From contig JADHNI010000004.1 of the NCBI GenBank assembly GCA_016779585.1, positions 1 through 64,000 on the forward strand: DNA of 64,000 nucleotides, given 5' to 3'. This document shows positions 1 to 64,000 of this stretch, piece by piece. Under the pieces are notes generated by a model. That model saw only the letters and a list, made by a program, of their open reading frames with translations, did not search any database and had not been told where the DNA came from. Source of the stretch: Pseudomonadales bacterium. Lineage in GTDB: Bacteria > Pseudomonadota > Gammaproteobacteria > Pseudomonadales > Azotimanducaceae. Every line of letters starts with the position of its first letter. Within the stretch, counting starts at the first letter, position 1. A program made the position numbers and the translations under genes.

Positions 1-162
1 CGAATGCGTTTTGGTATCGATATGAATACCGACCACACGCTGGAGGAAGTTGGTAAGCAGTTCGATGTGACGCGTGAGCGGATTCGTCAGATTGAGGCCA
101 AGGCGCTGCGTAAGCTGCGTCATCCTTCGCGCTCGGATCGCCTGAAGAGCTTCCTCGATTAG
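1..162 (+). CDS. rpoD: RNA polymerase sigma-70 factor RpoD, C-terminal end (5' truncated by window)
   Basis: The first 53 codons are open from base 1 and end at TAG. They encode the end of sigma region 4.2: the helix-turn-helix segment [20 protein letters not shown] that reads the -35 element, followed by [12 protein letters not shown] and the short tail SDRLKSFLD typical of the housekeeping sigma factor RpoD. The start and regions 1 to 4.1 lie outside the window. A strong terminator follows at once. The motif is essentially diagnostic for the RpoD/RpoS/RpoH family, and the tail points to RpoD. Confidence 0.95.
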
Positions 163-193
163 GCGTGCTCGACCAGGAAATGCCAAAACAAGA

Positions 194-223
194 AAAATGC
201 CCGCATCAGCGGGCATTTTTTTG
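194..223 (+). terminator. Rho-independent terminator of rpoD
   Basis: Perfect stem ATGCCCGC (197-204) with GCGGGCAT (209-216), loop ATCA, preceded by an A run and followed by a run of T. It lies 35 bases after the rpoD stop. Confidence 0.93.
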
Positions 224-232
224 TTGTACAAA

Positions 233-282
233 GAACGCTTTCGCAACATCAGGGCTCCCTGAGAATGCTTTCGCAAAATCAG
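233..282. repeat. Direct repeat pair, 20 bp, 30 bp apart
   Basis: Copy 1 (233-252) GAACGCTTTCGCAACATCAG and copy 2 (263-282) GAATGCTTTCGCAAAATCAG differ at two positions. They lie between the rpoD terminator and the hairpin at 281-306. No function is evident. Confidence 0.7.
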
Positions 283-306
283 TTTTGTGTTTCTTAACAC
301 AAAACT
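281..306. repeat. Perfect 11-bp hairpin between rpoD and the tRNA gene
   Basis: AGTTTTGTGTT (281-291) and its exact reverse complement AACACAAAACT (296-306) flank a 4-base loop. On the minus strand it sits about 45 bases downstream of the tRNA 3' end, so it could stop or process that transcript, but there is no long U tract after the stem. Confidence 0.65.
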
Positions 307-350
307 TCGATGTTGCTGTCGCGTAGATATTTCGCTACCGCGAAAATCTT

Positions 351-427
351 TGGTGGGCCCACCAGGACTCGAACCTGGGACCAAGAGATTATGAGTCTCC
401 TGCTCTAACCAACTGAGCTATAGGCCC
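351..427 (-). tRNA. tRNA with CAU anticodon, probably tRNA-Ile2 (lysidine-modified)
   Basis: The reverse strand gives a 77-nt cloverleaf. The acceptor GGGCCTA pairs with TGGGCCC (one G-U), the D arm is AGCTCAGTTGGTTAGAGC, the anticodon loop CTCATAA carries CAT, the T arm is CCAGGTTCGAGTCCTGG, and the 3' ACCA is encoded. A CAU anticodon can be initiator Met, elongator Met or Ile2. There is a fully paired first base pair, so it is not the initiator. The stem/variable region ACTCATAATC..CTTGGTC resembles E. coli ileX more than metT. The Ile2 assignment is therefore likely but inferred; TilS would convert the wobble C to lysidine. Confidence 0.9.
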
Positions 428-465
428 GATGCTCTTGCAAGGCGGCGAATAATAGCAGAAATGGC

Positions 466-1827
466 TTAGTCAGTCGCAAATACGAACAACAGGTCGGTTA
501 GCACCTTTACACCGCGCTCCAGGTTGGCAATCGAGATTCGCTCGTTGTTCCCATGCACGCCGGTTCTTTCTCCCGGAAGAAAGAAGAACGGTGCAAAACC
601 GTAGCTGACAATGCCATTGTCTCTGAAGAAATGACTGTCGGTAAAGCCAGTTGAAACGCTCGGTATGATTACAGCGTTTTCGAAGTTCATGGATACGGTG
701 GCCTCGATGGCTTCAAACAGTGGTGTGTCAGTTTCACTGGATGCGGGTGTAAAACTCAGGATCCTGGTGATCTCAATCTGGTCATCATTGATGATGGTTA
801 TCAGCTTCTCCACAAATTCGTCGGGGTTCTGGTCAGGTAAGAGCCGACAGTCGAGTTCCAGCGCTGCGGTTGGGGGGACCACATTGATCTTGTTGGAGCC
901 TTCCAGAGTTGTTAGTGAGCAGGTGTTACCCAGGAGTGCGGCGCGCCAGGGTTCGTCCAGCTGCAGTGCCAGCATGAACCCCTCGTTGTCCAGTGCCCTT
1001 GAGATATCAGCCATCATCTGTTGGCGTTCTCCCTCCTGGTACGGTGCGAGTGCTGCAAAATACGTCTGCACCTCCGGGATAACACGGCGGTCAAATTTTG
1101 TGTCCGAGATGCGCTGGCCAGCCCTGAGGATGCGCTTAACCGAACTGGTCACCCTGGGAGAACTGCCATGGCCGGGAACATCGGTTGCTGTCAGCCTGAG
1201 CCACAGGGGTACCTTCTGTGTCACCTCGATATTGAAGGCGGCATCCTCATGCAGCATGGTGCCGCTGCCACCTTCATTCAGCAGGAAACCGACACCTTCA
1301 AAAATCTCTGGTCGGTTTTCCAGGAGCCATCCGGCGCCAAAAAGTCCCCCGGCTTCTTCATCGGCTATTGCCATGTAGATGACATCACGATTCAGGGGTT
1401 TGCCACTTTCTTTCAGTGCAATGAATGCCTGCAACTGCGCCATGCCAAGGCCCTTCGTATCAATGGCGCCCCGCCCGTAGATGTAACCCTCATCGATCTG
1501 TCCAGACAAGGCAGGATAGTCCCAGTAGGTCTCGTCGAATGGCACGACATCGATATGGTGCAGAAGCACCAGTGCCGGTTCATCACCGCCTTCAAGGCGG
1601 GCCCAGATATTTCCTCGACCCGGCGCAGATTCAGCAGTCTCATAGGGGATACCTGCTTCCTCCAGCAGTTTCCCCAGGTATTTGACCCCGCGGTGCTCGT
1701 TACCTGGAGGATTGACGGTGTCAATGCGCAGATATTCCTGCAGGCGTTCAATAACCTGATCGGCACGGGTGTCACCTGCGAATGCTGTCAAGAAAAGCAG
1801 CAGGGAAAAAATAACCAGAATTTTCAT
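466..1827 (-). CDS. Secreted M20-family metallopeptidase (carboxypeptidase / deacetylase type)
   Basis: A 453-residue zinc hydrolase of the M20 family (acetylornithine deacetylase, CPG2 and carboxypeptidase S relatives). Metal-site motifs are clear: LLHHIDVV (H91, D93), GRGAIDTKG (D123) and ADEEAGG (E157/E158), with late HGS and GFTDSHFF motifs of the dimerisation and active-site part. The chosen start gives a signal peptide (MKILVIFSLLLFLTAFAGDTRA), so the enzyme should act in the periplasm. A start 33 bases upstream (1860) is open but would spoil the signal sequence. The substrate, probably an N-acyl or peptide amide, cannot be told from sequence. It stands alone, convergent with rpoD and divergent from panB. 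Confidence 0.9.
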   Translation of the reverse strand: MKILVIFSLLLFLTAFAGDTRADQVIERLQEYLRIDTVNPPGNEHRGVKYLGKLLEEAGIPYETAESAPGRGNIWARLEGGDEPALVLLHHIDVVPFDETYWDYPALSGQIDEGYIYGRGAIDTKGLGMAQLQAFIALKESGKPLNRDVIYMAIADEEAGGLFGAGWLLENRPEIFEGVGFLLNEGGSGTMLHEDAAFNIEVTQKVPLWLRLTATDVPGHGSSPRVTSSVKRILRAGQRISDTKFDRRVIPEVQTYFAALAPYQEGERQQMMADISRALDNEGFMLALQLDEPWRAALLGNTCSLTTLEGSNKINVVPPTAALELDCRLLPDQNPDEFVEKLITIINDDQIEITRILSFTPASSETDTPLFEAIEATVSMNFENAVIIPSVSTGFTDSHFFRDNGIVSYGFAPFFFLPGERTGVHGNNERISIANLERGVKVLTDLLFVFATD

Positions 1828-1904
1828 GGAGTTACCGCAGCAAATGGAGCAGAAAACCATGATTGGGCAGGTCAGTCAAATGACAGGCGTCATCGTTCGA
1901 TTTC

Positions 1905-1933
1905 TGGACACTTTTTGGCTTTTTTTCTATAGT
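1905..1933 (+). promoter_or_regulatory. Sigma-70 promoter for the panB-panC-coaX operon
   Basis: -35 TGGACA (1905-1910), a spacer of exactly 17 bases, and -10 TATAGT (1928-1933); each hexamer has one mismatch to consensus. The expected start near 1940 leaves a leader of about 97 bases before panB. Confidence 0.75.
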
Positions 1934-2036
1934 TCTCAGCCGTTGGCCCTGATCCTGGAAAAGGAAGGGTACCAACAGAGTCAATTACAAACTGAATCCA
2001 TTAAACGTTGGACTTGATCCACAAGGACAGGTACCC

Positions 2037-2852
2037 ATGAGTAAATGTCATTCTTCGCGTCCCGCGAACGTACTTTCCCTGAAGCAGCAGAAGCAGTCCG
2101 GCAGCCGCATCTCCATGGTGACCTGCTACGACGCCTGGTCTGCAAAAATCCTCAATGAATCACCGGTGGACAGTATCCTGGTTGGTGATTCCCTGGCTGT
2201 GGTGATGCATGGCTTTGAGTCCACGGTTCATGCGACCGTTGAAATGATGACGCTGCACACTGCGGCGGTTGCTCGAGGCGCTCCGAACAAGTTTATTGTT
2301 GCTGATATGCCGTTTCTCACCTGTTCCAGGGGTATTGATGCGGCGATGGACGCCGTCCAGTCCCTGATGCAGGCAGGTGCCAATGCCATCAAGATTGAAG
2401 GTGCAGATCACCAGTTACCGATTATCAGGCAGATTGTGGAAGCCGGTGTGCCGGTGATGGGTCACCTTGGCCTGACACCCCAGTCTATTCATAACCTGGG
2501 TGGTCATCGTGTTCAGGGCAAGGATGAAGCAAGCACGAAAAAAATCCTGGAAGATGCGCGCAAGCTTGAGGATGCAGGTTGTTTTGCCATCGTGCTTGAG
2601 TGTGTACCCAACAAGCTGGGCGACTGCCTGACTCGCAGCGTGAGTGTCCCGACTATTGGCATTGGTGCCGGTCCCCACACAGACGGCCAGGTGCTTGTCC
2701 TGCACGATATGCTTGGCACGGACCCGGGTTTTTCGCCGAAATTCCTGAGAAGGTATGCGAACGTTCATGACATTGTCAGTGACGCGCTGAACAGATATCA
2801 CAATGATGTCACTGAGAGAGCTTTTCCTGCGCTCGAGGAAACCTACGGATGA
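2037..2852 (+). CDS. panB: 3-methyl-2-oxobutanoate hydroxymethyltransferase (ketopantoate synthesis)
   Basis: A cytosolic enzyme that adds a hydroxymethyl group from methylene-tetrahydrofolate to 2-oxoisovalerate, the first committed step to pantothenate. Its 271 residues match the usual PanB length (about 265). Visible family motifs are MVTCYDAWSAKI near the N-terminus, ILVGDSLAVVMHG (metal-binding Asp), VADMPFLT, AIKIEG, PVMGHLGLTPQS and IGIGAGPHTDGQVLVLHDMLG. The start has AAGGACAG upstream. It overlaps panC by 4 bases (ATGA), so the two are translationally coupled. Confidence 0.97.
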   Translation: MSKCHSSRPANVLSLKQQKQSGSRISMVTCYDAWSAKILNESPVDSILVGDSLAVVMHGFESTVHATVEMMTLHTAAVARGAPNKFIVADMPFLTCSRGIDAAMDAVQSLMQAGANAIKIEGADHQLPIIRQIVEAGVPVMGHLGLTPQSIHNLGGHRVQGKDEASTKKILEDARKLEDAGCFAIVLECVPNKLGDCLTRSVSVPTIGIGAGPHTDGQVLVLHDMLGTDPGFSPKFLRRYANVHDIVSDALNRYHNDVTERAFPALEETYG

Positions 2853-3616
2853 AACTGCTGAAGTCGTTAGCGGAGCTAAGAGAGTATCGCGAAGCGGTTT
2901 CAGGTTCGCTGGGTTTTGTGCCAACCATGGGTGCGCTTCATGATGGCCACCTCTCGCTGGTTTATGCTTCTAATATGGGTACGGATAACACGATCGTCAG
3001 CATTTACGTGAATCCGACCCAGTTCAATAATGCCAATGACCTGGATAACTACCCGGATACACTGGAAGCAGACCTGCAAAAACTGGAAGCAGCCGGCGTC
3101 TCTGCCGTATATCTGCCTGATTACCAGCAGATGTACCCGGATGACTTTGCCTATGAGGTCAACGAGAAGACGTTTTCGGCGGAGTTGTGTGGAGAACACC
3201 GACCCGGTCACTTTACAGGTGTGCTGACCGTCGTTATGAAACTCCTGAACCTGGTTCGTCCCGATCGAGCGTACTTTGGCGAAAAGGATTACCAGCAACT
3301 TGAACTGATTAGAGGCATGGTTGCTGCTTTCTTCATGGACGTCGAAATCATTGGCTGTCCGATTGTCCGAGAGGATGATGGCCTTGCAATGAGTTCACGC
3401 AATCTCAACCTGTCAGAGTGTGACAGGAAACGCTCACCCGGGTTTCACCGCATTCTCAGCCTGGGCGGCGATGATGAGAGTATTGCTGCCGAGTTGCAAA
3501 ATGCCGGCTTCAACGTTGACTATGTCACCACAAGAGCCGGGCGCAGGTTTGGTGCTGTGTTGATGGGTACTGAAGCGAATCCTGTTCGCCTGATCGATAA
3601 CGTGCCGGCGCGATAA
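2849..3616 (+). CDS. panC: Pantoate--beta-alanine ligase (pantothenate synthetase), short C-terminal domain
   Basis: It joins pantoate to beta-alanine with ATP to give pantothenate. The N-terminal nucleotidyltransferase fold is intact: FVPTMGALHDGHLSL with the HxGH motif (H31, H34), PTQFNNANDLDNYP, the FGEKDYQQL block and REDDGLAMSSRN. The total is 255 residues, against about 280 for the family. The missing 25 or so residues fall in the C-terminal lid domain between SSRN and the conserved terminal RLIDN. The frame is continuous and all catalytic motifs are present, so a shortened but working enzyme is more likely than a broken one. coaX follows 3 bases later. Confidence 0.93.
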   Translation: MKLLKSLAELREYREAVSGSLGFVPTMGALHDGHLSLVYASNMGTDNTIVSIYVNPTQFNNANDLDNYPDTLEADLQKLEAAGVSAVYLPDYQQMYPDDFAYEVNEKTFSAELCGEHRPGHFTGVLTVVMKLLNLVRPDRAYFGEKDYQQLELIRGMVAAFFMDVEIIGCPIVREDDGLAMSSRNLNLSECDRKRSPGFHRILSLGGDDESIAAELQNAGFNVDYVTTRAGRRFGAVLMGTEANPVRLIDNVPAR

Positions 3617-3619
3617 GTT

Positions 3620-4390
3620 ATGTTGCTTTGTCTTGATGTAGGTAACAGCCAGGTTTTTGGTGGGCTCTTTGAGGACGATGAGCTGAAGGTTCAGTTTCGA
3701 CGTACTTCGCAGCTGCGATCATCCTCTGATGAATTAGGTGTCTTCTTCAGGTCAGTCCTGCGTGAGAATAACGTTGAGCCGGACAACATTTCCCAGGTGG
3801 CGATATGTTGTGTGGTTCCGGATCTGCTTTATTCGCTGCGGGCCTGTTGCCAGAAATACTTTTCCCTGGACCCGCTGGTGTTGCGTCCGGGTATCAAAAC
3901 GGGTTTGAAGATCCAGTACCGCGACCCTAAAGAAGTCGGTGCTGATCGGATTGCTGATGCCGTAGGTGCAGTCACCATGTTTCCGGGTCGTAACCTGATC
4001 GTTGCTGACTTCGGCACCGCCACAACGCTCTGTGCGATCAGTAAGAACAAGGAGTTCATGGGCGGCAACATTATTCCGGGAGTCCGCCTCTCGATGGAGG
4101 CTCTGGAAGAACGTACTGCGCAGCTTCCTGCGGTTGAGATACTGCCGCCCAGAACAGCGTTGGGTCGCACCACGGTAGAAAGTATCCAGTCTGGTCTTTA
4201 CTGGTCCAACGTAGGCATGGTGCGTGAGTTGACGCAACGGATTACTGACGAGGAGTTTCCTGATGATCCCCCAATGATCGTCGGTACAGGTGGTTTCGCG
4301 CAACTATTCAACCGTGAAAGACTGTTTGATGAAGTTGTTCCTGACCTGATTCTTACGGGTCTTCGGGAGATCGTCAGACTCAATCGCTGA
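3620..4390 (+). CDS. coaX: Type III pantothenate kinase
   Basis: It phosphorylates pantothenate, the first step of CoA synthesis, and so continues the work of panB and panC in the same operon. The 256-residue protein has the ASKHA-fold signatures of CoaX: LCLDVGNSQVFGG at the N-terminus (phosphate-1 loop, D6), the pantothenate-binding stretch with EVGADRIADAVGA, IVADFGTATT, and GGNIIPGVRLSMEAL. Type III kinases usually resist feedback by CoA, unlike CoaA. No panD (aspartate decarboxylase) is in the operon, so beta-alanine must come from elsewhere. Confidence 0.96.
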   Translation: MLLCLDVGNSQVFGGLFEDDELKVQFRRTSQLRSSSDELGVFFRSVLRENNVEPDNISQVAICCVVPDLLYSLRACCQKYFSLDPLVLRPGIKTGLKIQYRDPKEVGADRIADAVGAVTMFPGRNLIVADFGTATTLCAISKNKEFMGGNIIPGVRLSMEALEERTAQLPAVEILPPRTALGRTTVESIQSGLYWSNVGMVRELTQRITDEEFPDDPPMIVGTGGFAQLFNRERLFDEVVPDLILTGLREIVRLNR

Positions 4391-4421
4391 TTCGATATCC
4401 TGCGAGGGGTATCATGTTCCC

Positions 4422-6440
4422 ATGACCCGGGATTGGATCTTCCACCAGTTGCTCCCTGCCGTTGGCGTATTCGCAGTCACGTTGCTCTGTTACGTCTTTA
4501 CGCTGCCTTCTACCATTACCCTCGAAGACGCCGGTCTTTTTCAGATGATCTGCCATAACGGTGGCATCGGACATCCGCCTGGATATCCGTTGTTTGTTCT
4601 GGCCTGCCAGCAGTTTGTCTCCCTGCCATTCTTCGGCACAGGAGTTCTGGCAGCAAACCTGCTGTCAGCATTACTAGCTAGCTCTGCCTGTCTGGTTCTT
4701 TACTTGCTGGCATCCAGACTCCTGCAGGATTCACTGGTGGCTGCAGCAGTGGCGATCTGTTTTGGCTTTTCGATGACTTTCTGGTCCCAGGCGATCATTG
4801 TCGAAGTCTATTCACTCGCTGTTCTGATGTTTCTGCTGTGCGCCCTCGTGGCACTGCGTTTCAGTGAGTCAGGCGAATTCAGACACCTCCTCTGGCTGGC
4901 GTTCCTTTTTGGTCTATCGTTGTCCAATCATTGGCCGCTGCACCTGCTGGCAACACCGGCGTTGCTCTCCCTGGTTGTTCCGGTGTGGAGAGTATTGCTC
5001 GGGTATCTGGCAGAGCCTTTGAAACTGCTGCTTCTGGTCGCCGCCGGGGTCGCCGGCCTCTTGCCGTACCTGTCGTTATTGCAGGATGCACCCGCGTTTG
5101 CGGTCTACGGCGGTGTGGCAAGTCTGGAAGATTTTGTTCGATACGTCTCCAGGGCTGCCTACAGTGATCACAGTGAGCTGGCTGGTTGGAGTGACCGACT
5201 CCAGTACCAGTCCTGGCTGATTGTGCAGTCACTCAGGGAGCTCAACCCGGCTCTCGGCGTGCTGGTGTTTGCCGGCTTGTATCGAAGTTTTGTCGTGCTG
5301 CACCTTTCTGTGGCGGTTGCGCTGGTGCTGGTTTACCTGAGCGGTACGAGTCTGCTCAATCTGCTTCTGGGTTTTGAGTTCAACGAGTTCCGCCTCGCGA
5401 TATTCTCGCCGTACCCGGTTGTCGCATACATTGCGCTGGCTCTCTGGATGGGACTCGGGTTGCAGTGGCTGCTGTCTGCACTGGGGCGCAGTGTTAAGTG
5501 GCTAAGATATGTACTGCCTTTGTTGGTTTGTACGCTGACCCTGATTGGCAGCTACCCTTCAATAGCCGGAGCGGCGAACAGCTTCGCACAGCGTTACGGG
5601 GAAATGGTACTGAAGCAGGTGCCCGCGGAGAGTGTGCTCTTTGTTGAAGGTGATAGTGGTGTTGGTCTCCTGGGGTATCTCCACTTTGTGCGTGGTGACC
5701 GACATGATCTTGAACTCAGGAGCTGGAACAACCTGGTATTTTCCAATCGGCTGGCTTCTCCCGCCGCGCCGAGGGGGCAGCAGGACCAGATACGACAGGC
5801 ATTTATAGAGACCTCAGAGTTGCCTGTTTTCAGCACCAGTCATGGTGAGATGGCACTTCATCACGGGCTGGTTTTCGAGCACAAGGTGGGTCCGGGTTAT
5901 CACTGTGATGGAAGCACGCATGATTACATTGAATACCTGGTGCAGCTAGAGCGAGACGATGTGCTGCGTAATGGACACGAACGTGACCTCCTGTTCCAGC
6001 TGCTGTCGGTGCTGACACACCAGCACCTTGCGCTTCAACTGTTCGGAGAGCCAGGCCTGGAGCAGGAAACCCATGTCTTGAACCTGTTGCAAACAACGGT
6101 GCCCGGGAAATTTGTCACCCTGGAAGTTATGAGCCAGGTGGTGAACGATGAACCGGGGAAAAAACGTCTTCGAGGCATTGGGGAAGAGGTTGAACAGTTG
6201 CTGCCAGCACTGGCATCCAGGAAAACCAGGGGAATGCTTGCAGCGTACCGTGGTCGGCTGGAATTGCAGGGCAATGCTGACCTCGCGGCGGCGAAACTTT
6301 TACTCGAAGAATCGATTGACCAGTATCCGCTTGCTGATAACCCCGGCGTCTGTCTGCTCCATTCCACCTATCGTCGATTGGGGTTGCAATCTGAACTCGA
6401 TCCACTGATAAAGGGGCCTGAAGCTGTAACCTGCGAATGA
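4422..6440 (+). CDS. DUF2723 (TMEM260-like) polytopic membrane protein, putative glycosyltransferase
   Basis: A 672-residue protein. The first 390 or so residues form about ten hydrophobic segments; the C-terminal 280 are soluble. The early loop EDAGLFQMICHNGGIGHPPGYPLF carries the acidic residue and the GHPPGYP motif of DUF2723 proteins, a GT-C-like family that includes human TMEM260, reported as a protein O-mannosyltransferase. The next gene encodes a polyprenol-phosphate sugar synthase-like GT2 enzyme 7 bases downstream, so the pair probably makes and uses a lipid-linked sugar on the periplasmic face. The family call rests on the motif and topology; the acceptor is unknown. It may be co-transcribed with coaX. 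Confidence 0.82.
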   Translation: MTRDWIFHQLLPAVGVFAVTLLCYVFTLPSTITLEDAGLFQMICHNGGIGHPPGYPLFVLACQQFVSLPFFGTGVLAANLLSALLASSACLVLYLLASRLLQDSLVAAAVAICFGFSMTFWSQAIIVEVYSLAVLMFLLCALVALRFSESGEFRHLLWLAFLFGLSLSNHWPLHLLATPALLSLVVPVWRVLLGYLAEPLKLLLLVAAGVAGLLPYLSLLQDAPAFAVYGGVASLEDFVRYVSRAAYSDHSELAGWSDRLQYQSWLIVQSLRELNPALGVLVFAGLYRSFVVLHLSVAVALVLVYLSGTSLLNLLLGFEFNEFRLAIFSPYPVVAYIALALWMGLGLQWLLSALGRSVKWLRYVLPLLVCTLTLIGSYPSIAGAANSFAQRYGEMVLKQVPAESVLFVEGDSGVGLLGYLHFVRGDRHDLELRSWNNLVFSNRLASPAAPRGQQDQIRQAFIETSELPVFSTSHGEMALHHGLVFEHKVGPGYHCDGSTHDYIEYLVQLERDDVLRNGHERDLLFQLLSVLTHQHLALQLFGEPGLEQETHVLNLLQTTVPGKFVTLEVMSQVVNDEPGKKRLRGIGEEVEQLLPALASRKTRGMLAAYRGRLELQGNADLAAAKLLLEESIDQYPLADNPGVCLLHSTYRRLGLQSELDPLIKGPEAVTCE

Positions 6441-6447
6441 ATCCTTC

Positions 6448-7533
6448 ATGCTGAGCATCGTCGTCCCAACCTATTGTGAAGCGGACAACATACCCCTGCT
6501 TGCTGAACGCCTGCATGGCGTTCTGACTTCCCGTGGAATCCAGTACGAGTTGTTGATATCGGATGATAATTCGCCAGATGACACACGCGATGTGGTAGCC
6601 AGGCTAGCCGTAAACTTCCCCATTCGCCTGCTGCAACCGGAAAGCAGGGATAAAGATCTGTCTCTCAGTGTCATTGATGGGATCAAGGCAGCTACTAACG
6701 ATCTGGTTGTGGTGATGGATGCGGACCTGTCGCACCCGCCTGAAGTGGTGGCGCTGATGCTGGAGCAACTGCGTGAAGACGATGAGGTCTTTGTTGTCGG
6801 AAGTCGATATGTGCCTGGTGGTAGTTTTGATCGTGACTGGAGCCTGTTCCGGTTCCTGAACTCTCATATAGCCACGCTCATCACTAAACCGCTGGTGTCA
6901 TGCCAGGATCCCATGTCCGGTTTTTTTGCTCTTTGCCGGAGCCGTATAGGTGACTATGAACGACTCAACCCGATTGGCTACAAGATAGGGCTGGAGCTGA
7001 TGGTGCGGGGTAACTTCTCCCGCGTTGTGGAAGTACCAATACGGTTCCAGGATCGAGAAATTGGCGAGAGCAAACTTAACCTCGGTCAGCAGCTTAAGTT
7101 TCTGCGTCACCTGAGGCGCCTCTACACCGCCCGGTTTGGTACCGTCGGAGAATTCCTTAGCTATGGCCTGGTAGGCGCCAGCGGCTTTATCGTCGACTTG
7201 TTTTTCTACTACCTCTTTCAACTTATGGGTGCGCCTCACCAGGTGGCTCGGGCCTTGTCATTCTGGCCTGCGGTCAGCTGGAACTGGCTTTTTAACCGTA
7301 TCACCACCTTCGGCGAGAGAAAGCGCAGATCCCACGGCAGGCAATGGCTGGAGTTCGTTCTCACGAGCCTATTTGGTTTTTCAATTAACTGGGGTGTTTA
7401 TTACCTGCTCACTACGCATGTGGCTTTCTTCGATGAGTATCGACTCGCTGCCCTGGTGACCGGTGTGGGTGTAGCCAGTGTATTCAATTTTGTGATGTCT
7501 TCACTTTACGTATACAACGAGAAACGACAGTAA
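6448..7533 (+). CDS. Fused GT2 polyprenol-phosphate sugar transferase and GtrA-type membrane domain
   Basis: The N-terminal 220 or so residues form a GT2 domain of the dolichol-phosphate mannose synthase type: MLSIVVPTYCEADNIP, ISDDNSPDDT, the DXD region VVMDADLSHPPE, and DPMSGFFALCRS. From about residue 230 follows a GtrA domain with four membrane segments (begins FLSYGLVGASGFIVDLFF, ends FVMSSLYVYNEKR). GT2-GtrA proteins typically transfer a sugar from a nucleotide donor to undecaprenyl phosphate, and GtrA is thought to help flip it. The neighbouring DUF2723 protein is the likely user. The stop and the next start share one base (TAATG). Confidence 0.9.
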   Translation: MLSIVVPTYCEADNIPLLAERLHGVLTSRGIQYELLISDDNSPDDTRDVVARLAVNFPIRLLQPESRDKDLSLSVIDGIKAATNDLVVVMDADLSHPPEVVALMLEQLREDDEVFVVGSRYVPGGSFDRDWSLFRFLNSHIATLITKPLVSCQDPMSGFFALCRSRIGDYERLNPIGYKIGLELMVRGNFSRVVEVPIRFQDREIGESKLNLGQQLKFLRHLRRLYTARFGTVGEFLSYGLVGASGFIVDLFFYYLFQLMGAPHQVARALSFWPAVSWNWLFNRITTFGERKRRSHGRQWLEFVLTSLFGFSINWGVYYLLTTHVAFFDEYRLAALVTGVGVASVFNFVMSSLYVYNEKRQ

Positions 7534-8678
7534 TGCGTTATAAAAACCTTCAGTACTGGGATGGAATTGGTGATTCACTGCAGGACGGTGACATCTGTGT
7601 TGAAGATGGCCGTTTTGTGGATGAGACAAGAGCCGAATCTCGTGATCTGTCCGGATGTTTCGCTATCCCGGGTCTGATCGATGCTCACATCCATCTCTGC
7701 CTGAATCCGGAGGTTAGGGATCCTGACGACCAAACCCTTCCCGGCCGTGAACAGTTACTCGATGAAATGCGAGGTCGGGCAGAAACCATGCTAAGGGCCG
7801 GTATAACCGCGGCACGGGATCTCGGGGGAGGCCAGTACCTTGAGCTCCAGGTTCGCGATGAGATCGCACGGGGAGACGTTGCGGGTCCAAGACTCATCTG
7901 CGCAGGGCAACCCATTACCTCAAGAGGAGGGCACTGCCACTTCTGGGGTGGGGAAGCCGATTCCACAGGGCAGGCCCTGGAAGTCCTGCAACGCCAGGAT
8001 GCCCGTGGGGTAGACCTGATAAAAATCATGGTGACGGGCGGCAACATTACGCCGGGGTCGGCGCCGAAAGACAGCCAGTTTGATGATGATACGGTTTGCG
8101 AAGTGGTTCGTGCTGCAAATGCTCGCGGCTACCACGTGGCCGCACATTGTCATGGCACCGACGGTATTCGCCAGGCAGCTGATGCGGGTGTTACCACCGT
8201 TGAACACTGCTCCTGGGTGGGTGAATCCGGCTGGGGTAAACAGTTTGACGAAGGAGTCGTTGCCCGTCTTGCCGAGAATCAGGTCTGGGTTTCGCCTACT
8301 ATCAATTCGGGATGGAAACGCTTTAAGCAGGAAGCGTTTGTTCAAATGGTAGGTGGTAACTACGAGAGGATGAAAGCCGCGGGTGTTCGCCTGATTGCGT
8401 CAACTGATGCGGGAATTCCCAACGTATTTCATCATGATTTGCCCGTAGCCTTGCCAGTATTTGCCTCCTTTGCGGGGCTCTCGCAGCTGGAAGTGCTCAA
8501 GAGCGCCACCTCAGATTGCGCCTCTGCGATAGGCCTTGGCGAGGTAACAGGAGCAATTCGTCCGGGTCTTTCAGCGGACTTCGTGGTTTACGAGAAGAAC
8601 CCGCTCGAGGATCTGGCAGCGCTTGAAAACCCCATCATGGTAGTGAGCAGGGGTATCGCTACCGAGATTACTCGTTAG
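7533..8678 (+). CDS. Metal-dependent amidohydrolase (imidazolonepropionase / prolidase-like)
   Basis: A 381-residue amidohydrolase-superfamily TIM barrel. It shows the metal motif PGLIDAHIHLCL, a KIMVTGG segment likely to supply the bridging lysine, AAHCHGTDGIRQA and VEHCSW histidines, and the late STDAGIPN aspartate. The closing GLSADFVVYEKNPLEDL is the beta-sandwich return typical of imidazolonepropionase-like and Xaa-Pro dipeptidase-like members. There is no signal peptide. The real substrate is unknown, since these subfamilies are broadly mis-annotated. It is coupled to the upstream GT gene through TAATG and meets the small gene on the other strand in a shared TTAG stop. Confidence 0.87.
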   Translation: MRYKNLQYWDGIGDSLQDGDICVEDGRFVDETRAESRDLSGCFAIPGLIDAHIHLCLNPEVRDPDDQTLPGREQLLDEMRGRAETMLRAGITAARDLGGGQYLELQVRDEIARGDVAGPRLICAGQPITSRGGHCHFWGGEADSTGQALEVLQRQDARGVDLIKIMVTGGNITPGSAPKDSQFDDDTVCEVVRAANARGYHVAAHCHGTDGIRQAADAGVTTVEHCSWVGESGWGKQFDEGVVARLAENQVWVSPTINSGWKRFKQEAFVQMVGGNYERMKAAGVRLIASTDAGIPNVFHHDLPVALPVFASFAGLSQLEVLKSATSDCASAIGLGEVTGAIRPGLSADFVVYEKNPLEDLAALENPIMVVSRGIATEITR

Positions 8679-8857
8679 TCATACCAGACAGAAACCACGT
8701 AGCCGGGTTGTCCGTTTTCCGTATTGTCGGTCAGGTAGGAGCTTTGTTCGATAAACCTGACAGTGATACTGTCGCCCATTTCTTCCAGCCACTCGTTGAT
8801 CTCGGTTTCGCTTTCATGAACCTGGGAGACCCGTTGCCTGAATATTCGAACTTTCAT
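8675..8857 (-). CDS. Small conserved-looking protein of 60 residues, function unknown
   Basis: Starting at MKVRIFRQ, just after a good ribosome binding site (GGGAG about 8 bases upstream), the frame encodes 60 residues with an alternating beta pattern (KVRIF, ITVRFIEQS, YVVSVWYD) and a helix (ESETEINEWLEEMG). This resembles small proteins built like Cse60/DUF2758, but the resemblance is only in the layout. The frame stays open upstream to 9367, yet that part lies antisense to the SDR gene and is probably not translated. Its stop overlaps that of the amidohydrolase. Confidence 0.6.
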   Translation of the reverse strand: MKVRIFRQRVSQVHESETEINEWLEEMGDSITVRFIEQSSYLTDNTENGQPGYVVSVWYD

Positions 8858-8989
8858 CCTTTTACTCCCGTAAGTACTGCCTGCCAATATTATCTTGAGC
8901 GAGCCCCAGATTGACAGGGGCAGGACCAATCGGTAGCCTCCAGCGACGTTTAGAGAATGGTAGCTCTCTCGACGGGATTGGGAATTCAT

Positions 8990-9754
8990 ATGGATAATCT
9001 TTTTGATCTCTCTGGAAAGGTCGCAGTGATTACCGGTTCGACCAAGGGTATTGGCCGGGCCATTGCTGAGCAGATGGCGCTGCACGGTGCTGATGTTGTG
9101 GTATCGAGTCGAAAGGAGGATGCCTGCCAGGAGGTGGCTGACACGATAAACGCGGATGCAGATATCAAGGGATCCGCCACGCCCATTGCCTGCCATATTA
9201 GCTTCAAAGAGCAGATGCAGCACCTTGTCGATGAGACCCGGGCAAAGCTGGGAAAAATTGACATCCTGGTCTGCAACGCAGCGGTTAACCCGTTTTATGG
9301 TTCGATGCTGGATATACCTGACCCGGCGTTTGAGAAGATCCTGGATTCCAACGTGAAATCCAACCACTCGTTGTGCCAGATGGTGATTCCGGAGATGGTG
9401 GAGCGCAAAGATGGGGTTATCCTGATCGTCTCCAGTATCGCGGGCTTGAACGGCAGTCCTGTCCTGGGGACCTATGCCGTATCAAAAGCAGCGGACATGG
9501 CTCTGGCACGGAACATCGCAACAGAGTTCGGGCCGCACAACATTCGTGCCAATGCCCTTGCCCCGGGCCTGATTCGCACAGATTTTGCCCGTGCTCTCTG
9601 GGAAGACCCGGAGACCCTGAAAAACGCGACCGCCAACTCCAACCTGCGACGTATCGGTGAGCCTGAAGAAATTGCCGGCGCAGCCGTGTTCCTTTCTTCG
9701 AGGGCAGGAAGTTTTATGACCGGACAGACGGTCGTTATTGACGGTGGGCGTTAG
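8990..9754 (+). CDS. Short-chain dehydrogenase/reductase (FabG-like)
   Basis: 254 residues, a classical SDR. The cofactor motif TGSTKGIGRA and a basic pocket (SSRKE) suggest NADP(H). NAAVNPFYG is the NAG-type motif, and SSIAGLNGSPVLGTYAVSKAA contains the catalytic Ser-Tyr-Lys set (YxxxK). It ends MTGQTVVIDGG, as in 3-oxoacyl reductases and human DHRS4-like enzymes. The start at 8990 puts MDNLFDLSGKVAVITG at the N-terminus; an upstream ATG at 8957 is open but adds a non-conserved stretch. It stands alone. The substrate cannot be assigned; fatty acyl or ketone reduction is possible. Confidence 0.9.
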   Translation: MDNLFDLSGKVAVITGSTKGIGRAIAEQMALHGADVVVSSRKEDACQEVADTINADADIKGSATPIACHISFKEQMQHLVDETRAKLGKIDILVCNAAVNPFYGSMLDIPDPAFEKILDSNVKSNHSLCQMVIPEMVERKDGVILIVSSIAGLNGSPVLGTYAVSKAADMALARNIATEFGPHNIRANALAPGLIRTDFARALWEDPETLKNATANSNLRRIGEPEEIAGAAVFLSSRAGSFMTGQTVVIDGGR

Positions 9755-9874
9755 ACATTTCGTCAGAATTCGACGCTAAGCTACTGCTTTAGTAGAAAAT
9801 ATGTCATTGAGTGGGTACCATGAGTCGCCTCTGGTATTGTCCTTCAGTATGTGTCAGGTCAGGGATTTCAGGTT

Positions 9875-10885
9875 GTGGAACGAAGGGATTTCCTGAAGAT
9901 CTTTTCCATAGGAACGGTGGCTGCGATGAGCGGCCAGATCGCACATCGATCAATCACCCTGCCGGCTGTCGCTGCTTCGGAGACAGGGTAGCTTGAGGAT
10001 GTAAACACCAGCGTGTAAGAGCTGGCGAATTCCATCGAATACATGTCGACACCGGCTCCGAACGCCTCTGACTTCCTGCGTGCGTTCACCGGTGATGCAG
10101 GCCAACTGCTCCCGCAGAAGGACGCGCCAATTCTCGCGCAAACAACCTCGCCCAACCGGGAACTTTATCTCGACAATTACCTTGCCAAGATGGCGGACTA
10201 TGAAAACGCCTATCAGGAAGATGTCTACCTTGAGCGCCACCGGTATCCGGTTTTGATCTCTACTTTCAAGCGGCTGGATCGGGTCCAGAATCTGGTGGGT
10301 CACGGTAACTTCAATGTTGTCAGCTTTGACGAGATGCTGAAGTACGGCAAGCGCTACAGCAGTGTGGGGGAATTTACCCAGGTAGAAAAAGACTTCCTGG
10401 AGGAACTGTTTTTTGCCAACGCCCGTCAGTATGGCTTCCTCGGTGATAAGGTGATCACGGAGATTTCTGCGCCAATTCCGGAGCGGGATCGCAGGAAGGT
10501 GGGGCGCACTGGCCACTTCCTCTATCGCGGAAAGTCAGAAACGCTTTATGACAAGCTGCAGAAAGACGTTGGCTCGAATATTGTCCTGACGTCAGGCATC
10601 CGAAGCGTCGTCAAGCAATCGCACCTGTTCCTGGCAAAAACGATTCAGTCGAAAGGTAACCTTTCAAAAGCTTCCAGAAGCCTGGCACCTCCCGGGCATT
10701 CCTACCATGGCATCGGCGATTTCGATGTTGGCAAGGTTGGTTTTGGTCGCAAGAATTTCACGGAGGCGTTTGCCACGACGGATGAGTATAAGCGCCTGGT
10801 GGATCTCGGCTATGTAGATATTCGATATCCCAGGGACAATATGTTTGGGGTTCGCTACGAGCCCTGGCACATCAAAGTCGTCTGA
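9875..10885 (+). pseudogene. Tat-exported VanY-type (M15) D,D-carboxypeptidase, interrupted by two in-frame stops
   Basis: A GTG at 9875 opens a frame with a twin-arginine signal (RRDFLKIFSIGTVAAMS, then ALA-type cleavage region AVAA) that stops at TAG 9989. The same frame has a second stop, TAA 10016, and is then open from 10019 to 10885. The open part encodes a VanY-like zinc peptidase: SYHGIGDFDVG and YEPWHIKVV supply the usual His, Asp and His ligands. An ATG at 10043 could start a 280-residue protein, but it has no Shine-Dalgarno and no signal. With CAG and CAA in place of the two stops the protein would read through smoothly, so two C-to-T changes could have broken it. Sequencing error is the other option. 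TAG and TAA end other genes here, so recoding is unlikely. Confidence 0.75.
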
Positions 10886-10889
10886 TCGT

Positions 10890-11837
10890 TTACTGACCAC
10901 TGTGGCGAAGGTAGGTGAACCTTAGCCTGCCCTGGTCTTCTTCCGACAACATCGTGACAAAAGCTGTGCCCCGACCCCACCATTCTTTTGCGGCGATGGC
11001 GGCGATGACGAGGCACCAGGCCGTGAAGATCTCTTCAATCCAGTCGTCCGTGTTGTGACTGAACAGCATTCCCATGGCGATAAGAGGGAGGAGCAGGAGA
11101 CTGATGTCGTAGACAATCCTCGCTTTCTCCAGTCGTTCAATGGATTTGTCGTCAAAAAATAATCTAATCATCAGTACAGGTGCATACATCTGCCAGGTAA
11201 TTGCCAGGCAGCACGCGATGAACAGGGAAGTGCGGGTGAGTGTTGCATCGAAGGATTCACCGAAGGAGACAAACCAGCTGGCAGCCCAGAGACCACCCAG
11301 CAGCAGGATGCCTGACAGCGTGAGTAGTGTTGCGAGCAGAAATACCCAGCTGGTTTCACTGGGACTGTTGCGTACAGAGGCAATGGCGATATCGCCGGTT
11401 GCAGTAAAACCGCCCAGCAGGATGAGCGCGAGTGTCAGGTTAAAGTATCCTGACGGGGGCTCAAAAGGCTCGTTGGCCAGTTCGTTGAAGCCCAGGACAA
11501 TCAACCATACGGCTGCGAGCGTGGTCAGCATCACTGGCCACAGGGAGAGTGATCTTCTTGAACTGGTTTCCCAGGAAACATCAGTTGCAAGTTTTTCTGC
11601 CGCCTTAAGGCTCATGCCTGTTGCCGCTGCCAGGTCAAATGTACTCCTGATCATCGCCACCTGTTCCCGGTACCTCAGGATGTATTCTGCGCGTTTAGGA
11701 CCGATGCCCTTAAGCGCTTGCAGCTCCTCCAGAGTTGCCTCGTTTATTCTAATGGGAGAAGATGCTGCCGTTACTTTGCTCTCGAAGAGGAGGGAGACCT
11801 TGGAAGGGTTGAAACTGTCAACACGTGCTTTACTCAT
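10890..11837 (-). CDS. Helix-hairpin-helix protein with about six membrane segments
   Basis: 315 residues. Residues about 28-75 form a ComEA-like helix-hairpin-helix pair (INEATLEELQALKGIGPKRAEYIL), a fold that binds DNA backbone without sequence preference. From about residue 98 come six hydrophobic segments (begin SLWPVMLTTLAAVWLIVLGF, end with FTAWCLVIAAIAAKEWWG). ComEA has a single N-terminal anchor; here the order is reversed and the membrane part is large. I do not recognise the full-length family. The first codon, 11837, has no clear ribosome binding site, and its first 38 bases overlap the divergent DUF1499 gene. It meets the VanY pseudogene tail to tail, 4 bases apart. Confidence 0.72.
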   Translation of the reverse strand: MSKARVDSFNPSKVSLLFESKVTAASSPIRINEATLEELQALKGIGPKRAEYILRYREQVAMIRSTFDLAAATGMSLKAAEKLATDVSWETSSRRSLSLWPVMLTTLAAVWLIVLGFNELANEPFEPPSGYFNLTLALILLGGFTATGDIAIASVRNSPSETSWVFLLATLLTLSGILLLGGLWAASWFVSFGESFDATLTRTSLFIACCLAITWQMYAPVLMIRLFFDDKSIERLEKARIVYDISLLLLPLIAMGMLFSHNTDDWIEEIFTAWCLVIAAIAAKEWWGRGTAFVTMLSEEDQGRLRFTYLRHSGQ

Positions 11838-12537
11838 TAGTGCGGTACTCGCGTTGGTTATTCTGCTGACGGGACCACTGGGTTACAAGTTTTCCATCGT
11901 GCCGCTGGAACCTTCCCTGGTCAGTCTACTGATTGCCATGGCCGGTGGCCTGCTGGTGTTTGTTGTCGGCCTCGTTTACCTGGTTATTGCCATTAAAAAT
12001 GGGCAATCCTCTGACAGGAACCTCGTGCTGGTTGCCATGGTGTTGAGCCTTTTGCCGGCCGCGATCATTGCGCCGCAGATGGGTAAAGCGGGTGAGGTGC
12101 CCCAGATTCACGACATCACTACCGATACGGTTAATCCCCCGGCATTTGTCAAACTGCTGCCGATCCGTAAACAATCCCCCAATGGTTTTGAATATGGGTC
12201 CGAGGAGATGCCCGCCGAAGAGCTGGCTGCGCTGACCCGGGAAGCCTACCCGGATGTCCAGCCGATCATGAGTGACCTGTCGGTTGCTGATGCCGTGGAC
12301 AGGGCCGCTGCAACGCTCGAAGCAATGGGCATGAAAGTAGCAGAGGCCAGCCAGGAAGACGGACGAGTGGAAGCTACCGCGACGACCTTCTGGTTCGGCT
12401 TCAAGGATGACGTGGTTGTGCGTGTCGTTTCAGAAGGCAATGGCTCGAAGATCGATGTGCGATCCATGTCACGGGTTGGCAGAAGCGATATTGGTGCAAA
12501 TGCCGCGCGAATCCTGGCATTTACCTCTCAGTTCTAG
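11800..12537 (+). CDS. Membrane-anchored DUF1499 protein
   Basis: The best start is a TTG at 11800 with GAGGAGGGAG about 6 bases upstream; the frame is open much further back but only as the antisense of the HhH gene. It encodes 245 residues: three hydrophobic segments in the first 120 residues ([18 protein letters not shown] and two more), then a DUF1499 domain ([58 protein letters not shown]). DUF1499 has no established activity. The stop codon lies in CTAG, shared with the stop of gatB on the other strand. Confidence 0.8.
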
Positions 12538-13973
12538 CCCAGTTTGCCGCGCACCAGTTCATTCACCTGCTGCGGGTTCGCTTTCCCGCCGGTCTCCTTC
12601 ATTACCTGACCGACAAAAAAGCCCAGCAGCTTGGTTTTCCCGTTCCTGTACTGTTCGACTTGCTTGGGATTGTCGGCAATGATTTTGTCGATGATGGGTT
12701 CCAGCTCGCCTGTGTCTGAAACCTGTACCAGTCCTTCTGCTTCGATATATTCATCTGCACTCGCGGCTTTGCCTTCCCATAGCGCGGTAAACACCGTTTT
12801 TGCGATCTTTCCTGAAATTGTGCCGTCCTTGATGCGCAGGATAGTCTGACCCAGTGCTTCCGCACTGAGAGGAGAGTCTTCGATGGCCAGGTCATCCCTG
12901 TTCAGACTGCCAAGCAGTTCACCCCGAACCCAGTTGGCTGACAGAATCGGGTCATCACAGCTTGCGACGCAGGCTTCAAAGTAGGTTGCGAGGCCCAGGT
13001 CTGAGGAAATCAGGGCAGCATCGGCTTCGGGTAGCTGCCATTTTTCTGTGTAACGCTGTTTTTTCTCTGTCGGGAGTTCAGGCATAGCCTCGCGCACCCG
13101 ATTGATAAATGCCTCGTCGATAATAACCGGCAGAAGATCCGGTTCCGGGAAGTAACGGTAGTCTGTCGCGGTTTCCTTGCTGCGCATTGGTCTCGTTTCA
13201 TCCCTGACGGGATCATAAAGGCGAGTTTCCTGGGCGACCCTTCCGCCCGACTCCAGGATTTCTTTCTGACGGCTGATCTCGTGCCTGATTGCCTGCTCAA
13301 GAAAGCGGAACGAATTCACATTCTTGGTTTCTGTTCGCGTTCCGTATTCCTGTTCGCCCTGTTTCCTCAGTGACACATTCGCATCGCAGCGAAGCGACCC
13401 CTCAGCCATGTTGCCATCTGATACCGACAGGTACGTCACCAGCTGGTGAATGGTGCGTGCGTAGGCGACAGCTTCCTCTGCACTGCGCATATCCGGTTCT
13501 GAAACAATTTCCAGCAGTGGCGTGCCTGCGCGGTTCAGATCGATACCTGTCATGCCGTGGAAGTCCTCGTGTAATGACTTGCCAGCATCTTCTTCAAGGT
13601 GAGCCCGGGTTACCCGAATGGTTTTGCTGGAACCATCCCTCAGGCTAATGTCCACGCTGCCACCCAACACGATAGGTTCATCCATCTGGGTAATCTGGTA
13701 GCCCTTTGGCAGGTCAGGATAGAAATAGTTCTTTCGATCGAAACAGGACCTCTGCCCGATAGTTGCACCGATAGCGAGTCCAAACGCAACCGCCTTGGGG
13801 AAGACGGCTTCATTCACCGCGGGCAGAACCCCGGGAAGACCAAGGTCGACCGCGCTGGCCTGGGTGTTTGGCGCAGCGCCAAAAGCTGTGCTGGAGCCGG
13901 AAAAGATTTTGGAGCGTGTCGACAGCTGCACGTGTATTTCCAGGCCAATGACAACTTCCCAGTCGGAACTCAT
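12534..13973 (-). CDS. gatB: Aspartyl/glutamyl-tRNA amidotransferase subunit B
   Basis: GatB is the ATP-dependent kinase subunit of GatCAB, which turns Glu-tRNA(Gln) or Asp-tRNA(Asn) into the amidated form. Its 479 residues are full length. Motifs: [45 protein letters not shown], and the C-terminal YqeY-like tail ending [20 protein letters not shown]. It is last in gatC-gatA-gatB and overlaps gatA by 4 bases. Confidence 0.98.
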
Positions 13974-15436
13974 GACGCTTTCTCCACGACGGGCTTCTTT
14001 TTGTGCCAGTCGGTTACCTGCTGGTACTGGTGAGCTGCCTTCAGTATTTTTGCCTCACAGAAATAGTTGCCGATCAATTGCGCGCCGATAGGCATAGCCT
14101 CCGTAAAACCTGCAGGCATTGACAGTGCAGGCAGACCTGCCAGGTTTGCAGAAATGGTGTAGATGTCCTGCAGATACATGGATTTTGCGTCGTCTACTTT
14201 TTCGCCCAGCCGGAACGCTGGTCCTGGTGTAGTTGGACCGAGAATCATGTCCACCTCACCCAATACCTGTTCGAAGTCCTGTTTGATCAGGCGTCTGATC
14301 TGTTGAGCTTTCCGGTAATAGGCATCGTAGTAGCCCGCCGACAGCGCGAAAGCGCCAACCATGATCCGGTTCTTGACCTCTCGTCCGAAACTCTCGCTAC
14401 GGGATCGCTTGTACAGGTCTTCCAGGTTTTCTGGTCCTTCGCAGCGGTAGCCAAACCTGACGCCATCGTAGCGCGAGAGGTTGGCTGAACATTCGGCAGG
14501 AGCGATGACGTAATAGGCGGGAATGGCAAGGTGAGAGTTCGGTAGGGACACCTCTCGAAACTCTGCACCAAGATCTGACAACACGGTCCGGCAGTTGTCG
14601 AGAATAGCAGCGACATCACTATCCAGTCCTTCCATGAATTCCCGGCAGATACCTATCTTCATGCCGGAGATGCCGGATTTCAGAGCAATGCTGTAGTCTT
14701 CTATGGCTTCCGACGATGACGTTGAGTCGCGCTGATCCGGTCCGGCCATGTGGGTAAGCAGAAGCGCGCAATCTTCTGCGCATCGTGCCATGGGACCTGC
14801 CTGGTCCAGGCTCGATGCATAGGCGATCATGCCCCAGCGTGAAATCCGTCCATAAGTAGGTTTCAATCCGGTAATGCCGCAAAAAGCCGCCGGCTGGCGA
14901 ATACTGCCGCCTGTATCAGTACCGGTAGCCGCGCTGCATAGAGAAGCGGCGACGGCTGCTGCTGATCCGCCGGATGAGCCACCGGGAACCCGTTCTGTAT
15001 TCCATGGGTTTTTTACGGGCCCGTAAAAGCTCGCTTCGTTGGATGAGCCCATGGCGAATTCATCCATATTGGTTTTGCCAATTGAAACCGCACCTGCATC
15101 CCTCAATTTACTCACGACCGTTGCATCGTAGGGCGAGATAAAGTTGTCGAGCATTTTCGAGCCGGCAGAAGTCCTGACGCCTTTCTCGCAGAAGATATCT
15201 TTATGCGCGATAGGTGCGCCAAGCAGTGGAGCGGTTTCTCCGGCGGCTCGTCGCTCGTCCGCGCGGTCAGCTGCTTTGATTGCCTGTTCAGCAGATACTG
15301 TGATGAAGGCATTGATGCCGGAGCTGTATTCGATGCGTTGCAGGTAGGCCTCGGTCAGATCGCGAGATGAGTACTCACCGCTGCTGAGATCGCGAAGCTG
15401 CTCGGTTAGCGTTCGTTCGGTAATAGCCTCGCTCAC
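13970..15436 (-). CDS. gatA: Aspartyl/glutamyl-tRNA amidotransferase subunit A
   Basis: The glutaminase subunit of GatCAB; it frees ammonia from Gln and channels it to GatB. 488 residues of the amidase-signature family. The catalytic Ser-cisSer-Lys set is visible: K in APIAHKDIF, and the two serines in [13 protein letters not shown] and [15 protein letters not shown]. Both ends overlap their neighbours by 4 bases, which suggests coupled translation of all three subunits. Confidence 0.98.
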
Positions 15437-15732
15437 TCGACAACCCTCGGTACCAGGTAAAGACCGCCCTCGGTTTCCGGGGCGATGGACTGGTAGAGCT
15501 CATGCTGGTCTGTCTCTGTCACCTCGTCGGTTCTGAGTCTCTGTGTTGCATCCAGGGGATTGGAGACGGGCGTAACCCCCGATGTATCGATTGACTGCAT
15601 CTGGTTGGCAAGTTCGAGGATGTTGTTCATGCCGGCCGTGAGGATCTCCAGATCCTCCTCTGCGACTCTCAGCTGGGCCAGCTCAGCTACATTGCTGACC
15701 ACTTCCTCGGTGACGGCTATTTCATTTGTCAC
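15433..15732 (-). CDS. gatC: Aspartyl/glutamyl-tRNA amidotransferase subunit C
   Basis: The small wrapping subunit that stabilises GatA-GatB; about 99 residues. The pattern [23 protein letters not shown], then [14 protein letters not shown] and the terminal [10 protein letters not shown], is typical. Two GTG codons could start it. The first (15738) lies inside the GGGAG Shine-Dalgarno itself; the second (15732) is 5 bases after it and is preferred. It is the first gene of the operon, divergent from mreB. Confidence 0.93.
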
Positions 15733-15857
15733 GACCACTCCCGTGTATTGATTGCAGTGTCCTCATGAGGCGTCGAATGCTAATGAGGTTTGTGAAAATA
15801 CGCAAACTTATCAGTCATTTAGGGGTCAGGTGTCGCATTGCGCCTGAATCCTGCCGG

Positions 15858-15879
15858 AAAATGGAAACATATCCATTTT
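15858..15879. repeat. Perfect inverted repeat in the gatC-mreB intergenic region
   Basis: AAAATGGA (15858-15865) and TCCATTTT (15872-15879) are exact inverted copies around 6 bases. They lie in the middle of the 312-base gap between divergent gatC and mreB (15733-16044). The shape fits a dimeric operator; a weak hairpin is the alternative. An AT-rich stretch TATATAAAA near 15917 could serve mreB as a -10, without a convincing -35. Nothing else stands out in this gap. Confidence 0.5.
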
Positions 15880-16044
15880 TCAGTCCCCGGATGGTGCCAA
15901 AAAGTGGCTGGAGTACCTATATAAAACCCACCCCAAATGATAGAGTTACAGAAGTTTTTGAATCTAATAGTTAAGGTCAAAATGACCGCAGTTTTACCCA
16001 CTCTTCCATCTTCCCAAGCGAAAACTTCGAGAGGTTATCGCTAG

Positions 16045-17085
<1,041 letters not shown>

Positions 17086-17142
17086 TCTTTAGCCCGTTAT
17101 CAGACCGGACTCGCCCTATCGATTTGGTGTTTAACTTCTGAC

Positions 17143-17159
17143 GAGGAGGTAACCAAATC
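17143..17159 (+). promoter_or_regulatory. Ribosome binding site that points to an ATC start for mreC
   Basis: GAGGAGGT (17143-17150) is a perfect Shine-Dalgarno. Six bases later comes ATC (17157), in frame with mreC. No ATG, GTG or TTG lies between the upstream in-frame stop (17139) and the ATG at 17199, which has no ribosome binding site. Confidence 0.65.
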
Positions 17160-18038
17160 AAATCCCTGTTCCTGGAAGAAACCACCATTGGCTACCAGAT
17201 GGCTGGGCTTGCCGTGCTCTCTGTCATTCTGATGTTTGTTGATCATGTGACTGACTGGCTCGATGAATCTCGAGCTGCCATGACGGTTGCCGTGACTCCG
17301 GTTGTTGTCATCGCCGATCTTCCAAACCGAAGTGCACGTGGTCTGACGGAGATGCTGGCTTCCCGCGAAGACCTGCGCCGCCGGATTACCGAGCTGGAAA
17401 GTGAGCTGACCCTGTTCAAGGTCAAGACGGAAAAGATGGCCGCTCTGACAGCTGAGAATAATCGTTTGCGTGATCTTCTGGGATCAGCGGCGAAACTTCA
17501 GGACAACGTACTGGTTGCGGAGTTGATTGGTGTGAACCCGGACCCTGAAGTTCAGGAAGTTGTGATTGACAAGGGTGTCCTGGATGACGTTTTCATTGGG
17601 CAGCCAGTCCTGGATTCCCGTGGTCTCATGGGGCAGGTAGTTGACGTCAGTCGGTATACCAGCAGGGTCCTCCTGATCAGTGACCAGGAACATTCAGTAC
17701 CCGTACAGGTGCTCAGGAGTAACCTTCGCCTGATCGCCCAGGGTACCGGTCTTGACCAGAAACTCGAGCTGCAGCATGTGAACTCCACGGCGGATATTCG
17801 TGTTGGTGATCAGCTTTTGTCTTCGGGATTGGGTAACCGATTCCCTGTTGGCTATCCCGTGGGCGTCGTCGACCGGGTCAAACATGAGCCTGGGAAACCC
17901 TTTGCTGTAGTTACTGCGTCGCCGAGTGCCCAGCTGGATCGTTCCCGTCACGTGCTTTTGGTGTTTACGGAAAGCAGAACACCGGAAGAAGCTACAGCAT
18001 TCACTTCTGGCAGGTCGGATGGAAAGAGTGGCAGATAA
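17157..18038 (+). CDS. mreC: Rod-shape protein MreC, apparent ATC start
   Basis: A bitopic inner-membrane protein that activates the RodA-PBP2 elongation complex through its periplasmic beta domains. From the ATC it has 293 residues: a short cytoplasmic tail beginning xKSLFLEETTIGYQ, a membrane segment (MAGLAVLSVILMFVDH), a coiled coil about residues 65-105 (REDLRRRITELESEL...LTAENNRLRDLLG), then the MreC beta domains (VLDSRGLMGQV, QGTGLDQKLELQHV, GLGNRFPVGYPVG). The xKSLF tail matches the MKxLF-like start of the family, which supports initiation at 17157 rather than ATG 17199. mreD overlaps its last 20 bases. Confidence 0.93.
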   Translation: MKSLFLEETTIGYQMAGLAVLSVILMFVDHVTDWLDESRAAMTVAVTPVVVIADLPNRSARGLTEMLASREDLRRRITELESELTLFKVKTEKMAALTAENNRLRDLLGSAAKLQDNVLVAELIGVNPDPEVQEVVIDKGVLDDVFIGQPVLDSRGLMGQVVDVSRYTSRVLLISDQEHSVPVQVLRSNLRLIAQGTGLDQKLELQHVNSTADIRVGDQLLSSGLGNRFPVGYPVGVVDRVKHEPGKPFAVVTASPSAQLDRSRHVLLVFTESRTPEEATAFTSGRSDGKSGR

Positions 18039-18528
18039 TCCTTTGGCTGGTATGACTGTGATAGTCGTGACAGTGATTGCAGGCATGGTGCTTGCGGTCT
18101 TACCCATGCCTGATTTTGTTCCTCCCGAGCTGGGGTTCCTCAGGCCGGACTGGGTCGCGATGGTGCTTGTGTACTGGCTTATCGCGTTGCCACACCGGGT
18201 CGGTATTCTCAGCGCCTGGGCAACCGGTCTCATCGTCGATGTCTTGCTTGGCAGTCTCCTCGGGCAGCATGCCCTGGCGTACGTGATAATCGCTTATATC
18301 GCCTTAAATCTTTACCAGCGGCTCCGGATGTTCACGGTCTGGCAGCAGGCGTTGGTGCTGTTTGCGCTGCTTGGTCTGAACCAGTTGATCAACTTCTGGA
18401 TTGAAAATATCGCCGGAGACGCTGAGTGGCGCATGTGGTATCTCATGCCGGCGCTCGCAGGTGCATTTCTCTGGCCCTGGGTATTCCTTCTCTTGCGTGT
18501 GCTCAGAAGAAGGCTGGCTGTGACATGA
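18019..18528 (+). CDS. mreD: Rod-shape protein MreD
   Basis: 169 residues with about five membrane segments, of the usual MreD size. It works with MreC in the elongasome. Recognisable parts are FVPPELGFLRPDWVAMVLVYWLIALPHR and GLIVDVLLGSLLGQHALAY, the central MreD signature. The chosen ATG has CAGGTCGG just upstream and lies inside the end of mreC; an upstream open stretch is only the shadow of mreC. Its TGA overlaps the maf ATG. Confidence 0.95.
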   Translation: MERVADNPLAGMTVIVVTVIAGMVLAVLPMPDFVPPELGFLRPDWVAMVLVYWLIALPHRVGILSAWATGLIVDVLLGSLLGQHALAYVIIAYIALNLYQRLRMFTVWQQALVLFALLGLNQLINFWIENIAGDAEWRMWYLMPALAGAFLWPWVFLLLRVLRRRLAVT

Positions 18529-19142
18529 GCAGGCCCCTGATTCTCGCCAGCGGTTCGCCCCGTCGAAAGCAGTTGCTCTCGCAACTCGGTCTGACTTTTG
18601 ACGTCAGGGTATCGGATATCGATGAGACGCCCTTCAACGCGGAATCACCGGTGGATTACGTGGAACGCCTTTCCCGGGAAAAAGCTGCCAGCATATCCAG
18701 CCAGGTAGATCGTGAAACCATTGTGCTGGCGGCGGATACCACAGTTGTGCTGGAGGGGAACATCCTGGGAAAACCGGAATCCAAGGAACATGGTGTCAAT
18801 ATGTTGATGGCGCTGTCGGATACCTCGCACCTGGTACTGACCGGCGTCAGTGTAACGGGTGGTAACAGGTTCTGTACCCTGACTGTTGAGACGGAGGTGA
18901 AGTTCAGGAAGCTGACCAGAAGAGAAGTGCTTTGGTATTGGGACACCGGCGAACCGCAGGACAAGGCTGGCAGTTATGGGCTGCAGGGTATCGGTGCAGC
19001 GTTTGTCGAGAGCCTTTCGGGCAGTTATAGCAATGTTATAGGGTTGCCCCTCAGTGAAACGATAGACCTGTTACGAGGCTTTGGTGTGGCCTGCCTCGGC
19101 CAGGAAGAATTTGAAGTAGATGTAAGGCAGTCGAATGGCTGA
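18525..19142 (+). CDS. maf: Maf nucleotide pyrophosphatase (YhdE type)
   Basis: It hydrolyses dTTP/UTP and modified nucleotides as a house-cleaning enzyme and has been linked to septum control. 205 residues with LILASGSPRRKQLL at the N-terminus, the acidic AADTTVVLEGNILGKPE block and DKAGSYGLQGIGAAFVESLSGSYSNVIGLPL. This is the Maf-I class that follows mreD in many gammaproteobacteria. It begins in the mreD stop (ATGA) and overlaps rng by 8 bases. Confidence 0.96.
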   Translation: MSRPLILASGSPRRKQLLSQLGLTFDVRVSDIDETPFNAESPVDYVERLSREKAASISSQVDRETIVLAADTTVVLEGNILGKPESKEHGVNMLMALSDTSHLVLTGVSVTGGNRFCTLTVETEVKFRKLTRREVLWYWDTGEPQDKAGSYGLQGIGAAFVESLSGSYSNVIGLPLSETIDLLRGFGVACLGQEEFEVDVRQSNG

Positions 19143-20622
19143 AGAGATTTTTATTAATGTAGCGCGTAGCGAAACCCGCGTGGGAGTTGTAGAGCAGGGT
19201 CTTTTGCAGGAGGTTTTTATCGAGCGGGGTGATGCCCCCAGCACGGTTGGCAATATGTACAAGGGCAAGGTTGTGCGTATCTTACCCGGCATGCAGAGTG
19301 CGTTCCTGGATATCGGTCAGGAAAAAGCTGCATTTATGCATGTCACTGACCTGATTGACGGGCACGATATGTTCGATAGTTCACCGAAAGAGGAGCACCC
19401 GGCTATCAGCGACCTGCTGCATGACGGCCAGGAGTTGATGGTGCAGGTGACCAAGGAGCCCATTGGCACCAAGGGTGCCCGGATTACCAGCAACATGTCG
19501 ATGGCCGGTCGATATCTGGTTTACCTGCCTGGCAGCAGGCATATCGGGATATCACAGAAGATAGAAGATGAGAAGGAGTGTGGTCGCCTGCGCGAGATTC
19601 TGGAGTCAATAGCGGAACCTGATGAAGGCTTTATTGTTCGCACTGCAGCTGAGAATGCGAGCGAAGATGACATCATCAAGGACGCCGGATACCTGAGGAC
19701 CAAGTGGCAGTCAGTAAAGGAATCAGCCTCCGAGGCGAGGAGTCCCTCTCTGGTTTATGAAGACCTGCCGCTGCCGCTCAGGGTAATGCGGGACATTATC
19801 AATAATGAAACCACCAGCATTCGTGTCGATGATCTCGAGACTCACGGCATCATGCAGAGATTCCTGGCTGACTATATTCCGGAAAAGCTCAAGTGCCTGG
19901 ATGCTGCGTCTCGTGGCGAGAATCTGTTCGACCTGCACCAGCTAGACGACCAGATTGAAGCGGCGCTTGATCGAAAGGTCCCTCTTAAATCTGGGGGATA
20001 CCTGATCATTGACCAGACCGAAGCCATGACGACTGTTGACGTTAATACCGGTGCATTTGTCGGTCGCAAAGACCTTGAGGAAACAATTTACCGTACCAAC
20101 CTTGAAGCCGCAGCTGCTATTCCGAGACAGCTTCGGCTGAGAAACATCGGCGGCATCGTCATCATCGACTTTATTGACATGATCAATGACGAACACAAGA
20201 GACAGGTGCTACGAATGCTGGAGAAGGGTCAGGCGTCTGATCGGGTGAAGTGCAACATCACGCAGATTTCAGAGCTGGGTCTGGTGGAGATGACGCGAAA
20301 GCGATCCTACGGCAGCCTGCTGAAGATGATGTGTGAACCCTGTGAAGTTTGTGACGGTCGAGGTTTCATCAAATCCGCCGAGTCCGTTTGCCTCGAGATA
20401 TTCAAGGAGATCCAGCGTATGGCCGACCAGGTGGTCGGCAAACAATGCCTGATTATGGCTTCACAAGCGGTAGTTGATCGATTGATTGATGAACAGGCGG
20501 ACAATGTTCGGGAACTTGCCCGTTTGCTGGAGACCTCCATTGCCTACCAGGTGGAACCGGGTTACACGCAGGAGCAATACGATATTGTGGTTTCGATCGC
20601 CGAACGGGCCCAGGCAAGATAA
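19135..20622 (+). CDS. rng: Ribonuclease G
   Basis: A single-strand endoribonuclease that matures the 5' end of 16S rRNA and takes part in mRNA decay. 495 residues, RNase G length without the long RNase E tail. An S1 domain near the N-terminus (NMYKGKVVRILPGMQSAFLDIG, EKAAFMHVTDL) is followed by the catalytic core with VDVNTGAFVG and IVIIDFIDM, and the zinc link CEPCEVCDGRG. yhdP starts on the next base after its stop. Confidence 0.97.
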   Translation: MAEEIFINVARSETRVGVVEQGLLQEVFIERGDAPSTVGNMYKGKVVRILPGMQSAFLDIGQEKAAFMHVTDLIDGHDMFDSSPKEEHPAISDLLHDGQELMVQVTKEPIGTKGARITSNMSMAGRYLVYLPGSRHIGISQKIEDEKECGRLREILESIAEPDEGFIVRTAAENASEDDIIKDAGYLRTKWQSVKESASEARSPSLVYEDLPLPLRVMRDIINNETTSIRVDDLETHGIMQRFLADYIPEKLKCLDAASRGENLFDLHQLDDQIEAALDRKVPLKSGGYLIIDQTEAMTTVDVNTGAFVGRKDLEETIYRTNLEAAAAIPRQLRLRNIGGIVIIDFIDMINDEHKRQVLRMLEKGQASDRVKCNITQISELGLVEMTRKRSYGSLLKMMCEPCEVCDGRGFIKSAESVCLEIFKEIQRMADQVVGKQCLIMASQAVVDRLIDEQADNVRELARLLETSIAYQVEPGYTQEQYDIVVSIAERAQAR

Positions 20623-23600
20623 GTGATTATTCGAATCACACAGGGATTCTTAAAGAGTGCCTGGTGGTGTGTTCTGGTTTTCCTGGTGCTTGTTGCGCTC
20701 TACCTGTCTGTAGGACGTCTCGTTACGTTATCTGTTTCAAGCTACCAGGAACGTATTGAGCAGTTCCTTCGTGATAACGGCCTGCAGTATGTCCACATTG
20801 GTGAGTTGAGTGGCGGCTGGCGAGTGCACGATCCAAGCCTGGATATCGTCAACCTGGTTGTCCAGCCGGATGATGAACCAGCCATTGTTATTTCGCGCGT
20901 GACGCTGCGACTTGACTCGCTGCGCAGCCTCCTTAACCAGAGACCCATTATCAAAGAGATCGATATCTCAGGTTTGAGGCTCGCCGTGGAACGAGACGAA
21001 CAGCGAGTGTGGATTCGCGGATTCGAAGCGGGAGAGGGTGACTTCGATCTGGAGTACATTCTCGACTCCGTGCCGCATCTTGAGCAGCTCAGGCTGGATA
21101 ACATCCACATCGATTTTGTCGGACCGAAACGGACATTGCAGCTGGTATCTGAACCGGGAAATCCCTGGCTGATCAATGCCCAGGAAGATATCAAACACCT
21201 GCAGTTGCCGTTGCTGCTGGAGTATCCGTTAGCTGATGGCAGCGTAGAGTCAAGTCGAGTCAGTATCGTCGGTTATTACGAGGGGGATTACCGGGATCCC
21301 TCATTTCATGCTGAACTTTTTCTTGATGTACCGCAGCTGGAAATCGAAGATTTCCTGCCCACCGTTTATCTTGGCGGGAAAGCGCTTGAGTCCGCGTTTC
21401 TGGAAAGCAAGATCTGGATGAAACTGGAACCGGAACTTGTCGATGTGGTTGGCGAGATACGTTTGCGAGACGTCAGGGTAGAGCAGGTGGCGGCAACCGC
21501 TATTGACCAACTGGAAGGTTCGTTTCGTTTTACAGGGCCTGAACTGACCCGTGGTGTGGCACGCATTCCCGAGCTGGCACTTAAGAACGCAGGCTACGAG
21601 TTCAGCCTCAGGAATATCGACCTGGCGCTTGATCTGTCCGGCTCGAAGCTGCTGGCGGGTAAGGTTGATTCAATTGATGTTGGCGAGGTCACGGAATTGT
21701 TGTCGTTTCTCGCTAGTCGCTCACTGGTACCCGAACGCCTGGGTAATGCCCTGTCCGCCGTCTCACCGGCTGGGGAATTGCAGGACATTGTGTTTTTCGC
21801 TGACCTGGAACGCAATCGACCCAAACTGGTTGGGCAGCTCCGCGACTTTTCCATGGACGCATTTCGGGGTGTGCCTGAGATCAATACTGTTCACGGCTTC
21901 ATATCAGCGGAGCCGGATCGAGGATATCTCGATATTGATAACGATGCTTTCAAGATGAATTTCACCAATCTGTTTACCGAAGCCTGGCAGTTTGATTCAG
22001 GCCGTGGAAGAGTTGCCTACCGTGTAGAAGACGGAAGTTTCAAGGTAACGAGCGGGTTAATCGAGTTGCTGTACGGGGATCTTTCTGCGTTTGGCAAGTT
22101 ATCCCTGAATCTTCCCGGCAAACCTGAGGAGCAAACCTGGGGACTGACCATTGGCGTTCAGAATGCCCGGTTGCTGGATGCCTACCGTTATGTTCCGAAC
22201 ACCATTCCTGATGATCTTCTGGCATGGCTTAAGCGCGCTATCATTGATGGCACGGGGCGTGAAAGCGGTATCACCATTCACGGCGCTCTGGCGAAGCGTG
22301 TCCCGGGTGCCTGGAAAACCCATGACCTGTTCTTCTCTGTAGAAGATACCGTCATGTCTTATGACCCGCTTTGGCCTGAGATCAGTGACCTTGCCGGTAC
22401 CGTCCATGTAAACAGCTATTTTGTGCAGGGAGAAAACGTCAAAGGACGTGTTTACGACACCCAGGTGCCTTCTGCGAGTCTTTATGTGCCCATCAGTGCT
22501 GACAACAAGGCAGATACGATTCTGGTCAGTGCAAAAGCCGAAGGTCCTTTTGCTGACGGTATCCGGGCGTTGAATGAAACACCGCTATCTGACATCACCT
22601 CAGCCATGGCGAGTTCCTGGAGTGGTACGGGCGAGATAATCTCAGACCTGGAACTCAATGTACCGGTTGGAAATCGCGCCGGCGAAGATGTGGGTATCGA
22701 CCTGCATGTCAGTCTTGAGGACAACGATCTCAATATGGCTGACTATGATCTCTTTGTTAGTGGTCTGAGCGGTGAGATGACCTATCGCAATGAGGACGGA
22801 TTACAGTCTGGTACATTCACTGGCACCGTTTTCAATGAACCGCTGGAGGGCACTATTCAAACCTCGGTGGATGGTGACAGCGGCGAGGTCGTTGTCACCA
22901 TTGAAGGAGCGATTGCAGCATCGGATCTCTATGCGTGGTCAGATCAGCTCCTGCTTTCCCGTGCCGAAGGCACGCTCGCTTACCTGGCTGAGGTGCATGT
23001 GCCCTATGGAGGCGACCGCGATGAAATATACATCGAGGCCACTTCAGATCTCGCCGGGATAGTGGTCGACCTGCCTGAGCCCCTGGCGAAGCCAGATCGG
23101 AATTCGAAACATGAGTTTCAGTATGTACAGACTTTTACCGACTCCGGGTTTCGCATCGCGACAGAGCTGGACGATGACATCAGTGCGTCGTTGAAAATAG
23201 AGGACGGGCTGGTGGTCGGCGGTCGTATTCATTTTGGCGAAGAAACTTTTGGTGCGGTGACCTATGACGCCATAAGAATGACGGGGTACCTGCCATTTCT
23301 TTCCTTCGAAGACTGGATGACGACGACAGAAGAGCTCGCTGCGATGACAGATGTTTCCCTGGAAGACGAGATTTCTGAAAGGGTAGAGTCCGTCACGCTG
23401 AACATCGATGAACTCATGGTCTTCGATCTGCCACTGGAAGAAGTGGATATCGTCATGACCCGTGAAGACGCGTTATGGAAAGCGCACCTCAGAAACGCCA
23501 TGCTGGACGGTGAAGTCAGGATCCTTGATGAAGAGACTGCCCCTCTTGAAATTCACCTGAATCGCCTGAGTTTTGAAGGAGAAGGTGAAACAGATGACCC

Positions 23601-24630
23601 TTTCGGCGATGTGAACCCGCTCGAGATCACAGATGTTAACTTCAGCACGCGCCAGTTGCTGTTGGATGGTGAAGATTATGGCCAGTGGTCGTTCCGGTTC
23701 CGGACAGACGAGGAGATGGCCAGATTTGAAGACCTGGAGGCCACTGCCCTTGGTGTTGAAGTTGTGGCAGGCTCAGAAGTCGAGTGGCGCTTTGGTGAAA
23801 TCGGACATGAAAGCAGATTCCGGGGAGATTTCCAGATTGATGATCTGGCAGAGGCACTACGGCGATTTGGTTTCGCATCAAGTATTGAAGGTGAAGGACT
23901 AAAAATCTCCTCGGACGTGGCCTGGCAGGGTTCCCCCGCGATGGTTGACGTTAATGCTCTCAGTGGTACCGTCGAAATTCACGAGGGCAAGGGGCGCTTC
24001 GTCCAGGCAGAAGCCGGCGGTGCGCTCAAGCTTCTGGGTGTCTTTGACTTTGCATCGCTGGCGCGGCGCTTTCGACTGGATTTCTCTGATGTCGTTGAAA
24101 AAGGGTTTGAGTTCTCCGATATCAGTGGTGTTACCCGGTTTAATCAGGGAGAAGTTGATGTCAAAGAATCGATTGTAATTGATGGCAGCAGTGGCAGATT
24201 CAAGGTCGGTGGGAGTGTAGACCTGAACAGCGGTACCCTGGATAACGATATGATCGTAACGTTACCCGTGGGTAACACCTTGCCCTGGTATGCGGCCTAT
24301 AGTGCCATAGCAACAGGTCCGCTTGCCGGTGCGACGGTCATGCTGGCGCAGAAAGTTTTCGAAAGCCAGATCGATCAGTTCAGCAGTGCGAAGTACAAGA
24401 TCACCGGTACCATAGAACACCCTGAGATAGAGTTTGTTGCGATTTTTGATGACAAGATTCGGGAAACCCAAACCGGTGAGCAGGCGATTGAGGAGACCGG
24501 TGCTGCTCCGGCACCCGAAGTAGAGCCTGGTGAACAAAGTTCGCGTTGCACTCCTGCAGCTGGTCAGCAGCCAGCGGATCGAAATCAATCTTCCTCGAGT
24601 CGCCGCCTTGTCGGAGCGAGCTGTTTCTGA
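20623..24630 (+). CDS. yhdP: YhdP family AsmA-like lipid transport protein
   Basis: A very large inner-membrane-anchored periplasmic protein that, in E. coli, carries phospholipid to the outer membrane together with TamB and YdbH. 1335 residues from a GTG that abuts the rng stop. One N-terminal membrane helix (WWCVLVFLVLVALYL) is followed by a long beta-rich region, then the conserved C-terminal part (GRFVQAEAGGALKLLGVFDFASLARR, VGGSVDLNSGTLDNDMIVTLPV). The last 33 codons (SSRCTPAAGQ onward) lie in the nit gene in another frame, an unusually long 101-base overlap; this tail is low in conserved character. Confidence 0.94.
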   Translation: MIIRITQGFLKSAWWCVLVFLVLVALYLSVGRLVTLSVSSYQERIEQFLRDNGLQYVHIGELSGGWRVHDPSLDIVNLVVQPDDEPAIVISRVTLRLDSLRSLLNQRPIIKEIDISGLRLAVERDEQRVWIRGFEAGEGDFDLEYILDSVPHLEQLRLDNIHIDFVGPKRTLQLVSEPGNPWLINAQEDIKHLQLPLLLEYPLADGSVESSRVSIVGYYEGDYRDPSFHAELFLDVPQLEIEDFLPTVYLGGKALESAFLESKIWMKLEPELVDVVGEIRLRDVRVEQVAATAIDQLEGSFRFTGPELTRGVARIPELALKNAGYEFSLRNIDLALDLSGSKLLAGKVDSIDVGEVTELLSFLASRSLVPERLGNALSAVSPAGELQDIVFFADLERNRPKLVGQLRDFSMDAFRGVPEINTVHGFISAEPDRGYLDIDNDAFKMNFTNLFTEAWQFDSGRGRVAYRVEDGSFKVTSGLIELLYGDLSAFGKLSLNLPGKPEEQTWGLTIGVQNARLLDAYRYVPNTIPDDLLAWLKRAIIDGTGRESGITIHGALAKRVPGAWKTHDLFFSVEDTVMSYDPLWPEISDLAGTVHVNSYFVQGENVKGRVYDTQVPSASLYVPISADNKADTILVSAKAEGPFADGIRALNETPLSDITSAMASSWSGTGEIISDLELNVPVGNRAGEDVGIDLHVSLEDNDLNMADYDLFVSGLSGEMTYRNEDGLQSGTFTGTVFNEPLEGTIQTSVDGDSGEVVVTIEGAIAASDLYAWSDQLLLSRAEGTLAYLAEVHVPYGGDRDEIYIEATSDLAGIVVDLPEPLAKPDRNSKHEFQYVQTFTDSGFRIATELDDDISASLKIEDGLVVGGRIHFGEETFGAVTYDAIRMTGYLPFLSFEDWMTTTEELAAMTDVSLEDEISERVESVTLNIDELMVFDLPLEEVDIVMTREDALWKAHLRNAMLDGEVRILDEETAPLEIHLNRLSFEGEGETDDPFGDVNPLEITDVNFSTRQLLLDGEDYGQWSFRFRTDEEMARFEDLEATALGVEVVAGSEVEWRFGEIGHESRFRGDFQIDDLAEALRRFGFASSIEGEGLKISSDVAWQGSPAMVDVNALSGTVEIHEGKGRFVQAEAGGALKLLGVFDFASLARRFRLDFSDVVEKGFEFSDISGVTRFNQGEVDVKESIVIDGSSGRFKVGGSVDLNSGTLDNDMIVTLPVGNTLPWYAAYSAIATGPLAGATVMLAQKVFESQIDQFSSAKYKITGTIEHPEIEFVAIFDDKIRETQTGEQAIEETGAAPAPEVEPGEQSSRCTPAAGQQPADRNQSSSSRRLVGASCF

Positions 24631-25375
24631 AGGTGCTGAGGCTCTATTCCTGCCGGAGAATTTCGCTGCGCTGGCACATCCCAATCCAAGGGAAATCGGT
24701 GAGCAGGAATGTAACAGTAACGGCCCGATTCGCACTTTCCTGTCGGAGCTCGCTCGATCCAGCCAGTGCTGGGTCTTTGCCGGAACCTGTCCGGTTGCCG
24801 AGACGCCTGATGGACATATAGTTACAGGTAATCGTGTTCGTGCCGCATCGCTGGTGCTGAACCCTTCTGGCCAGGAAGTTGCGCGCTATGACAAGATCCA
24901 CATGTTTGACGTCGATGTCGAAGATAATCATAGACGTTACCGAGAATCGGATATGTTCGAGCCCGGGAATGAACCGGTGACCGTGGATACACCATTCGGT
25001 CGCGTTGGCCTTTCGGTCTGCTACGACCTTCGATTCCCTGAGCTTTATCGAGAGCTGTTTCTTCGGCACGCAGATTTCATTTCCGTACCTTCGGCATTTA
25101 CAGTTACCACAGGTGAGGCTCACTTCCGGCTCCTGATGCGGGCGCGTGCCGTTGAGAACTGTTGCTACACAATTGCTGCCTGCCAGGGCGGGATTCATGA
25201 CTCGGGGCGCCAGACCTATGGGCATACCATGGTGTGTGACCCCTGGGGCGAAGTGGTTGGAGAGCTCGGCGAGGGTGAAGAACTGTTGATTATCGACATC
25301 GATACCGCTTTGCAGGCCCGGTTGCGCGAAGAAATGCCATTCAGGCAGCAGCTCAGGCTATTGCCCTCGGATTAG
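24530..25375 (+). CDS. Nitrilase-family amidase (Nit1/NIT-like, probable deaminated glutathione amidase)
   Basis: A 281-residue carbon-nitrogen hydrolase. The triad is visible: Glu in LFLPENFAAL, Lys in YDKIHMFDVDV and Cys in SVCYDLRFPELYRELF. The CYDLRFPELYR signature matches the NIT1 branch, which repairs deaminated glutathione. It starts at GTG with VRVALLQLVSS, the normal N-terminus of the family, so the 101-base overlap with yhdP is real on this side. Its TAG overlaps the TAA of darP in TTAG. In Pseudomonas tldD follows here; it is absent. Confidence 0.93.
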   Translation: MNKVRVALLQLVSSQRIEINLPRVAALSERAVSEGAEALFLPENFAALAHPNPREIGEQECNSNGPIRTFLSELARSSQCWVFAGTCPVAETPDGHIVTGNRVRAASLVLNPSGQEVARYDKIHMFDVDVEDNHRRYRESDMFEPGNEPVTVDTPFGRVGLSVCYDLRFPELYRELFLRHADFISVPSAFTVTTGEAHFRLLMRARAVENCCYTIAACQGGIHDSGRQTYGHTMVCDPWGEVVGELGEGEELLIIDIDTALQARLREEMPFRQQLRLLPSD

Positions 25376-25872
25376 TCAGTTTCGGCCTGGTTTTTCAGGA
25401 ATTGGAACAGTTTTCTGAACTGGGCTTTTCGATCCGGATTTGTCAGAGTTTCCTGCTGCGCCTGGCGGATATGATGACGCAGCTGCTGTCTGTCTGTTTG
25501 CGGGTACAGCGAGAGAAACTCGTTCATGGCGTCCGGGTCACCATCTATCAGCCGTTCTCGCCATGTTTCCAGCTGATGAAATTTCTGTACGTGAACTGCA
25601 CTGCTGGCATCCATTTCATCCACTACCGCCTGTATAGGTGTGACATCGATCCTGGACAACAACTTTGCCGCATATTGCAGCTGACGTTTTCGGGCGTTGC
25701 CCTTGGTGATTTTCTTGGCTGACAGTATTGCCTCTTTGATGCCGGGGTCATCTATAGCATCCAGCTGTTCTGCGGATAATTCTGACAGCTTTTGCGCCAG
25801 GTCTTTGAGTGCCTGCATATCACGTTTACGTTGTGACTTGCTGGGACCTTCAATTTCTTCTTCTGCGGTCAT
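25372..25872 (-). CDS. darP: Ribosome-associated protein YjgA / DarP (DUF615)
   Basis: In E. coli this binds late 50S precursors and helps mature the peptidyl-transferase centre. 166 residues, highly charged, with the DUF615 pattern PSKSQRKRDMQALKDLAQKLSELS, KITKGNARKRQLQYAAKLL and FRKLFQFLKNQ near the end. It starts within the mgtE stop (ATGA), so it is translated as the last gene of the minus-strand run. The pmbA/tldE neighbour usual in relatives is missing. Confidence 0.95.
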   Translation of the reverse strand: MTAEEEIEGPSKSQRKRDMQALKDLAQKLSELSAEQLDAIDDPGIKEAILSAKKITKGNARKRQLQYAAKLLSRIDVTPIQAVVDEMDASSAVHVQKFHQLETWRERLIDGDPDAMNEFLSLYPQTDRQQLRHHIRQAQQETLTNPDRKAQFRKLFQFLKNQAETD

Positions 25873-27239
25873 GCGTAAAAAATTGTAGCGAGGCCGAGGA
25901 ATGAGAGAAACCCGACAACGTCTGTAATTGTAGTCAGTACAACAGTGCCTGCGATCGCCGGATCAATCCCCATAGACCTGAGGATGCTGGGTAGAAGTGC
26001 GCCGGACAGGGCGGCGACAAACAGGTTGATCACCAGCGCCGCTGCAATAATCAGCCCGAGCTGCGTGTCCTGGAACACGAGGGACGTCGCGACTGCAACG
26101 ATGAGTGCCCACAGGCAGCCATTAATCAATCCGACGGCGACCTCCCGTCGGGTGAGCCAGGCAAGGTTGTCTTCGAACAACCCGTCCTGGGCCATGTTGC
26201 GAATAACCAGGGTCAGCGTCTGGCTTCCTGCCACGCCACCCATACTTGCAACAATCGGCATGAGAACCGCAAGTGCGACCACTTTCTCTATCGTCTCGGT
26301 AAAGAGGTCGATGACACCTGCGGCTATAAATGCGGTGATCAGGTTCGCACCGAGCCAGATTGCCCTGCTGCGTGCGGTCCGCCAGATAGGTGCGAAGGTG
26401 TCAGCGTCTTCTGTCAGGCCGGCCATCCCGAGGATGGAGTGTTCAGCTTCATCGATGATGACGTCCACCACATCGTCAATGGTAATTCGGCCCACCAGTT
26501 TGTTGTATTCATCGACAACCGGTGCGGAGACCAGGTCATAACGTTCGAAGGTGGCCGCAACGTCGTGTTCAGACATCTCGGCACCAAGGACCTCCGCCTC
26601 GGTTAGCATCATTTCCCGGACGGTCAGTGATGGGTCAGATACCAGGAGCGTCGACAGCGGTAGCACCCCAATGAACTCATCACTGGCGTTGACCACGTAT
26701 ACGCTATCCGTCATGGGTGGCAAATCCGGGTGTCTTCGCAGGTACCTAAACACCACGTCGAGAGTAATATCGGGCCTGACGGAAATGGTATCCGTGTCCA
26801 TCATGCCGCCAGCCGTATCCTCGGGATACGACAGCAGCTGTTCTACGCGAGCCCTGTCCTGGGCATCCATTGCGTCCAGTGCGTCCTGTATGAGGTCTGC
26901 TGGTAGCTGCTGGAGAATGTCCGCGCTGTTGTCGTTATCGACCTTCTCGAGGACTGTTGCAATCTCCTCACCGGACTTGTCACCCAGTAGTGAATGAACA
27001 ATATCCTCATCAACATGCTGGATGATGTCGCTCTGGTGGTGTTCCTCAAAGAGATTCCAGAGTTCCGCTCGCTGCGCAGGAGGGGAAGACTCAAGTATGT
27101 CTGCGAGATCTTCTGAACGCAGGTCCTCAATAAGGCTGTCAATATCCTGGTGTGTGCCATTTTCCAGGATATCCTTGATCTGGCTAACGGCTGATAGCCG
27201 TTCGCTGGGAGGTGAACTGGTTTCTTCGATTTCGCTCAC
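25869..27239 (-). CDS. mgtE: Magnesium transporter MgtE
   Basis: A Mg2+-gated channel of the inner membrane, 456 residues. Order: N-terminal superhelical domain (about 1-130, repeats such as SEDLADILESSPP and SADILQQLPADLIQ), two CBS domains (about 140-260, AEVLGAEMSEHDV, ITIDDVVDVIIDEAE), a connecting helix and five membrane segments. The pore signature MPIVASMGGVAGSQTLTLVIRNMA is present. It overlaps npr and darP by 4 bases on each side, so it seems to be part of the PTS operon rather than a lone insert. Confidence 0.97.
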   Translation of the reverse strand: MSEIEETSSPPSERLSAVSQIKDILENGTHQDIDSLIEDLRSEDLADILESSPPAQRAELWNLFEEHHQSDIIQHVDEDIVHSLLGDKSGEEIATVLEKVDNDNSADILQQLPADLIQDALDAMDAQDRARVEQLLSYPEDTAGGMMDTDTISVRPDITLDVVFRYLRRHPDLPPMTDSVYVVNASDEFIGVLPLSTLLVSDPSLTVREMMLTEAEVLGAEMSEHDVAATFERYDLVSAPVVDEYNKLVGRITIDDVVDVIIDEAEHSILGMAGLTEDADTFAPIWRTARSRAIWLGANLITAFIAAGVIDLFTETIEKVVALAVLMPIVASMGGVAGSQTLTLVIRNMAQDGLFEDNLAWLTRREVAVGLINGCLWALIVAVATSLVFQDTQLGLIIAAALVINLFVAALSGALLPSILRSMGIDPAIAGTVVLTTITDVVGFLSFLGLATIFYA

Positions 27240-27505
27240 TCGTCCTCTCCGAACCTGTCAGCGATCAGTTTTTCGATAGCGGCCATGGCTTGTATTTCGT
27301 CGGCGCCCTCAATCTCAATTTCCACCTCAGAACCAAAGGCAGCTTCCAGCATCATCATGGACATGATGCTTTTGCCATTGGCCTCCCTGGTTGGGCTTCG
27401 TACTGTGATTTTCGATCCAAACGCTCCTGCCGCCTTGACAAAAACAGATGCCGCCCTGGCATGCAGGCCAAGCTTGTTCTGAATTTGAAGACACCTGGTG
27501 ATCAC
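27236..27505 (-). CDS. ptsO: Nitrogen-PTS phosphocarrier NPr (HPr family)
   Basis: A small 89-residue HPr-fold protein that passes phosphate from EI-Ntr to EIIA-Ntr. The phosphorylated histidine is H15 in NKLGLHARAA; the second region GKSIMSMMMLEAA resembles the NPr form more than sugar-PTS HPr. No EI or sugar EII genes are nearby, and rapZ and ptsN come just before it, as in the rpoN regions of other gammaproteobacteria. Confidence 0.95.
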   Translation of the reverse strand: MITRCLQIQNKLGLHARAASVFVKAAGAFGSKITVRSPTREANGKSIMSMMMLEAAFGSEVEIEIEGADEIQAMAAIEKLIADRFGEDE

Positions 27506-27510
27506 GTCTG

Positions 27511-28383
27511 CTACCCCTGTGTCTTGAGGATCGAATTCAGTTCCCGGTGACGGACCTGTACGTTCGAAAATTGTGAGTCAAATTGCTCAAACAGTTTCCT
27601 GCACATGAATACGGAACGGTGCTGGCCACCGGTGCAGCCTATGGCAACCGTCAGGTAGCTACGGTTGTTGGCTTCGAATCTCGGTAGCCATCGATCCAGG
27701 AACCCTTTCAGGTCGTTGAACATGTCCATGAACTCTTCCTGTCCGTTCAGGAATTCCTGCACAGGTCCATCCAGCCCGGTCAGTTCGCGCAGACCGGGTT
27801 CCCAGTGTGGGTTCGGAAGACAGCGAACATCAAATACCAGGTCAGCATCGACTGGTACGCCTCGCTTGTAAGCAAAGGAAAGGAACAACAGGGCAAACTC
27901 ATGGGTTTCCCGGGCGACCCTGGTGCGGATTTCGTCCCGCAGTTCGTGAATGGTCAGGCTCGTGGTATCGATTGTCAGGGATGCCATGTCGGAAATTGGA
28001 TCGAGCATCCTGCTTTCCAGTTCGAGGGCTTCGCGCAGGTCCCGCTCGGTGTTGCTGAGCGGGTGCTTGCGTCGGGTTTCACTGAATCTTTTTACCAGTG
28101 CGGGGCTTGCCGAATCCAGGAAGATGATAGTCGAGTCCACCTTGCTGCTATCGAACATTTCAAGCACGCTTGGGAAAAGAGCAAGATCTTCCGCTATGTT
28201 TCTGGCGTCTATGCTGACGGCAACCTTGTTAATGTCTTCGTTAGAGAAGAGTCGATCGACCAGAGGACTGAGCAGTGTGACCGGCAGGTTATCGATGCAG
28301 TAGTAACCCATGTCCTCCAGGACATTGAGTGCGGTACTTTTACCGGACCCGGACCTGCCACTGATAACAACAAGGGAGATCAT
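27511..28383 (-). CDS. rapZ: RNase adapter RapZ
   Basis: A nucleotide-binding protein that in E. coli binds GlcN6P and directs the sRNA GlmZ to RNase E. 290 residues with a Walker A motif ISGRSGSGKSTALN at the N-terminus, DNLPVTLL, and the C-terminal part RCLPNPHWEPGLRELTGLDGPV and AIGCTGGQHRSVFMCRKL, which is the RNA/metabolite-binding domain signature. It overlaps ptsN by 4 bases. Whether this organism has GlmZ-type RNAs is not visible. Confidence 0.97.
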   Translation of the reverse strand: MISLVVISGRSGSGKSTALNVLEDMGYYCIDNLPVTLLSPLVDRLFSNEDINKVAVSIDARNIAEDLALFPSVLEMFDSSKVDSTIIFLDSASPALVKRFSETRRKHPLSNTERDLREALELESRMLDPISDMASLTIDTTSLTIHELRDEIRTRVARETHEFALLFLSFAYKRGVPVDADLVFDVRCLPNPHWEPGLRELTGLDGPVQEFLNGQEEFMDMFNDLKGFLDRWLPRFEANNRSYLTVAIGCTGGQHRSVFMCRKLFEQFDSQFSNVQVRHRELNSILKTQG

Positions 28384-28865
28384 TGGCCACCGCTTGACTG
28401 GACCCGGGCTTCTTCCAGCGACTGAATAGCGCGTTGAAACAGGGTTTCATCATCTTCAGCATTCACCAGGTCATTCCGGTATTTTTCCAGCTGCAGCCGT
28501 TCCGCCAGCATCGATAGCGTTGACAGGTGCTCGGAGGTTTCTGCTTCCGGAACCAGGAGTACAAACATGATGTGCACGGGCTGGTCGTCCGGGGAAGAGA
28601 AATCGACGCCCTCGTCGAACACAAACAGGCTGCCGACAATGTTGGTGCATGAGGACAGGCGGCAATGGGGAATAGCCACGCCATCGCCGAGGCCAGTGGA
28701 GCCAATTTTTTCCCGGTCAATCAGTCCACGGTACAAGTCACCGACATCCAGTTCGGGAAGTGTTTCACCGATTTTTAAAGCCGCATGTTCGATGGCACGC
28801 TTTTTACTGCTCGCCTCTACGCCGGAAAAAACCCGGTCTGGTGCGAGAATGGACTCAATATTCAT
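28380..28865 (-). CDS. ptsN: PTS IIA-like nitrogen regulatory protein EIIA-Ntr
   Basis: The output protein of the nitrogen PTS; it regulates K+ transport and other targets in its unphosphorylated form. 161 residues with the phosphorylation site GDGVAIPHCRL (H67) and the PTS-EIIA type 2 fold (IMFVLLVPEAETSEHLSTLSMLAERL). It lies between hpf and rapZ as in other gammaproteobacteria. Confidence 0.97.
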   Translation of the reverse strand: MNIESILAPDRVFSGVEASSKKRAIEHAALKIGETLPELDVGDLYRGLIDREKIGSTGLGDGVAIPHCRLSSCTNIVGSLFVFDEGVDFSSPDDQPVHIMFVLLVPEAETSEHLSTLSMLAERLQLEKYRNDLVNAEDDETLFQRAIQSLEEARVQSSGGQ

Positions 28866-28913
28866 GTGATGCGGCCATAGGTGTTGATGGCCGCATTATA
28901 ACAACCGCGAGGC

Positions 28914-29222
28914 TTACCTCGAAGCGGCGCGGTGTTTGTGGTCTTTCTGTTTTTCTTTCTTTTTGATCAGCTGACGGTCCAGCTTGTCAGCAAGCATGTC
29001 AATTGCCGCATAGAGATCATCATGCTCTGCGTCGGCGTAGATTTCTCCACCGGAGATGTGAATCGTGGATTCGGCTTTCTGGCGTTGTTTTTCCACCGAG
29101 AGTATGACGTTCATGTTAGTGATTCTGTCGAAATGCCGTTCCAGTCTTTCCAGTTTCGTAGAGACGTAGTTCCTTAGGGAATCTGTAACTTCTACATGGT
29201 GGCCACTAACATTCAATTGCAT
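28914..29222 (-). CDS. hpf: Ribosome hibernation promoting factor (short HPF)
   Basis: It binds the 30S decoding site and promotes 100S dimers in stationary phase. 102 residues, the short form without a dimerisation domain. Motifs: MQLNVSGHHVEVTDSLRNYV, RLERHFDRITNMNVIL, DLYAAIDMLADKLDRQL. The basic C-terminal tail KKKEKQKDHKHRAAS is typical. A dyad GACCTG-GAT-CAGGTC (29303-29317) lies in the 120-base gap after rpoN, and AACAAAAGGAGTG...TATAGT near 29275 could be a promoter for hpf. Confidence 0.94.
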   Translation of the reverse strand: MQLNVSGHHVEVTDSLRNYVSTKLERLERHFDRITNMNVILSVEKQRQKAESTIHISGGEIYADAEHDDLYAAIDMLADKLDRQLIKKKEKQKDHKHRAASR

Positions 29223-29342
29223 AAAGCATCTCCTGGCATATGTATGGACACGAACTTTTACAGTTCATGTTAAGACTATAACACTCCTTTTGTTAAATGT
29301 TTGACCTGGATCAGGTCGATTGGTTCGATCCGAAAGCGGCTT

Positions 29343-30908
29343 TTAAATCAGCTGTTTACGTTCGTTCGAAGGGGGTATCAGCAACAGTTCCCGATACTTG
29401 GCGATCGTGCGCCGGGCGACGTTGATGTTCTGCTCCTCCAGCAGTTTTGCGATCTTGCTGTCACTGAGTGGCTTGCGGGGATTTTCCTCTGCGACCAGTT
29501 TTTTGATGAGTGCCCGGATTGCCGTTGAAGAGACCTCACCGCCCGAACTGGTCGAAACGTGGCTGGAGAAAAAGTACTTAAGTTCGAACACGCCGGCAGG
29601 CGTCAGCATGTACTTCTGTGTCGTGACACGACTGATGGTGGACTCGTGAAGTTCAACGGCCTCTGCTATGTCATGCAGCACAAGGGGTTTCATTGCCTGC
29701 TCGCCGTACTCAAAAAAACCACGCTGGAACTCGACAATCTTGGTGGAAACCCTGAGCAGGGTGTCGTTGCGCTGTTGCAGGCTCTTGATGAACCAGCGCG
29801 CTTCCTGCAAGTGATTTTTCATGTTGCTGGCATCATCGCTTGTGTCGCCACGCTTGATGAGCGCTGCGTATTCAGGGTTTACACGAATTCTTGGAGCTGA
29901 TTTGGGGTTCAGTTCCACTACCCATCGACCATTCTGTTTGGAAACGAACACATCTGGCTCTATGTAATCCACACTTTCCTGGACAATGGATGCTCCGGGC
30001 CGCGGGTTCAACGTCTGGATCAACGTGATGACTTCCTTGAGCTCGGCTTCCTTGATCCTGAGCTTGCGGGCCAGCTGCACGTAATCCCGGTTGGCGAGCA
30101 TGGCTATGTAATTCTCTACGAGTGTCAGTGCCAGTGTCTTGCCTTCGGTATCGTCCGGTAGTTCACGCAGTTGAATGGCAAGGCATTCCTGCAGGGAGCG
30201 AGCGGCGATACCAACCGGATCCAGGTGCTGGATCAGGTGCAGGACCGCGTCCACCTCTTCAATTTCGATCTCCCATTCCGGCGGCGCAGATTCAACGATA
30301 TCTTCCACGTCTATCTGCAACACACCTTCATTGTCCAGTCCATCCAGGATAGACGCGGCGATGTACTGGTCGGACTCAGTAAGGTTCAGCAAATTCAGCT
30401 GGTCAAGCAGGTGGCTCTGGATGGAGGTGCTGTCGGCGTTCCTGGTCTCCAGGAAATTTTCATCTGAGAAATCGCCGCTACCAGCTGAAGAAACAAAATT
30501 GTCGTCGTACACATCTTCCCAGGATGTATCCACTGGCAGGTCGACTGCAATGGACTCAGCGTCGACCTCATCCCTGGAATCGGTAATGTGTTCACCGTCA
30601 ATTTCCGGGTCGAGCGGTATTTCATCAGTTTCGAATTCGCGATCTTCTGCGGACGAGGCTTCACTGCTGGCCGTATCGGAACCGTCTTCGCCGCGCTCTT
30701 CATTCGGCTGGTCGAGGGAGGTTTCTTCCTCGGAGTTATCGCGCTCCGGGTCGAATTCCTCCAGCATGAAGTTGGTATCCAGTACCTCCTGTATCTCCAT
30801 TTCCAGTTCGATACTGGACAATTGCAACAGGCGAATAGCCTGCTGCAGCTGTGGCGTCATTCGCAGTTGCTGGCCCAGCTTCAGAGATATGGAGGGTTTT
30901 AGTGACAC
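29343..30908 (-). CDS. rpoN: RNA polymerase sigma-54 factor
   Basis: The sigma factor for enhancer-dependent genes (nitrogen, motility and others). 521 residues. Region I at the start is Gln/Leu rich (LRMTPQLQQAIRLLQLSSIELE), then an acidic region II (about 60-150), the core-binding domain, the HTH (VELHESTISRVTTQKYMLTPAGVFELKYFF) and the C-terminal RpoN box (NVARRTIAKYRELLLIPPS). Full length. It follows lptB, as in E. coli and Pseudomonas. Confidence 0.98.
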   Translation of the reverse strand: MSLKPSISLKLGQQLRMTPQLQQAIRLLQLSSIELEMEIQEVLDTNFMLEEFDPERDNSEEETSLDQPNEERGEDGSDTASSEASSAEDREFETDEIPLDPEIDGEHITDSRDEVDAESIAVDLPVDTSWEDVYDDNFVSSAGSGDFSDENFLETRNADSTSIQSHLLDQLNLLNLTESDQYIAASILDGLDNEGVLQIDVEDIVESAPPEWEIEIEEVDAVLHLIQHLDPVGIAARSLQECLAIQLRELPDDTEGKTLALTLVENYIAMLANRDYVQLARKLRIKEAELKEVITLIQTLNPRPGASIVQESVDYIEPDVFVSKQNGRWVVELNPKSAPRIRVNPEYAALIKRGDTSDDASNMKNHLQEARWFIKSLQQRNDTLLRVSTKIVEFQRGFFEYGEQAMKPLVLHDIAEAVELHESTISRVTTQKYMLTPAGVFELKYFFSSHVSTSSGGEVSSTAIRALIKKLVAEENPRKPLSDSKIAKLLEEQNINVARRTIAKYRELLLIPPSNERKQLI

Positions 30909-30932
30909 GGTGTCCGATTTGTCCTTAAGTCG

Positions 30933-31661
30933 TTACATCCTGAAGTTTTGTCCGAGATAAACATCCCTGACCTGTTCATTGGCCAGTACCTCTGCCGCTG
31001 ATCCCTGGGCGATAATCTGGCCATCACTGACAATATAGGCTGTTTCGCAGATATCCAGCGTCTCGCGGACATTGTGATCGGTAATCAGGACCCCGATACC
31101 ACGCTCGGAAAGATGGCTGACGATATCCTTGATGTCTGTCACCGAAATGGGATCCACGCCGGCAAAAGGTTCGTCCAGCAGGATGAAGTCAGGCTCGTTA
31201 GCAAGGGCGCGGGCTATCTCAACCCTGCGGCGTTCACCACCGGACAGTGAAATACCGAGGTTGTTCCGGATGTGGGTAATCCTGAATTCCTCCATCAGCC
31301 TTTCTGCTGTTTCAAGCTGTGCACTGGCGTCGAGATCCTTGCGCATTTCCAGTATGGCCATCAGATTGTCCTGTACCGACAGCTTGCGAAATACGGAAGC
31401 TTCCTGGGGCAGATAGCCAATTCCCATCCTTGCTCTCTCGTGGACCGCGAGACTGGTAATGTCCTCATCATCGATGGAGACCTTTCCGCGATCATGTGTG
31501 ATGGAACCGACGATCATATAGAAGCAGGTCGTTTTCCCGGCACCATTGGGACCGAGCAGGCCGACCACCTGGCCACTGCTGACAGATAGTGAAACATCCC
31601 TGACAACGGGATGGCCTCGATAACTCTTGGCGAGGTTTTCTGCATGGAGTTTTGGCATCAA
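30933..31661 (-). CDS. lptB: LPS export ABC transporter ATP-binding protein LptB
   Basis: The cytoplasmic ATPase that powers LPS extraction by LptB2FG. 242 residues with [19 protein letters not shown] (Walker A), [18 protein letters not shown] (signature), [16 protein letters not shown] (Walker B) and the H-loop [10 protein letters not shown]. The FAGVDP form is characteristic of LptB. lptA lies 7 bases upstream. Confidence 0.98.
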
Positions 31662-31668
31662 CAGGCTG

Positions 31669-32241
31669 TTACTGGTTTTGTGGCTGTTTTGGTTTCTGGG
31701 ATTTTTTCGGCGTGATGGTCATGTTGACCCGGTCCGAACCGCCGCTTGAACTGAGATTCACGATTCCCCGGGCGAGATCGTAGTAGAGCAACTCTCCGGT
31801 AAATACATCTTCAACCTGTTGCAGGCGAGCATCGCCAGACAGGTGCAGGCGTTCTTCCTGCACCAGGTAGGTAATCTTCCGGGCATCCGCGTACACCATG
31901 TCCTTTTCGACATTCACCTGCTGGCGGTAGTGCGCCAGTTTGTCTGAGTTCTTGTCTACCCTGGCAATGATCTGGATAACCGAACTATCCGTGGTGTAGA
32001 TCTCAACCTCGTCCGCAGTTACCTCCAGCGTACCCTGGGTAATGATTACGTTGCCCCGGTATACAGAGGCACCCTGGTTTTCGTCCACCATCGCTGCGTC
32101 TGCCTGTATACGAATAGGCTGTTCTCTGTCCGTTTCCAGTGCGATAACGCTGCTCGCGAGCAGCATCAGGGCTGCAGTCACAAACAGCTGCAGGCGTTTA
32201 AACTGTCGGTACGTTAATTGCATTTCCAGCATAGGCGCCAT
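31669..32241 (-). CDS. lptA: LPS transport periplasmic protein LptA
   Basis: The periplasmic bridge subunit that passes LPS from LptC to LptD. About 190 residues with a signal peptide ([17 protein letters not shown]), the OstA/LptA beta-jellyroll ([42 protein letters not shown]) and a Gly/Ser and Lys/Gln-rich end. The start is uncertain: 32241, 32232 and 32223 are all ATG codons, none with a clear ribosome binding site. Gene order lptC-lptA-lptB is the standard one. Confidence 0.9.
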
Positions 32242-32260
32242 TCTAGCCCAAAGACTGGTA

Positions 32261-32839
32261 CTAGTTGGGAAGAAATATTGTTGTGACGCGATCTGCGTCG
32301 GTGGAATAGAACATGAACCGCCCCTCATCGAGGAAGGCTTTCATGCCTGCGGCCGTGGTTCTTCCAGTTTCATTGTCTATGAACACCTTGGCATCGGTTT
32401 CCAGGTAATCCTGTTCCGGGTAGATTGTCAGGCTTTCGGTCTGGATATTGACGAATCGACCCTGGCGGCCATTCCTGGCGGCGAGGACATTGTTCCAGAG
32501 TTCGACGACCTCTTCCCGGTAGTTGGTGCCAGGCAGGATACGACCCTCCGCGGCTGTTATATCCCACGGTGCACTGTTATCCGAATGGGCCAGTGCCATG
32601 GCCGGTGACTTCATCGTTGTCAGGTCCGTCAACGGGAAGTGGGTGAAGCGGTCGGCATCAATCCTGTGTTGTAGAAGGCCATCCTCATCGAACTGTTCGA
32701 TGGTGGCATTAAGCATGTAAAGGTCAGGTTCGTTCCTGGGCGTCTTTTCCTCAGGAACTTCGGCTTCATCCAGGACAAAGTTGATGGACAGTGCGAATGC
32801 AAGCAGCAGGGTGCTCAGCACTACAATTCGATTGATCAT
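32261..32839 (-). CDS. lptC: LPS export protein LptC
   Basis: A bitopic inner-membrane protein that takes LPS from LptB2FG and hands it to LptA. 192 residues with one N-terminal membrane helix (IVVLSTLLLAFALSINFVL) and the LptC domain (YMLNATIEQFDEDGLLQHRIDADRFTHFPLTD, ETDAKVFIDNETGRTTAAGMKAFLDEG). The start MINRIV is 14 bases after the yrbG stop; an earlier in-frame ATG at 32875 would overlap yrbG. kdsC and kdsD, usual upstream neighbours, are not here. Confidence 0.9.
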   Translation of the reverse strand: MINRIVVLSTLLLAFALSINFVLDEAEVPEEKTPRNEPDLYMLNATIEQFDEDGLLQHRIDADRFTHFPLTDLTTMKSPAMALAHSDNSAPWDITAAEGRILPGTNYREEVVELWNNVLAARNGRQGRFVNIQTESLTIYPEQDYLETDAKVFIDNETGRTTAAGMKAFLDEGRFMFYSTDADRVTTIFLPN

Positions 32840-32852
32840 AACAGCTATGCTA

Positions 32853-33833
32853 TCAGAGTCGTGTAGCGGACCCATCCATGGCTGAGAAGTACAGCACCAC
32901 CAGGTAAACGATCCAGATAGAGACCATCAGGATACCCATGATCCGGTTCAGGCTGCCGGAACCGGTGTAAGCAAAGCAGACCAGCAGCATTGTCAGTCCG
33001 AGCATCAGGATATAGTCACGCCATAGTAGTTCAAACTTAATAGCGGTAGGGGAAATGACACAGGGAATAGAAAGCACGGCAAGGATGTTGAAAATGTTCG
33101 AGCCAACGATGTTGGCGATGGCCATGTCGGTCTGGTCTTTCAGGGCGCTGGTTACGGACACAACCAGTTCCGGAAGGCTGGTCCCTACCGCAATGACTGT
33201 CAGGCCAATGACCAGTTCACTGACTCCCAGGTTGGTGGCGATGTTCTTGACGGCCCAGACCAGCAACTCCGAGCTGAGTAACAGGAAAAAAAGAGCGAGC
33301 AGGAAGGTGGAGATTGCCCGAAGATTACTCATGTCCGGAATTTCACTCAGCTCCTGGATTTCTGCAGCTAACTCAGCCTGCGACGATTTCTGGTATTCGA
33401 CTGTGAGCCTTAACAGGAACAGCGCCAGTCCGGCGAACAACAGCAACCCATCCCAGATACCCAGCCTATAGTCGATCAGCGTAGCCCCGGCGCACAGCGT
33501 TACGAACACCATGATCGGCATGTCGTTGCGGAGGATGTCGACGCGAAACTTGAGAGGCACCATGATCGCGGTAATGCCCAGAACCATTCCGATATTGGCA
33601 ATGTTCGAGCCAATAGCGTTACCCACGGCCAGCTCGGGCTGGTTCTGCAGGGAAGATATGCCTGATACAAAGATTTCCGGTGCGGATGTTCCGAGCGCCA
33701 CGATCGTGAGTCCGATGATCATCGGCGATATGTTGAAGTTCCGGGCCGTGGCTACAGAGCCAATGACGAACTGATCAGCGCTTTTAAACAGTACAAGGAA
33801 ACCGACGAGAAGCGCCGCGCTGTAGTAAATCAT
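32853..33833 (-). CDS. yrbG: Calcium/sodium antiporter of the YrbG / CaCA family
   Basis: An inner-membrane cation exchanger of about 326 residues with two repeats of five helices. Both alpha repeats are clear: IGLTIVALGTSAPEIFVS...GNAIGSNIANIGMVLG and IGLTVIAVGTSLPELVVS...ANIVGSNIFNILAVL, which hold the ion-binding Glu and Asn. The start MIYYSAALLVGFLVL places the first helix at the N-terminus; an ATG at 33893 is open but adds a hydrophilic tail not typical of the family. It is divergent from mlaF. Confidence 0.94.
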   Translation of the reverse strand: MIYYSAALLVGFLVLFKSADQFVIGSVATARNFNISPMIIGLTIVALGTSAPEIFVSGISSLQNQPELAVGNAIGSNIANIGMVLGITAIMVPLKFRVDILRNDMPIMVFVTLCAGATLIDYRLGIWDGLLLFAGLALFLLRLTVEYQKSSQAELAAEIQELSEIPDMSNLRAISTFLLALFFLLLSSELLVWAVKNIATNLGVSELVIGLTVIAVGTSLPELVVSVTSALKDQTDMAIANIVGSNIFNILAVLSIPCVISPTAIKFELLWRDYILMLGLTMLLVCFAYTGSGSLNRIMGILMVSIWIVYLVVLYFSAMDGSATRL

Positions 33834-34000
33834 CCGGGGAACAGGATTGAGAGTGCAAACAAGCCTGTCATTAAAGTGTTTCTCTGCCTTCATTGCAAGA
33901 CGAATGTCAAAAGGTTACCGGACGGAGCGGCACTGGCTATAGCGGTTTTGTGAGCAGGATGTTAGCGTCGCCGTTTCACCTATTTCCCGGGACAGGGGAC

Positions 34001-34828
34001 GTGTCGGAAGAACTCATAGTGCTCGAAAATGTTGTGTATCGCCGCGGTCGAAAACGCATTTTCGAAGGCCTCTCGCTGCATATACCGGTAGGAAAAACCG
34101 TTTCAATTATGGGACCCAGTGGCACCGGGAAAACCACGCTGCTCCGCCTGATCGGTGGTCATATACAACCGGATCGTGGTCGCGTGTTTGTTCGAGGCAG
34201 GGATGTTTCCCGCCTGAATCGTCAGGAGTTGTTCGAACTGAGAAGGGATATGGGTATGCTGTTCCAGAGCGGTGCCCTGTTTTCAGATCTCACTGTCTTT
34301 GAGAATGTTGCCTTCCCTCTGAGGGTGCACACTGACCTCTCAGAAGACATGGTGCGGGACCTGGTGTTGATCAAGCTTCAGGCAGTAGGCCTTCGGGGTG
34401 CATCGGGTTTATCCCCGGGTGAGTTGTCCGGCGGTATGCAACGCCGGGTTGCCCTGGCAAGGGCAATGGCGCTGGACCCGTCTCTGGTTATGTACGACGA
34501 GCCATTTGCAGGTCTCGATCCCATTGCCATGGGGGTCATTGTTAAACTGATCAGGGAGATGGCTGATGTGTTCGAGACAACCAACATCATTGTCTCGCAT
34601 GATATTCGTGAAGCATCCAGCATATCTGATTACATCTATGTTCTAGCAGACGGTCGACTCATTGGCGAAGGTGAACCTTCTGTAGTTGAGCAGAACGAAT
34701 CACCGAGACTGCGGCAGTTCATGGACGGTCTTCCTGATGGCCCGGTACCGTTTCACTATCCAGCACCCAACTACGAAGAAGAACTGCTGACTCCTGGTCG
34801 CAAGCCGGGCTGGTTCAGTTTCGAATAA
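34001..34828 (+). CDS. mlaF: Phospholipid transport ABC ATPase MlaF
   Basis: ATPase of the MlaFEDB complex, which moves phospholipid between the membranes and keeps outer-membrane asymmetry. From the GTG at 34001 (AGGGGAC upstream) it has 275 residues: ELIVLENVVYRRGRKRIFEGL, Walker A MGPSGTGKTTLLRLIGG, signature LSGGMQRRVALARAMA, Walker B LVMYDEPFAGLDP. The frame is open from 33893 but that part has no conserved character. First gene of mlaFEDCB. Confidence 0.96.
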   Translation: MSEELIVLENVVYRRGRKRIFEGLSLHIPVGKTVSIMGPSGTGKTTLLRLIGGHIQPDRGRVFVRGRDVSRLNRQELFELRRDMGMLFQSGALFSDLTVFENVAFPLRVHTDLSEDMVRDLVLIKLQAVGLRGASGLSPGELSGGMQRRVALARAMALDPSLVMYDEPFAGLDPIAMGVIVKLIREMADVFETTNIIVSHDIREASSISDYIYVLADGRLIGEGEPSVVEQNESPRLRQFMDGLPDGPVPFHYPAPNYEEELLTPGRKPGWFSFE

Positions 34829-34845
34829 GGCCGGGTGATTACATT

Positions 34846-35622
34846 ATGTTCGCTTACCTTAGACTTCTTGGTCGGCAGACCCTAAGACTGTTCGCTACCA
34901 TGGGGCGGGCTGGACGCCTCTGGTGGATGGCAATAGCCCATAAACCTGATCCTGCAAACTTCTCGCTGGTCGTCAGGCAGATTTACCAGCTTGGTGTGCT
35001 TTCCGTCGTGATTACCGTTTTATCGGGTTTTTCGATCGGCGCTGTCCTGGCGCTGCAGGGTTACAACCAGCTGGTGCGATACGGTTCAGAGAGTGCCCTT
35101 GGCCTTGGCGTCGCCCTGGTGCTGGTGATGGAAATCGGCCCGGTGGTTTCGGCCCTGTTGTTCGCCGGTCGTGCAGGCTCCGCGGTGACCGCGGAAATCG
35201 GTTTGATGAAAGCAACCGAGCAGTTGACCAGTATGGAGATGATGGGGGTTGATCCTTTACGAAGGATTGTCTCCCCCAGGTTATGGGCAGGATTTATCTC
35301 GATGCCTTTGCTGGCGATGATGTTCAGCGTCGTAGGTATCTGGGGCGCCGCCCTGGTTGGTGTCGAGTGGCTGGGTGTTTATGAAGGCGCTTTCTGGTCG
35401 ACGATGTCCGAGGGTGTGGATTTTGTCCAACACGTACTCAAGGGCATCATCAAGTCAATCTGTTTCGGGCTGGTGGTGACGTGGATCGCGGTCTTTCAGG
35501 GCTATGATTCTGAACCCACCAGTGAAGGCATCGCTGATGCGACAACGAGGACCGTGGTATTCTCAAGCGTGTCGGTTCTTGTGCTCGACTTTTTCCTCAC
35601 TCTGATGATGTTTAACTTCTAA
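34846..35622 (+). CDS. mlaE: Phospholipid transport permease MlaE
   Basis: 258-residue MlaE/Ttg2B permease with about five membrane segments. The permease signature is clear: GSESALGLGVALVLVMEIGPVVSALLFAGRAGSAVTAEIG, followed by LTSMEMMGVDPLRRIVSPRLWAGF. It forms the channel dimer beneath MlaD. Confidence 0.98.
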   Translation: MFAYLRLLGRQTLRLFATMGRAGRLWWMAIAHKPDPANFSLVVRQIYQLGVLSVVITVLSGFSIGAVLALQGYNQLVRYGSESALGLGVALVLVMEIGPVVSALLFAGRAGSAVTAEIGLMKATEQLTSMEMMGVDPLRRIVSPRLWAGFISMPLLAMMFSVVGIWGAALVGVEWLGVYEGAFWSTMSEGVDFVQHVLKGIIKSICFGLVVTWIAVFQGYDSEPTSEGIADATTRTVVFSSVSVLVLDFFLTLMMFNF

Positions 35623-35631
35623 GGATCACTC

Positions 35632-36084
35632 ATGCAGATGCGCACAATTGAAATCGTGGTTGGTGCCTTCATGCTGGCAGGGCTGATTTCTCTGGGAATC
35701 CTGGCGACCCGGATCAGTGGCTTCAATGTCGACGGTGAAACGAACACCTACACTGTCTATGCCAGTTTTGAGAATGTCAGTGGTCTTACGGTCCGATCCA
35801 AGGTGAGTATTGCAGGGGTGGAAGTCGGGCAGGTTGCCGCAATTGACTACGACCGAAATCGGTATGATGCCAGGGTTCGCATGGAAATCGACGGCAGCGT
35901 GGATAACATCAGTGTTGATTCCACGGCGGCGATACTTACCGAGGGCCTGCTCGGGGGAAAGTACATAGGCTTGTCCATTGGCGCCGAAGACGAGTTCCTG
36001 GAAGATGGCAGTGAGATCACAGACACCCAGTCTGCGATTATTCTTGAGGAATTGATCGGTCAGTTTTTGCTGGATCAGTTTTAG
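35632..36084 (+). CDS. mlaD: Phospholipid-binding MCE protein MlaD
   Basis: It forms the hexameric periplasmic MCE ring on the permease. 150 residues: one N-terminal membrane helix (IEIVVGAFMLAGLISLGILA) and a single MCE domain (YTVYASFENVSGLTVRSKVSIAGVEVGQV, SVDSTAAILTEGLLGGKYIGLS). AAGGAT lies 5 bases before the start. Confidence 0.97.
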   Translation: MQMRTIEIVVGAFMLAGLISLGILATRISGFNVDGETNTYTVYASFENVSGLTVRSKVSIAGVEVGQVAAIDYDRNRYDARVRMEIDGSVDNISVDSTAAILTEGLLGGKYIGLSIGAEDEFLEDGSEITDTQSAIILEELIGQFLLDQF

Positions 36085-36092
36085 GAGATTAC

Positions 36093-36707
36093 ATGAAGCT
36101 TTTTGTCTCATTCCTGTTGTTGTTTTCCGTCGCTGCGACTTCAGTCACCGCGACGGCCCAGACGGCTTACGAGAGTGTCAGGGAATCAACCGATGTGCTG
36201 TTAAAGCGCCTGGTTGAAGTGCAACCACTATACGAAGAGGATCCGGAACAGTTTTTTGCAGCAGTGCAGGACGCCCTGTCGCCCTACATCGATTTCGAGG
36301 GTTTCGCCAAGGGTGTGATGGCAAAACATTATCGCTCCGCAACCATGGCTCAGCGGGAGGCCTTCCTTGCCAGATTCCAGGATGCGCTGATCAGAACCTA
36401 TGCGACCGCATTGCTGGAGTTTGATAATCAGACGGTGATTGTCGTTGAGCCGACCACTCCGCCAAAAACCGAGGATAAAGCGACGATCCTGATCAAGGTT
36501 TATTCAGGTTCAGGAACGCTTTATCCCGTTCATTACCAGCTGGGCCTTCATGAAGATGGTCGCTGGTTGCTGCGGAACGTGATTATTAACGGTATCAACA
36601 TTGGGCTGCAGTTCCGGTCCCAGTTCAACGCTTACATGCAGAAGTACAAGCAGGATATCGATCTCGTAATCCAGAACTGGGAAGTCGAAGTCGATGATCC
36701 GTCTTGA
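36093..36707 (+). CDS. mlaC: Periplasmic phospholipid carrier MlaC
   Basis: It shuttles phospholipid between MlaA-porin in the outer membrane and MlaD. 204 residues with a signal peptide (LFVSFLLLFSVAATSVTATAQ) and the Tol-Tol-Ttg2 fold (SPYIDFEGFAKGVMAKHYRSATMAQREAFLARFQ, RNVIINGINIGLQFRSQFNAYM). It overlaps mlaB by 14 bases. Confidence 0.97.
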   Translation: MKLFVSFLLLFSVAATSVTATAQTAYESVRESTDVLLKRLVEVQPLYEEDPEQFFAAVQDALSPYIDFEGFAKGVMAKHYRSATMAQREAFLARFQDALIRTYATALLEFDNQTVIVVEPTTPPKTEDKATILIKVYSGSGTLYPVHYQLGLHEDGRWLLRNVIINGINIGLQFRSQFNAYMQKYKQDIDLVIQNWEVEVDDPS

Positions 36708-36981
36708 CGACGACGTGCTGCACCTCTCTGGCGAGCTGAGTCTCGCCAACCTCATGGCTTACCGGCGGGAAATAGAAAATCTGCTGCCCCGTTCCGGCTC
36801 TGTTACCGTCAATTTGACGGAGCTTGTCGTTCATGGCTCGGCGGTGCTTTCCCTGCTTGTTTTCCTGCGGCGGAGAGCCGGTGCAACCGGTGGCGCAGTC
36901 ACGTTCACGGGATGCAGTGATGTGGTTCGCCAGATGGCGAGAGTAGCCGAGTTGGAAGAGTTGCTGGGCCTCACGGTTTGA
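36694..36981 (+). CDS. mlaB: STAS-domain protein MlaB
   Basis: A cytoplasmic 95-residue STAS protein that binds MlaF and activates the ATPase. The pattern LHLSGELSLANLMAYRREIENLLP and VNLTELVVHGSAVLSLLVFLRRRA is typical of lipid-asymmetry MlaB. It completes the five-gene operon. Confidence 0.92.
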   Translation: MIRLDDDVLHLSGELSLANLMAYRREIENLLPRSGSVTVNLTELVVHGSAVLSLLVFLRRRAGATGGAVTFTGCSDVVRQMARVAELEELLGLTV

Positions 36982-37027
36982 CTGCACGCATGATAAGATG
37001 TCGCGCTTTTCTTTTGAGTCATTTTTC

Positions 37028-38532
<1,505 letters not shown>

Positions 38533-38535
38533 AGC

Positions 38536-39162
38536 ATGTCTGGCAAGGTGGTCATTGCGCTGACCAAGGGGCGTATCCTCGATGCGGAACTGGACGTGCT
38601 GGCACGCGTTGATATCGTGCCTGAAGAGGATCCCCGTGATTCCCGAAAACTGGTTTTTGGAACCAATCGGCCTGAAGTCGAGGTCATGATCCTGCGTGGC
38701 GCTGATGTGGCCACCTATGTTGAGCACGGTATCGCAGATATGGGAATGTCCGGTAAGGATGTGTTGCTTGAACATGGTGGTACCGGATTCTATGAGCCAC
38801 TTGATCTTGGACTTGGTAAGTGCCGAATCATGGTGGCAGGTTTAAAAGACGAACCACCACTACCCTCACGCCTGAAGATTGCCACCAAGTTCACGAATAC
38901 TGCGAAGCGCTACTATGCCTCGCGTGGTATCCAGGTGGACATCATTAAACTTTACGGGGCCATGGAACTTGCTCCGGTTACAGGTCTGGCTCATCGCATC
39001 GTTGATATCGTTGAGACCGGTAATACGCTCAAGGCAAATGGCCTAGTGCCGATGGAACTGATTACGGAAATCAGTACACGCCTGATCGTAAACGAGTCTT
39101 CATACAAGACGAAGTTCGAGATCATCAAGTCAATCATTGACTCCCTGGAAGGTGCGTTGTGA
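38536..39162 (+). CDS. hisG: ATP phosphoribosyltransferase, short form
   Basis: The first step of histidine synthesis: ATP plus PRPP. 208 residues, the short HisG that needs the HisZ regulatory subunit (not in this window). Motifs ALTKGRILDAELDVL, GADVATYVEHGIADMGMSGKDVLLE, the PRPP loop DIVETGNTLKANGL. It overlaps hisD by 4 bases. Confidence 0.97.
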   Translation: MSGKVVIALTKGRILDAELDVLARVDIVPEEDPRDSRKLVFGTNRPEVEVMILRGADVATYVEHGIADMGMSGKDVLLEHGGTGFYEPLDLGLGKCRIMVAGLKDEPPLPSRLKIATKFTNTAKRYYASRGIQVDIIKLYGAMELAPVTGLAHRIVDIVETGNTLKANGLVPMELITEISTRLIVNESSYKTKFEIIKSIIDSLEGAL

Positions 39163-40469
39163 TCTCTATACTGGATTCCTCATCACCGGAGTTTCCGGCG
39201 GAGCTCGCGCAGTTGCTGGCCTTTGCCGAGGAAGATCAGGCTGAAGTCCGGACTGCAGTGCAGAACATCATCCGTGAGGTGCGTGAACGGGGTGACGCCG
39301 CTGTTGCTGAACTGACCAATCGATTTGACCGTCAGTCCGCAGAATCCATGGCCCAGCTCACTCTTGATGCAGCAGACCTGGAGTCTGCTTATGAGTCACT
39401 GGATCCGCTGATCCGTGACGCGTTGAATGAATCGGCGTCGCGGGTTCGTGCCTACCATGAGGCACAGCTGATGGCCATGGGTAACGGCGAGCACTGGCAG
39501 TACGAAGATGATCTTGGTAACCAGTTGGGCCAGAGAGTTAATGCGATGGTGCGGGTGGGTATCTATGCACCTGGCGGCAAAGCGGCTTATCCGTCGACCA
39601 TTATCATGACCGCGATTCCTGCACGAGTTGCCGGGGTGGATGAAATCATCCTTTGCGTGCCGACCCCGGGCGGTGAGGTTAACCCCACGTTGCTCGCCGC
39701 GGCACACTTAAGCGGCGTCAATCGGGTCTTCGCGGTCGGCGGTGCCCAGGCGGTCGCAGCCATGGCTTACGGTACGGATACCATTCCACGCGTCGACAAG
39801 ATTGTTGGCCCGGGTAACATCTTTGTCGCCACGGCAAAGGAAATGGTCTTTGGTGATGTGGGAATCGACATGATTGCCGGCCCCTCGGAGGTAGTCATTG
39901 TGGCGGATGACTCCGTGGATCCGGACTGGGTGATCCAGGACATGTTTGCCCAGGCAGAACATGATGAAATGGCGCAGGCCATTGTGGTTTCCCACAGCGA
40001 CACCCTTTTGCAGAAGATTGAAGCGAGGCTGCCCGAGATGCTGTCGCGCCAGACCCGTGAGGATATCATTTCGAAGTCGATCAGGGATCGGAGTGCATTG
40101 ATCCGGGTTCCCGATCTTGACCACGCTTTTGAGGTGGTGAACCGGATCGCGCCTGAACACCTTCAGCTTGCCCTTGTTGATGCCGGTCAATACCTCGATA
40201 AAGTTCGACATGCCGGGGCTGTCTTCCTTGGTGCAGATACGACGGAAGTTGTCGGTGATTACACGGCGGGACCGAGTCACGTTTTGCCTACCAGCGGCAC
40301 AGCTCGATTTGCCTCACCGCTGGGTGTTTACGATTTTCAGACCAGGACCTCAGTAATCCAGTGCTCCCGCGAAGGCGCTGTTCGGTTGAACCGCGCTGCA
40401 GCGATTATAGCGGTAGAAGAAGGCCTGGATGCCCATGCTGAATCTGCCCGCCTCCGTATAAAAGGCTAG
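39159..40469 (+). CDS. hisD: Histidinol dehydrogenase
   Basis: It oxidises histidinol to histidine in two NAD-linked steps with zinc. 436 residues with the signature YAPGGKAAYPSTIIMTAIPARVAGV, FAVGGAQAVAAMAYGT, KIVGPGNIFVATAKEMVFG and IDMIAGPSEVVIVAD. The hisC gene that usually follows in Pseudomonas-type maps is absent; zapE follows instead. Confidence 0.98.
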   Translation: MISILDSSSPEFPAELAQLLAFAEEDQAEVRTAVQNIIREVRERGDAAVAELTNRFDRQSAESMAQLTLDAADLESAYESLDPLIRDALNESASRVRAYHEAQLMAMGNGEHWQYEDDLGNQLGQRVNAMVRVGIYAPGGKAAYPSTIIMTAIPARVAGVDEIILCVPTPGGEVNPTLLAAAHLSGVNRVFAVGGAQAVAAMAYGTDTIPRVDKIVGPGNIFVATAKEMVFGDVGIDMIAGPSEVVIVADDSVDPDWVIQDMFAQAEHDEMAQAIVVSHSDTLLQKIEARLPEMLSRQTREDIISKSIRDRSALIRVPDLDHAFEVVNRIAPEHLQLALVDAGQYLDKVRHAGAVFLGADTTEVVGDYTAGPSHVLPTSGTARFASPLGVYDFQTRTSVIQCSREGAVRLNRAAAIIAVEEGLDAHAESARLRIKG

Positions 40470-40482
40470 TCCCTAATCCATC

Positions 40483-41598
40483 ATGTCTACTCCGAAGGCT
40501 GGACCCAAAAAGCGATACGATGCAGGTGTTCGTGACGGTGAGTTTCAATATGACGAGGCGCAACACCGCGCACTGGTCCTTCTGCAGGCGCTATACCAGG
40601 AACTGAATGACACCCAGAGTCAGGCCCGTCCGAAAAGCGGTCTCCTGTCACGCTTGTTTGGAAAGACAGAAACGCCCGAGCCTGTGAAAGGAATCTATTT
40701 CTGGGGTGGTGTCGGGCGCGGCAAGACATTCCTTATGGATCTTTTCTATGAATCGCTGCTGTTCAGGGAGAAGAAACGCCTGCACTTTCACCGATTCATG
40801 CGCGAAGTTCATCATCAGCTGCGTGAGCTTCAGGGTGAAGCCAACCCACTCAAGCTCGTTGCGGCACATTTTGCGGAACAGGCGCGTGTGCTCTGTTTTG
40901 ATGAGTTCTTTGTCAGTGATATTACCGATGCCATGTTGCTTGCCGGGTTGCTGGATGAAATGTTCGCGCGGGGAATAACACTCGTTGCCACGTCAAATGT
41001 TGAACCGGATCATCTTTACGAGAACGGACTGCAACGAAGCAAGTTCCTGCCGGCAATAGCCCTGTTGAACACGCACACGACTGTGCACAACATGGACGGT
41101 GGAATTGACTATCGGCTGCGGGCGCTGGAATCGGCGGAAATCTATCATTTTCCGCTGGATGCGCAGGCGGAGGCTGGACTGGAAGCAGCCTTTTTCAGTA
41201 TTTCACCGGATGAGGGCAGGGCGCAGGTGATACTACCTATCGAGGGGCGGGATATTACGACCAGGCGCTGCGGGGATGGCGTGGCCTGGTTCGAATTCCT
41301 GGCCCTTTGTGATGGTCCCCGATCCCAGAACGACTATATTGAGCTGGCTCGGCTGTTCCAGACGGTGCTGGTTGGCAATGTCCCGGTACTTGACGAGAAA
41401 AAGGAAGACCAGGCACGCCGGTTCATCAGTCTCGTAGACGAGTTCTATGATCGGAACGTTAAACTTATTATCTCTGCAGAAGCGCCAATCCTGGAGCTCT
41501 ATCGGGGTAGCAGATTGACGTTTGAGTTTCAGAGAACAGAGAGCCGTCTCCAGGAAATGCAATCCAAAGAGTATCTTGCCCAGGAACATCGTCCTTGA
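40483..41598 (+). CDS. zapE: Cell division ATPase ZapE (AFG1-like)
   Basis: A cytoplasmic AFG1/LACE1-type AAA+ ATPase that destabilises FtsZ polymers under oxygen limitation in E. coli. 371 residues with GIYFWGGVGRGKTFLMDLFYE (Walker A), LHFHRFMREVHHQL, VLCFDEFFVSDITDAMLL (Walker B) and TSNVEPDHLYENGLQR. 13 bases after hisD. Confidence 0.96.
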   Translation: MSTPKAGPKKRYDAGVRDGEFQYDEAQHRALVLLQALYQELNDTQSQARPKSGLLSRLFGKTETPEPVKGIYFWGGVGRGKTFLMDLFYESLLFREKKRLHFHRFMREVHHQLRELQGEANPLKLVAAHFAEQARVLCFDEFFVSDITDAMLLAGLLDEMFARGITLVATSNVEPDHLYENGLQRSKFLPAIALLNTHTTVHNMDGGIDYRLRALESAEIYHFPLDAQAEAGLEAAFFSISPDEGRAQVILPIEGRDITTRRCGDGVAWFEFLALCDGPRSQNDYIELARLFQTVLVGNVPVLDEKKEDQARRFISLVDEFYDRNVKLIISAEAPILELYRGSRLTFEFQRTESRLQEMQSKEYLAQEHRP

Positions 41599-41693
41599 TC
41601 AGCCATTGGCGGCGCTGGGTATCATTAAAAATCAATGTGTTAGAGGGGCTTCGGTGTCCACGCCATTTTTTGTCCCCGTCTTTGTAACTTTCC

Positions 41694-41722
41694 TTGCAAG
41701 GGGGCAGCGCCTTGGGTAATAT
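41694..41722 (+). promoter_or_regulatory. Promoter for rplM-rpsI
   Basis: -35 TTGCAA (41694-41699), 17-base spacer, -10 TAATAT (41717-41722). The transcript would start near 41729 with a leader of about 105 bases that could hold an L13 autoregulatory structure, though I cannot fold it with confidence. The 236-base gap after zapE has nothing else clear. Confidence 0.6.
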
Positions 41723-41834
41723 TCGCGCTCCCAAATTCCCCGCTCTATCTCCCTGTAGATAAAGGACTTTTGCCGGCGGTTTCGAGCCTGGCAGCGATGG
41801 GGTAGTAGAGTGAAACGTAACTAAGTATTTGATC

Positions 41835-42263
41835 ATGAAGACTATTAGTGTCAAGAAAGAAGAAGTGAAGCACAGCTGGTACGTCGTGGATGCTACCGAC
41901 AAGACGCTCGGTCGCCTGAGTACCGAGATCGCCAACCGACTGCGCGGCAAGCACAAGCCAGAATTCACGCCACATGTGGACACAGGTGACTATGTCATTG
42001 TTGTTAATGCAGAAAAGGTAGTTGTTACCGGCAACAAGACGACTGACAAGATGTATCACCATCACACGGGCTATCCGGGCGGTATCAAATCGATCTCTTT
42101 CGACAAATTGATCGACAAGGCGCCGGAAATGATTATTGAGAAAGCCGTGAAGGGCATGATGCCAAAGAACAAGCTCAGCCGGGCAATGCTGTCCAAGCTG
42201 AAGATCTACGCGGGTAGCGAACATCCGCACTCCGCGCAGCAACCAACTCCCCTGGAGATCTAA
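41835..42263 (+). CDS. rplM: 50S ribosomal protein L13
   Basis: 142 residues, the standard length. [37 protein letters not shown] and [21 protein letters not shown] are L13 hallmarks. A TTG six bases upstream is in frame, but ATG 41835 fits the family start. rpsI follows 6 bases later. Confidence 0.98.
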
Positions 42264-42269
42264 CCGAAT

Positions 42270-42659
42270 ATGACCACCCAGTACTACGGAACAGGACGAC
42301 GAAAATCATCAAAAGCCAGGGTTTTCATGACCCCGGGCACAGGCAATATCAGCGTTAACAAGCGTAACCTGGACGATTACTTTGGTCGCCAAACAGCACG
42401 TATGATCGTAAGGCAGCCACTGGATGTTGTGGAAATGGCTGACAAGTTTGATTTCTATGTCACTGTTGTTGGTGGTGGTGGCTCTGGTCAGGCTGGAGCA
42501 ATTCGCCACGGCATTACCCGTGCCCTCATTGATTATGATGAGACGCTAAGGCCAACGCTGCGCAGCGCCGGTTTTGTTACCCGTGACGACCGTTCTGTAG
42601 AGCGTAAAAAGGTCGGTTTGCGCAAGGCTCGAAAGAAGCCTCAATTCTCCAAGCGTTAA
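42270..42659 (+). CDS. rpsI: 30S ribosomal protein S9
   Basis: 129 residues ending in the conserved basic tail [12 protein letters not shown] that reaches the P site. The N-terminal [16 protein letters not shown] and [19 protein letters not shown] blocks are typical. Confidence 0.98.
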
Positions 42660-42663
42660 TCTT

Positions 42664-42693
42664 AAAGAGCCGGCTTCAAAGCCGGCTTTTTTT
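42664..42693 (+). terminator. Rho-independent terminator of rplM-rpsI
   Basis: Stem AGCCGGC (42668-42674) with GCCGGCT (42681-42687), loop TTCAAA, then a T run; A-rich before the stem. Confidence 0.93.
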
Positions 42694-42700
42694 GTTAACG

Positions 42701-42749
42701 GGCTGTCCAAAAGATAGCTCAAGGCTGTTCATAAATTAGCTCAAGGCTG
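42701..42749 (+). repeat. 22-bp tandem repeat upstream of petA
   Basis: Two units, GGCTGTCCAAAAGATAGCTCAA in outline (42701-42722) and a variant at 42723-42744 sharing GGCTGT, the A-rich centre and TAGCTCAA, then the start GGCTG of a third. They sit just before the petA promoter and may be protein-binding sites. Confidence 0.6.
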
Positions 42750-42770
42750 CCACATTTTCCCTGCCAGTTG

Positions 42771-42779
42771 TGGTAGAAT
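42771..42779 (+). promoter_or_regulatory. Extended -10 promoter for petABC
   Basis: TGGTAGAAT: an extended -10 (TG-N-TAGAAT, with TAGAAT at 42774-42779) and no good -35. The transcript would begin near 42786. Confidence 0.45.
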
Positions 42780-42781
42780 CC

Positions 42782-42805
42782 GCTCGGCTAATTTATGGGC
42801 CGAGC
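42782..42805 (+). repeat. Hairpin in the petA leader
   Basis: GCTCGGC (42782-42788) pairs exactly with GCCGAGC (42799-42805) around a 10-base loop. It lies at or next to the expected transcript start, 52 bases before the petA start codon, so it may protect the 5' end or be an operator. Confidence 0.5.
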
Positions 42806-42857
42806 CCACCCTATTTTATCCCCCGGGTGGCAGTAGTTTCGGTAAGGGAGATTCATA

Positions 42858-43457
42858 GTGAGTGAAAAGAGCGTCAACACAGGACGCCGCAATTTTTTGA
42901 TTGGGGCGACGTCTGTGGTTGGGGCTGCTGGTGTTGTAGGAGTTGCTGTACCTTTCGTCGGCTCCTGGAATCCCAGCGCCAAGGCATTGGCCGCAGGTGC
43001 GCCAATTAAGGTTGATATCAGCAAGATTGCAGACGGCGAAATTCTCGGCCCGATTCCGGCCTGGAGAGACAAGCCTATCTTCGTGATCAAGCGAACCCAG
43101 GATGTCCTGGATAAACTGAATTCCAAAAATTCACGTCTTGCGGATCCGGAGTCCGAGCGTGAACAGCAGCCTGAGTATGCCAAGAACGAGACCCGTTCGA
43201 TCAGACCTGACGTCCTGGTCCTTGTCGGTATCTGCACGCATCTCGGGTGCTCTCCGCAGTTTAAGCCGGTGGTTCAACCAGAAACATTTGATGCCGAGTG
43301 GATCGGTGGTTTCTTCTGTGCCTGCCATGGTTCCAAGTTTGACCTTGCAGGTCGTGTTTATTCCGGCGTGCCTGCGCCTTCGAATCTCGAAGTACCACCT
43401 CACTACTACGAAAGCGAAAACGTCATCGTGATCGGTGAAGATAAGGGGACTGCCTGA
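42858..43457 (+). CDS. petA: Ubiquinol-cytochrome c reductase Rieske iron-sulfur subunit
   Basis: The [2Fe-2S] subunit of complex III. 199 residues from a GTG with AGGGAGA upstream. It has a Tat-type signal anchor (GRRNFLIGATSVVGAAG) and both cluster-binding loops, CTHLGCSP and CACHGSKF. First gene of petABC; petB starts in its last base. Confidence 0.97.
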   Translation: MSEKSVNTGRRNFLIGATSVVGAAGVVGVAVPFVGSWNPSAKALAAGAPIKVDISKIADGEILGPIPAWRDKPIFVIKRTQDVLDKLNSKNSRLADPESEREQQPEYAKNETRSIRPDVLVLVGICTHLGCSPQFKPVVQPETFDAEWIGGFFCACHGSKFDLAGRVYSGVPAPSNLEVPPHYYESENVIVIGEDKGTA

Positions 43458-44716
43458 TGTCAGCGATTCAACAGACGTTTAAGAACGTCATGGACTGGGT
43501 CGACGCGCGACTGCCCGTCACCGAGACCTATGAAAAGCATATGTCGAAGTACTATGCGCCCAAGAATTTTAACTTCTGGTATCTCTTTGGGGTGCTCTCA
43601 GTGGTTGTCCTGGTTAACCAGTTGCTTACCGGCATCTGGCTGACCATGAGCTATGTGCCCAGTGCAGAGGGTGCTTTTGCCTCCCTCGAGTACATCATGC
43701 GTGATGTGGAGTATGGCTGGATGCTCAGGTACATGCACTCAACCGGAGCCTCTGCGTTCTTCCTTGTGGTGTACCTGCATATGTTCCGGGGTCTGATGTA
43801 TGGCTCTTACCAGAAGCCGAGGGAGCTGATCTGGATCCTGGGGATGCTGATCTATGTCGCGCTCATGGCTGAGGGTTTCTTTGGTTACCTTCTGCCCTGG
43901 GGCAACATGTCTTTCTGGGCAGGGCAGGTCATTGTTTCTTTGGCGGGTGCCATTCCTGTTGTTGGTGATTCGCTGGCAACCTGGGTGAGAGGTGATTTCA
44001 ACATCTCCGGCATTACGCTCAACCGTTTCTTTGCGCTGCACGTTGTGCTCATTCCGCTGGTACTGATCGTGCTGGTATTCCTGCACATCCTTGCTTTGCA
44101 CGAGGTTGGTTCCAACAACCCCGATGGTGTGGATATCAAGAAGAACCTGGATGAAGATGGCAAGCCCGTTGACGGCATTCCGTTCCATCCGGCTTATACA
44201 ATCGGGCATGACCTGCCTGCGATCGTCGGGTTCCTGTTTTTCTTTAGCATCGTCATGTTTTATTTCCCGGATGGTGGCGGTTACCTGATTGAGGCACCAA
44301 ACTACACGCCAGCAGATCCGTTGAAGACCCCCGAGCTGATTGCTCCGGTCTGGTACTACACACCGTTTTATTCGATGCTCCGTGCCGCAACCTTCCCGCT
44401 GTTCGGGCTGGATGCGAAGTTCTGGGGCCTGGTCGTGATGGCAGGGGCGATTGCTCTGCCTGCAGTTCTGCCGTGGCTCGACAAGTCTCCGGTTAAGTCC
44501 ATTCGCTACAAGGGTATGGCCAGCAAGATTTTCCTCGCTGTGTTTGTCATTGCTTTCTTCATTCTCGGCTACCTGGGTGTGCAACACCCGACTCCGGAAC
44601 GTACGCTACTGGCCCAGGTTTGCACGGCTATCTACTTTGGCTACTTCCTGTTGATGCCCTGGTACACCAGTGTTGAAAAGACGAAACCGGTTCCGGAAAG
44701 GGTAACCATGTCATGA
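43457..44716 (+). CDS. petB: Ubiquinol-cytochrome c reductase cytochrome b
   Basis: The membrane core of complex III with both quinone sites and haems bL and bH. 419 residues with eight or so membrane segments. His ligands lie in RYMHSTGASAFFLVVYLHMFRG and RFFALHVVLIPLVLIVLVFLHILALHE. The Qo-site motif reads PVWY (APVWYYTPFYSMLRA) rather than the PEWY of mitochondria and many alphaproteobacteria. It overlaps petC by 4 bases. Confidence 0.98.
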   Translation: MSAIQQTFKNVMDWVDARLPVTETYEKHMSKYYAPKNFNFWYLFGVLSVVVLVNQLLTGIWLTMSYVPSAEGAFASLEYIMRDVEYGWMLRYMHSTGASAFFLVVYLHMFRGLMYGSYQKPRELIWILGMLIYVALMAEGFFGYLLPWGNMSFWAGQVIVSLAGAIPVVGDSLATWVRGDFNISGITLNRFFALHVVLIPLVLIVLVFLHILALHEVGSNNPDGVDIKKNLDEDGKPVDGIPFHPAYTIGHDLPAIVGFLFFFSIVMFYFPDGGGYLIEAPNYTPADPLKTPELIAPVWYYTPFYSMLRAATFPLFGLDAKFWGLVVMAGAIALPAVLPWLDKSPVKSIRYKGMASKIFLAVFVIAFFILGYLGVQHPTPERTLLAQVCTAIYFGYFLLMPWYTSVEKTKPVPERVTMS

Positions 44717-45549
44717 TGGGAGCGATGAAAGCATTGAGAAAGTTGTTTGCAGTTGTATTTTTGCTGCCGGTTGTTGCATTCGCCGCCGGTGGAGGAACCA
44801 CAATCCCCCTGGACCACATGAAACCGGATCTGGAAGACCAGGCCTCACTGCAGCGAGGTGCGCGGACTTACATGAACTATTGCATGGGTTGCCACAGCCT
44901 GCAGTACCAGCGTTACAAGAGAACAGCAGATGACCTTGGGATTCCCGAAGGCCTGATGACTGAGCACCTGATCTTTGACCCGAGTTCAAAAATCGGTGAC
45001 CACATGACAAACAATCTGTCAGTGAAGGATGCCAAGCAGTATTTCGGTTCTGCACCACCTGACCTGACGCTCTATACCAAGTTGATGAAAGGTCCGGATT
45101 ACCTCTACACCTATATGCGAGTCTTCTACGAAGATGAAACACGTCCATTTGGTGTAAACAATCTGCTGTTTGAGAATGTTGGTATGCCCCATGTTCTGGT
45201 AGATCTGCAGGGTATCCAGCGAAAAGTCTGCAAGCAGATCCCGAGACTGGCTCCCAACGGTGGTGAGATGCGTGATCCTCTGTCCGGTGAACCCATTACG
45301 GAGGAAGTTTGTGGCGATGAGCTGACAGAAAGAGGATTCAGCCCGCTGCAACTGGTTGAAGGCACTGGTTCCCTGACTCCGGAAGAGTACGATCAAGTGA
45401 TTTATGATCTCGCCAATTTCCTGACCTATACAGCAGATCCGAGCAGGCTGGAGCGTGAGCGCATTGGCGTTTATGTTCTGCTGTTCCTGGCTTTCTTCTT
45501 TGTGTTCACCTGGCTCCTTGGCCGCGACTACACGAAAGAGTTCCATTAG
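44713..45549 (+). CDS. petC: Ubiquinol-cytochrome c reductase cytochrome c1
   Basis: The c-type cytochrome of complex III. 278 residues: signal peptide (LRKLFAVVFLLPVVAFA), haem site CMGCHS, the distal Met region, and a C-terminal anchor (VYVLLFLAFFFVFTWLLG). The start may be 44713 (coupled to petB) or ATG 44725 behind GGGAG; the protein changes by only four residues. Confidence 0.97.
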   Translation: MMGAMKALRKLFAVVFLLPVVAFAAGGGTTIPLDHMKPDLEDQASLQRGARTYMNYCMGCHSLQYQRYKRTADDLGIPEGLMTEHLIFDPSSKIGDHMTNNLSVKDAKQYFGSAPPDLTLYTKLMKGPDYLYTYMRVFYEDETRPFGVNNLLFENVGMPHVLVDLQGIQRKVCKQIPRLAPNGGEMRDPLSGEPITEEVCGDELTERGFSPLQLVEGTGSLTPEEYDQVIYDLANFLTYTADPSRLERERIGVYVLLFLAFFFVFTWLLGRDYTKEFH

Positions 45550-45554
45550 TATCC

Positions 45555-45590
45555 GGTTCCCGACCCTTCGGGATCGGGAAACCTAATTTT
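45555..45590 (+). terminator. Hairpin with UUCG loop between petC and sspA
   Basis: A long stem from GGTTCCCGA-CC to GG-TCGGGAA-ACC with one mismatch and a TTCG tetraloop (45567-45570), followed by TAATTTTT. It probably ends petABC or lowers read-through into sspA. Confidence 0.7.
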
Positions 45591-45612
45591 TGAGACAACT
45601 AAGAGGTGAAGA

Positions 45613-46245
45613 ATGGGCGTCGTAGCCAAGCATTCATCAATGATTTTTTATTCCGACGGAAATGACCATTACAGTCAGCGCGTGCGACTGGTTCTTGCAG
45701 AAAAAGGAGTCGCGGTAGAAATCATTGACGTTGAGCCCGGCAGCATGCCGGAAGACCTGGCAGGTCTGAATCCTTACAACAGCCTGCCGACACTGGTAGA
45801 TCGGGACCTGGTTCTTTATGAGTCCCAGGTGATCATGGAGTACCTTGACGAACGATTCCCGCATCCGCCACTGTTGCCGGTTTACCCGGTGGCTCGAGCG
45901 CAGAGTCGCCTGTTTGTTTACCGCATCCAGCGTGACTGGTGTGGTTATGTTGATACGATCGTAGCTGGTCGCTCCAAGGACACGGTTATCGATCGCGCGC
46001 GCAAGGAACTGCGTGAAAGCCTGATTGCGATCGCACCGATTTTCGGCGAGAAACCGTTCTTCATGAGTGACGAATTCACGCTGGTTGATTGCTGCGTGGC
46101 TCCGATCCTCTGGCGTCTGCCGGTACTGGGAATTGAATTGCCGCCGAAGCATGGCAAGCCTGTCCAGGACTACATGGAAAGAATATTCCAAAGAGATGCA
46201 TTTCAGTCTTCACTGAGTGAAGCTGAACTCGATATGCGGGATTAA
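45613..46245 (+). CDS. sspA: Stringent starvation protein A
   Basis: A glutathione-S-transferase-fold protein that binds RNA polymerase and acts in starvation and acid stress. 210 residues with a thioredoxin-like N-domain ([59 protein letters not shown]) and a helical C-domain. It lacks a catalytic Cys/Ser in the usual GST position, as expected for SspA. sspB follows 3 bases later. Confidence 0.97.
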
Positions 46246-46248
46246 AAG

Positions 46249-46698
46249 ATGCCGGGCAATCGCCTGGCCGTCTCCTTTATGAATTCTTCCGTCCCTTACC
46301 TGATTCGAGCCATCAATGAATGGATACTCGATAACGACTGTACTCCTTACCTGATTGTTGATGCCACGATGGATGACGTATCCGTGCCTATGGAGTTCGT
46401 CAAGGATGGGCAGATTGTCCTTAACATCAGCCCGTCGGCGATTCGCAATCTGTCGATTTCATCAGAGTTTGTGATGTTCAGTGGCAGATTCTCTGGTGTC
46501 GCCCACGAGATCTATGCGCCTGTTGCGGCGGTTATGGGCATCATTGCCAAGGAAAATGGCGAGGGCATGTGGTTTCCGCGAGAAGACGCTGATCCTACGG
46601 ATACACCTCCGGAAGACAATCCGCCCGGTCCGGCGGATCCGTCCGATTCGCCGCCAGAGCCTCCGAAGGGCCCCCCGAACCTGAAAGTGGTTAAGTGA
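46249..46698 (+). CDS. sspB: ClpXP adaptor SspB
   Basis: It binds ssrA-tagged proteins and tethers them to ClpX. 149 residues: the substrate-binding domain (PYLIRAINEWILDND, MEFVKDGQIVLNISPSAI, FSGRFSGVAHEIYAPVAAVMGIIAKENG), then a Pro/Asp/Glu-rich flexible linker and the C-terminal ClpX-binding motif NLKVVK. The start 46249 has CGGGAT upstream; the family start corresponds better to MNSSVPYL at 46279. Confidence 0.95.
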   Translation: MPGNRLAVSFMNSSVPYLIRAINEWILDNDCTPYLIVDATMDDVSVPMEFVKDGQIVLNISPSAIRNLSISSEFVMFSGRFSGVAHEIYAPVAAVMGIIAKENGEGMWFPREDADPTDTPPEDNPPGPADPSDSPPEPPKGPPNLKVVK

Positions 46699-46699
46699 T

Positions 46700-47224
46700 T
46701 CAGTTGATGTACTCAAAGACCTTGACGATTTTTTGCACACCCTGAGTTTGCCGGGTTACATCCACTGCGGTATCCGCCTCTGCACGAGTCAACAGTCCCA
46801 TCAGGTACACCACGCCATTCTCGGTCACGACCTTGATTCGGTCAGCGTCGGTGTCTTCGTTGGTTGCCAGCTTTGATTTAACTTTTGTTGTGAGCCAGGA
46901 ATCGTTGGTGCGGGACAGTACGGAGGTTTTACCGGCTACCTGGAGTTCGTTGTGTACCTTTCGAACGTTCCTGAGTGGCTCAACTTCTGCCGTTGCCAAT
47001 GCGATAAGTTCTGCTGACGGGACCTGGCCGGTGATGAGTACGACACCATCAAAGCTGGTCACCGAGATGTTCGAATCCTTCAACGCAGGATGGGCATCTT
47101 TGATCCGCTTCATTGCGAGTGATTCATTGCGGGAGTCATCGAAGGAATCGCTGACGGATGTCGCCGTGCACCCGGAAAGCAAGATCGCAAGAAGAATAGT
47201 GGGAATGAGTTTCTGTATAGCCAT
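46700..47224 (-). CDS. dolP: BON-domain outer-membrane lipoprotein DolP
   Basis: A lipoprotein that binds anionic phospholipid and supports envelope integrity. 174 residues: lipobox ILLSGC near residue 19, then two BON domains (RIKDAHPALKDSNISVTSFDGVVLITGQV and KVKSKLATNEDTDADRIKVVTENGVVYLMGLLTRAEAD). It is convergent with sspB (one base between them) and follows yraN; no diaA/gmhA-type gene lies between. Confidence 0.94.
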   Translation of the reverse strand: MAIQKLIPTILLAILLSGCTATSVSDSFDDSRNESLAMKRIKDAHPALKDSNISVTSFDGVVLITGQVPSAELIALATAEVEPLRNVRKVHNELQVAGKTSVLSRTNDSWLTTKVKSKLATNEDTDADRIKVVTENGVVYLMGLLTRAEADTAVDVTRQTQGVQKIVKVFEYIN

Positions 47225-47230
47225 GTCGCG

Positions 47231-47587
47231 CTAGTCTAGTGTAAAGGCGCCTGGTATCCAATTTATCTCGTTGCCAATTGAGACCACATCGAAGCGGTAT
47301 TCGTTCCAACGCGGGTCATTGTTTTTGCAATGTTTCTGAAGGAACAAATGTGCAGTGTTTATGATTTTCCGCTGCTTGGATCGCGAGATGGAGTCAGCTC
47401 CTGAGCCGTAATTTGGGTTACCCCGGTATCGAACTTCGACGAAGGCAAGTAGTGAACCCCGCTCCATGATTAGATCGATTTCACCGGTGCGTGCACGATA
47501 GTTCCGCTGCACCAGTTGCAGACCCTGTTGCCTGAGATACAGTTCCGCAGTTCTCTCGGCTTCCCTGCCGGTCACGGTTGAATTCAT
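47231..47587 (-). CDS. yraN: YraN family protein (UPF0102, nuclease-like)
   Basis: 118 residues with the PD-(D/E)xK-like core of UPF0102: GREAERTAELYLRQQGLQLVQRNYRARTGEIDLIM, LAFVEVRYR and SKQRKIINTA. Nuclease function is only predicted. ATG 47587 is 2 bases after the lpoA stop. Confidence 0.93.
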   Translation of the reverse strand: MNSTVTGREAERTAELYLRQQGLQLVQRNYRARTGEIDLIMERGSLLAFVEVRYRGNPNYGSGADSISRSKQRKIINTAHLFLQKHCKNNDPRWNEYRFDVVSIGNEINWIPGAFTLD

Positions 47588-47589
47588 GG

Positions 47590-49413
47590 TTACAGGCCGA
47601 AGATCATTGGTACGGCGCGCACCTCTCCTTCCTGGAACTGCGCCCACATCAGCGTACGGGTGATCACGTTATCTTCATTCAGTGCAAGCATGCCGGTTGA
47701 ACCGTAAACGCGCTCATTCGGGTATTCCTTCAGCTGTTGCAGTCGCGGGTATAGCCGGTGGACGTCGACACCGAGGGCATAAAAGGGGGCCAGTTGTGAT
47801 GTCGCGGAATCCCAGGTATTGCTGATAACCTGCTGAACGTCGTCATCGTCGGTCAGTTTCCATGGTATGTCACAGAAACGGAGCCCGTTAAGATCAATCG
47901 CATCGATCCGGGAGTTCGATGTCTCGTGTACGTGGGAAGTTGCGTACACTGGCAGGTCCTCAGCATAGAAAAATGCGAGAGTTGGTTTGATGCCGCGGGC
48001 CTGGTTGGTATTGGCGAGCAGGAACACGAACTCAATGTCCTGCCGTCGCCTTGCAGAAAACTCGAATCGCTCACCGGTTATCCTTCGAAGGTTTGCTGCC
48101 CGTTCTTCACTTGAATCAACGTTCAGCAGTGATTTCACCATGTCCGAGTAGTCCCGTTGGTTTTTATAACGCGCTGTATCCACGATTACGCCGCCCAGTT
48201 CGGTGTACTTCGTGGCAAACGCATCAAAGTTGCGATCTCCCCAGTCTGTGTCCGGAGCGATAACCAGGCCGCTCATGAGCCCTTCGCGGACGACCTGCTC
48301 GGCGACCTGGGCGGACTCATCTTCCGGTGCCAGGCCGAACTGGTAGAGGTTGGGATTAATTTCTCCTTCAACAGTCCTGTTCAGGGCGATTACGGGAACA
48401 CTAAGGGGGTGTCGGGCGATCCTGCTGACCTTGTCCCTGTCTAATGGACCGATAACGATTTCCGCGCCTTCACTCACAGCGGTAGCAAGCGTTTCAAGAA
48501 TGTCTCCCTGGCTCGAATCATAGATCTTGAGGCTGGAATCCGGCGTGAGCTGGTAATGTGCGGCTATGTAACCGTCTCGGATGGCACGGCCGATAGCACC
48601 AAGGTTGCCTTTGAGAGGCAGCAGCAGGGCTATGTTCTCGGGTCGTTCTGCAACAATTCTGGATAACATCTGCAGTGAAGCAGGAACGACGACAGCCGCT
48701 GAGTGGTTTGGCCAGGCCGTGCGCCATTTTTTCAGGGCATTCAATTGTCGCAGAGGGTCATTCTGGAAACGCCTGGTCAATGCCGCGAGGGAAAGCCAGC
48801 CCCGGATCTCGCTTGTAATACTTTGTTCTGCCTGCTGTTGAAGGGTTTCTTCGTCCAGCATCAGGAGTGTTGAGAAGATTTCCTCATGATTTTGCTGGCG
48901 CTCTTCCGGAGGCAAAAGGCGATTGATGTATATCTCCTCTCGTGCACTCGCGAGGTAGCTACGACCCATTTTGTAGGCCCGGGCACGTAATCGGCCGGCA
49001 GAGATTTGGGTTTTAGTTTCGAGGCGGATGCTTTGCATTCGGCGATCATCGAGAATTCGAATCGCCGTGCGCGGGTCATCGTCGTAGAGCGCGAGCTCCG
49101 CGGCCAGGAAGGAAAAGTCCCTGGTTGTCGAAGTGGTAGCGTAAGGTGACTCAACTGACGAGAGTATGCGGCGCAGGAGTTCCGGGTCTCCACGTTCCAG
49201 GGCAAGGCTGGCTGCTTCGATTCGCAGCTCTGTTGACCTGGGTGGTACGGTTCTGCCAGCTTCCAGCAGCAGCCGATCAATGCCTTTGTGTGGTGTCAGG
49301 ATCTTATCGGGTGCCGCCCGGGTAACGCTGTCACTGACGGAGGTGGTTTCACAACCGGTCAAAAACACGGCAAAAGCAATGAGTGACAGAGTGGTGACTG
49401 CTAACTTGTTCAT
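47590..49413 (-). CDS. lpoA: Penicillin-binding protein activator LpoA
   Basis: An outer-membrane lipoprotein that spans to PBP1a and activates it. 607 residues: lipobox FLTGC (C21), a TPR-like N-domain (about 40-250) and a C-domain of the periplasmic-binding type (IALLLPLKGNLGAIGRAIRDGYIAA, IVIGPLDRDKVSRIA). Usual length. Divergent from rsmI, 77 bases apart. Confidence 0.95.
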   Translation of the reverse strand: MNKLAVTTLSLIAFAVFLTGCETTSVSDSVTRAAPDKILTPHKGIDRLLLEAGRTVPPRSTELRIEAASLALERGDPELLRRILSSVESPYATTSTTRDFSFLAAELALYDDDPRTAIRILDDRRMQSIRLETKTQISAGRLRARAYKMGRSYLASAREEIYINRLLPPEERQQNHEEIFSTLLMLDEETLQQQAEQSITSEIRGWLSLAALTRRFQNDPLRQLNALKKWRTAWPNHSAAVVVPASLQMLSRIVAERPENIALLLPLKGNLGAIGRAIRDGYIAAHYQLTPDSSLKIYDSSQGDILETLATAVSEGAEIVIGPLDRDKVSRIARHPLSVPVIALNRTVEGEINPNLYQFGLAPEDESAQVAEQVVREGLMSGLVIAPDTDWGDRNFDAFATKYTELGGVIVDTARYKNQRDYSDMVKSLLNVDSSEERAANLRRITGERFEFSARRRQDIEFVFLLANTNQARGIKPTLAFFYAEDLPVYATSHVHETSNSRIDAIDLNGLRFCDIPWKLTDDDDVQQVISNTWDSATSQLAPFYALGVDVHRLYPRLQQLKEYPNERVYGSTGMLALNEDNVITRTLMWAQFQEGEVRAVPMIFGL

Positions 49414-49490
49414 TCGAACTCAGCTACACATTTTCAGCTAGACTAGAGCAAGGAATTATCCCACAACTCAACCGAAGCTGTTGTAGTCAA

Positions 49491-50336
49491 TTGTCTACTC
49501 TCTATGTCGTCGCAACGCCAATCGGCAATCTCGAAGACCTGACCCCAAGGGCGAGGCAGGTGCTTTCGGCTGTGCAGGTCATTGCGGCAGAAGATACTCG
49601 ACGCACGGGATCCCTGCTTAATCATGCCGGTATTGGTACCGGTGATCGACAGGCAGAATTGATACCGCTGCACGACCACAATGAGTCAGCCTCAACCGCC
49701 AGGGTCCTGGATCATCTGAAAAGCGGGCGAGAGGTGGCGGTCGTCTCTGATGCCGGTACACCGTTGATTTCAGACCCCGGCTACCAGCTGGTTCGAGCCT
49801 GCCATGAGGCGGGTATTCGGGTGGTTCCTGTTGCCGGCCCCAGTGCACTCGCTGCGGCTCTCAGTGTGGCGGGTTTGCCCACGGACCGTTTTGCTTTTGA
49901 AGGCTTTCTGCCCGCGAAAAAGCAGGGCAGGGAAGCACGCCTTGCTGCGCTCAGGAACAGTGAAGTGACCAACGTCTTCTTCGAGGCGCCTCACCGGATA
50001 CTTCAGTTTGTACAGTCTGTGGTGGATACCCTGGGTGAGGGAAGGGAGATGTCACTGTGTCGTGAGCTCACCAAGACATTTGAGCAGGTTGTGACGGGAC
50101 CTGCGGGCGATTTGCTGGCGCAACTGGAGTCGGGATTGATACCAGCTAAAGGGGAGTTTGTGGTGGTTCTCCGGGCTAGTGAGTCCTCACCTGATGCGCT
50201 GGACGCTGACAGTTTGCTGGCTGCCTTGCTGGAGGAACTGTCTCCCTCCAGGGCTGCCGCTGTAGCCGCCAAAGTTACCAGCCACTCGAAAAGTGAACTC
50301 TACGAGCGCGCCCTGAACCTTAAGGAACAGTCCTGA
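49491..50336 (+). CDS. rsmI: 16S rRNA (cytidine-1402-2'-O)-methyltransferase RsmI
   Basis: It methylates the 2'-OH of C1402 in the decoding centre, partner of RsmH encoded nearby. 281 residues from TTG 49491, since the family N-terminus LYVVATPIGNLEDLTPRA follows at once and no ATG fits. Further signatures are ISDPGYQLVRACHEAGI, VPVAGPSALAAALSVAGL and REMSLCRELTKTFEQV. Its end lies in a tandem repeat. Confidence 0.95.
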   Translation: MSTLYVVATPIGNLEDLTPRARQVLSAVQVIAAEDTRRTGSLLNHAGIGTGDRQAELIPLHDHNESASTARVLDHLKSGREVAVVSDAGTPLISDPGYQLVRACHEAGIRVVPVAGPSALAAALSVAGLPTDRFAFEGFLPAKKQGREARLAALRNSEVTNVFFEAPHRILQFVQSVVDTLGEGREMSLCRELTKTFEQVVTGPAGDLLAQLESGLIPAKGEFVVVLRASESSPDALDADSLLAALLEELSPSRAAAVAAKVTSHSKSELYERALNLKEQS

Positions 50337-50375
50337 ACCCAATAAACAGTCCTGAACCCAATAAACAGTCCTGAG
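50326..50375 (+). repeat. 19-bp tandem repeat over the rsmI stop codon
   Basis: The unit AACAGTCCTGAACCCAATA occurs twice (50326-50344, 50345-50363) and a third time in part (50364-50375). The first copy holds the rsmI stop TGA. Replication slippage is a likely cause. Confidence 0.85.
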
Positions 50376-50382
50376 GATTGAA

Positions 50383-50725
50383 GCCGGAGTCGGCCGATAA
50401 GCCGGGTTCTGTCGTGGGCAATCATTCATCTGTGATACCTGTCGCCAGGTACCTATAGCGACCTACCCGAATCCCATCGCGGGCCGCGATTACCGGATTC
50501 CTATTTGGTCTTGCTCCAGGTGGGGTTTACACTGCCACGCCCGTTACCGGCCGCGCGGTGCGCTCTTACCGCACCATTTCACCCTTACCCCATCGCTGGG
50601 GCGGTATATTTTCTGCTGCACTTTCCGTAGGCTCGCGCCCCCCAGGCGTTACCTGGCACCCTGCCCTGTGGAGCCCGGACTTTCCTCCCCGACGAATCGG
50701 AGCGATTGCCTGGCCGACTCCAGCG
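50383..50725 (-). ncRNA. rnpB: RNase P RNA, bacterial class A
   Basis: The catalytic RNA that removes tRNA 5' leaders. On the minus strand it begins near GGAGTCGGCCAGGCAATCGC, has the conserved GAGGAAAGTCCGGGCTCCAC block, the middle GGTAAGGGTGAAA, AGAGCGCACCG and GTAAACCCC stretches, and ends ACAGAACCCGGCTTATCGGCC. The ends pair (GGAGTCGGCC with GGCCGACTCC). About 343 nt; ends are good to a few bases. It lies between rsmI and mraZ, as in Pseudomonas. Confidence 0.97.
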
Positions 50726-50728
50726 CGA

Positions 50729-50757
50729 AGCCTAAACTCTCTGCACATGTGACTCAA
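50729..50757 (-). promoter_or_regulatory. Promoter of rnpB
   Basis: On the minus strand -35 TTGAGT (50757-50752), 17-base spacer, -10 TAGGCT (50734-50729). It predicts a start near 50722, matching the RNA 5' end. Confidence 0.65.
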
Positions 50758-50976
50758 GCGCCATGTGAGGCGGGATTTTGTGCGGTTTATCGCCGAAAGG
50801 AATATAAGCGGAATTTATTATGAGAAATTCATCTTAGCGAGCGACACCTAACAACTTACTTTAAGTTGGGTTGGTATCTGGCTGTTATCTATCGCTTTCC
50901 CAATTGTACCTGCGGCGGGGCTTGGGAATGTGAGCTAAGTTATTGTGTTTTAAGGACAAATTGCCAGTTTTGTTGC

Positions 50977-51005
50977 TTGACACTTTCTCGCCCCCTTTCT
51001 AATGT
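50977..51005 (+). promoter_or_regulatory. Promoter of the dcw cluster (upstream of mraZ)
   Basis: -35 TTGACA (50977-50982, perfect), 17-base spacer, -10 TAATGT (51000-51005). The predicted start near 51012 coincides with the first MraZ-like box. It lies in the 379-base gap between rnpB promoter and mraZ; the part 50760-50970 holds no clear feature. Confidence 0.6.
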
Positions 51006-51010
51006 TCGCA

Positions 51011-51080
51011 GTGAAGAAAAGTGGGTAAAAGTGTCATTTTGTGGGGTATTTCCATTTCAAGTGGTAGAAAGTGGAAACCA
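51011..51080 (+). promoter_or_regulatory. MraZ operator: array of GTG-boxes with 10-bp period
   Basis: Boxes start every 10 bases: 51011 GTGAA, 51021 GTGGG, 51031 GTGTC, 51041 GTGGG, (51051 no box), 51061 GTGGT, 51071 GTGGA. E. coli MraZ binds TGGGN repeats spaced by 5 bases, i.e. a 10-bp period, upstream of its own gene, so this is very likely the autoregulatory site. It spans the predicted transcript start. Confidence 0.7.
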
Positions 51081-51138
51081 GGCCCTCCCAAAAAGCGCAG
51101 TTACTCCATTTTGCAGTTAATGGGGTGAGTTAAAAGTC

Positions 51139-51591
51139 ATGTTTCGGGGTGTGAACAACGTGAATGTGGATGCGAAGGGTCGTATAGCCATCCCTGCGCG
51201 TTTCCGTGACCAGCTCCTGAATCATTGCAATGGTGAGATGGTTGTCACCATCGATACCGAGGAACGTTGCCTGCTGATCTACCCGCAGCCTGACTGGGAC
51301 GATATCCAGCGCAAGGTTGAAGCCCTGCCAAGTTTTAATGTCGCAGCCCGTCGCGTTCAGCGCCTGTTGATCGGCCACGCCACGGATATCCAGATGGATA
51401 ACAGTGGGCGGATACTGCTGACGCCACCGCTCCGCGACTATGCTGACCTCGAAAAGAAAGGTGTCCTGCTCGGGCAGGGCAAGAAGCTGGAACTCTGGAG
51501 TGAGAGTTCCTGGATTGAGCGCAGGGATTCCTGGCTGGAAGACGCTTCCAGCCTTGAGCTGCCTGACGAACTCCAGTCCTTATCACTGTAG
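51139..51591 (+). CDS. mraZ: Transcriptional regulator MraZ
   Basis: A ring-forming DNA-binding protein with two SpoVT/AbrB-like halves that represses the dcw cluster. 150 residues with FRGVNNVNVDAKGRIAIPARFRDQL and TDIQMDNSGRILLTPPLRDYADL, each with the DxxxR motif. First gene of the cluster; rsmH starts 8 bases after its stop. Confidence 0.97.
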   Translation: MFRGVNNVNVDAKGRIAIPARFRDQLLNHCNGEMVVTIDTEERCLLIYPQPDWDDIQRKVEALPSFNVAARRVQRLLIGHATDIQMDNSGRILLTPPLRDYADLEKKGVLLGQGKKLELWSESSWIERRDSWLEDASSLELPDELQSLSL

Positions 51592-51599
51592 CGCGCGCG

Positions 51600-52526
51600 A
51601 TGACGACGGCTCCCCATCAGACGGTCTTGCTTGAGGAGGCTGTCCACGCCCTCATTACTAATCGCAGCGGCACCTATGTTGACTGTACCTACGGCCGGGG
51701 TGGTCACAGCCAGGCGATTGCCGACTCCCTTAATTCCGATGGACGCCTTTTGGTGGTCGACCGCGACGAGATCGCAGTGGCGCATGCAGAAAACAGGTTT
51801 AAAAACGATGGTCGTGTACTGATAGAGCATGGCTCCTTTTCACAGCTCAGGAGTTTTGTTGAACGGCATCAGATTGATGGCCTTGACGGGGTGCTCATGG
51901 ATCTTGGCGTTTCGTCTCCACAGCTTGATGAGGCTGAGCGCGGTTTTTCTTTCCAGCGGCCGGGACCGCTGGACATGCGGATGAACCAGGCTGAAGGAGA
52001 GACTGCCGCAGAGTGGCTTGCGGAGGCTTCGGAACAGGAGATAACAGACGTTCTCAAGCGCTATGGTGAAGAACGATTTGCCCGGCGCATCGCGAGAAAG
52101 ATTGTCGAAACCCGTATTGAGTTCCCGGTCGATACGACCGACAAACTGGTTGAGATCGTGGAAACCTCTATTCCACGCCGCGAAAAACATAAACACCCTG
52201 CAACGCGAACCTTCCAGGCAATTCGCATCCAGGTGAACCGCGAACTTGAGGAGCTGGAAAATTGCCTTGCTGATGTTATCGATCTGCTGAGTTCAGGTGG
52301 CCGGCTTGTCGTGATCAGCTTTCATAGCCTGGAAGATCGAATTGTTAAGCGCTTCTTTCAGAGAATGGCGCGTGGTGAGGAGCTGCCGTCGCGTCTGCCT
52401 ATTCGGGACGCCGAGATTGAACGTCATGTAAGAATCATCGGCAAGCCAGTTAAGCCGTCAGATGAGGAAGTCACAGGGAATCGCCGCGCCCGGAGTTCCA
52501 TCATGCGAATTGCGGAGAAACTGTGA
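51600..52526 (+). CDS. rsmH: 16S rRNA (cytosine-1402-N4)-methyltransferase RsmH
   Basis: It N4-methylates C1402 of 16S rRNA. 308 residues with HQTVLLEEAVHAL, YVDCTYGRGGHSQAI (SAM site), LMDLGVSSPQLDEAERGFSFQRPGPLDMRM, the long TRTFQAIRIQVNRELEELE and VISFHSLEDRIVKRFF. The stop overlaps the ftsL ATG by one base. Confidence 0.98.
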   Translation: MTTAPHQTVLLEEAVHALITNRSGTYVDCTYGRGGHSQAIADSLNSDGRLLVVDRDEIAVAHAENRFKNDGRVLIEHGSFSQLRSFVERHQIDGLDGVLMDLGVSSPQLDEAERGFSFQRPGPLDMRMNQAEGETAAEWLAEASEQEITDVLKRYGEERFARRIARKIVETRIEFPVDTTDKLVEIVETSIPRREKHKHPATRTFQAIRIQVNRELEELENCLADVIDLLSSGGRLVVISFHSLEDRIVKRFFQRMARGEELPSRLPIRDAEIERHVRIIGKPVKPSDEEVTGNRRARSSIMRIAEKL

Positions 52527-52828
52527 TGCCCGCGATATTGCGTCTTATCATCGGATGGTTTTTTTCACCCAGACCCATTCTGGGAGCTGCACTGACGTCA
52601 GTGTTTGTGGTGTCGGCGATTGGTGTCGCCTATTCGGCGCATGAGACGCGCAATATGTACCGCGACCTCCAGCGGCTGGAAAAGAGTCACGATGACCTTG
52701 AGCATGAGTATGAAAAGCTGCTCCTCGAGCAGAGTGCCTGGGCAGACTACACGAGACTAAATGAGCTCGCATTCAAGGAGCTCGAAATGCAGGCGCCGGA
52801 AACTGAAGACATGGTGGTGCTCAGATGA
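52526..52828 (+). CDS. ftsL: Cell division protein FtsL
   Basis: A bitopic divisome protein that, with FtsB and FtsQ, activates FtsWI. 100 residues: one membrane helix (LGAALTSVFVVSAIGVAYS) and a coiled coil (MYRDLQRLEKSHDDLEHEYEKLLLEQSAW). ATG 52526 has GGAGA 7 bases upstream. ftsI overlaps by 4 bases. Confidence 0.94.
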   Translation: MPAILRLIIGWFFSPRPILGAALTSVFVVSAIGVAYSAHETRNMYRDLQRLEKSHDDLEHEYEKLLLEQSAWADYTRLNELAFKELEMQAPETEDMVVLR

Positions 52829-54492
52829 TGCTGCCGAGGGTTTACCTGGTTGGCTTGATTGTCATGGCACTTGCAGCCGGTATGCTCGGCAGGCTCTGGT
52901 ACCTGCAGATTGTGGACAAGGACTTTCTTCAGGACCAGGGTGATGCACGCACTATCCGCATGGAACGTATCAACGCGCATCGGGGCATTATCCAGGATCG
53001 GTCGGGTAAACCGCTTGCTGTCAGCACGCCTGTGCTTTCCCTCTGGGCAAACCCGTCCGAAGTCCTCGGTGATGACCCGACAAGGGAAGCTGCCCAGGAC
53101 CTGTCTGCGCTAACCGATTATCTTGAGGTTGATCCCGAAACCTTTGAGCAAAAGCTTAAGGGTAACCTCAGCAGGAATTTTGTTTACCTGCGCAGGCATC
53201 TGCCCCCGTCGGAGGCCCGGAGTATCCTTGAGCTTGGCATCCGAGGGGTTTATGCCGAGCGTGAGTACCATCGCTTTTACCCAGCGGGGGAAGTGGCGGC
53301 TCATGTTGTTGGCTTCACCGATATTGATGATGTCGGGCAGGAGGGGCTTGAGCTGTCATTCGACAAGTGGCTGGCAGGCAAGCCGGGCAAAAAGAAAGTC
53401 CTGAAGAACCTTTATGGAGAAATAGTCCGCGATGTGAAGCCTGTAGCAGAGGCGCAGCCTGGGAAATCGTTGTCTCTAACGATTGATTTAAGGCTTCAGT
53501 ATCTGGCGTATCGGGAGCTGAAATCCGCGGTCCAGCATTTCAAGGCCAAGTCCGGCTCGGTTGTGGTGCTTGATGTCGAAACCGGCCACGTTCTGGCGAT
53601 GGTAAACCAGCCATCTTACAACCCGAATAACAGGGTTGACCTCGACCTGGCTGCAGTCCGAAATCGCGCGCTGACAGACGTCTTTGAGCCCGGGTCAACG
53701 GTCAAACCGTTCACCGTTGGTGTCGCGCTGCAGTCAGGACGATATACACCTGAGTCCACGATTGACACGTCACCCGGGTTTGTCCGGGTCGGCAACTTCA
53801 CAATTCGTGATCCTCGAAATCGCGGTGTGTTAAAGCTTGATGAAATCATTGCCCACTCGAGCCAGGTAGGTATCTCGCGGCTGGCACTCGACCTGAATGA
53901 ATACGAAGTCTGGGGCATGTTTGAAAAACTGGGGTTCGGTCGTGATGTCGGCAGCGGGTTCCCTGGTGAAAGCACGGGTTACCTGCCGAACCACCGGCGT
54001 TGGAAAGATATTGATCGTGCAACCTTTGCATACGGCTACGGATTGACCGTGACACCGGTGCAACTGGCATCCGCCTACCTCTCAATTGCGAGCGGTGGTA
54101 TCAAGAGAGACATCAGTCTGATCGATGGCGTGCCGGTCCAGGAGAGCAGGATATTCTCCAGCGAAATTGCAGCGCAGCTTAAAACAATGCTTGCGACGGT
54201 AGTCACTGATGGTACGGCAACCCGGGCTGCGATTCATGGTTATGAGGTCGCAGGAAAGACGGGAACGGTGCGCAAGATTGGCGAAGATGGTTACCAGGAT
54301 ACTCAGCACCTGGCTTTCTTCGCCGGTATGGCGCCGGTTGATAAGCCCAGGCTGGTCGGCGTTGTCCTGATTAACGAACCCCAGAAGGATCAGTCAGGCG
54401 GCGGCACTATCGCGGCACCAGTGTTTTCACGTGTTATTCAGAACGCCCTGCGCATTCTGAATGTTCCTCCTAAATTCCAGGAGGCCGTGTAA
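52825..54492 (+). CDS. ftsI: Septal peptidoglycan transpeptidase FtsI (PBP3), with SSQ in place of the SxN motif
   Basis: The class B penicillin-binding protein of septal wall synthesis. 555 residues: N-terminal membrane helix, pedestal domain (RGIIQDRSGKPLAVSTPV) and transpeptidase domain. The catalytic STVK is at 291-294 (EPGSTVKPF) and KTGT about residue 478 (VAGKTGTVRKI). The second motif reads S345-S346-Q347 (HSSQVGIS), where the family has SSN; the codon is CAG. The rest of the region is well conserved, so this is a real substitution in an active-looking enzyme. murE-murD starts 2 bases later. Confidence 0.97.
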   Translation: MMLPRVYLVGLIVMALAAGMLGRLWYLQIVDKDFLQDQGDARTIRMERINAHRGIIQDRSGKPLAVSTPVLSLWANPSEVLGDDPTREAAQDLSALTDYLEVDPETFEQKLKGNLSRNFVYLRRHLPPSEARSILELGIRGVYAEREYHRFYPAGEVAAHVVGFTDIDDVGQEGLELSFDKWLAGKPGKKKVLKNLYGEIVRDVKPVAEAQPGKSLSLTIDLRLQYLAYRELKSAVQHFKAKSGSVVVLDVETGHVLAMVNQPSYNPNNRVDLDLAAVRNRALTDVFEPGSTVKPFTVGVALQSGRYTPESTIDTSPGFVRVGNFTIRDPRNRGVLKLDEIIAHSSQVGISRLALDLNEYEVWGMFEKLGFGRDVGSGFPGESTGYLPNHRRWKDIDRATFAYGYGLTVTPVQLASAYLSIASGGIKRDISLIDGVPVQESRIFSSEIAAQLKTMLATVVTDGTATRAAIHGYEVAGKTGTVRKIGEDGYQDTQHLAFFAGMAPVDKPRLVGVVLINEPQKDQSGGGTIAAPVFSRVIQNALRILNVPPKFQEAV

Positions 54493-54494
54493 CG

Positions 54495-57239
54495 ATGATG
54501 TTGAGCCGGATTGTGACGGAACAACCTGTACCTGAAATTGATATCCAGGGGATCACAGATGACAGTCGGCAGGTTAAGGCGGGTGACCTGTTCCTTGCAG
54601 TCCGCGGTGAAACCGTCGATGGCAGGGATTACCTGCAGGATGCCATTCGCAAAGGTGCTCTCGCTGCCGTATGTGAAGCACCGGCACCTGTTTTGACTGA
54701 GATCCCTGTTATTCCGCTGGAAGAGCTCTCCAGCCGTGCCGGTGTCCTCGCTTCGCGTTTTTACGGTGAACCAAGTGAACAGATGACGATCGTTGCTGTG
54801 ACTGGTACCAATGGCAAAACTTCTTTCACGCACCTGCTCGCTAGTGCGCTGCGTTCCAGGCACATTGACTGCGGCCTTGTTGGCACCATGGGTTATGGCC
54901 GACCTGGATCTCTGAAAGATCCGGGCCTGACAACACCGCCGGCTGTAGATCTACAACGCCGATTGAAAGACCTGCTAGTGCAGGGCTGTGAGGTAACGGT
55001 ACTTGAGGCGTCGTCACACGGCATCGTGCAACACCGACTCGCTGGCTGCCAGGTTGATATCGCTGTACTAACGAACATTACCCATGACCACCTGGACTAC
55101 CACAAGACCATGGAGGCATACCGGTCCGCGAAAGAACAGCTGTTCCACCTGCCGGGACTGCGCAGTGCGGTAGTTAACCGGGACGACGAGTTTGCGCCGC
55201 AACTGATCTCAAGATTACCCGGCTCTGTCGAGTGTATCGATTTCAGTATGCAGCCAGGGAAATCGGTTGGTACCAAAGTATCTCTCGAAGCTGTTGTGAT
55301 GCATGAGCGCGGCATGCGTCTCTCGATCAAGTGCCTGGAGGAGGTTGTAAAGGCAGATTTGCCTCTTTTCGGTTCATTCAATGTACAGAATATTCTCGCT
55401 GTCGCCGCTACCCTGGTCGCCATGGGCTGGGCGGGGAGTGATATTGAGCAGGCGCTTGGTGCGCTTGAGCCGGTAGCCGGGAGGATGGAAGTATTGAGCA
55501 GGGCAGGGAAGCCCACCTTCGTTATTGACTACGCGCACACGCCGGATGCGCTGGAGAAAGTCCTCGCCGCAATTCGTGAACACTATCCTGATCGAAACGT
55601 TAACTGCGTGTTTGGTTGTGGCGGTGACAGGGACAAAATGAAGCGTCCGATCATGGGAAGGATCGCGTCGCTGGGTGCAGACCATGTCATCGTCACCAGT
55701 GACAATCCCAGGAGCGAGGATCCCCGGCAGATAATCCGTGAAATTACTGCGGGTATCGAAGGTGAGTACACCATCGAAACGGATCGTGAAGCTGCCATTC
55801 GTCAGGCGCTGTCGTCCTCGGACGAGCAGGACGTCATCCTGCTCGCAGGTAAGGGTCACGAGAACTACCAGGAACTGGCCGGGGGCCGAATTCCTTTCAG
55901 TGATATTGAGGTGGTCAGAACAGCCCTGGGAATCGAAGACGCCATTGTTGGTATTGGCGCAACGGGACTCAGTTATGCCCGATACCTGAAGCGTGCCGGT
56001 CGTAACTTTGTTGTTTACGACGATAAACCCCCTGATTCATCTATCGCTGAGCTGCGTGACATTACTGCGGAAGCTGTCGAAATCAGACCGCTACGTGAGT
56101 TGCAGGCCAACAAGCTCATGCGAGTCTATCTAAGTCCGGGTGTTCCCCTGGCGCAGGAGAACATCCGGCGGGTTCGTGAGGCAGGCGTCCCTGTCCTTGG
56201 AGATGTCGCCATGTTCGGTGAGCTGGCGAGGGCGCCGGTTGTTGCGATAACGGGAACTAACGGCAAGTCCACGGTGGCCCACCTGGTGCATGCCCTCCTG
56301 GCTGATCAGAAAGACAAGGTGGTGCTGGCGGGGAATGTGGGTACGCCGGTCCTTGATGTACTGGCCGATGATACAGACATCTATGTGCTGGAAGCTTCAA
56401 GTTACCAGCTCGAGCTTGCCGACCAGCTGGCTGCTGAAGTTGCTGTCGTGCTGAACCTTAGTCCGGATCACCTGGATCGCTATCCGGATCTCGAGACTTA
56501 TTACCAGACCAAACTGGCGCTGTACGATCATTGCCAATCCGCGGTGATAAACAGGAACCTTGCTGTTGAGGTGAAGTGCGACACGCAGCGTATAGCGACG
56601 TTTGGCACTGACGGTGGAGACAAGGAGGGAGATTTTGGTCTCGTGCAGCGTGACGGTGAGTTCCTGCTGACAAATGGGTCCAGGGAGCTGATATCAGCTG
56701 GTGAACTGCCACTGTCCGGTGTTCACAACCTTGAAAACATCCTCGCGGCTCTTGCGATCGGTTGGTTGCTGGAACTGGATATGGCGCAGATGCTTAAGAC
56801 CCTTGCTGAATTTAAAGGCCTGGCGCATCGAGGCGAACTGGTTGCCGAGTTGGATGGTATCAGGTTCGTCAATGACTCCAAGGCCACGAATCCCGGGGCC
56901 ATGGTGTCGGCTGTCAAGGGAGCCAGAGGTGCGCTACATCTGATAGCGGGTGGTGATGCGAAGGGGCTGGATTTTGTCGCAGGTGTAAAGAGTATCTCCT
57001 CGTACATTTCGTCCCTGGCGCTGATTGGGGCCAACAGGTCCGAGATGGTGCAGTCACTGGCTGAGCTGGATGTTAAAGACTGTGCTTCGATGGATGAGGC
57101 CGTTCGGTATCTCGCGGCAAAAGCCCGCGACGGAGATACGGTTCTGCTTTCACCTGGTTGTGCCAGCCTGGATCAGTATGAAAACTACATGGCGCGCGGT
57201 GAAGCATTCCGGGAAGCGGTGAAGGGGCTCGCATCATGA
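54495..57239 (+). CDS. murE-murD: Fused MurE-MurD: UDP-MurNAc-L-Ala-D-Glu meso-DAP ligase plus UDP-MurNAc-L-Ala D-Glu ligase
   Basis: One 914-codon frame with two complete Mur ligases. Residues 1 to about 478 are MurE: ITDDSRQVKAGDLFLAVRG, P-loop GTNGKTS (104-110), LEASSHGIVQHR, FVIDYAHTPDALEKVL, the meso-DAP motif DNPR (about 403) and LLAGKGHENYQ. From about 480 follows MurD: a Rossmann start (IVGIGATGLSYARYLKRAG), P-loop GTNGKST (587 on), LEASSYQLELAD, LNLSPDHLDRYPD, RFVNDSKATNPGAM and LLSPGCASLDQYENYMARGEAF. There is no linker: MurE ends VRTAL and MurD begins within a few residues. murF and mraY, normally between them, are absent. MurD acts before MurE in the pathway, so the fusion could channel the intermediate. 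ftsW overlaps the end by 4 bases. Confidence 0.96.
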   Translation: MMLSRIVTEQPVPEIDIQGITDDSRQVKAGDLFLAVRGETVDGRDYLQDAIRKGALAAVCEAPAPVLTEIPVIPLEELSSRAGVLASRFYGEPSEQMTIVAVTGTNGKTSFTHLLASALRSRHIDCGLVGTMGYGRPGSLKDPGLTTPPAVDLQRRLKDLLVQGCEVTVLEASSHGIVQHRLAGCQVDIAVLTNITHDHLDYHKTMEAYRSAKEQLFHLPGLRSAVVNRDDEFAPQLISRLPGSVECIDFSMQPGKSVGTKVSLEAVVMHERGMRLSIKCLEEVVKADLPLFGSFNVQNILAVAATLVAMGWAGSDIEQALGALEPVAGRMEVLSRAGKPTFVIDYAHTPDALEKVLAAIREHYPDRNVNCVFGCGGDRDKMKRPIMGRIASLGADHVIVTSDNPRSEDPRQIIREITAGIEGEYTIETDREAAIRQALSSSDEQDVILLAGKGHENYQELAGGRIPFSDIEVVRTALGIEDAIVGIGATGLSYARYLKRAGRNFVVYDDKPPDSSIAELRDITAEAVEIRPLRELQANKLMRVYLSPGVPLAQENIRRVREAGVPVLGDVAMFGELARAPVVAITGTNGKSTVAHLVHALLADQKDKVVLAGNVGTPVLDVLADDTDIYVLEASSYQLELADQLAAEVAVVLNLSPDHLDRYPDLETYYQTKLALYDHCQSAVINRNLAVEVKCDTQRIATFGTDGGDKEGDFGLVQRDGEFLLTNGSRELISAGELPLSGVHNLENILAALAIGWLLELDMAQMLKTLAEFKGLAHRGELVAELDGIRFVNDSKATNPGAMVSAVKGARGALHLIAGGDAKGLDFVAGVKSISSYISSLALIGANRSEMVQSLAELDVKDCASMDEAVRYLAAKARDGDTVLLSPGCASLDQYENYMARGEAFREAVKGLAS

Positions 57240-58432
57240 GTATGGCGAGAAAATCTCATGCTGCCCTAAGGACACCGGAGCTGCCATCTCTTGGACAGTG
57301 TCCGGTTGATCCTGTCATTGCCGGGATTGCAGTGTTCCTGATGCTTTACGGATTGGTCATGGTTGGATCAGCTTCCATGGAGGTTGGTGCCAAGACCTAT
57401 GGCAATGCATTCCACCTGCTGACACGTCACGGGGTATACCTCCTGATCGCGGGTCTGGCCGCAGTGCTTGCCATCAGTGTGCCGGTGCAGGTCTGGCAGC
57501 GGTGGGATGCGGGGTTGCTGGGGTTTGCGTTCCTCTTGCTCGTTGTCGTACTGCTTCCGGGTATTGGCAAGGAGGTTAATGGTTCTACTCGCTGGATCGC
57601 ACTTGGCCCCTTCAGTCTGCAGGGCTCCGAATTCGTCAAGCTGTTCGTCATGATCTACATGGCCGGGTATCTGGTGCGTCGAGCAGAGGAAATCGAAACT
57701 TCGCTCAGCGGCTTTGCAAAACCGTTAGTCGTCTTGACGCTGATCGTGCTATTGCTCCTCGGCCAGCCGGACTTCGGGGCAGCGATTGTGATTATCAGCG
57801 CTGCGATCGGCATGATTTTCCTTGCCGGTGTGCCCTACCGCTTCTTCCTGCCGTTGGTTGCGCTTTGTGTTTCAGCTGTTGCCCTGATCGCAACATTGCA
57901 ACCTTACCGGCTGGCAAGGTTGACGGCCTTTGCGGACCCCTGGGAACACCAGTTTGGCAGCGGATACCAACTGACCCAGGCTTTGATCGCCTTTGGGCGC
58001 GGTGAGTGGTTTGGGCTAGGTCTTGGCAACAGCATCCAGAAACTCTTCTTCCTGCCCGAAGCCCACACTGACTTCCTCTTTTCAATTATTGCTGAAGAGC
58101 TGGGCATCGTCGGTGCAGGTCTGGTGATACTGCTTTTTGCAGCGCTGGTGATTCGTGGTCTCACGATTGGTAACGAGGCCAGGAGTAAGTCGCTCATGTT
58201 TCATGCCTACCTGGCTTATGGTCTCTCTCTGATCCTCGGTATCCAGGCAAGCATTAACCTTGGCGTAAATCTCGGTGTGCTCCCGACCAAGGGATTGACC
58301 CTGCCTCTCATGAGTTATGGCGGTAACAGCCTGATTGTCAGCTGCATGATGATCGCCATCCTGCTGAGAATTGATTTTGAAACTCGTCAGGCTGCGACCT
58401 CGGAGACTAAAAAGGGACGTCGCAATGGCTAA
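57236..58432 (+). CDS. ftsW: Septal peptidoglycan glycosyltransferase FtsW
   Basis: SEDS-family polymerase of lipid II that works with FtsI. 398 residues, about ten membrane segments, with [38 protein letters not shown] (catalytic Asp region), [31 protein letters not shown] and [11 protein letters not shown]. murG, which normally follows, is absent; murC starts 8 bases before its end. Confidence 0.97.
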
Positions 58433-59858
58433 TGTTTTTACTACTGATGTGCCTGAAATGCGTCGAATAAAGCGAATTCATTTCGTTGGTATTGGCGGGG
58501 CGGGTATGTGTGGTATCGCCGAGTTGCTGCTGAACCAGGGTTACCTGATTTCGGGTTCTGATATCCAGGCTTCGCCGGTCACGGAGCGGCTGGTATCCAT
58601 GGGTGCTGAGGTGAACATTGGTCACAGCAAGCTGAATATTGAAGGTGCTGATGTCATTGTGACATCCAGCGCCATTGATCCTGATAATCCGGAACTGGTG
58701 GCTGCAAACGAACTCAGGACTCCGGTTGTTCGCCGTGCAGAAATGCTTGGTGAGCTGATGCGTTACCGCCATGGTATCGCCGTCGCGGGTACTCACGGCA
58801 AGACAACCACAACCAGCCTGATTGCATCAGTATTCAGGGAAGCCTCCCTGGACCCGACCTTCGTTATAGGCGGCCTGCTGAACAGTGCGGCGAGTAATGC
58901 ACAGCTGGGTGCTTCCCGCTACATGATTGCGGAAGCGGATGAAAGCGATGCTTCCTTTCTGCACTTGCAGCCGATGATCGCCGTGCTGACAAACGTCGAT
59001 AAAGATCACCTGGCGAACTATGAAGGTAGCTTCGAGAAGCTTAAGTCCGCATTCGTGGAGTTTGTTCACAACCTGCCATTTTACGGGCTGTTGGTAGCGT
59101 GTGTTGATGACCCCGTTGTGAAATCACTGCTCCCCAGGGTTCAAAGACCAATTCTGACCTACGGTTTTGATGAAGCCGCAGACTTCAGGGCGGAAATACA
59201 TCGGCAGGAAGGGCTGGTATCTGAATTCACAGTACATCGCGGACCGCATGGAGGCAACCTCAAGGTCAGGTTAAATATGCCTGGCAGGGTAAACATCCTG
59301 AACGCTCTGGCTGCGGTTGCGATAGCAACTGATGAAGGCATTGCGGACGACAAGATAATCAGCGGGCTGGAGAAATTCGAAGGTGTCTCAAGGCGCTTTC
59401 AGGTGCACGGCCGCTTCCAGCTTGACGACGGTGAGTTTCAGCTCGTTGATGACTACGGTCACCATCCCAATGAAGTGAAGGCCATGATCGAAGCAGTCCG
59501 TAAAGGCTGGCCCGATGCCCGGCTGGTGATGGTTTACCAGCCGCACCGATACACCCGCACCATGGAACTCTTTGACCAGTTCGTCGATGTCCTGGGGCGC
59601 GTGGATCAGTTGCTGCTTTTGGAAACGTATGCAGCCGGTGAGATGCCCATTGAAGGTGCTGCGGGTACCGATCTTTACCAGCAACTGAAACTTCGGACTG
59701 ATACGCCGGTTTCCTTTGTGGAAACGATTCATGAGGTCCCCGCTGTGCTTGAGTCAATGGTGCAGGCAGGTGATCTCGTGATGACGCAGGGTGCTGGTGA
59801 AACCGCAAATCTGGCAAGGATCCTCACCAAGCGGTGGGCAGAGCGGAGGGTGCAATGA
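58425..59858 (+). CDS. murC: UDP-N-acetylmuramate--L-alanine ligase
   Basis: It adds L-Ala to UDP-MurNAc, the step before MurD. 477 residues with [24 protein letters not shown]-loop [26 protein letters not shown] and [14 protein letters not shown]. The ATG has AAGGGACG upstream and lies inside the end of ftsW. Its stop shares ATGA with ftsQ, where ddl normally sits. Confidence 0.97.
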
Positions 59859-60583
59859 GACTGGTACCCGTAACAGCTTTCCTGGTCGCCGTTGTGACAG
59901 TGGTTAGTCTCCTGTCGTTTGCAGTGGTTTCGATTGATCGATCTGCTATTGAGCGAGTGTCCATCGTGGGTGACCTGTCACCAGAGCAGCTCGCATCGCT
60001 GAAAAAAAACCTCGACGACCTGAAATTGGCAGAAGTTGAACCCGCTGACATCCGTGAAATCGTTTCGGACCTGGAGTGGGTACACCACGCCAACGTGCGC
60101 AAAGGCTGGCCCTCAGGTGTGGATCTTGAAGTCCACGTGGAGAAGGTGATCGCCTACTGGAACGACAAGGGTTTCATCAACGAAGAGGGGGGCTCGCTGT
60201 ATTCGAACCTGATCGTTGGTGGTGACTTGCCGCACCTTTATGGTCCCGTTGGTTCAGAGCAGGAAGTTATGGATCAGTACCAGCAGCTTAGCGGCATGCT
60301 CAGCAAGTATGGCCACGAAATCAAGGTGCTCAAGGTCACTGAAAGGGGCTCCTGGTCGATAGAAACCGAGGAGGGTGTTGAGGTGCTTCTCGGCAAAGAG
60401 GACCTGAAGGCTCGGATGAAAAGATTTCTTGTGGTGAGTGAACGTCTGCGTATGCAGGGCAACTCACGCGAGGTCGATCGTATGGATGCGCGATACATGA
60501 ACGGTGTTGCCGTGGAATTTGCAGATAACAATCACATGAAACTTGCAGAAGTAAATAACAGTGTAGGGGAACAAAGCTTATGA
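59855..60583 (+). CDS. ftsQ: Cell division protein FtsQ
   Basis: A bitopic divisome scaffold that recruits FtsLB. 242 residues: a very short cytoplasmic tail (MRLVP), a membrane helix, a POTRA domain ([22 protein letters not shown]) and the beta domain ([46 protein letters not shown]). GGAGGG lies 6 bases upstream. The cytoplasmic tail is much shorter than in E. coli. Confidence 0.95.
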
Positions 60584-61812
60584 CTAGTTCAACAGGTGGT
60601 CGCATGATCGTCGGTCTGGACATAGGGACGTCTAAAGTCGTCGCTATCGTCGCAGAAGTGGGACTTGATGGTGAGGTTGAGATTGTCGGTATTGGCAGCC
60701 ACCCGTCCCGTGGATTGAAGAAAGGCGTGGTGGTCAATATCGAATCCACGGTGCAATCCATCCAGCGGGCGGTGGAAGAAGCCGAGCTGATGGCAGGCTG
60801 CCAGATCCACTCAGTCTATGCAGGCATTGCGGGGAGCCATATTCGCAGCCTCAATTCCCACGGGATCGTGGCGATTCGGGATAAAGAAGTGTTCCAGCCG
60901 GACATTGATCGTGTCATCGATGCCGCCCAGGCCGTCGCTATTCCGGCTGACCAGAAGATTCTGCACATCCTGCCGCAGGAGTATGTCATTGATAACCAGG
61001 AGGGCGTTAAAGAGCCGCTTGGTATGTCTGGTGTACGCCTGGAGGCCAAGGTTCATCTTGTTACCTGTGCTGTGAACGCTGCCCAGAATATCGAGAAGTG
61101 CATCCGCAAGTGCGGTCTTCTTGTCGAAGACATCATCCTGGAACAACTGGCTTCAGGTTATGCCGTGCTGACAGAAGACGAAAAAGACCTTGGTGTCTGC
61201 ATCGTGGATATCGGTGGTGGTACTACCGATATTGCAGTGTTCGTGGATGGCGCCATTCGACACACCGCTGTAATCCCCATTGCGGGTGACCAGGTTACTA
61301 ATGATATCGCCATGGCGCTGCGGACCCCTACACCGCACGCCGAGGAAATAAAGATCAAGTATGCCTGTGCTCTTGCAAGTCTTGCTGGTGAAAACGAAAC
61401 CGTAAAAGTACCGAGTGTTGGTGATCGTCAGGATCGTGATTTGTCCCGGCAGGCGCTGGCTGAGGTTGTTGAGCCCAGGTACGACGAATTGTTCACACTG
61501 GTTCAGGCAGAACTGCGTCGCAGCGGGTTTGAAGATTTAATTGCAGCCGGCATCGTAATTACCGGTGGTACGTCAAAAATTGAAGGGGCGGTGGAACTCG
61601 CTGAAGAGATTTTCCACATGCCTGTCAGCCTTGGTAAGCCGAAAAATGTATCGGGCCTGGCAGACATCGTAAGGAATCCGATTTACTCCACCGCCGTCGG
61701 GCTCTTGCAGTACGGCGCCAAGCAGCAGACAGAGGAAGTCGTTGTACCGGTTGCAGCGGGGATGGATGGAATGATGGGCCGGGTGAAAAGCTGGTTCATG
61801 GGTAATTATTAA
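60580..61812 (+). CDS. ftsA: Cell division actin FtsA
   Basis: An actin-like protein that anchors FtsZ to the membrane and links it to the late divisome. 410 residues with MIVGLDIGTSKVVAIV, the 1C domain (GVVVNIESTVQSIQRAVEEAELMAG), [34 protein letters not shown] and a C-terminal amphipathic helix (MMGRVKSWFMGNY). It overlaps ftsQ by 4 bases. Confidence 0.98.
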   Translation: MTSSTGGRMIVGLDIGTSKVVAIVAEVGLDGEVEIVGIGSHPSRGLKKGVVVNIESTVQSIQRAVEEAELMAGCQIHSVYAGIAGSHIRSLNSHGIVAIRDKEVFQPDIDRVIDAAQAVAIPADQKILHILPQEYVIDNQEGVKEPLGMSGVRLEAKVHLVTCAVNAAQNIEKCIRKCGLLVEDIILEQLASGYAVLTEDEKDLGVCIVDIGGGTTDIAVFVDGAIRHTAVIPIAGDQVTNDIAMALRTPTPHAEEIKIKYACALASLAGENETVKVPSVGDRQDRDLSRQALAEVVEPRYDELFTLVQAELRRSGFEDLIAAGIVITGGTSKIEGAVELAEEIFHMPVSLGKPKNVSGLADIVRNPIYSTAVGLLQYGAKQQTEEVVVPVAAGMDGMMGRVKSWFMGNY

Positions 61813-61845
61813 AAACAAAACGATCTTAACCTGAGGAGGTTAGCT

Positions 61846-63006
61846 ATGTTTGAAATCGTTGATAGCGCACCGCAGAACGCCGTCATTAAGGTGATCGGTG
61901 TAGGTGGTGGCGGCGGTAACGCCGTTGAGCACATGGTCAGGCAGGACATCCAGGGTGTGGAATTCATCTGCGCCAACACGGATGCCCAGGCGCTCAAAAA
62001 CCTCGGGGCTCGTACACTGCTGCAACTTGGCAGTAACGTGACCCGCGGTCTCGGTGCCGGAGCCAACCCAAATATGGGTAAAGACGCCGCCCTGGAAGAT
62101 CGTGATCGCATCGCCGAAGGACTGGCTGGAGCGGACATGGTCTTTGTGACGGCTGGTATGGGAGGCGGTACCGGGACTGGTGCGGCGCCAATCGTTGCTG
62201 AGATTGCCAAGGAACTTGGCATTCTGACAGTGGCGGTAGTGACCAAACCGTTCATGTTCGAAGGCAAGAAGCGGATGAAAATTGCTGAAGAGGGTATCGT
62301 TGAACTTTCCAAGCATGTTGATTCGCTGATCACAATCCCCAACGAAAAGCTGCTCACTATTCTGGGTGAGAACACACCACTGCTAGAGGCTTTTGGTTCC
62401 GTTGATGACGTACTATCTGGTGCAGTTCAGGGTATTGCAGACCTGATCATTCGCCCAGGCATGATTAACGTGGACTTTGCCGATGTTCGTACCGTGATGT
62501 CCGAGATGGGCATGGCGATGATGGGCAGTGGTTTTGCTTCAGGAGAAGGACGAGCCCGGGAAGCTGCAGAGTCAGCTATTCGCAGTCCGCTGCTTGAAGA
62601 TGTGGACTTTAATGGAGCCCGGGGCGTCCTGGTCAATATCGCCGCAGGCAGTGATATCTCGCTGGGTGAATTCTCCGAGGTCGGTGCCACGGTTGAGGAG
62701 TTTGCCTCAGACAATGCGACGGTTGTTGTTGGAACGGTCATCGACGAAACCATGGGTGATGAACTCAGAGTGACGGTCGTTGCAACCGGTCTGGGAAACC
62801 ACGGAGAACTGGAGCGGGCTACAAAAATGTCTGATGAGCTGAAACGAAAGGTCGCCGGTGACGGTGTTCCTGACTACTCAGACTTCGAGCGCCCGACGGT
62901 GATACGAAACGCGGTGGTAAACGGCACCGACGAAGTAGATCTGCAGGCGGAAAAAGACCTGGAATACCTGGATATCCCGGCATTCCTGCGCCGCCAGGCG
63001 GATTAA
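61846..63006 (+). CDS. ftsZ: Cell division tubulin FtsZ
   Basis: The GTPase that forms the division ring. 386 residues: IKVIGVGGGGGNAVEHMV, the tubulin signature GGGTGTGAAPIVAEIAKELG, the T7 loop GMINVDFADVRTVM, and the C-terminal peptide YLDIPAFLRRQAD that binds FtsA and ZipA. The ribosome binding site GAGGAGGTTAGCT before ATG is strong, as suits high expression. Confidence 0.99.
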   Translation: MFEIVDSAPQNAVIKVIGVGGGGGNAVEHMVRQDIQGVEFICANTDAQALKNLGARTLLQLGSNVTRGLGAGANPNMGKDAALEDRDRIAEGLAGADMVFVTAGMGGGTGTGAAPIVAEIAKELGILTVAVVTKPFMFEGKKRMKIAEEGIVELSKHVDSLITIPNEKLLTILGENTPLLEAFGSVDDVLSGAVQGIADLIIRPGMINVDFADVRTVMSEMGMAMMGSGFASGEGRAREAAESAIRSPLLEDVDFNGARGVLVNIAAGSDISLGEFSEVGATVEEFASDNATVVVGTVIDETMGDELRVTVVATGLGNHGELERATKMSDELKRKVAGDGVPDYSDFERPTVIRNAVVNGTDEVDLQAEKDLEYLDIPAFLRRQAD

Positions 63007-63229
63007 AGATGCAGGAAAACATCCTTTTCGGCCAATTTTCGGTTTGTTAGCAGCTACTAACTGCTGATCAGGTCAAAAAAGGGGTTTTTCTGCAACTTTT
63101 TTCGCTTTTTGCAGTCTTAGTGTGAGGTTGCTTGCAACTCGCGCCTATGGGGGATGAAACGCGGTTCGGCGTGGAGCTTGGCTTCGGTTTCTGTTAGTAT
63201 TCGCGCCGCATTTGGGGACAACAACAAGA

Positions 63230-64000
63230 ATGATCAAACAACAGACGCTAAAGAACGTCATTCGTGCGACCGGTGTTGGTCTGCACACCGGTGAAAAGAT
63301 CTATCTGACGCTCAGACCTGCACCAGCAGACACAGGTATCGTGTTTGTCCGCGTAGATTCAGAGCCCGTGGTAGAGATACCCGCCCTCACTGAATTTGTT
63401 GGTGACACGACGCTGTCTACCACGATAGTAAAAGATGGCCAGCCGATCTCAACGATCGAACACCTGATGTCAGCCTTCAGTGGTCTCAGTATCGACAACG
63501 CCTACGTAGAGGTGAGTGGTCCTGAGATGCCAATCATGGATGGTAGCGCGGCAACTTTTGTATTCCTCATTCAATCGGCCGGAATTGAAACGCAAAATGC
63601 CCCCAAGAGATTCATCCGCATCAAGAAAACTGTACAGATTACTGACGAAGAGAGTGAACGCTCTTATGGTCAGTCGGTCACATTAAAGCCTTATGATGGC
63701 TTCAAGGTCAGCCATACGATTGTTTATGACAATGCCGTGATCAAGGAGCAGCAGGCGACTGTAGACTTCTCGACAACATCTTTTGTTAAGGAAGTCAGTC
63801 GAGCCCGGACATTTGGACTGATGCAGGACTTTGAGTACCTGCGCGAGCGGAACCTGATTCAGGGCGGCAGCCTGGATAATGCTGTTGTGGTTGATGACTA
63901 CCGGATCCTCAATGACGACGGACTGCGTCACGAGGATGAATTTGTTCGACACAAGATCCTTGACGCTATTGGTGACCTCTACCTCCTCGGTTACAGCGTC
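63230..64000 (+). CDS. lpxC: UDP-3-O-acyl-N-acetylglucosamine deacetylase LpxC (3' end outside window)
   Basis: The committed zinc deacetylase of lipid A synthesis. 257 codons to the window edge, without a stop. Zinc ligands and motifs are visible: [67 protein letters not shown] and the late [21 protein letters not shown]. The 223-base gap after ftsZ has an inverted repeat CTGCAA/TTGCAG (63090-63114) and a TTGC-TT-GCAA dyad (63128-63137), but no clear terminator. Confidence 0.98.

Follow-up and report, generated by a model that had tools for sequence, protein, structure and literature searches.

mreC of Pseudomonadaceae and many other Gammaproteobacteria appears to start at a conserved AUU, AUC or AUA codon behind a strong Shine-Dalgarno sequence

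To our knowledge, the textbook cases of natural AUU, AUC or AUA (AUH) start codons in bacteria are very few, namely infC and pcnB. Of these, infC is the classic IF3-controlled AUU gene. That IF3 represses initiation at such codons has been reported for the AUU of infC, where it forms a feedback, and for the GTC start of sigR of Streptomyces (PMC5472188). PMC9410913 describes pcnB as the second AUU gene of E. coli and, citing Binns and Masters (2002), states that its translation is limited by the AUU start.

Here, we have analysed the start region of mreC in a window of 64,000 nucleotides from a Pseudomonadales bacterium (contig JADHNI010000004.1, positions 1 to 64,000), and argue that mreC very probably initiates with fMet at an AUH codon, at a low rate that would be discriminated by IF3. 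The gene would thereby join the very short list of conserved weak-start genes, as an unusually widespread member and as a morphogenesis gene. Like infC, mreC has its AUH codon behind a Shine-Dalgarno (SD) sequence and keeps it over a wide taxonomic range, and both genes are present in the window's genome. The infC of this genome (locus L281, ggagactgatccATTAAA) reads GGAGACTGATCC ATT AAA at its start, so that the comparison with infC made in an earlier, sequence-only reading of this DNA fits a gene of the same layout in the same organism. In other genomes with a readable start, infC has ATT or ATC in most cases; in the window's genome and several relatives (L281, L270-L288), this codon stands a few codons after an upstream stop. 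Unlike infC, mreC does not encode IF3, which leaves no feedback loop, and its start codon turns to AUG in several orders. With pcnB of E. coli it would share a weak start codon that limits the synthesis of a protein other than IF3, but the feature of mreC is conserved across orders and lies in a cell-shape operon. The sigR gene is similar in having a non-canonical start, operon products needed in unequal amounts and a start that is mis-annotated in databases; it differs in using GTC rather than ATH, in belonging to another phylum, and in that the effect of IF3 is experimental for sigR and inferred for mreC. We found no earlier report of a non-canonical mreC start in the open-access papers searched, subscription journals being outside our scope; none of these papers paired mreC with AUU, and mreC, start codon and IF3 occurred together only in one unrelated paper.

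The window carries the gene order mreB-mreC-mreD (Table 1), with PF06723 and PF04093 matches flanking mreC. A whole-genome search finds mreC in a single copy, and the product read from ATC belongs to the MreC family (PF04085, 137.5 bits; cut-off 28). Direct reading confirms what had been proposed for this region from the letters alone: a strong SD is followed, after a spacer of 6 nt, by an in-frame ATC, and the frame offers no usual start before ATG 17199. An in-frame TGA bounds the frame upstream. Between the TGA and the ATC there are only five codons (CGA GGA GGT AAC CAA), none of them a start, and the ATC is followed by AAA TCC CTG TTC CTG GAA GAA ACC ACC ATT GGC TAC CAG and then by the first ATG, GTG or TTG of the frame.

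Table 1. Features of the mre locus and the mreC start region (positions in the window)
Feature	Position	Strand	Description
mreB	16045..17085	+	ORF with ATG start; PF06723, 482.7 bits; upstream gene of the operon
Possible hairpin	17121..17159	+	GATTTGGT (17121-17128) may pair with ACCAAATC (17152-17159)
In-frame TGA	17139..17141	+	Stop ahead of mreC in its frame; no canonical start from there to 17199
Shine-Dalgarno GAGGAGGT	17143..17150	+	Anti-SD duplex energy -13.1 kcal/mol
Putative ATC start codon of mreC	17157..17159	+	ATH kept in relatives; coding-type divergence from here
mreC	17157..18038	+	293 codons from ATC plus stop; PF04085
ATG, codon 15	17199..17201	+	First canonical codon, at membrane helix edge; no SD, unconserved; rejected as start
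mreD	18019..18528	+	Overlaps the end of mreC; PF04093, 98.7 bits; start ATG 18019 is our choice

The sequence-only reading had suggested looking for an ATG in the start region of relatives. The opposite is seen. The 29 relatives collected first range from members of the genus to members of the order, and all of them carry ATC, ATT or ATA at the codon that aligns with ATC 17157, each time with an SD ahead of it (for two loci, L015 and L022, the offset of the match was taken into account). That the codon is truly an ATG, altered by an assembly or sequencing error, might be supposed from the single metagenome-type assembly of 130 contigs. The relatives refute this supposition, as ATT, ATC and ATA occur in independent genomes, named Pseudomonas isolates included, and we regard its chance as negligible.

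The divergence among 13 relatives places the boundary of the coding sequence at the ATC. In codons 2-15, differences at codon positions 1, 2 and 3 number 319, 90 and 529, and 340 codon changes are synonymous versus 366 that are not; the preceding 30 bases, taken in this frame, give a flat distribution (471, 555 and 472), with 33 synonymous changes versus 658 others. The pairs behind these counts are not independent, but the two stretches differ clearly. As the pattern is that of codons from codon 2 onwards and flat before, coding would begin at ATC 17157. An alternative is that the isleucine codon is internal and that translation enters from upstream by a frameshift or stop readthrough. Apart from the missing canonical start nothing favours such an entry, and both the flat, non-coding divergence before codon 1 and the in-frame stops that most relatives carry close upstream, at differing places, speak against it; we give it practically no weight.

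It may also be argued that the start of MreC lies farther downstream, at ATG 17199 or at an equivalent GTG or ATG within the membrane helix. This would be the choice of gene predictors and is implied by the published numbering of P. aeruginosa MreC. We consider it very improbable, and reject it on the conservation in relatives and the coding-type divergence of codons 2-15. The position of ATG 17199 is ATG in only 7 of the 29 loci and CTG, CTC, ACC, TTT or another codon elsewhere, and it has no SD. A start at the P. aeruginosa position would cut the helix to about 13 residues and leave no cytoplasmic tail. ATG-bearing homologues, moreover, begin at the same place as the window's ATC (E. coli MKPIFSRGPS). 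The earlier view that ATG 17199 is an unlikely start is upheld on these grounds, and the conserved N-terminal peptide would be lost with it. The CTG codons 4 and 6 were rejected as starts, being unconserved and too distant from the SD. The mreC of the window is thus left with no usable ATG, GTG or TTG, with coding that begins at an AUH codon and with an SD at normal spacing before it. Although no proteomic, ribosome-profiling or reporter data support the case, the comparison of sequences makes a start at the ATC, as first proposed from the window alone, near certain.

The surveys beyond the first 29 relatives comprised 60 genes (order and class); 40 gammaproteobacterial and 20 other proteobacterial loci; and, for named genomes, 118 stretches retrieved with a degenerate pattern. 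Two Prevotella/Alistipes matches and one from Elusimicrobia were left out as chance pattern matches. The aligned codon is ATT, ATC or ATA in 138 of 240 gammaproteobacterial mreC genes, and across all 240 it is ATT, ATC, ATA, ATG, GTG or TTG only (in two rows, the ATG lies one or two codons off). None of the 240 has CTN or GTH, which would be expected of an internal hydrophobic codon, and this restriction to the initiator set counts for initiation there. In the named set, every mreC of Pseudomonas, Halopseudomonas and Atopomonas has ATT, ATC or ATA, that of P. syringae and P. fluorescens reading GGGAGGAGCGGCTT ATT AAA CCG at its start, and the genes of Escherichia, Citrobacter, Erwinia, Vibrio, Photobacterium and Aeromonas have ATG. 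Canonical starts are also found in loci of Alphaproteobacteria and in Burkholderiales-like and Xanthomonadales-like loci, all three being inferred group names. AUH is kept against AUG, but not in Enterobacterales and Vibrionales.

That AUG is avoided, and not merely infrequent, came from 298 Pseudomonadaceae genomes (the family, which holds Pseudomonas, was inferred from matching named sequences). The start motif is present with ATH in 204 of the 298 and with ATG, GTG or TTG in none. The remaining genomes have drifted away from the strict motif; 28 of them were read and 27 could be placed by script, all 27 with ATC or ATT and an SD. The third base of the start codon varies among T, C and A, and codon 3 (CCN) ends in G in 72 of 85 of the same ATH genes. 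Since free third positions are mostly G, the missing G at the start codon is not an effect of base composition. Comparison across these genomes thus shows avoidance of AUG at the putative mreC start in the family, and what had been noticed as an oddity of one locus appears to be a lineage-wide feature, far broader than first thought.

The comparison further shows a link between the AUH codon and a strong SD. The mean anti-SD duplex energy is -8.0 kcal/mol in 138 ATH genes versus -3.6 kcal/mol in 102 NTG genes, and -5 kcal/mol is reached by 96% of the former versus 30% of the latter; the SD of the window is the strongest of the ATH genes measured (-13.1 kcal/mol). A tree of the N-terminal protein (FastTree), which is built on short sequences and has rough group borders, implies no fewer than 19 switches of start class; of 19 non-overlapping pairs, 18 show the stronger SD in the ATH gene (sign test, p 8e-5). 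Spacing is mostly 5-8 nt. In the NTG groups (Enterobacterales, Vibrio and others) the SD is usually weak; four ATG-starting genes (L117, L118, L129 and L044) with a strong SD are exceptions. This pattern fits either a low rate that is selected and reached by two routes, or a weak codon that simply needs a strong SD, and the link may reflect no more than this minimum need, without regulation. An AUH start is not, on these alignments, required by every gammaproteobacterium, since Enterobacterales, Vibrionales and others do without it, and a strong SD also occurs in about 30% of NTG genes.

How the codon would act is suggested by the known cases. The near-perfect SD would hold the 30S subunit at AUC 17157, where the initiator tRNA could pair with A and U and be mismatched at the third base; as the codon would be read in this way, fMet rather than Ile is expected as first residue. 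Because IF3 represses such codons in infC and sigR, mreC is expected to be discriminated by IF3 as well. Initiation would then be slow despite good ribosome binding, keeping MreC low relative to MreB and making its synthesis dependent on IF3 activity, as with infC. These steps, and the purpose of the start, are inferred: a low initiation rate is likely, and control by IF3 is plausible by analogy. Neither IF3 control nor the lowering of MreC relative to MreB rests on expression data. It is conceivable that the AUH codon merely fixes a low level of MreC, in stoichiometry with MreB and MreD, and that IF3 never varies enough to matter. The ATG lineages, which seem to arrive at a weak start through a poor SD, would agree with the rate rather than IF3 as the selected trait. 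However, the same low rate would be reached by an AUG behind a weaker SD, and yet AUG is avoided without exception in Pseudomonadaceae; infC, moreover, has the same layout. We regard such fixed tuning as a real contender, though with somewhat less than an even chance.

A local RNA structure might also be involved. The possible hairpin of the window (-14.4 kcal/mol, z -3.05) has an inner stem that pairs part of the SD and, if it forms as predicted, would hide both the SD and the start codon. It is 95.8% paired over six sequences and nearly invariant among close relatives, including the CTTCTGA between its arms. No two-sided changes are seen over the six sequences, and the hairpin was found only in the window's close relatives and not in other lineages. 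The start-region folds of Pseudomonas differ and do not beat shuffles, and a wide 136-nt fold is unremarkable. We have rejected a conserved hairpin as a general mechanism; lacking two-sided changes and absent elsewhere, it can be no more than an extra layer in the window's genus.

The start site also bears on the annotation of P. aeruginosa MreC. A structural study used constructs 36-330 and 97-258 and described the first 14 residues as comprising cytoplasmic residues and the membrane region (PMC8137920). In the ATC-based numbering of a P. aeruginosa-group gene, residue 113 aligns with the third residue of the 6zm0 chain, which we infer from its length (164 residues, two of tag plus 162) to be the 97-258 construct. 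By this alignment, residue 1 of the published numbering falls on codon 17, a GTG in the membrane helix (L289, P. aeruginosa group), and annotated P. aeruginosa MreC seems to lack 16 N-terminal residues, which form the cytoplasmic tail and the beginning of the helix. The published structure 6zlv is also concerned by this numbering. If the annotated MreC is missing its cytoplasmic tail and half of its membrane helix, in P. aeruginosa at least, then constructs, fusions and models of the elongasome are affected.

That hundreds of species retain AUH, and that AUG was met in no member of Pseudomonadaceae, would mean that the weak, IF3-sensitive start is itself selected. We put forward, only tentatively and as a possibility well short of an even chance, that most non-enterobacterial gammaproteobacteria couple the amount of MreC, and thus their elongation machinery, to the condition of the translation apparatus through discrimination of the conserved AUH codon by IF3. 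A connection between IF3 and cell elongation is directly testable by a one-base change and, if true, the coupling would be a direct link from ribosome or IF3 status to cell shape.
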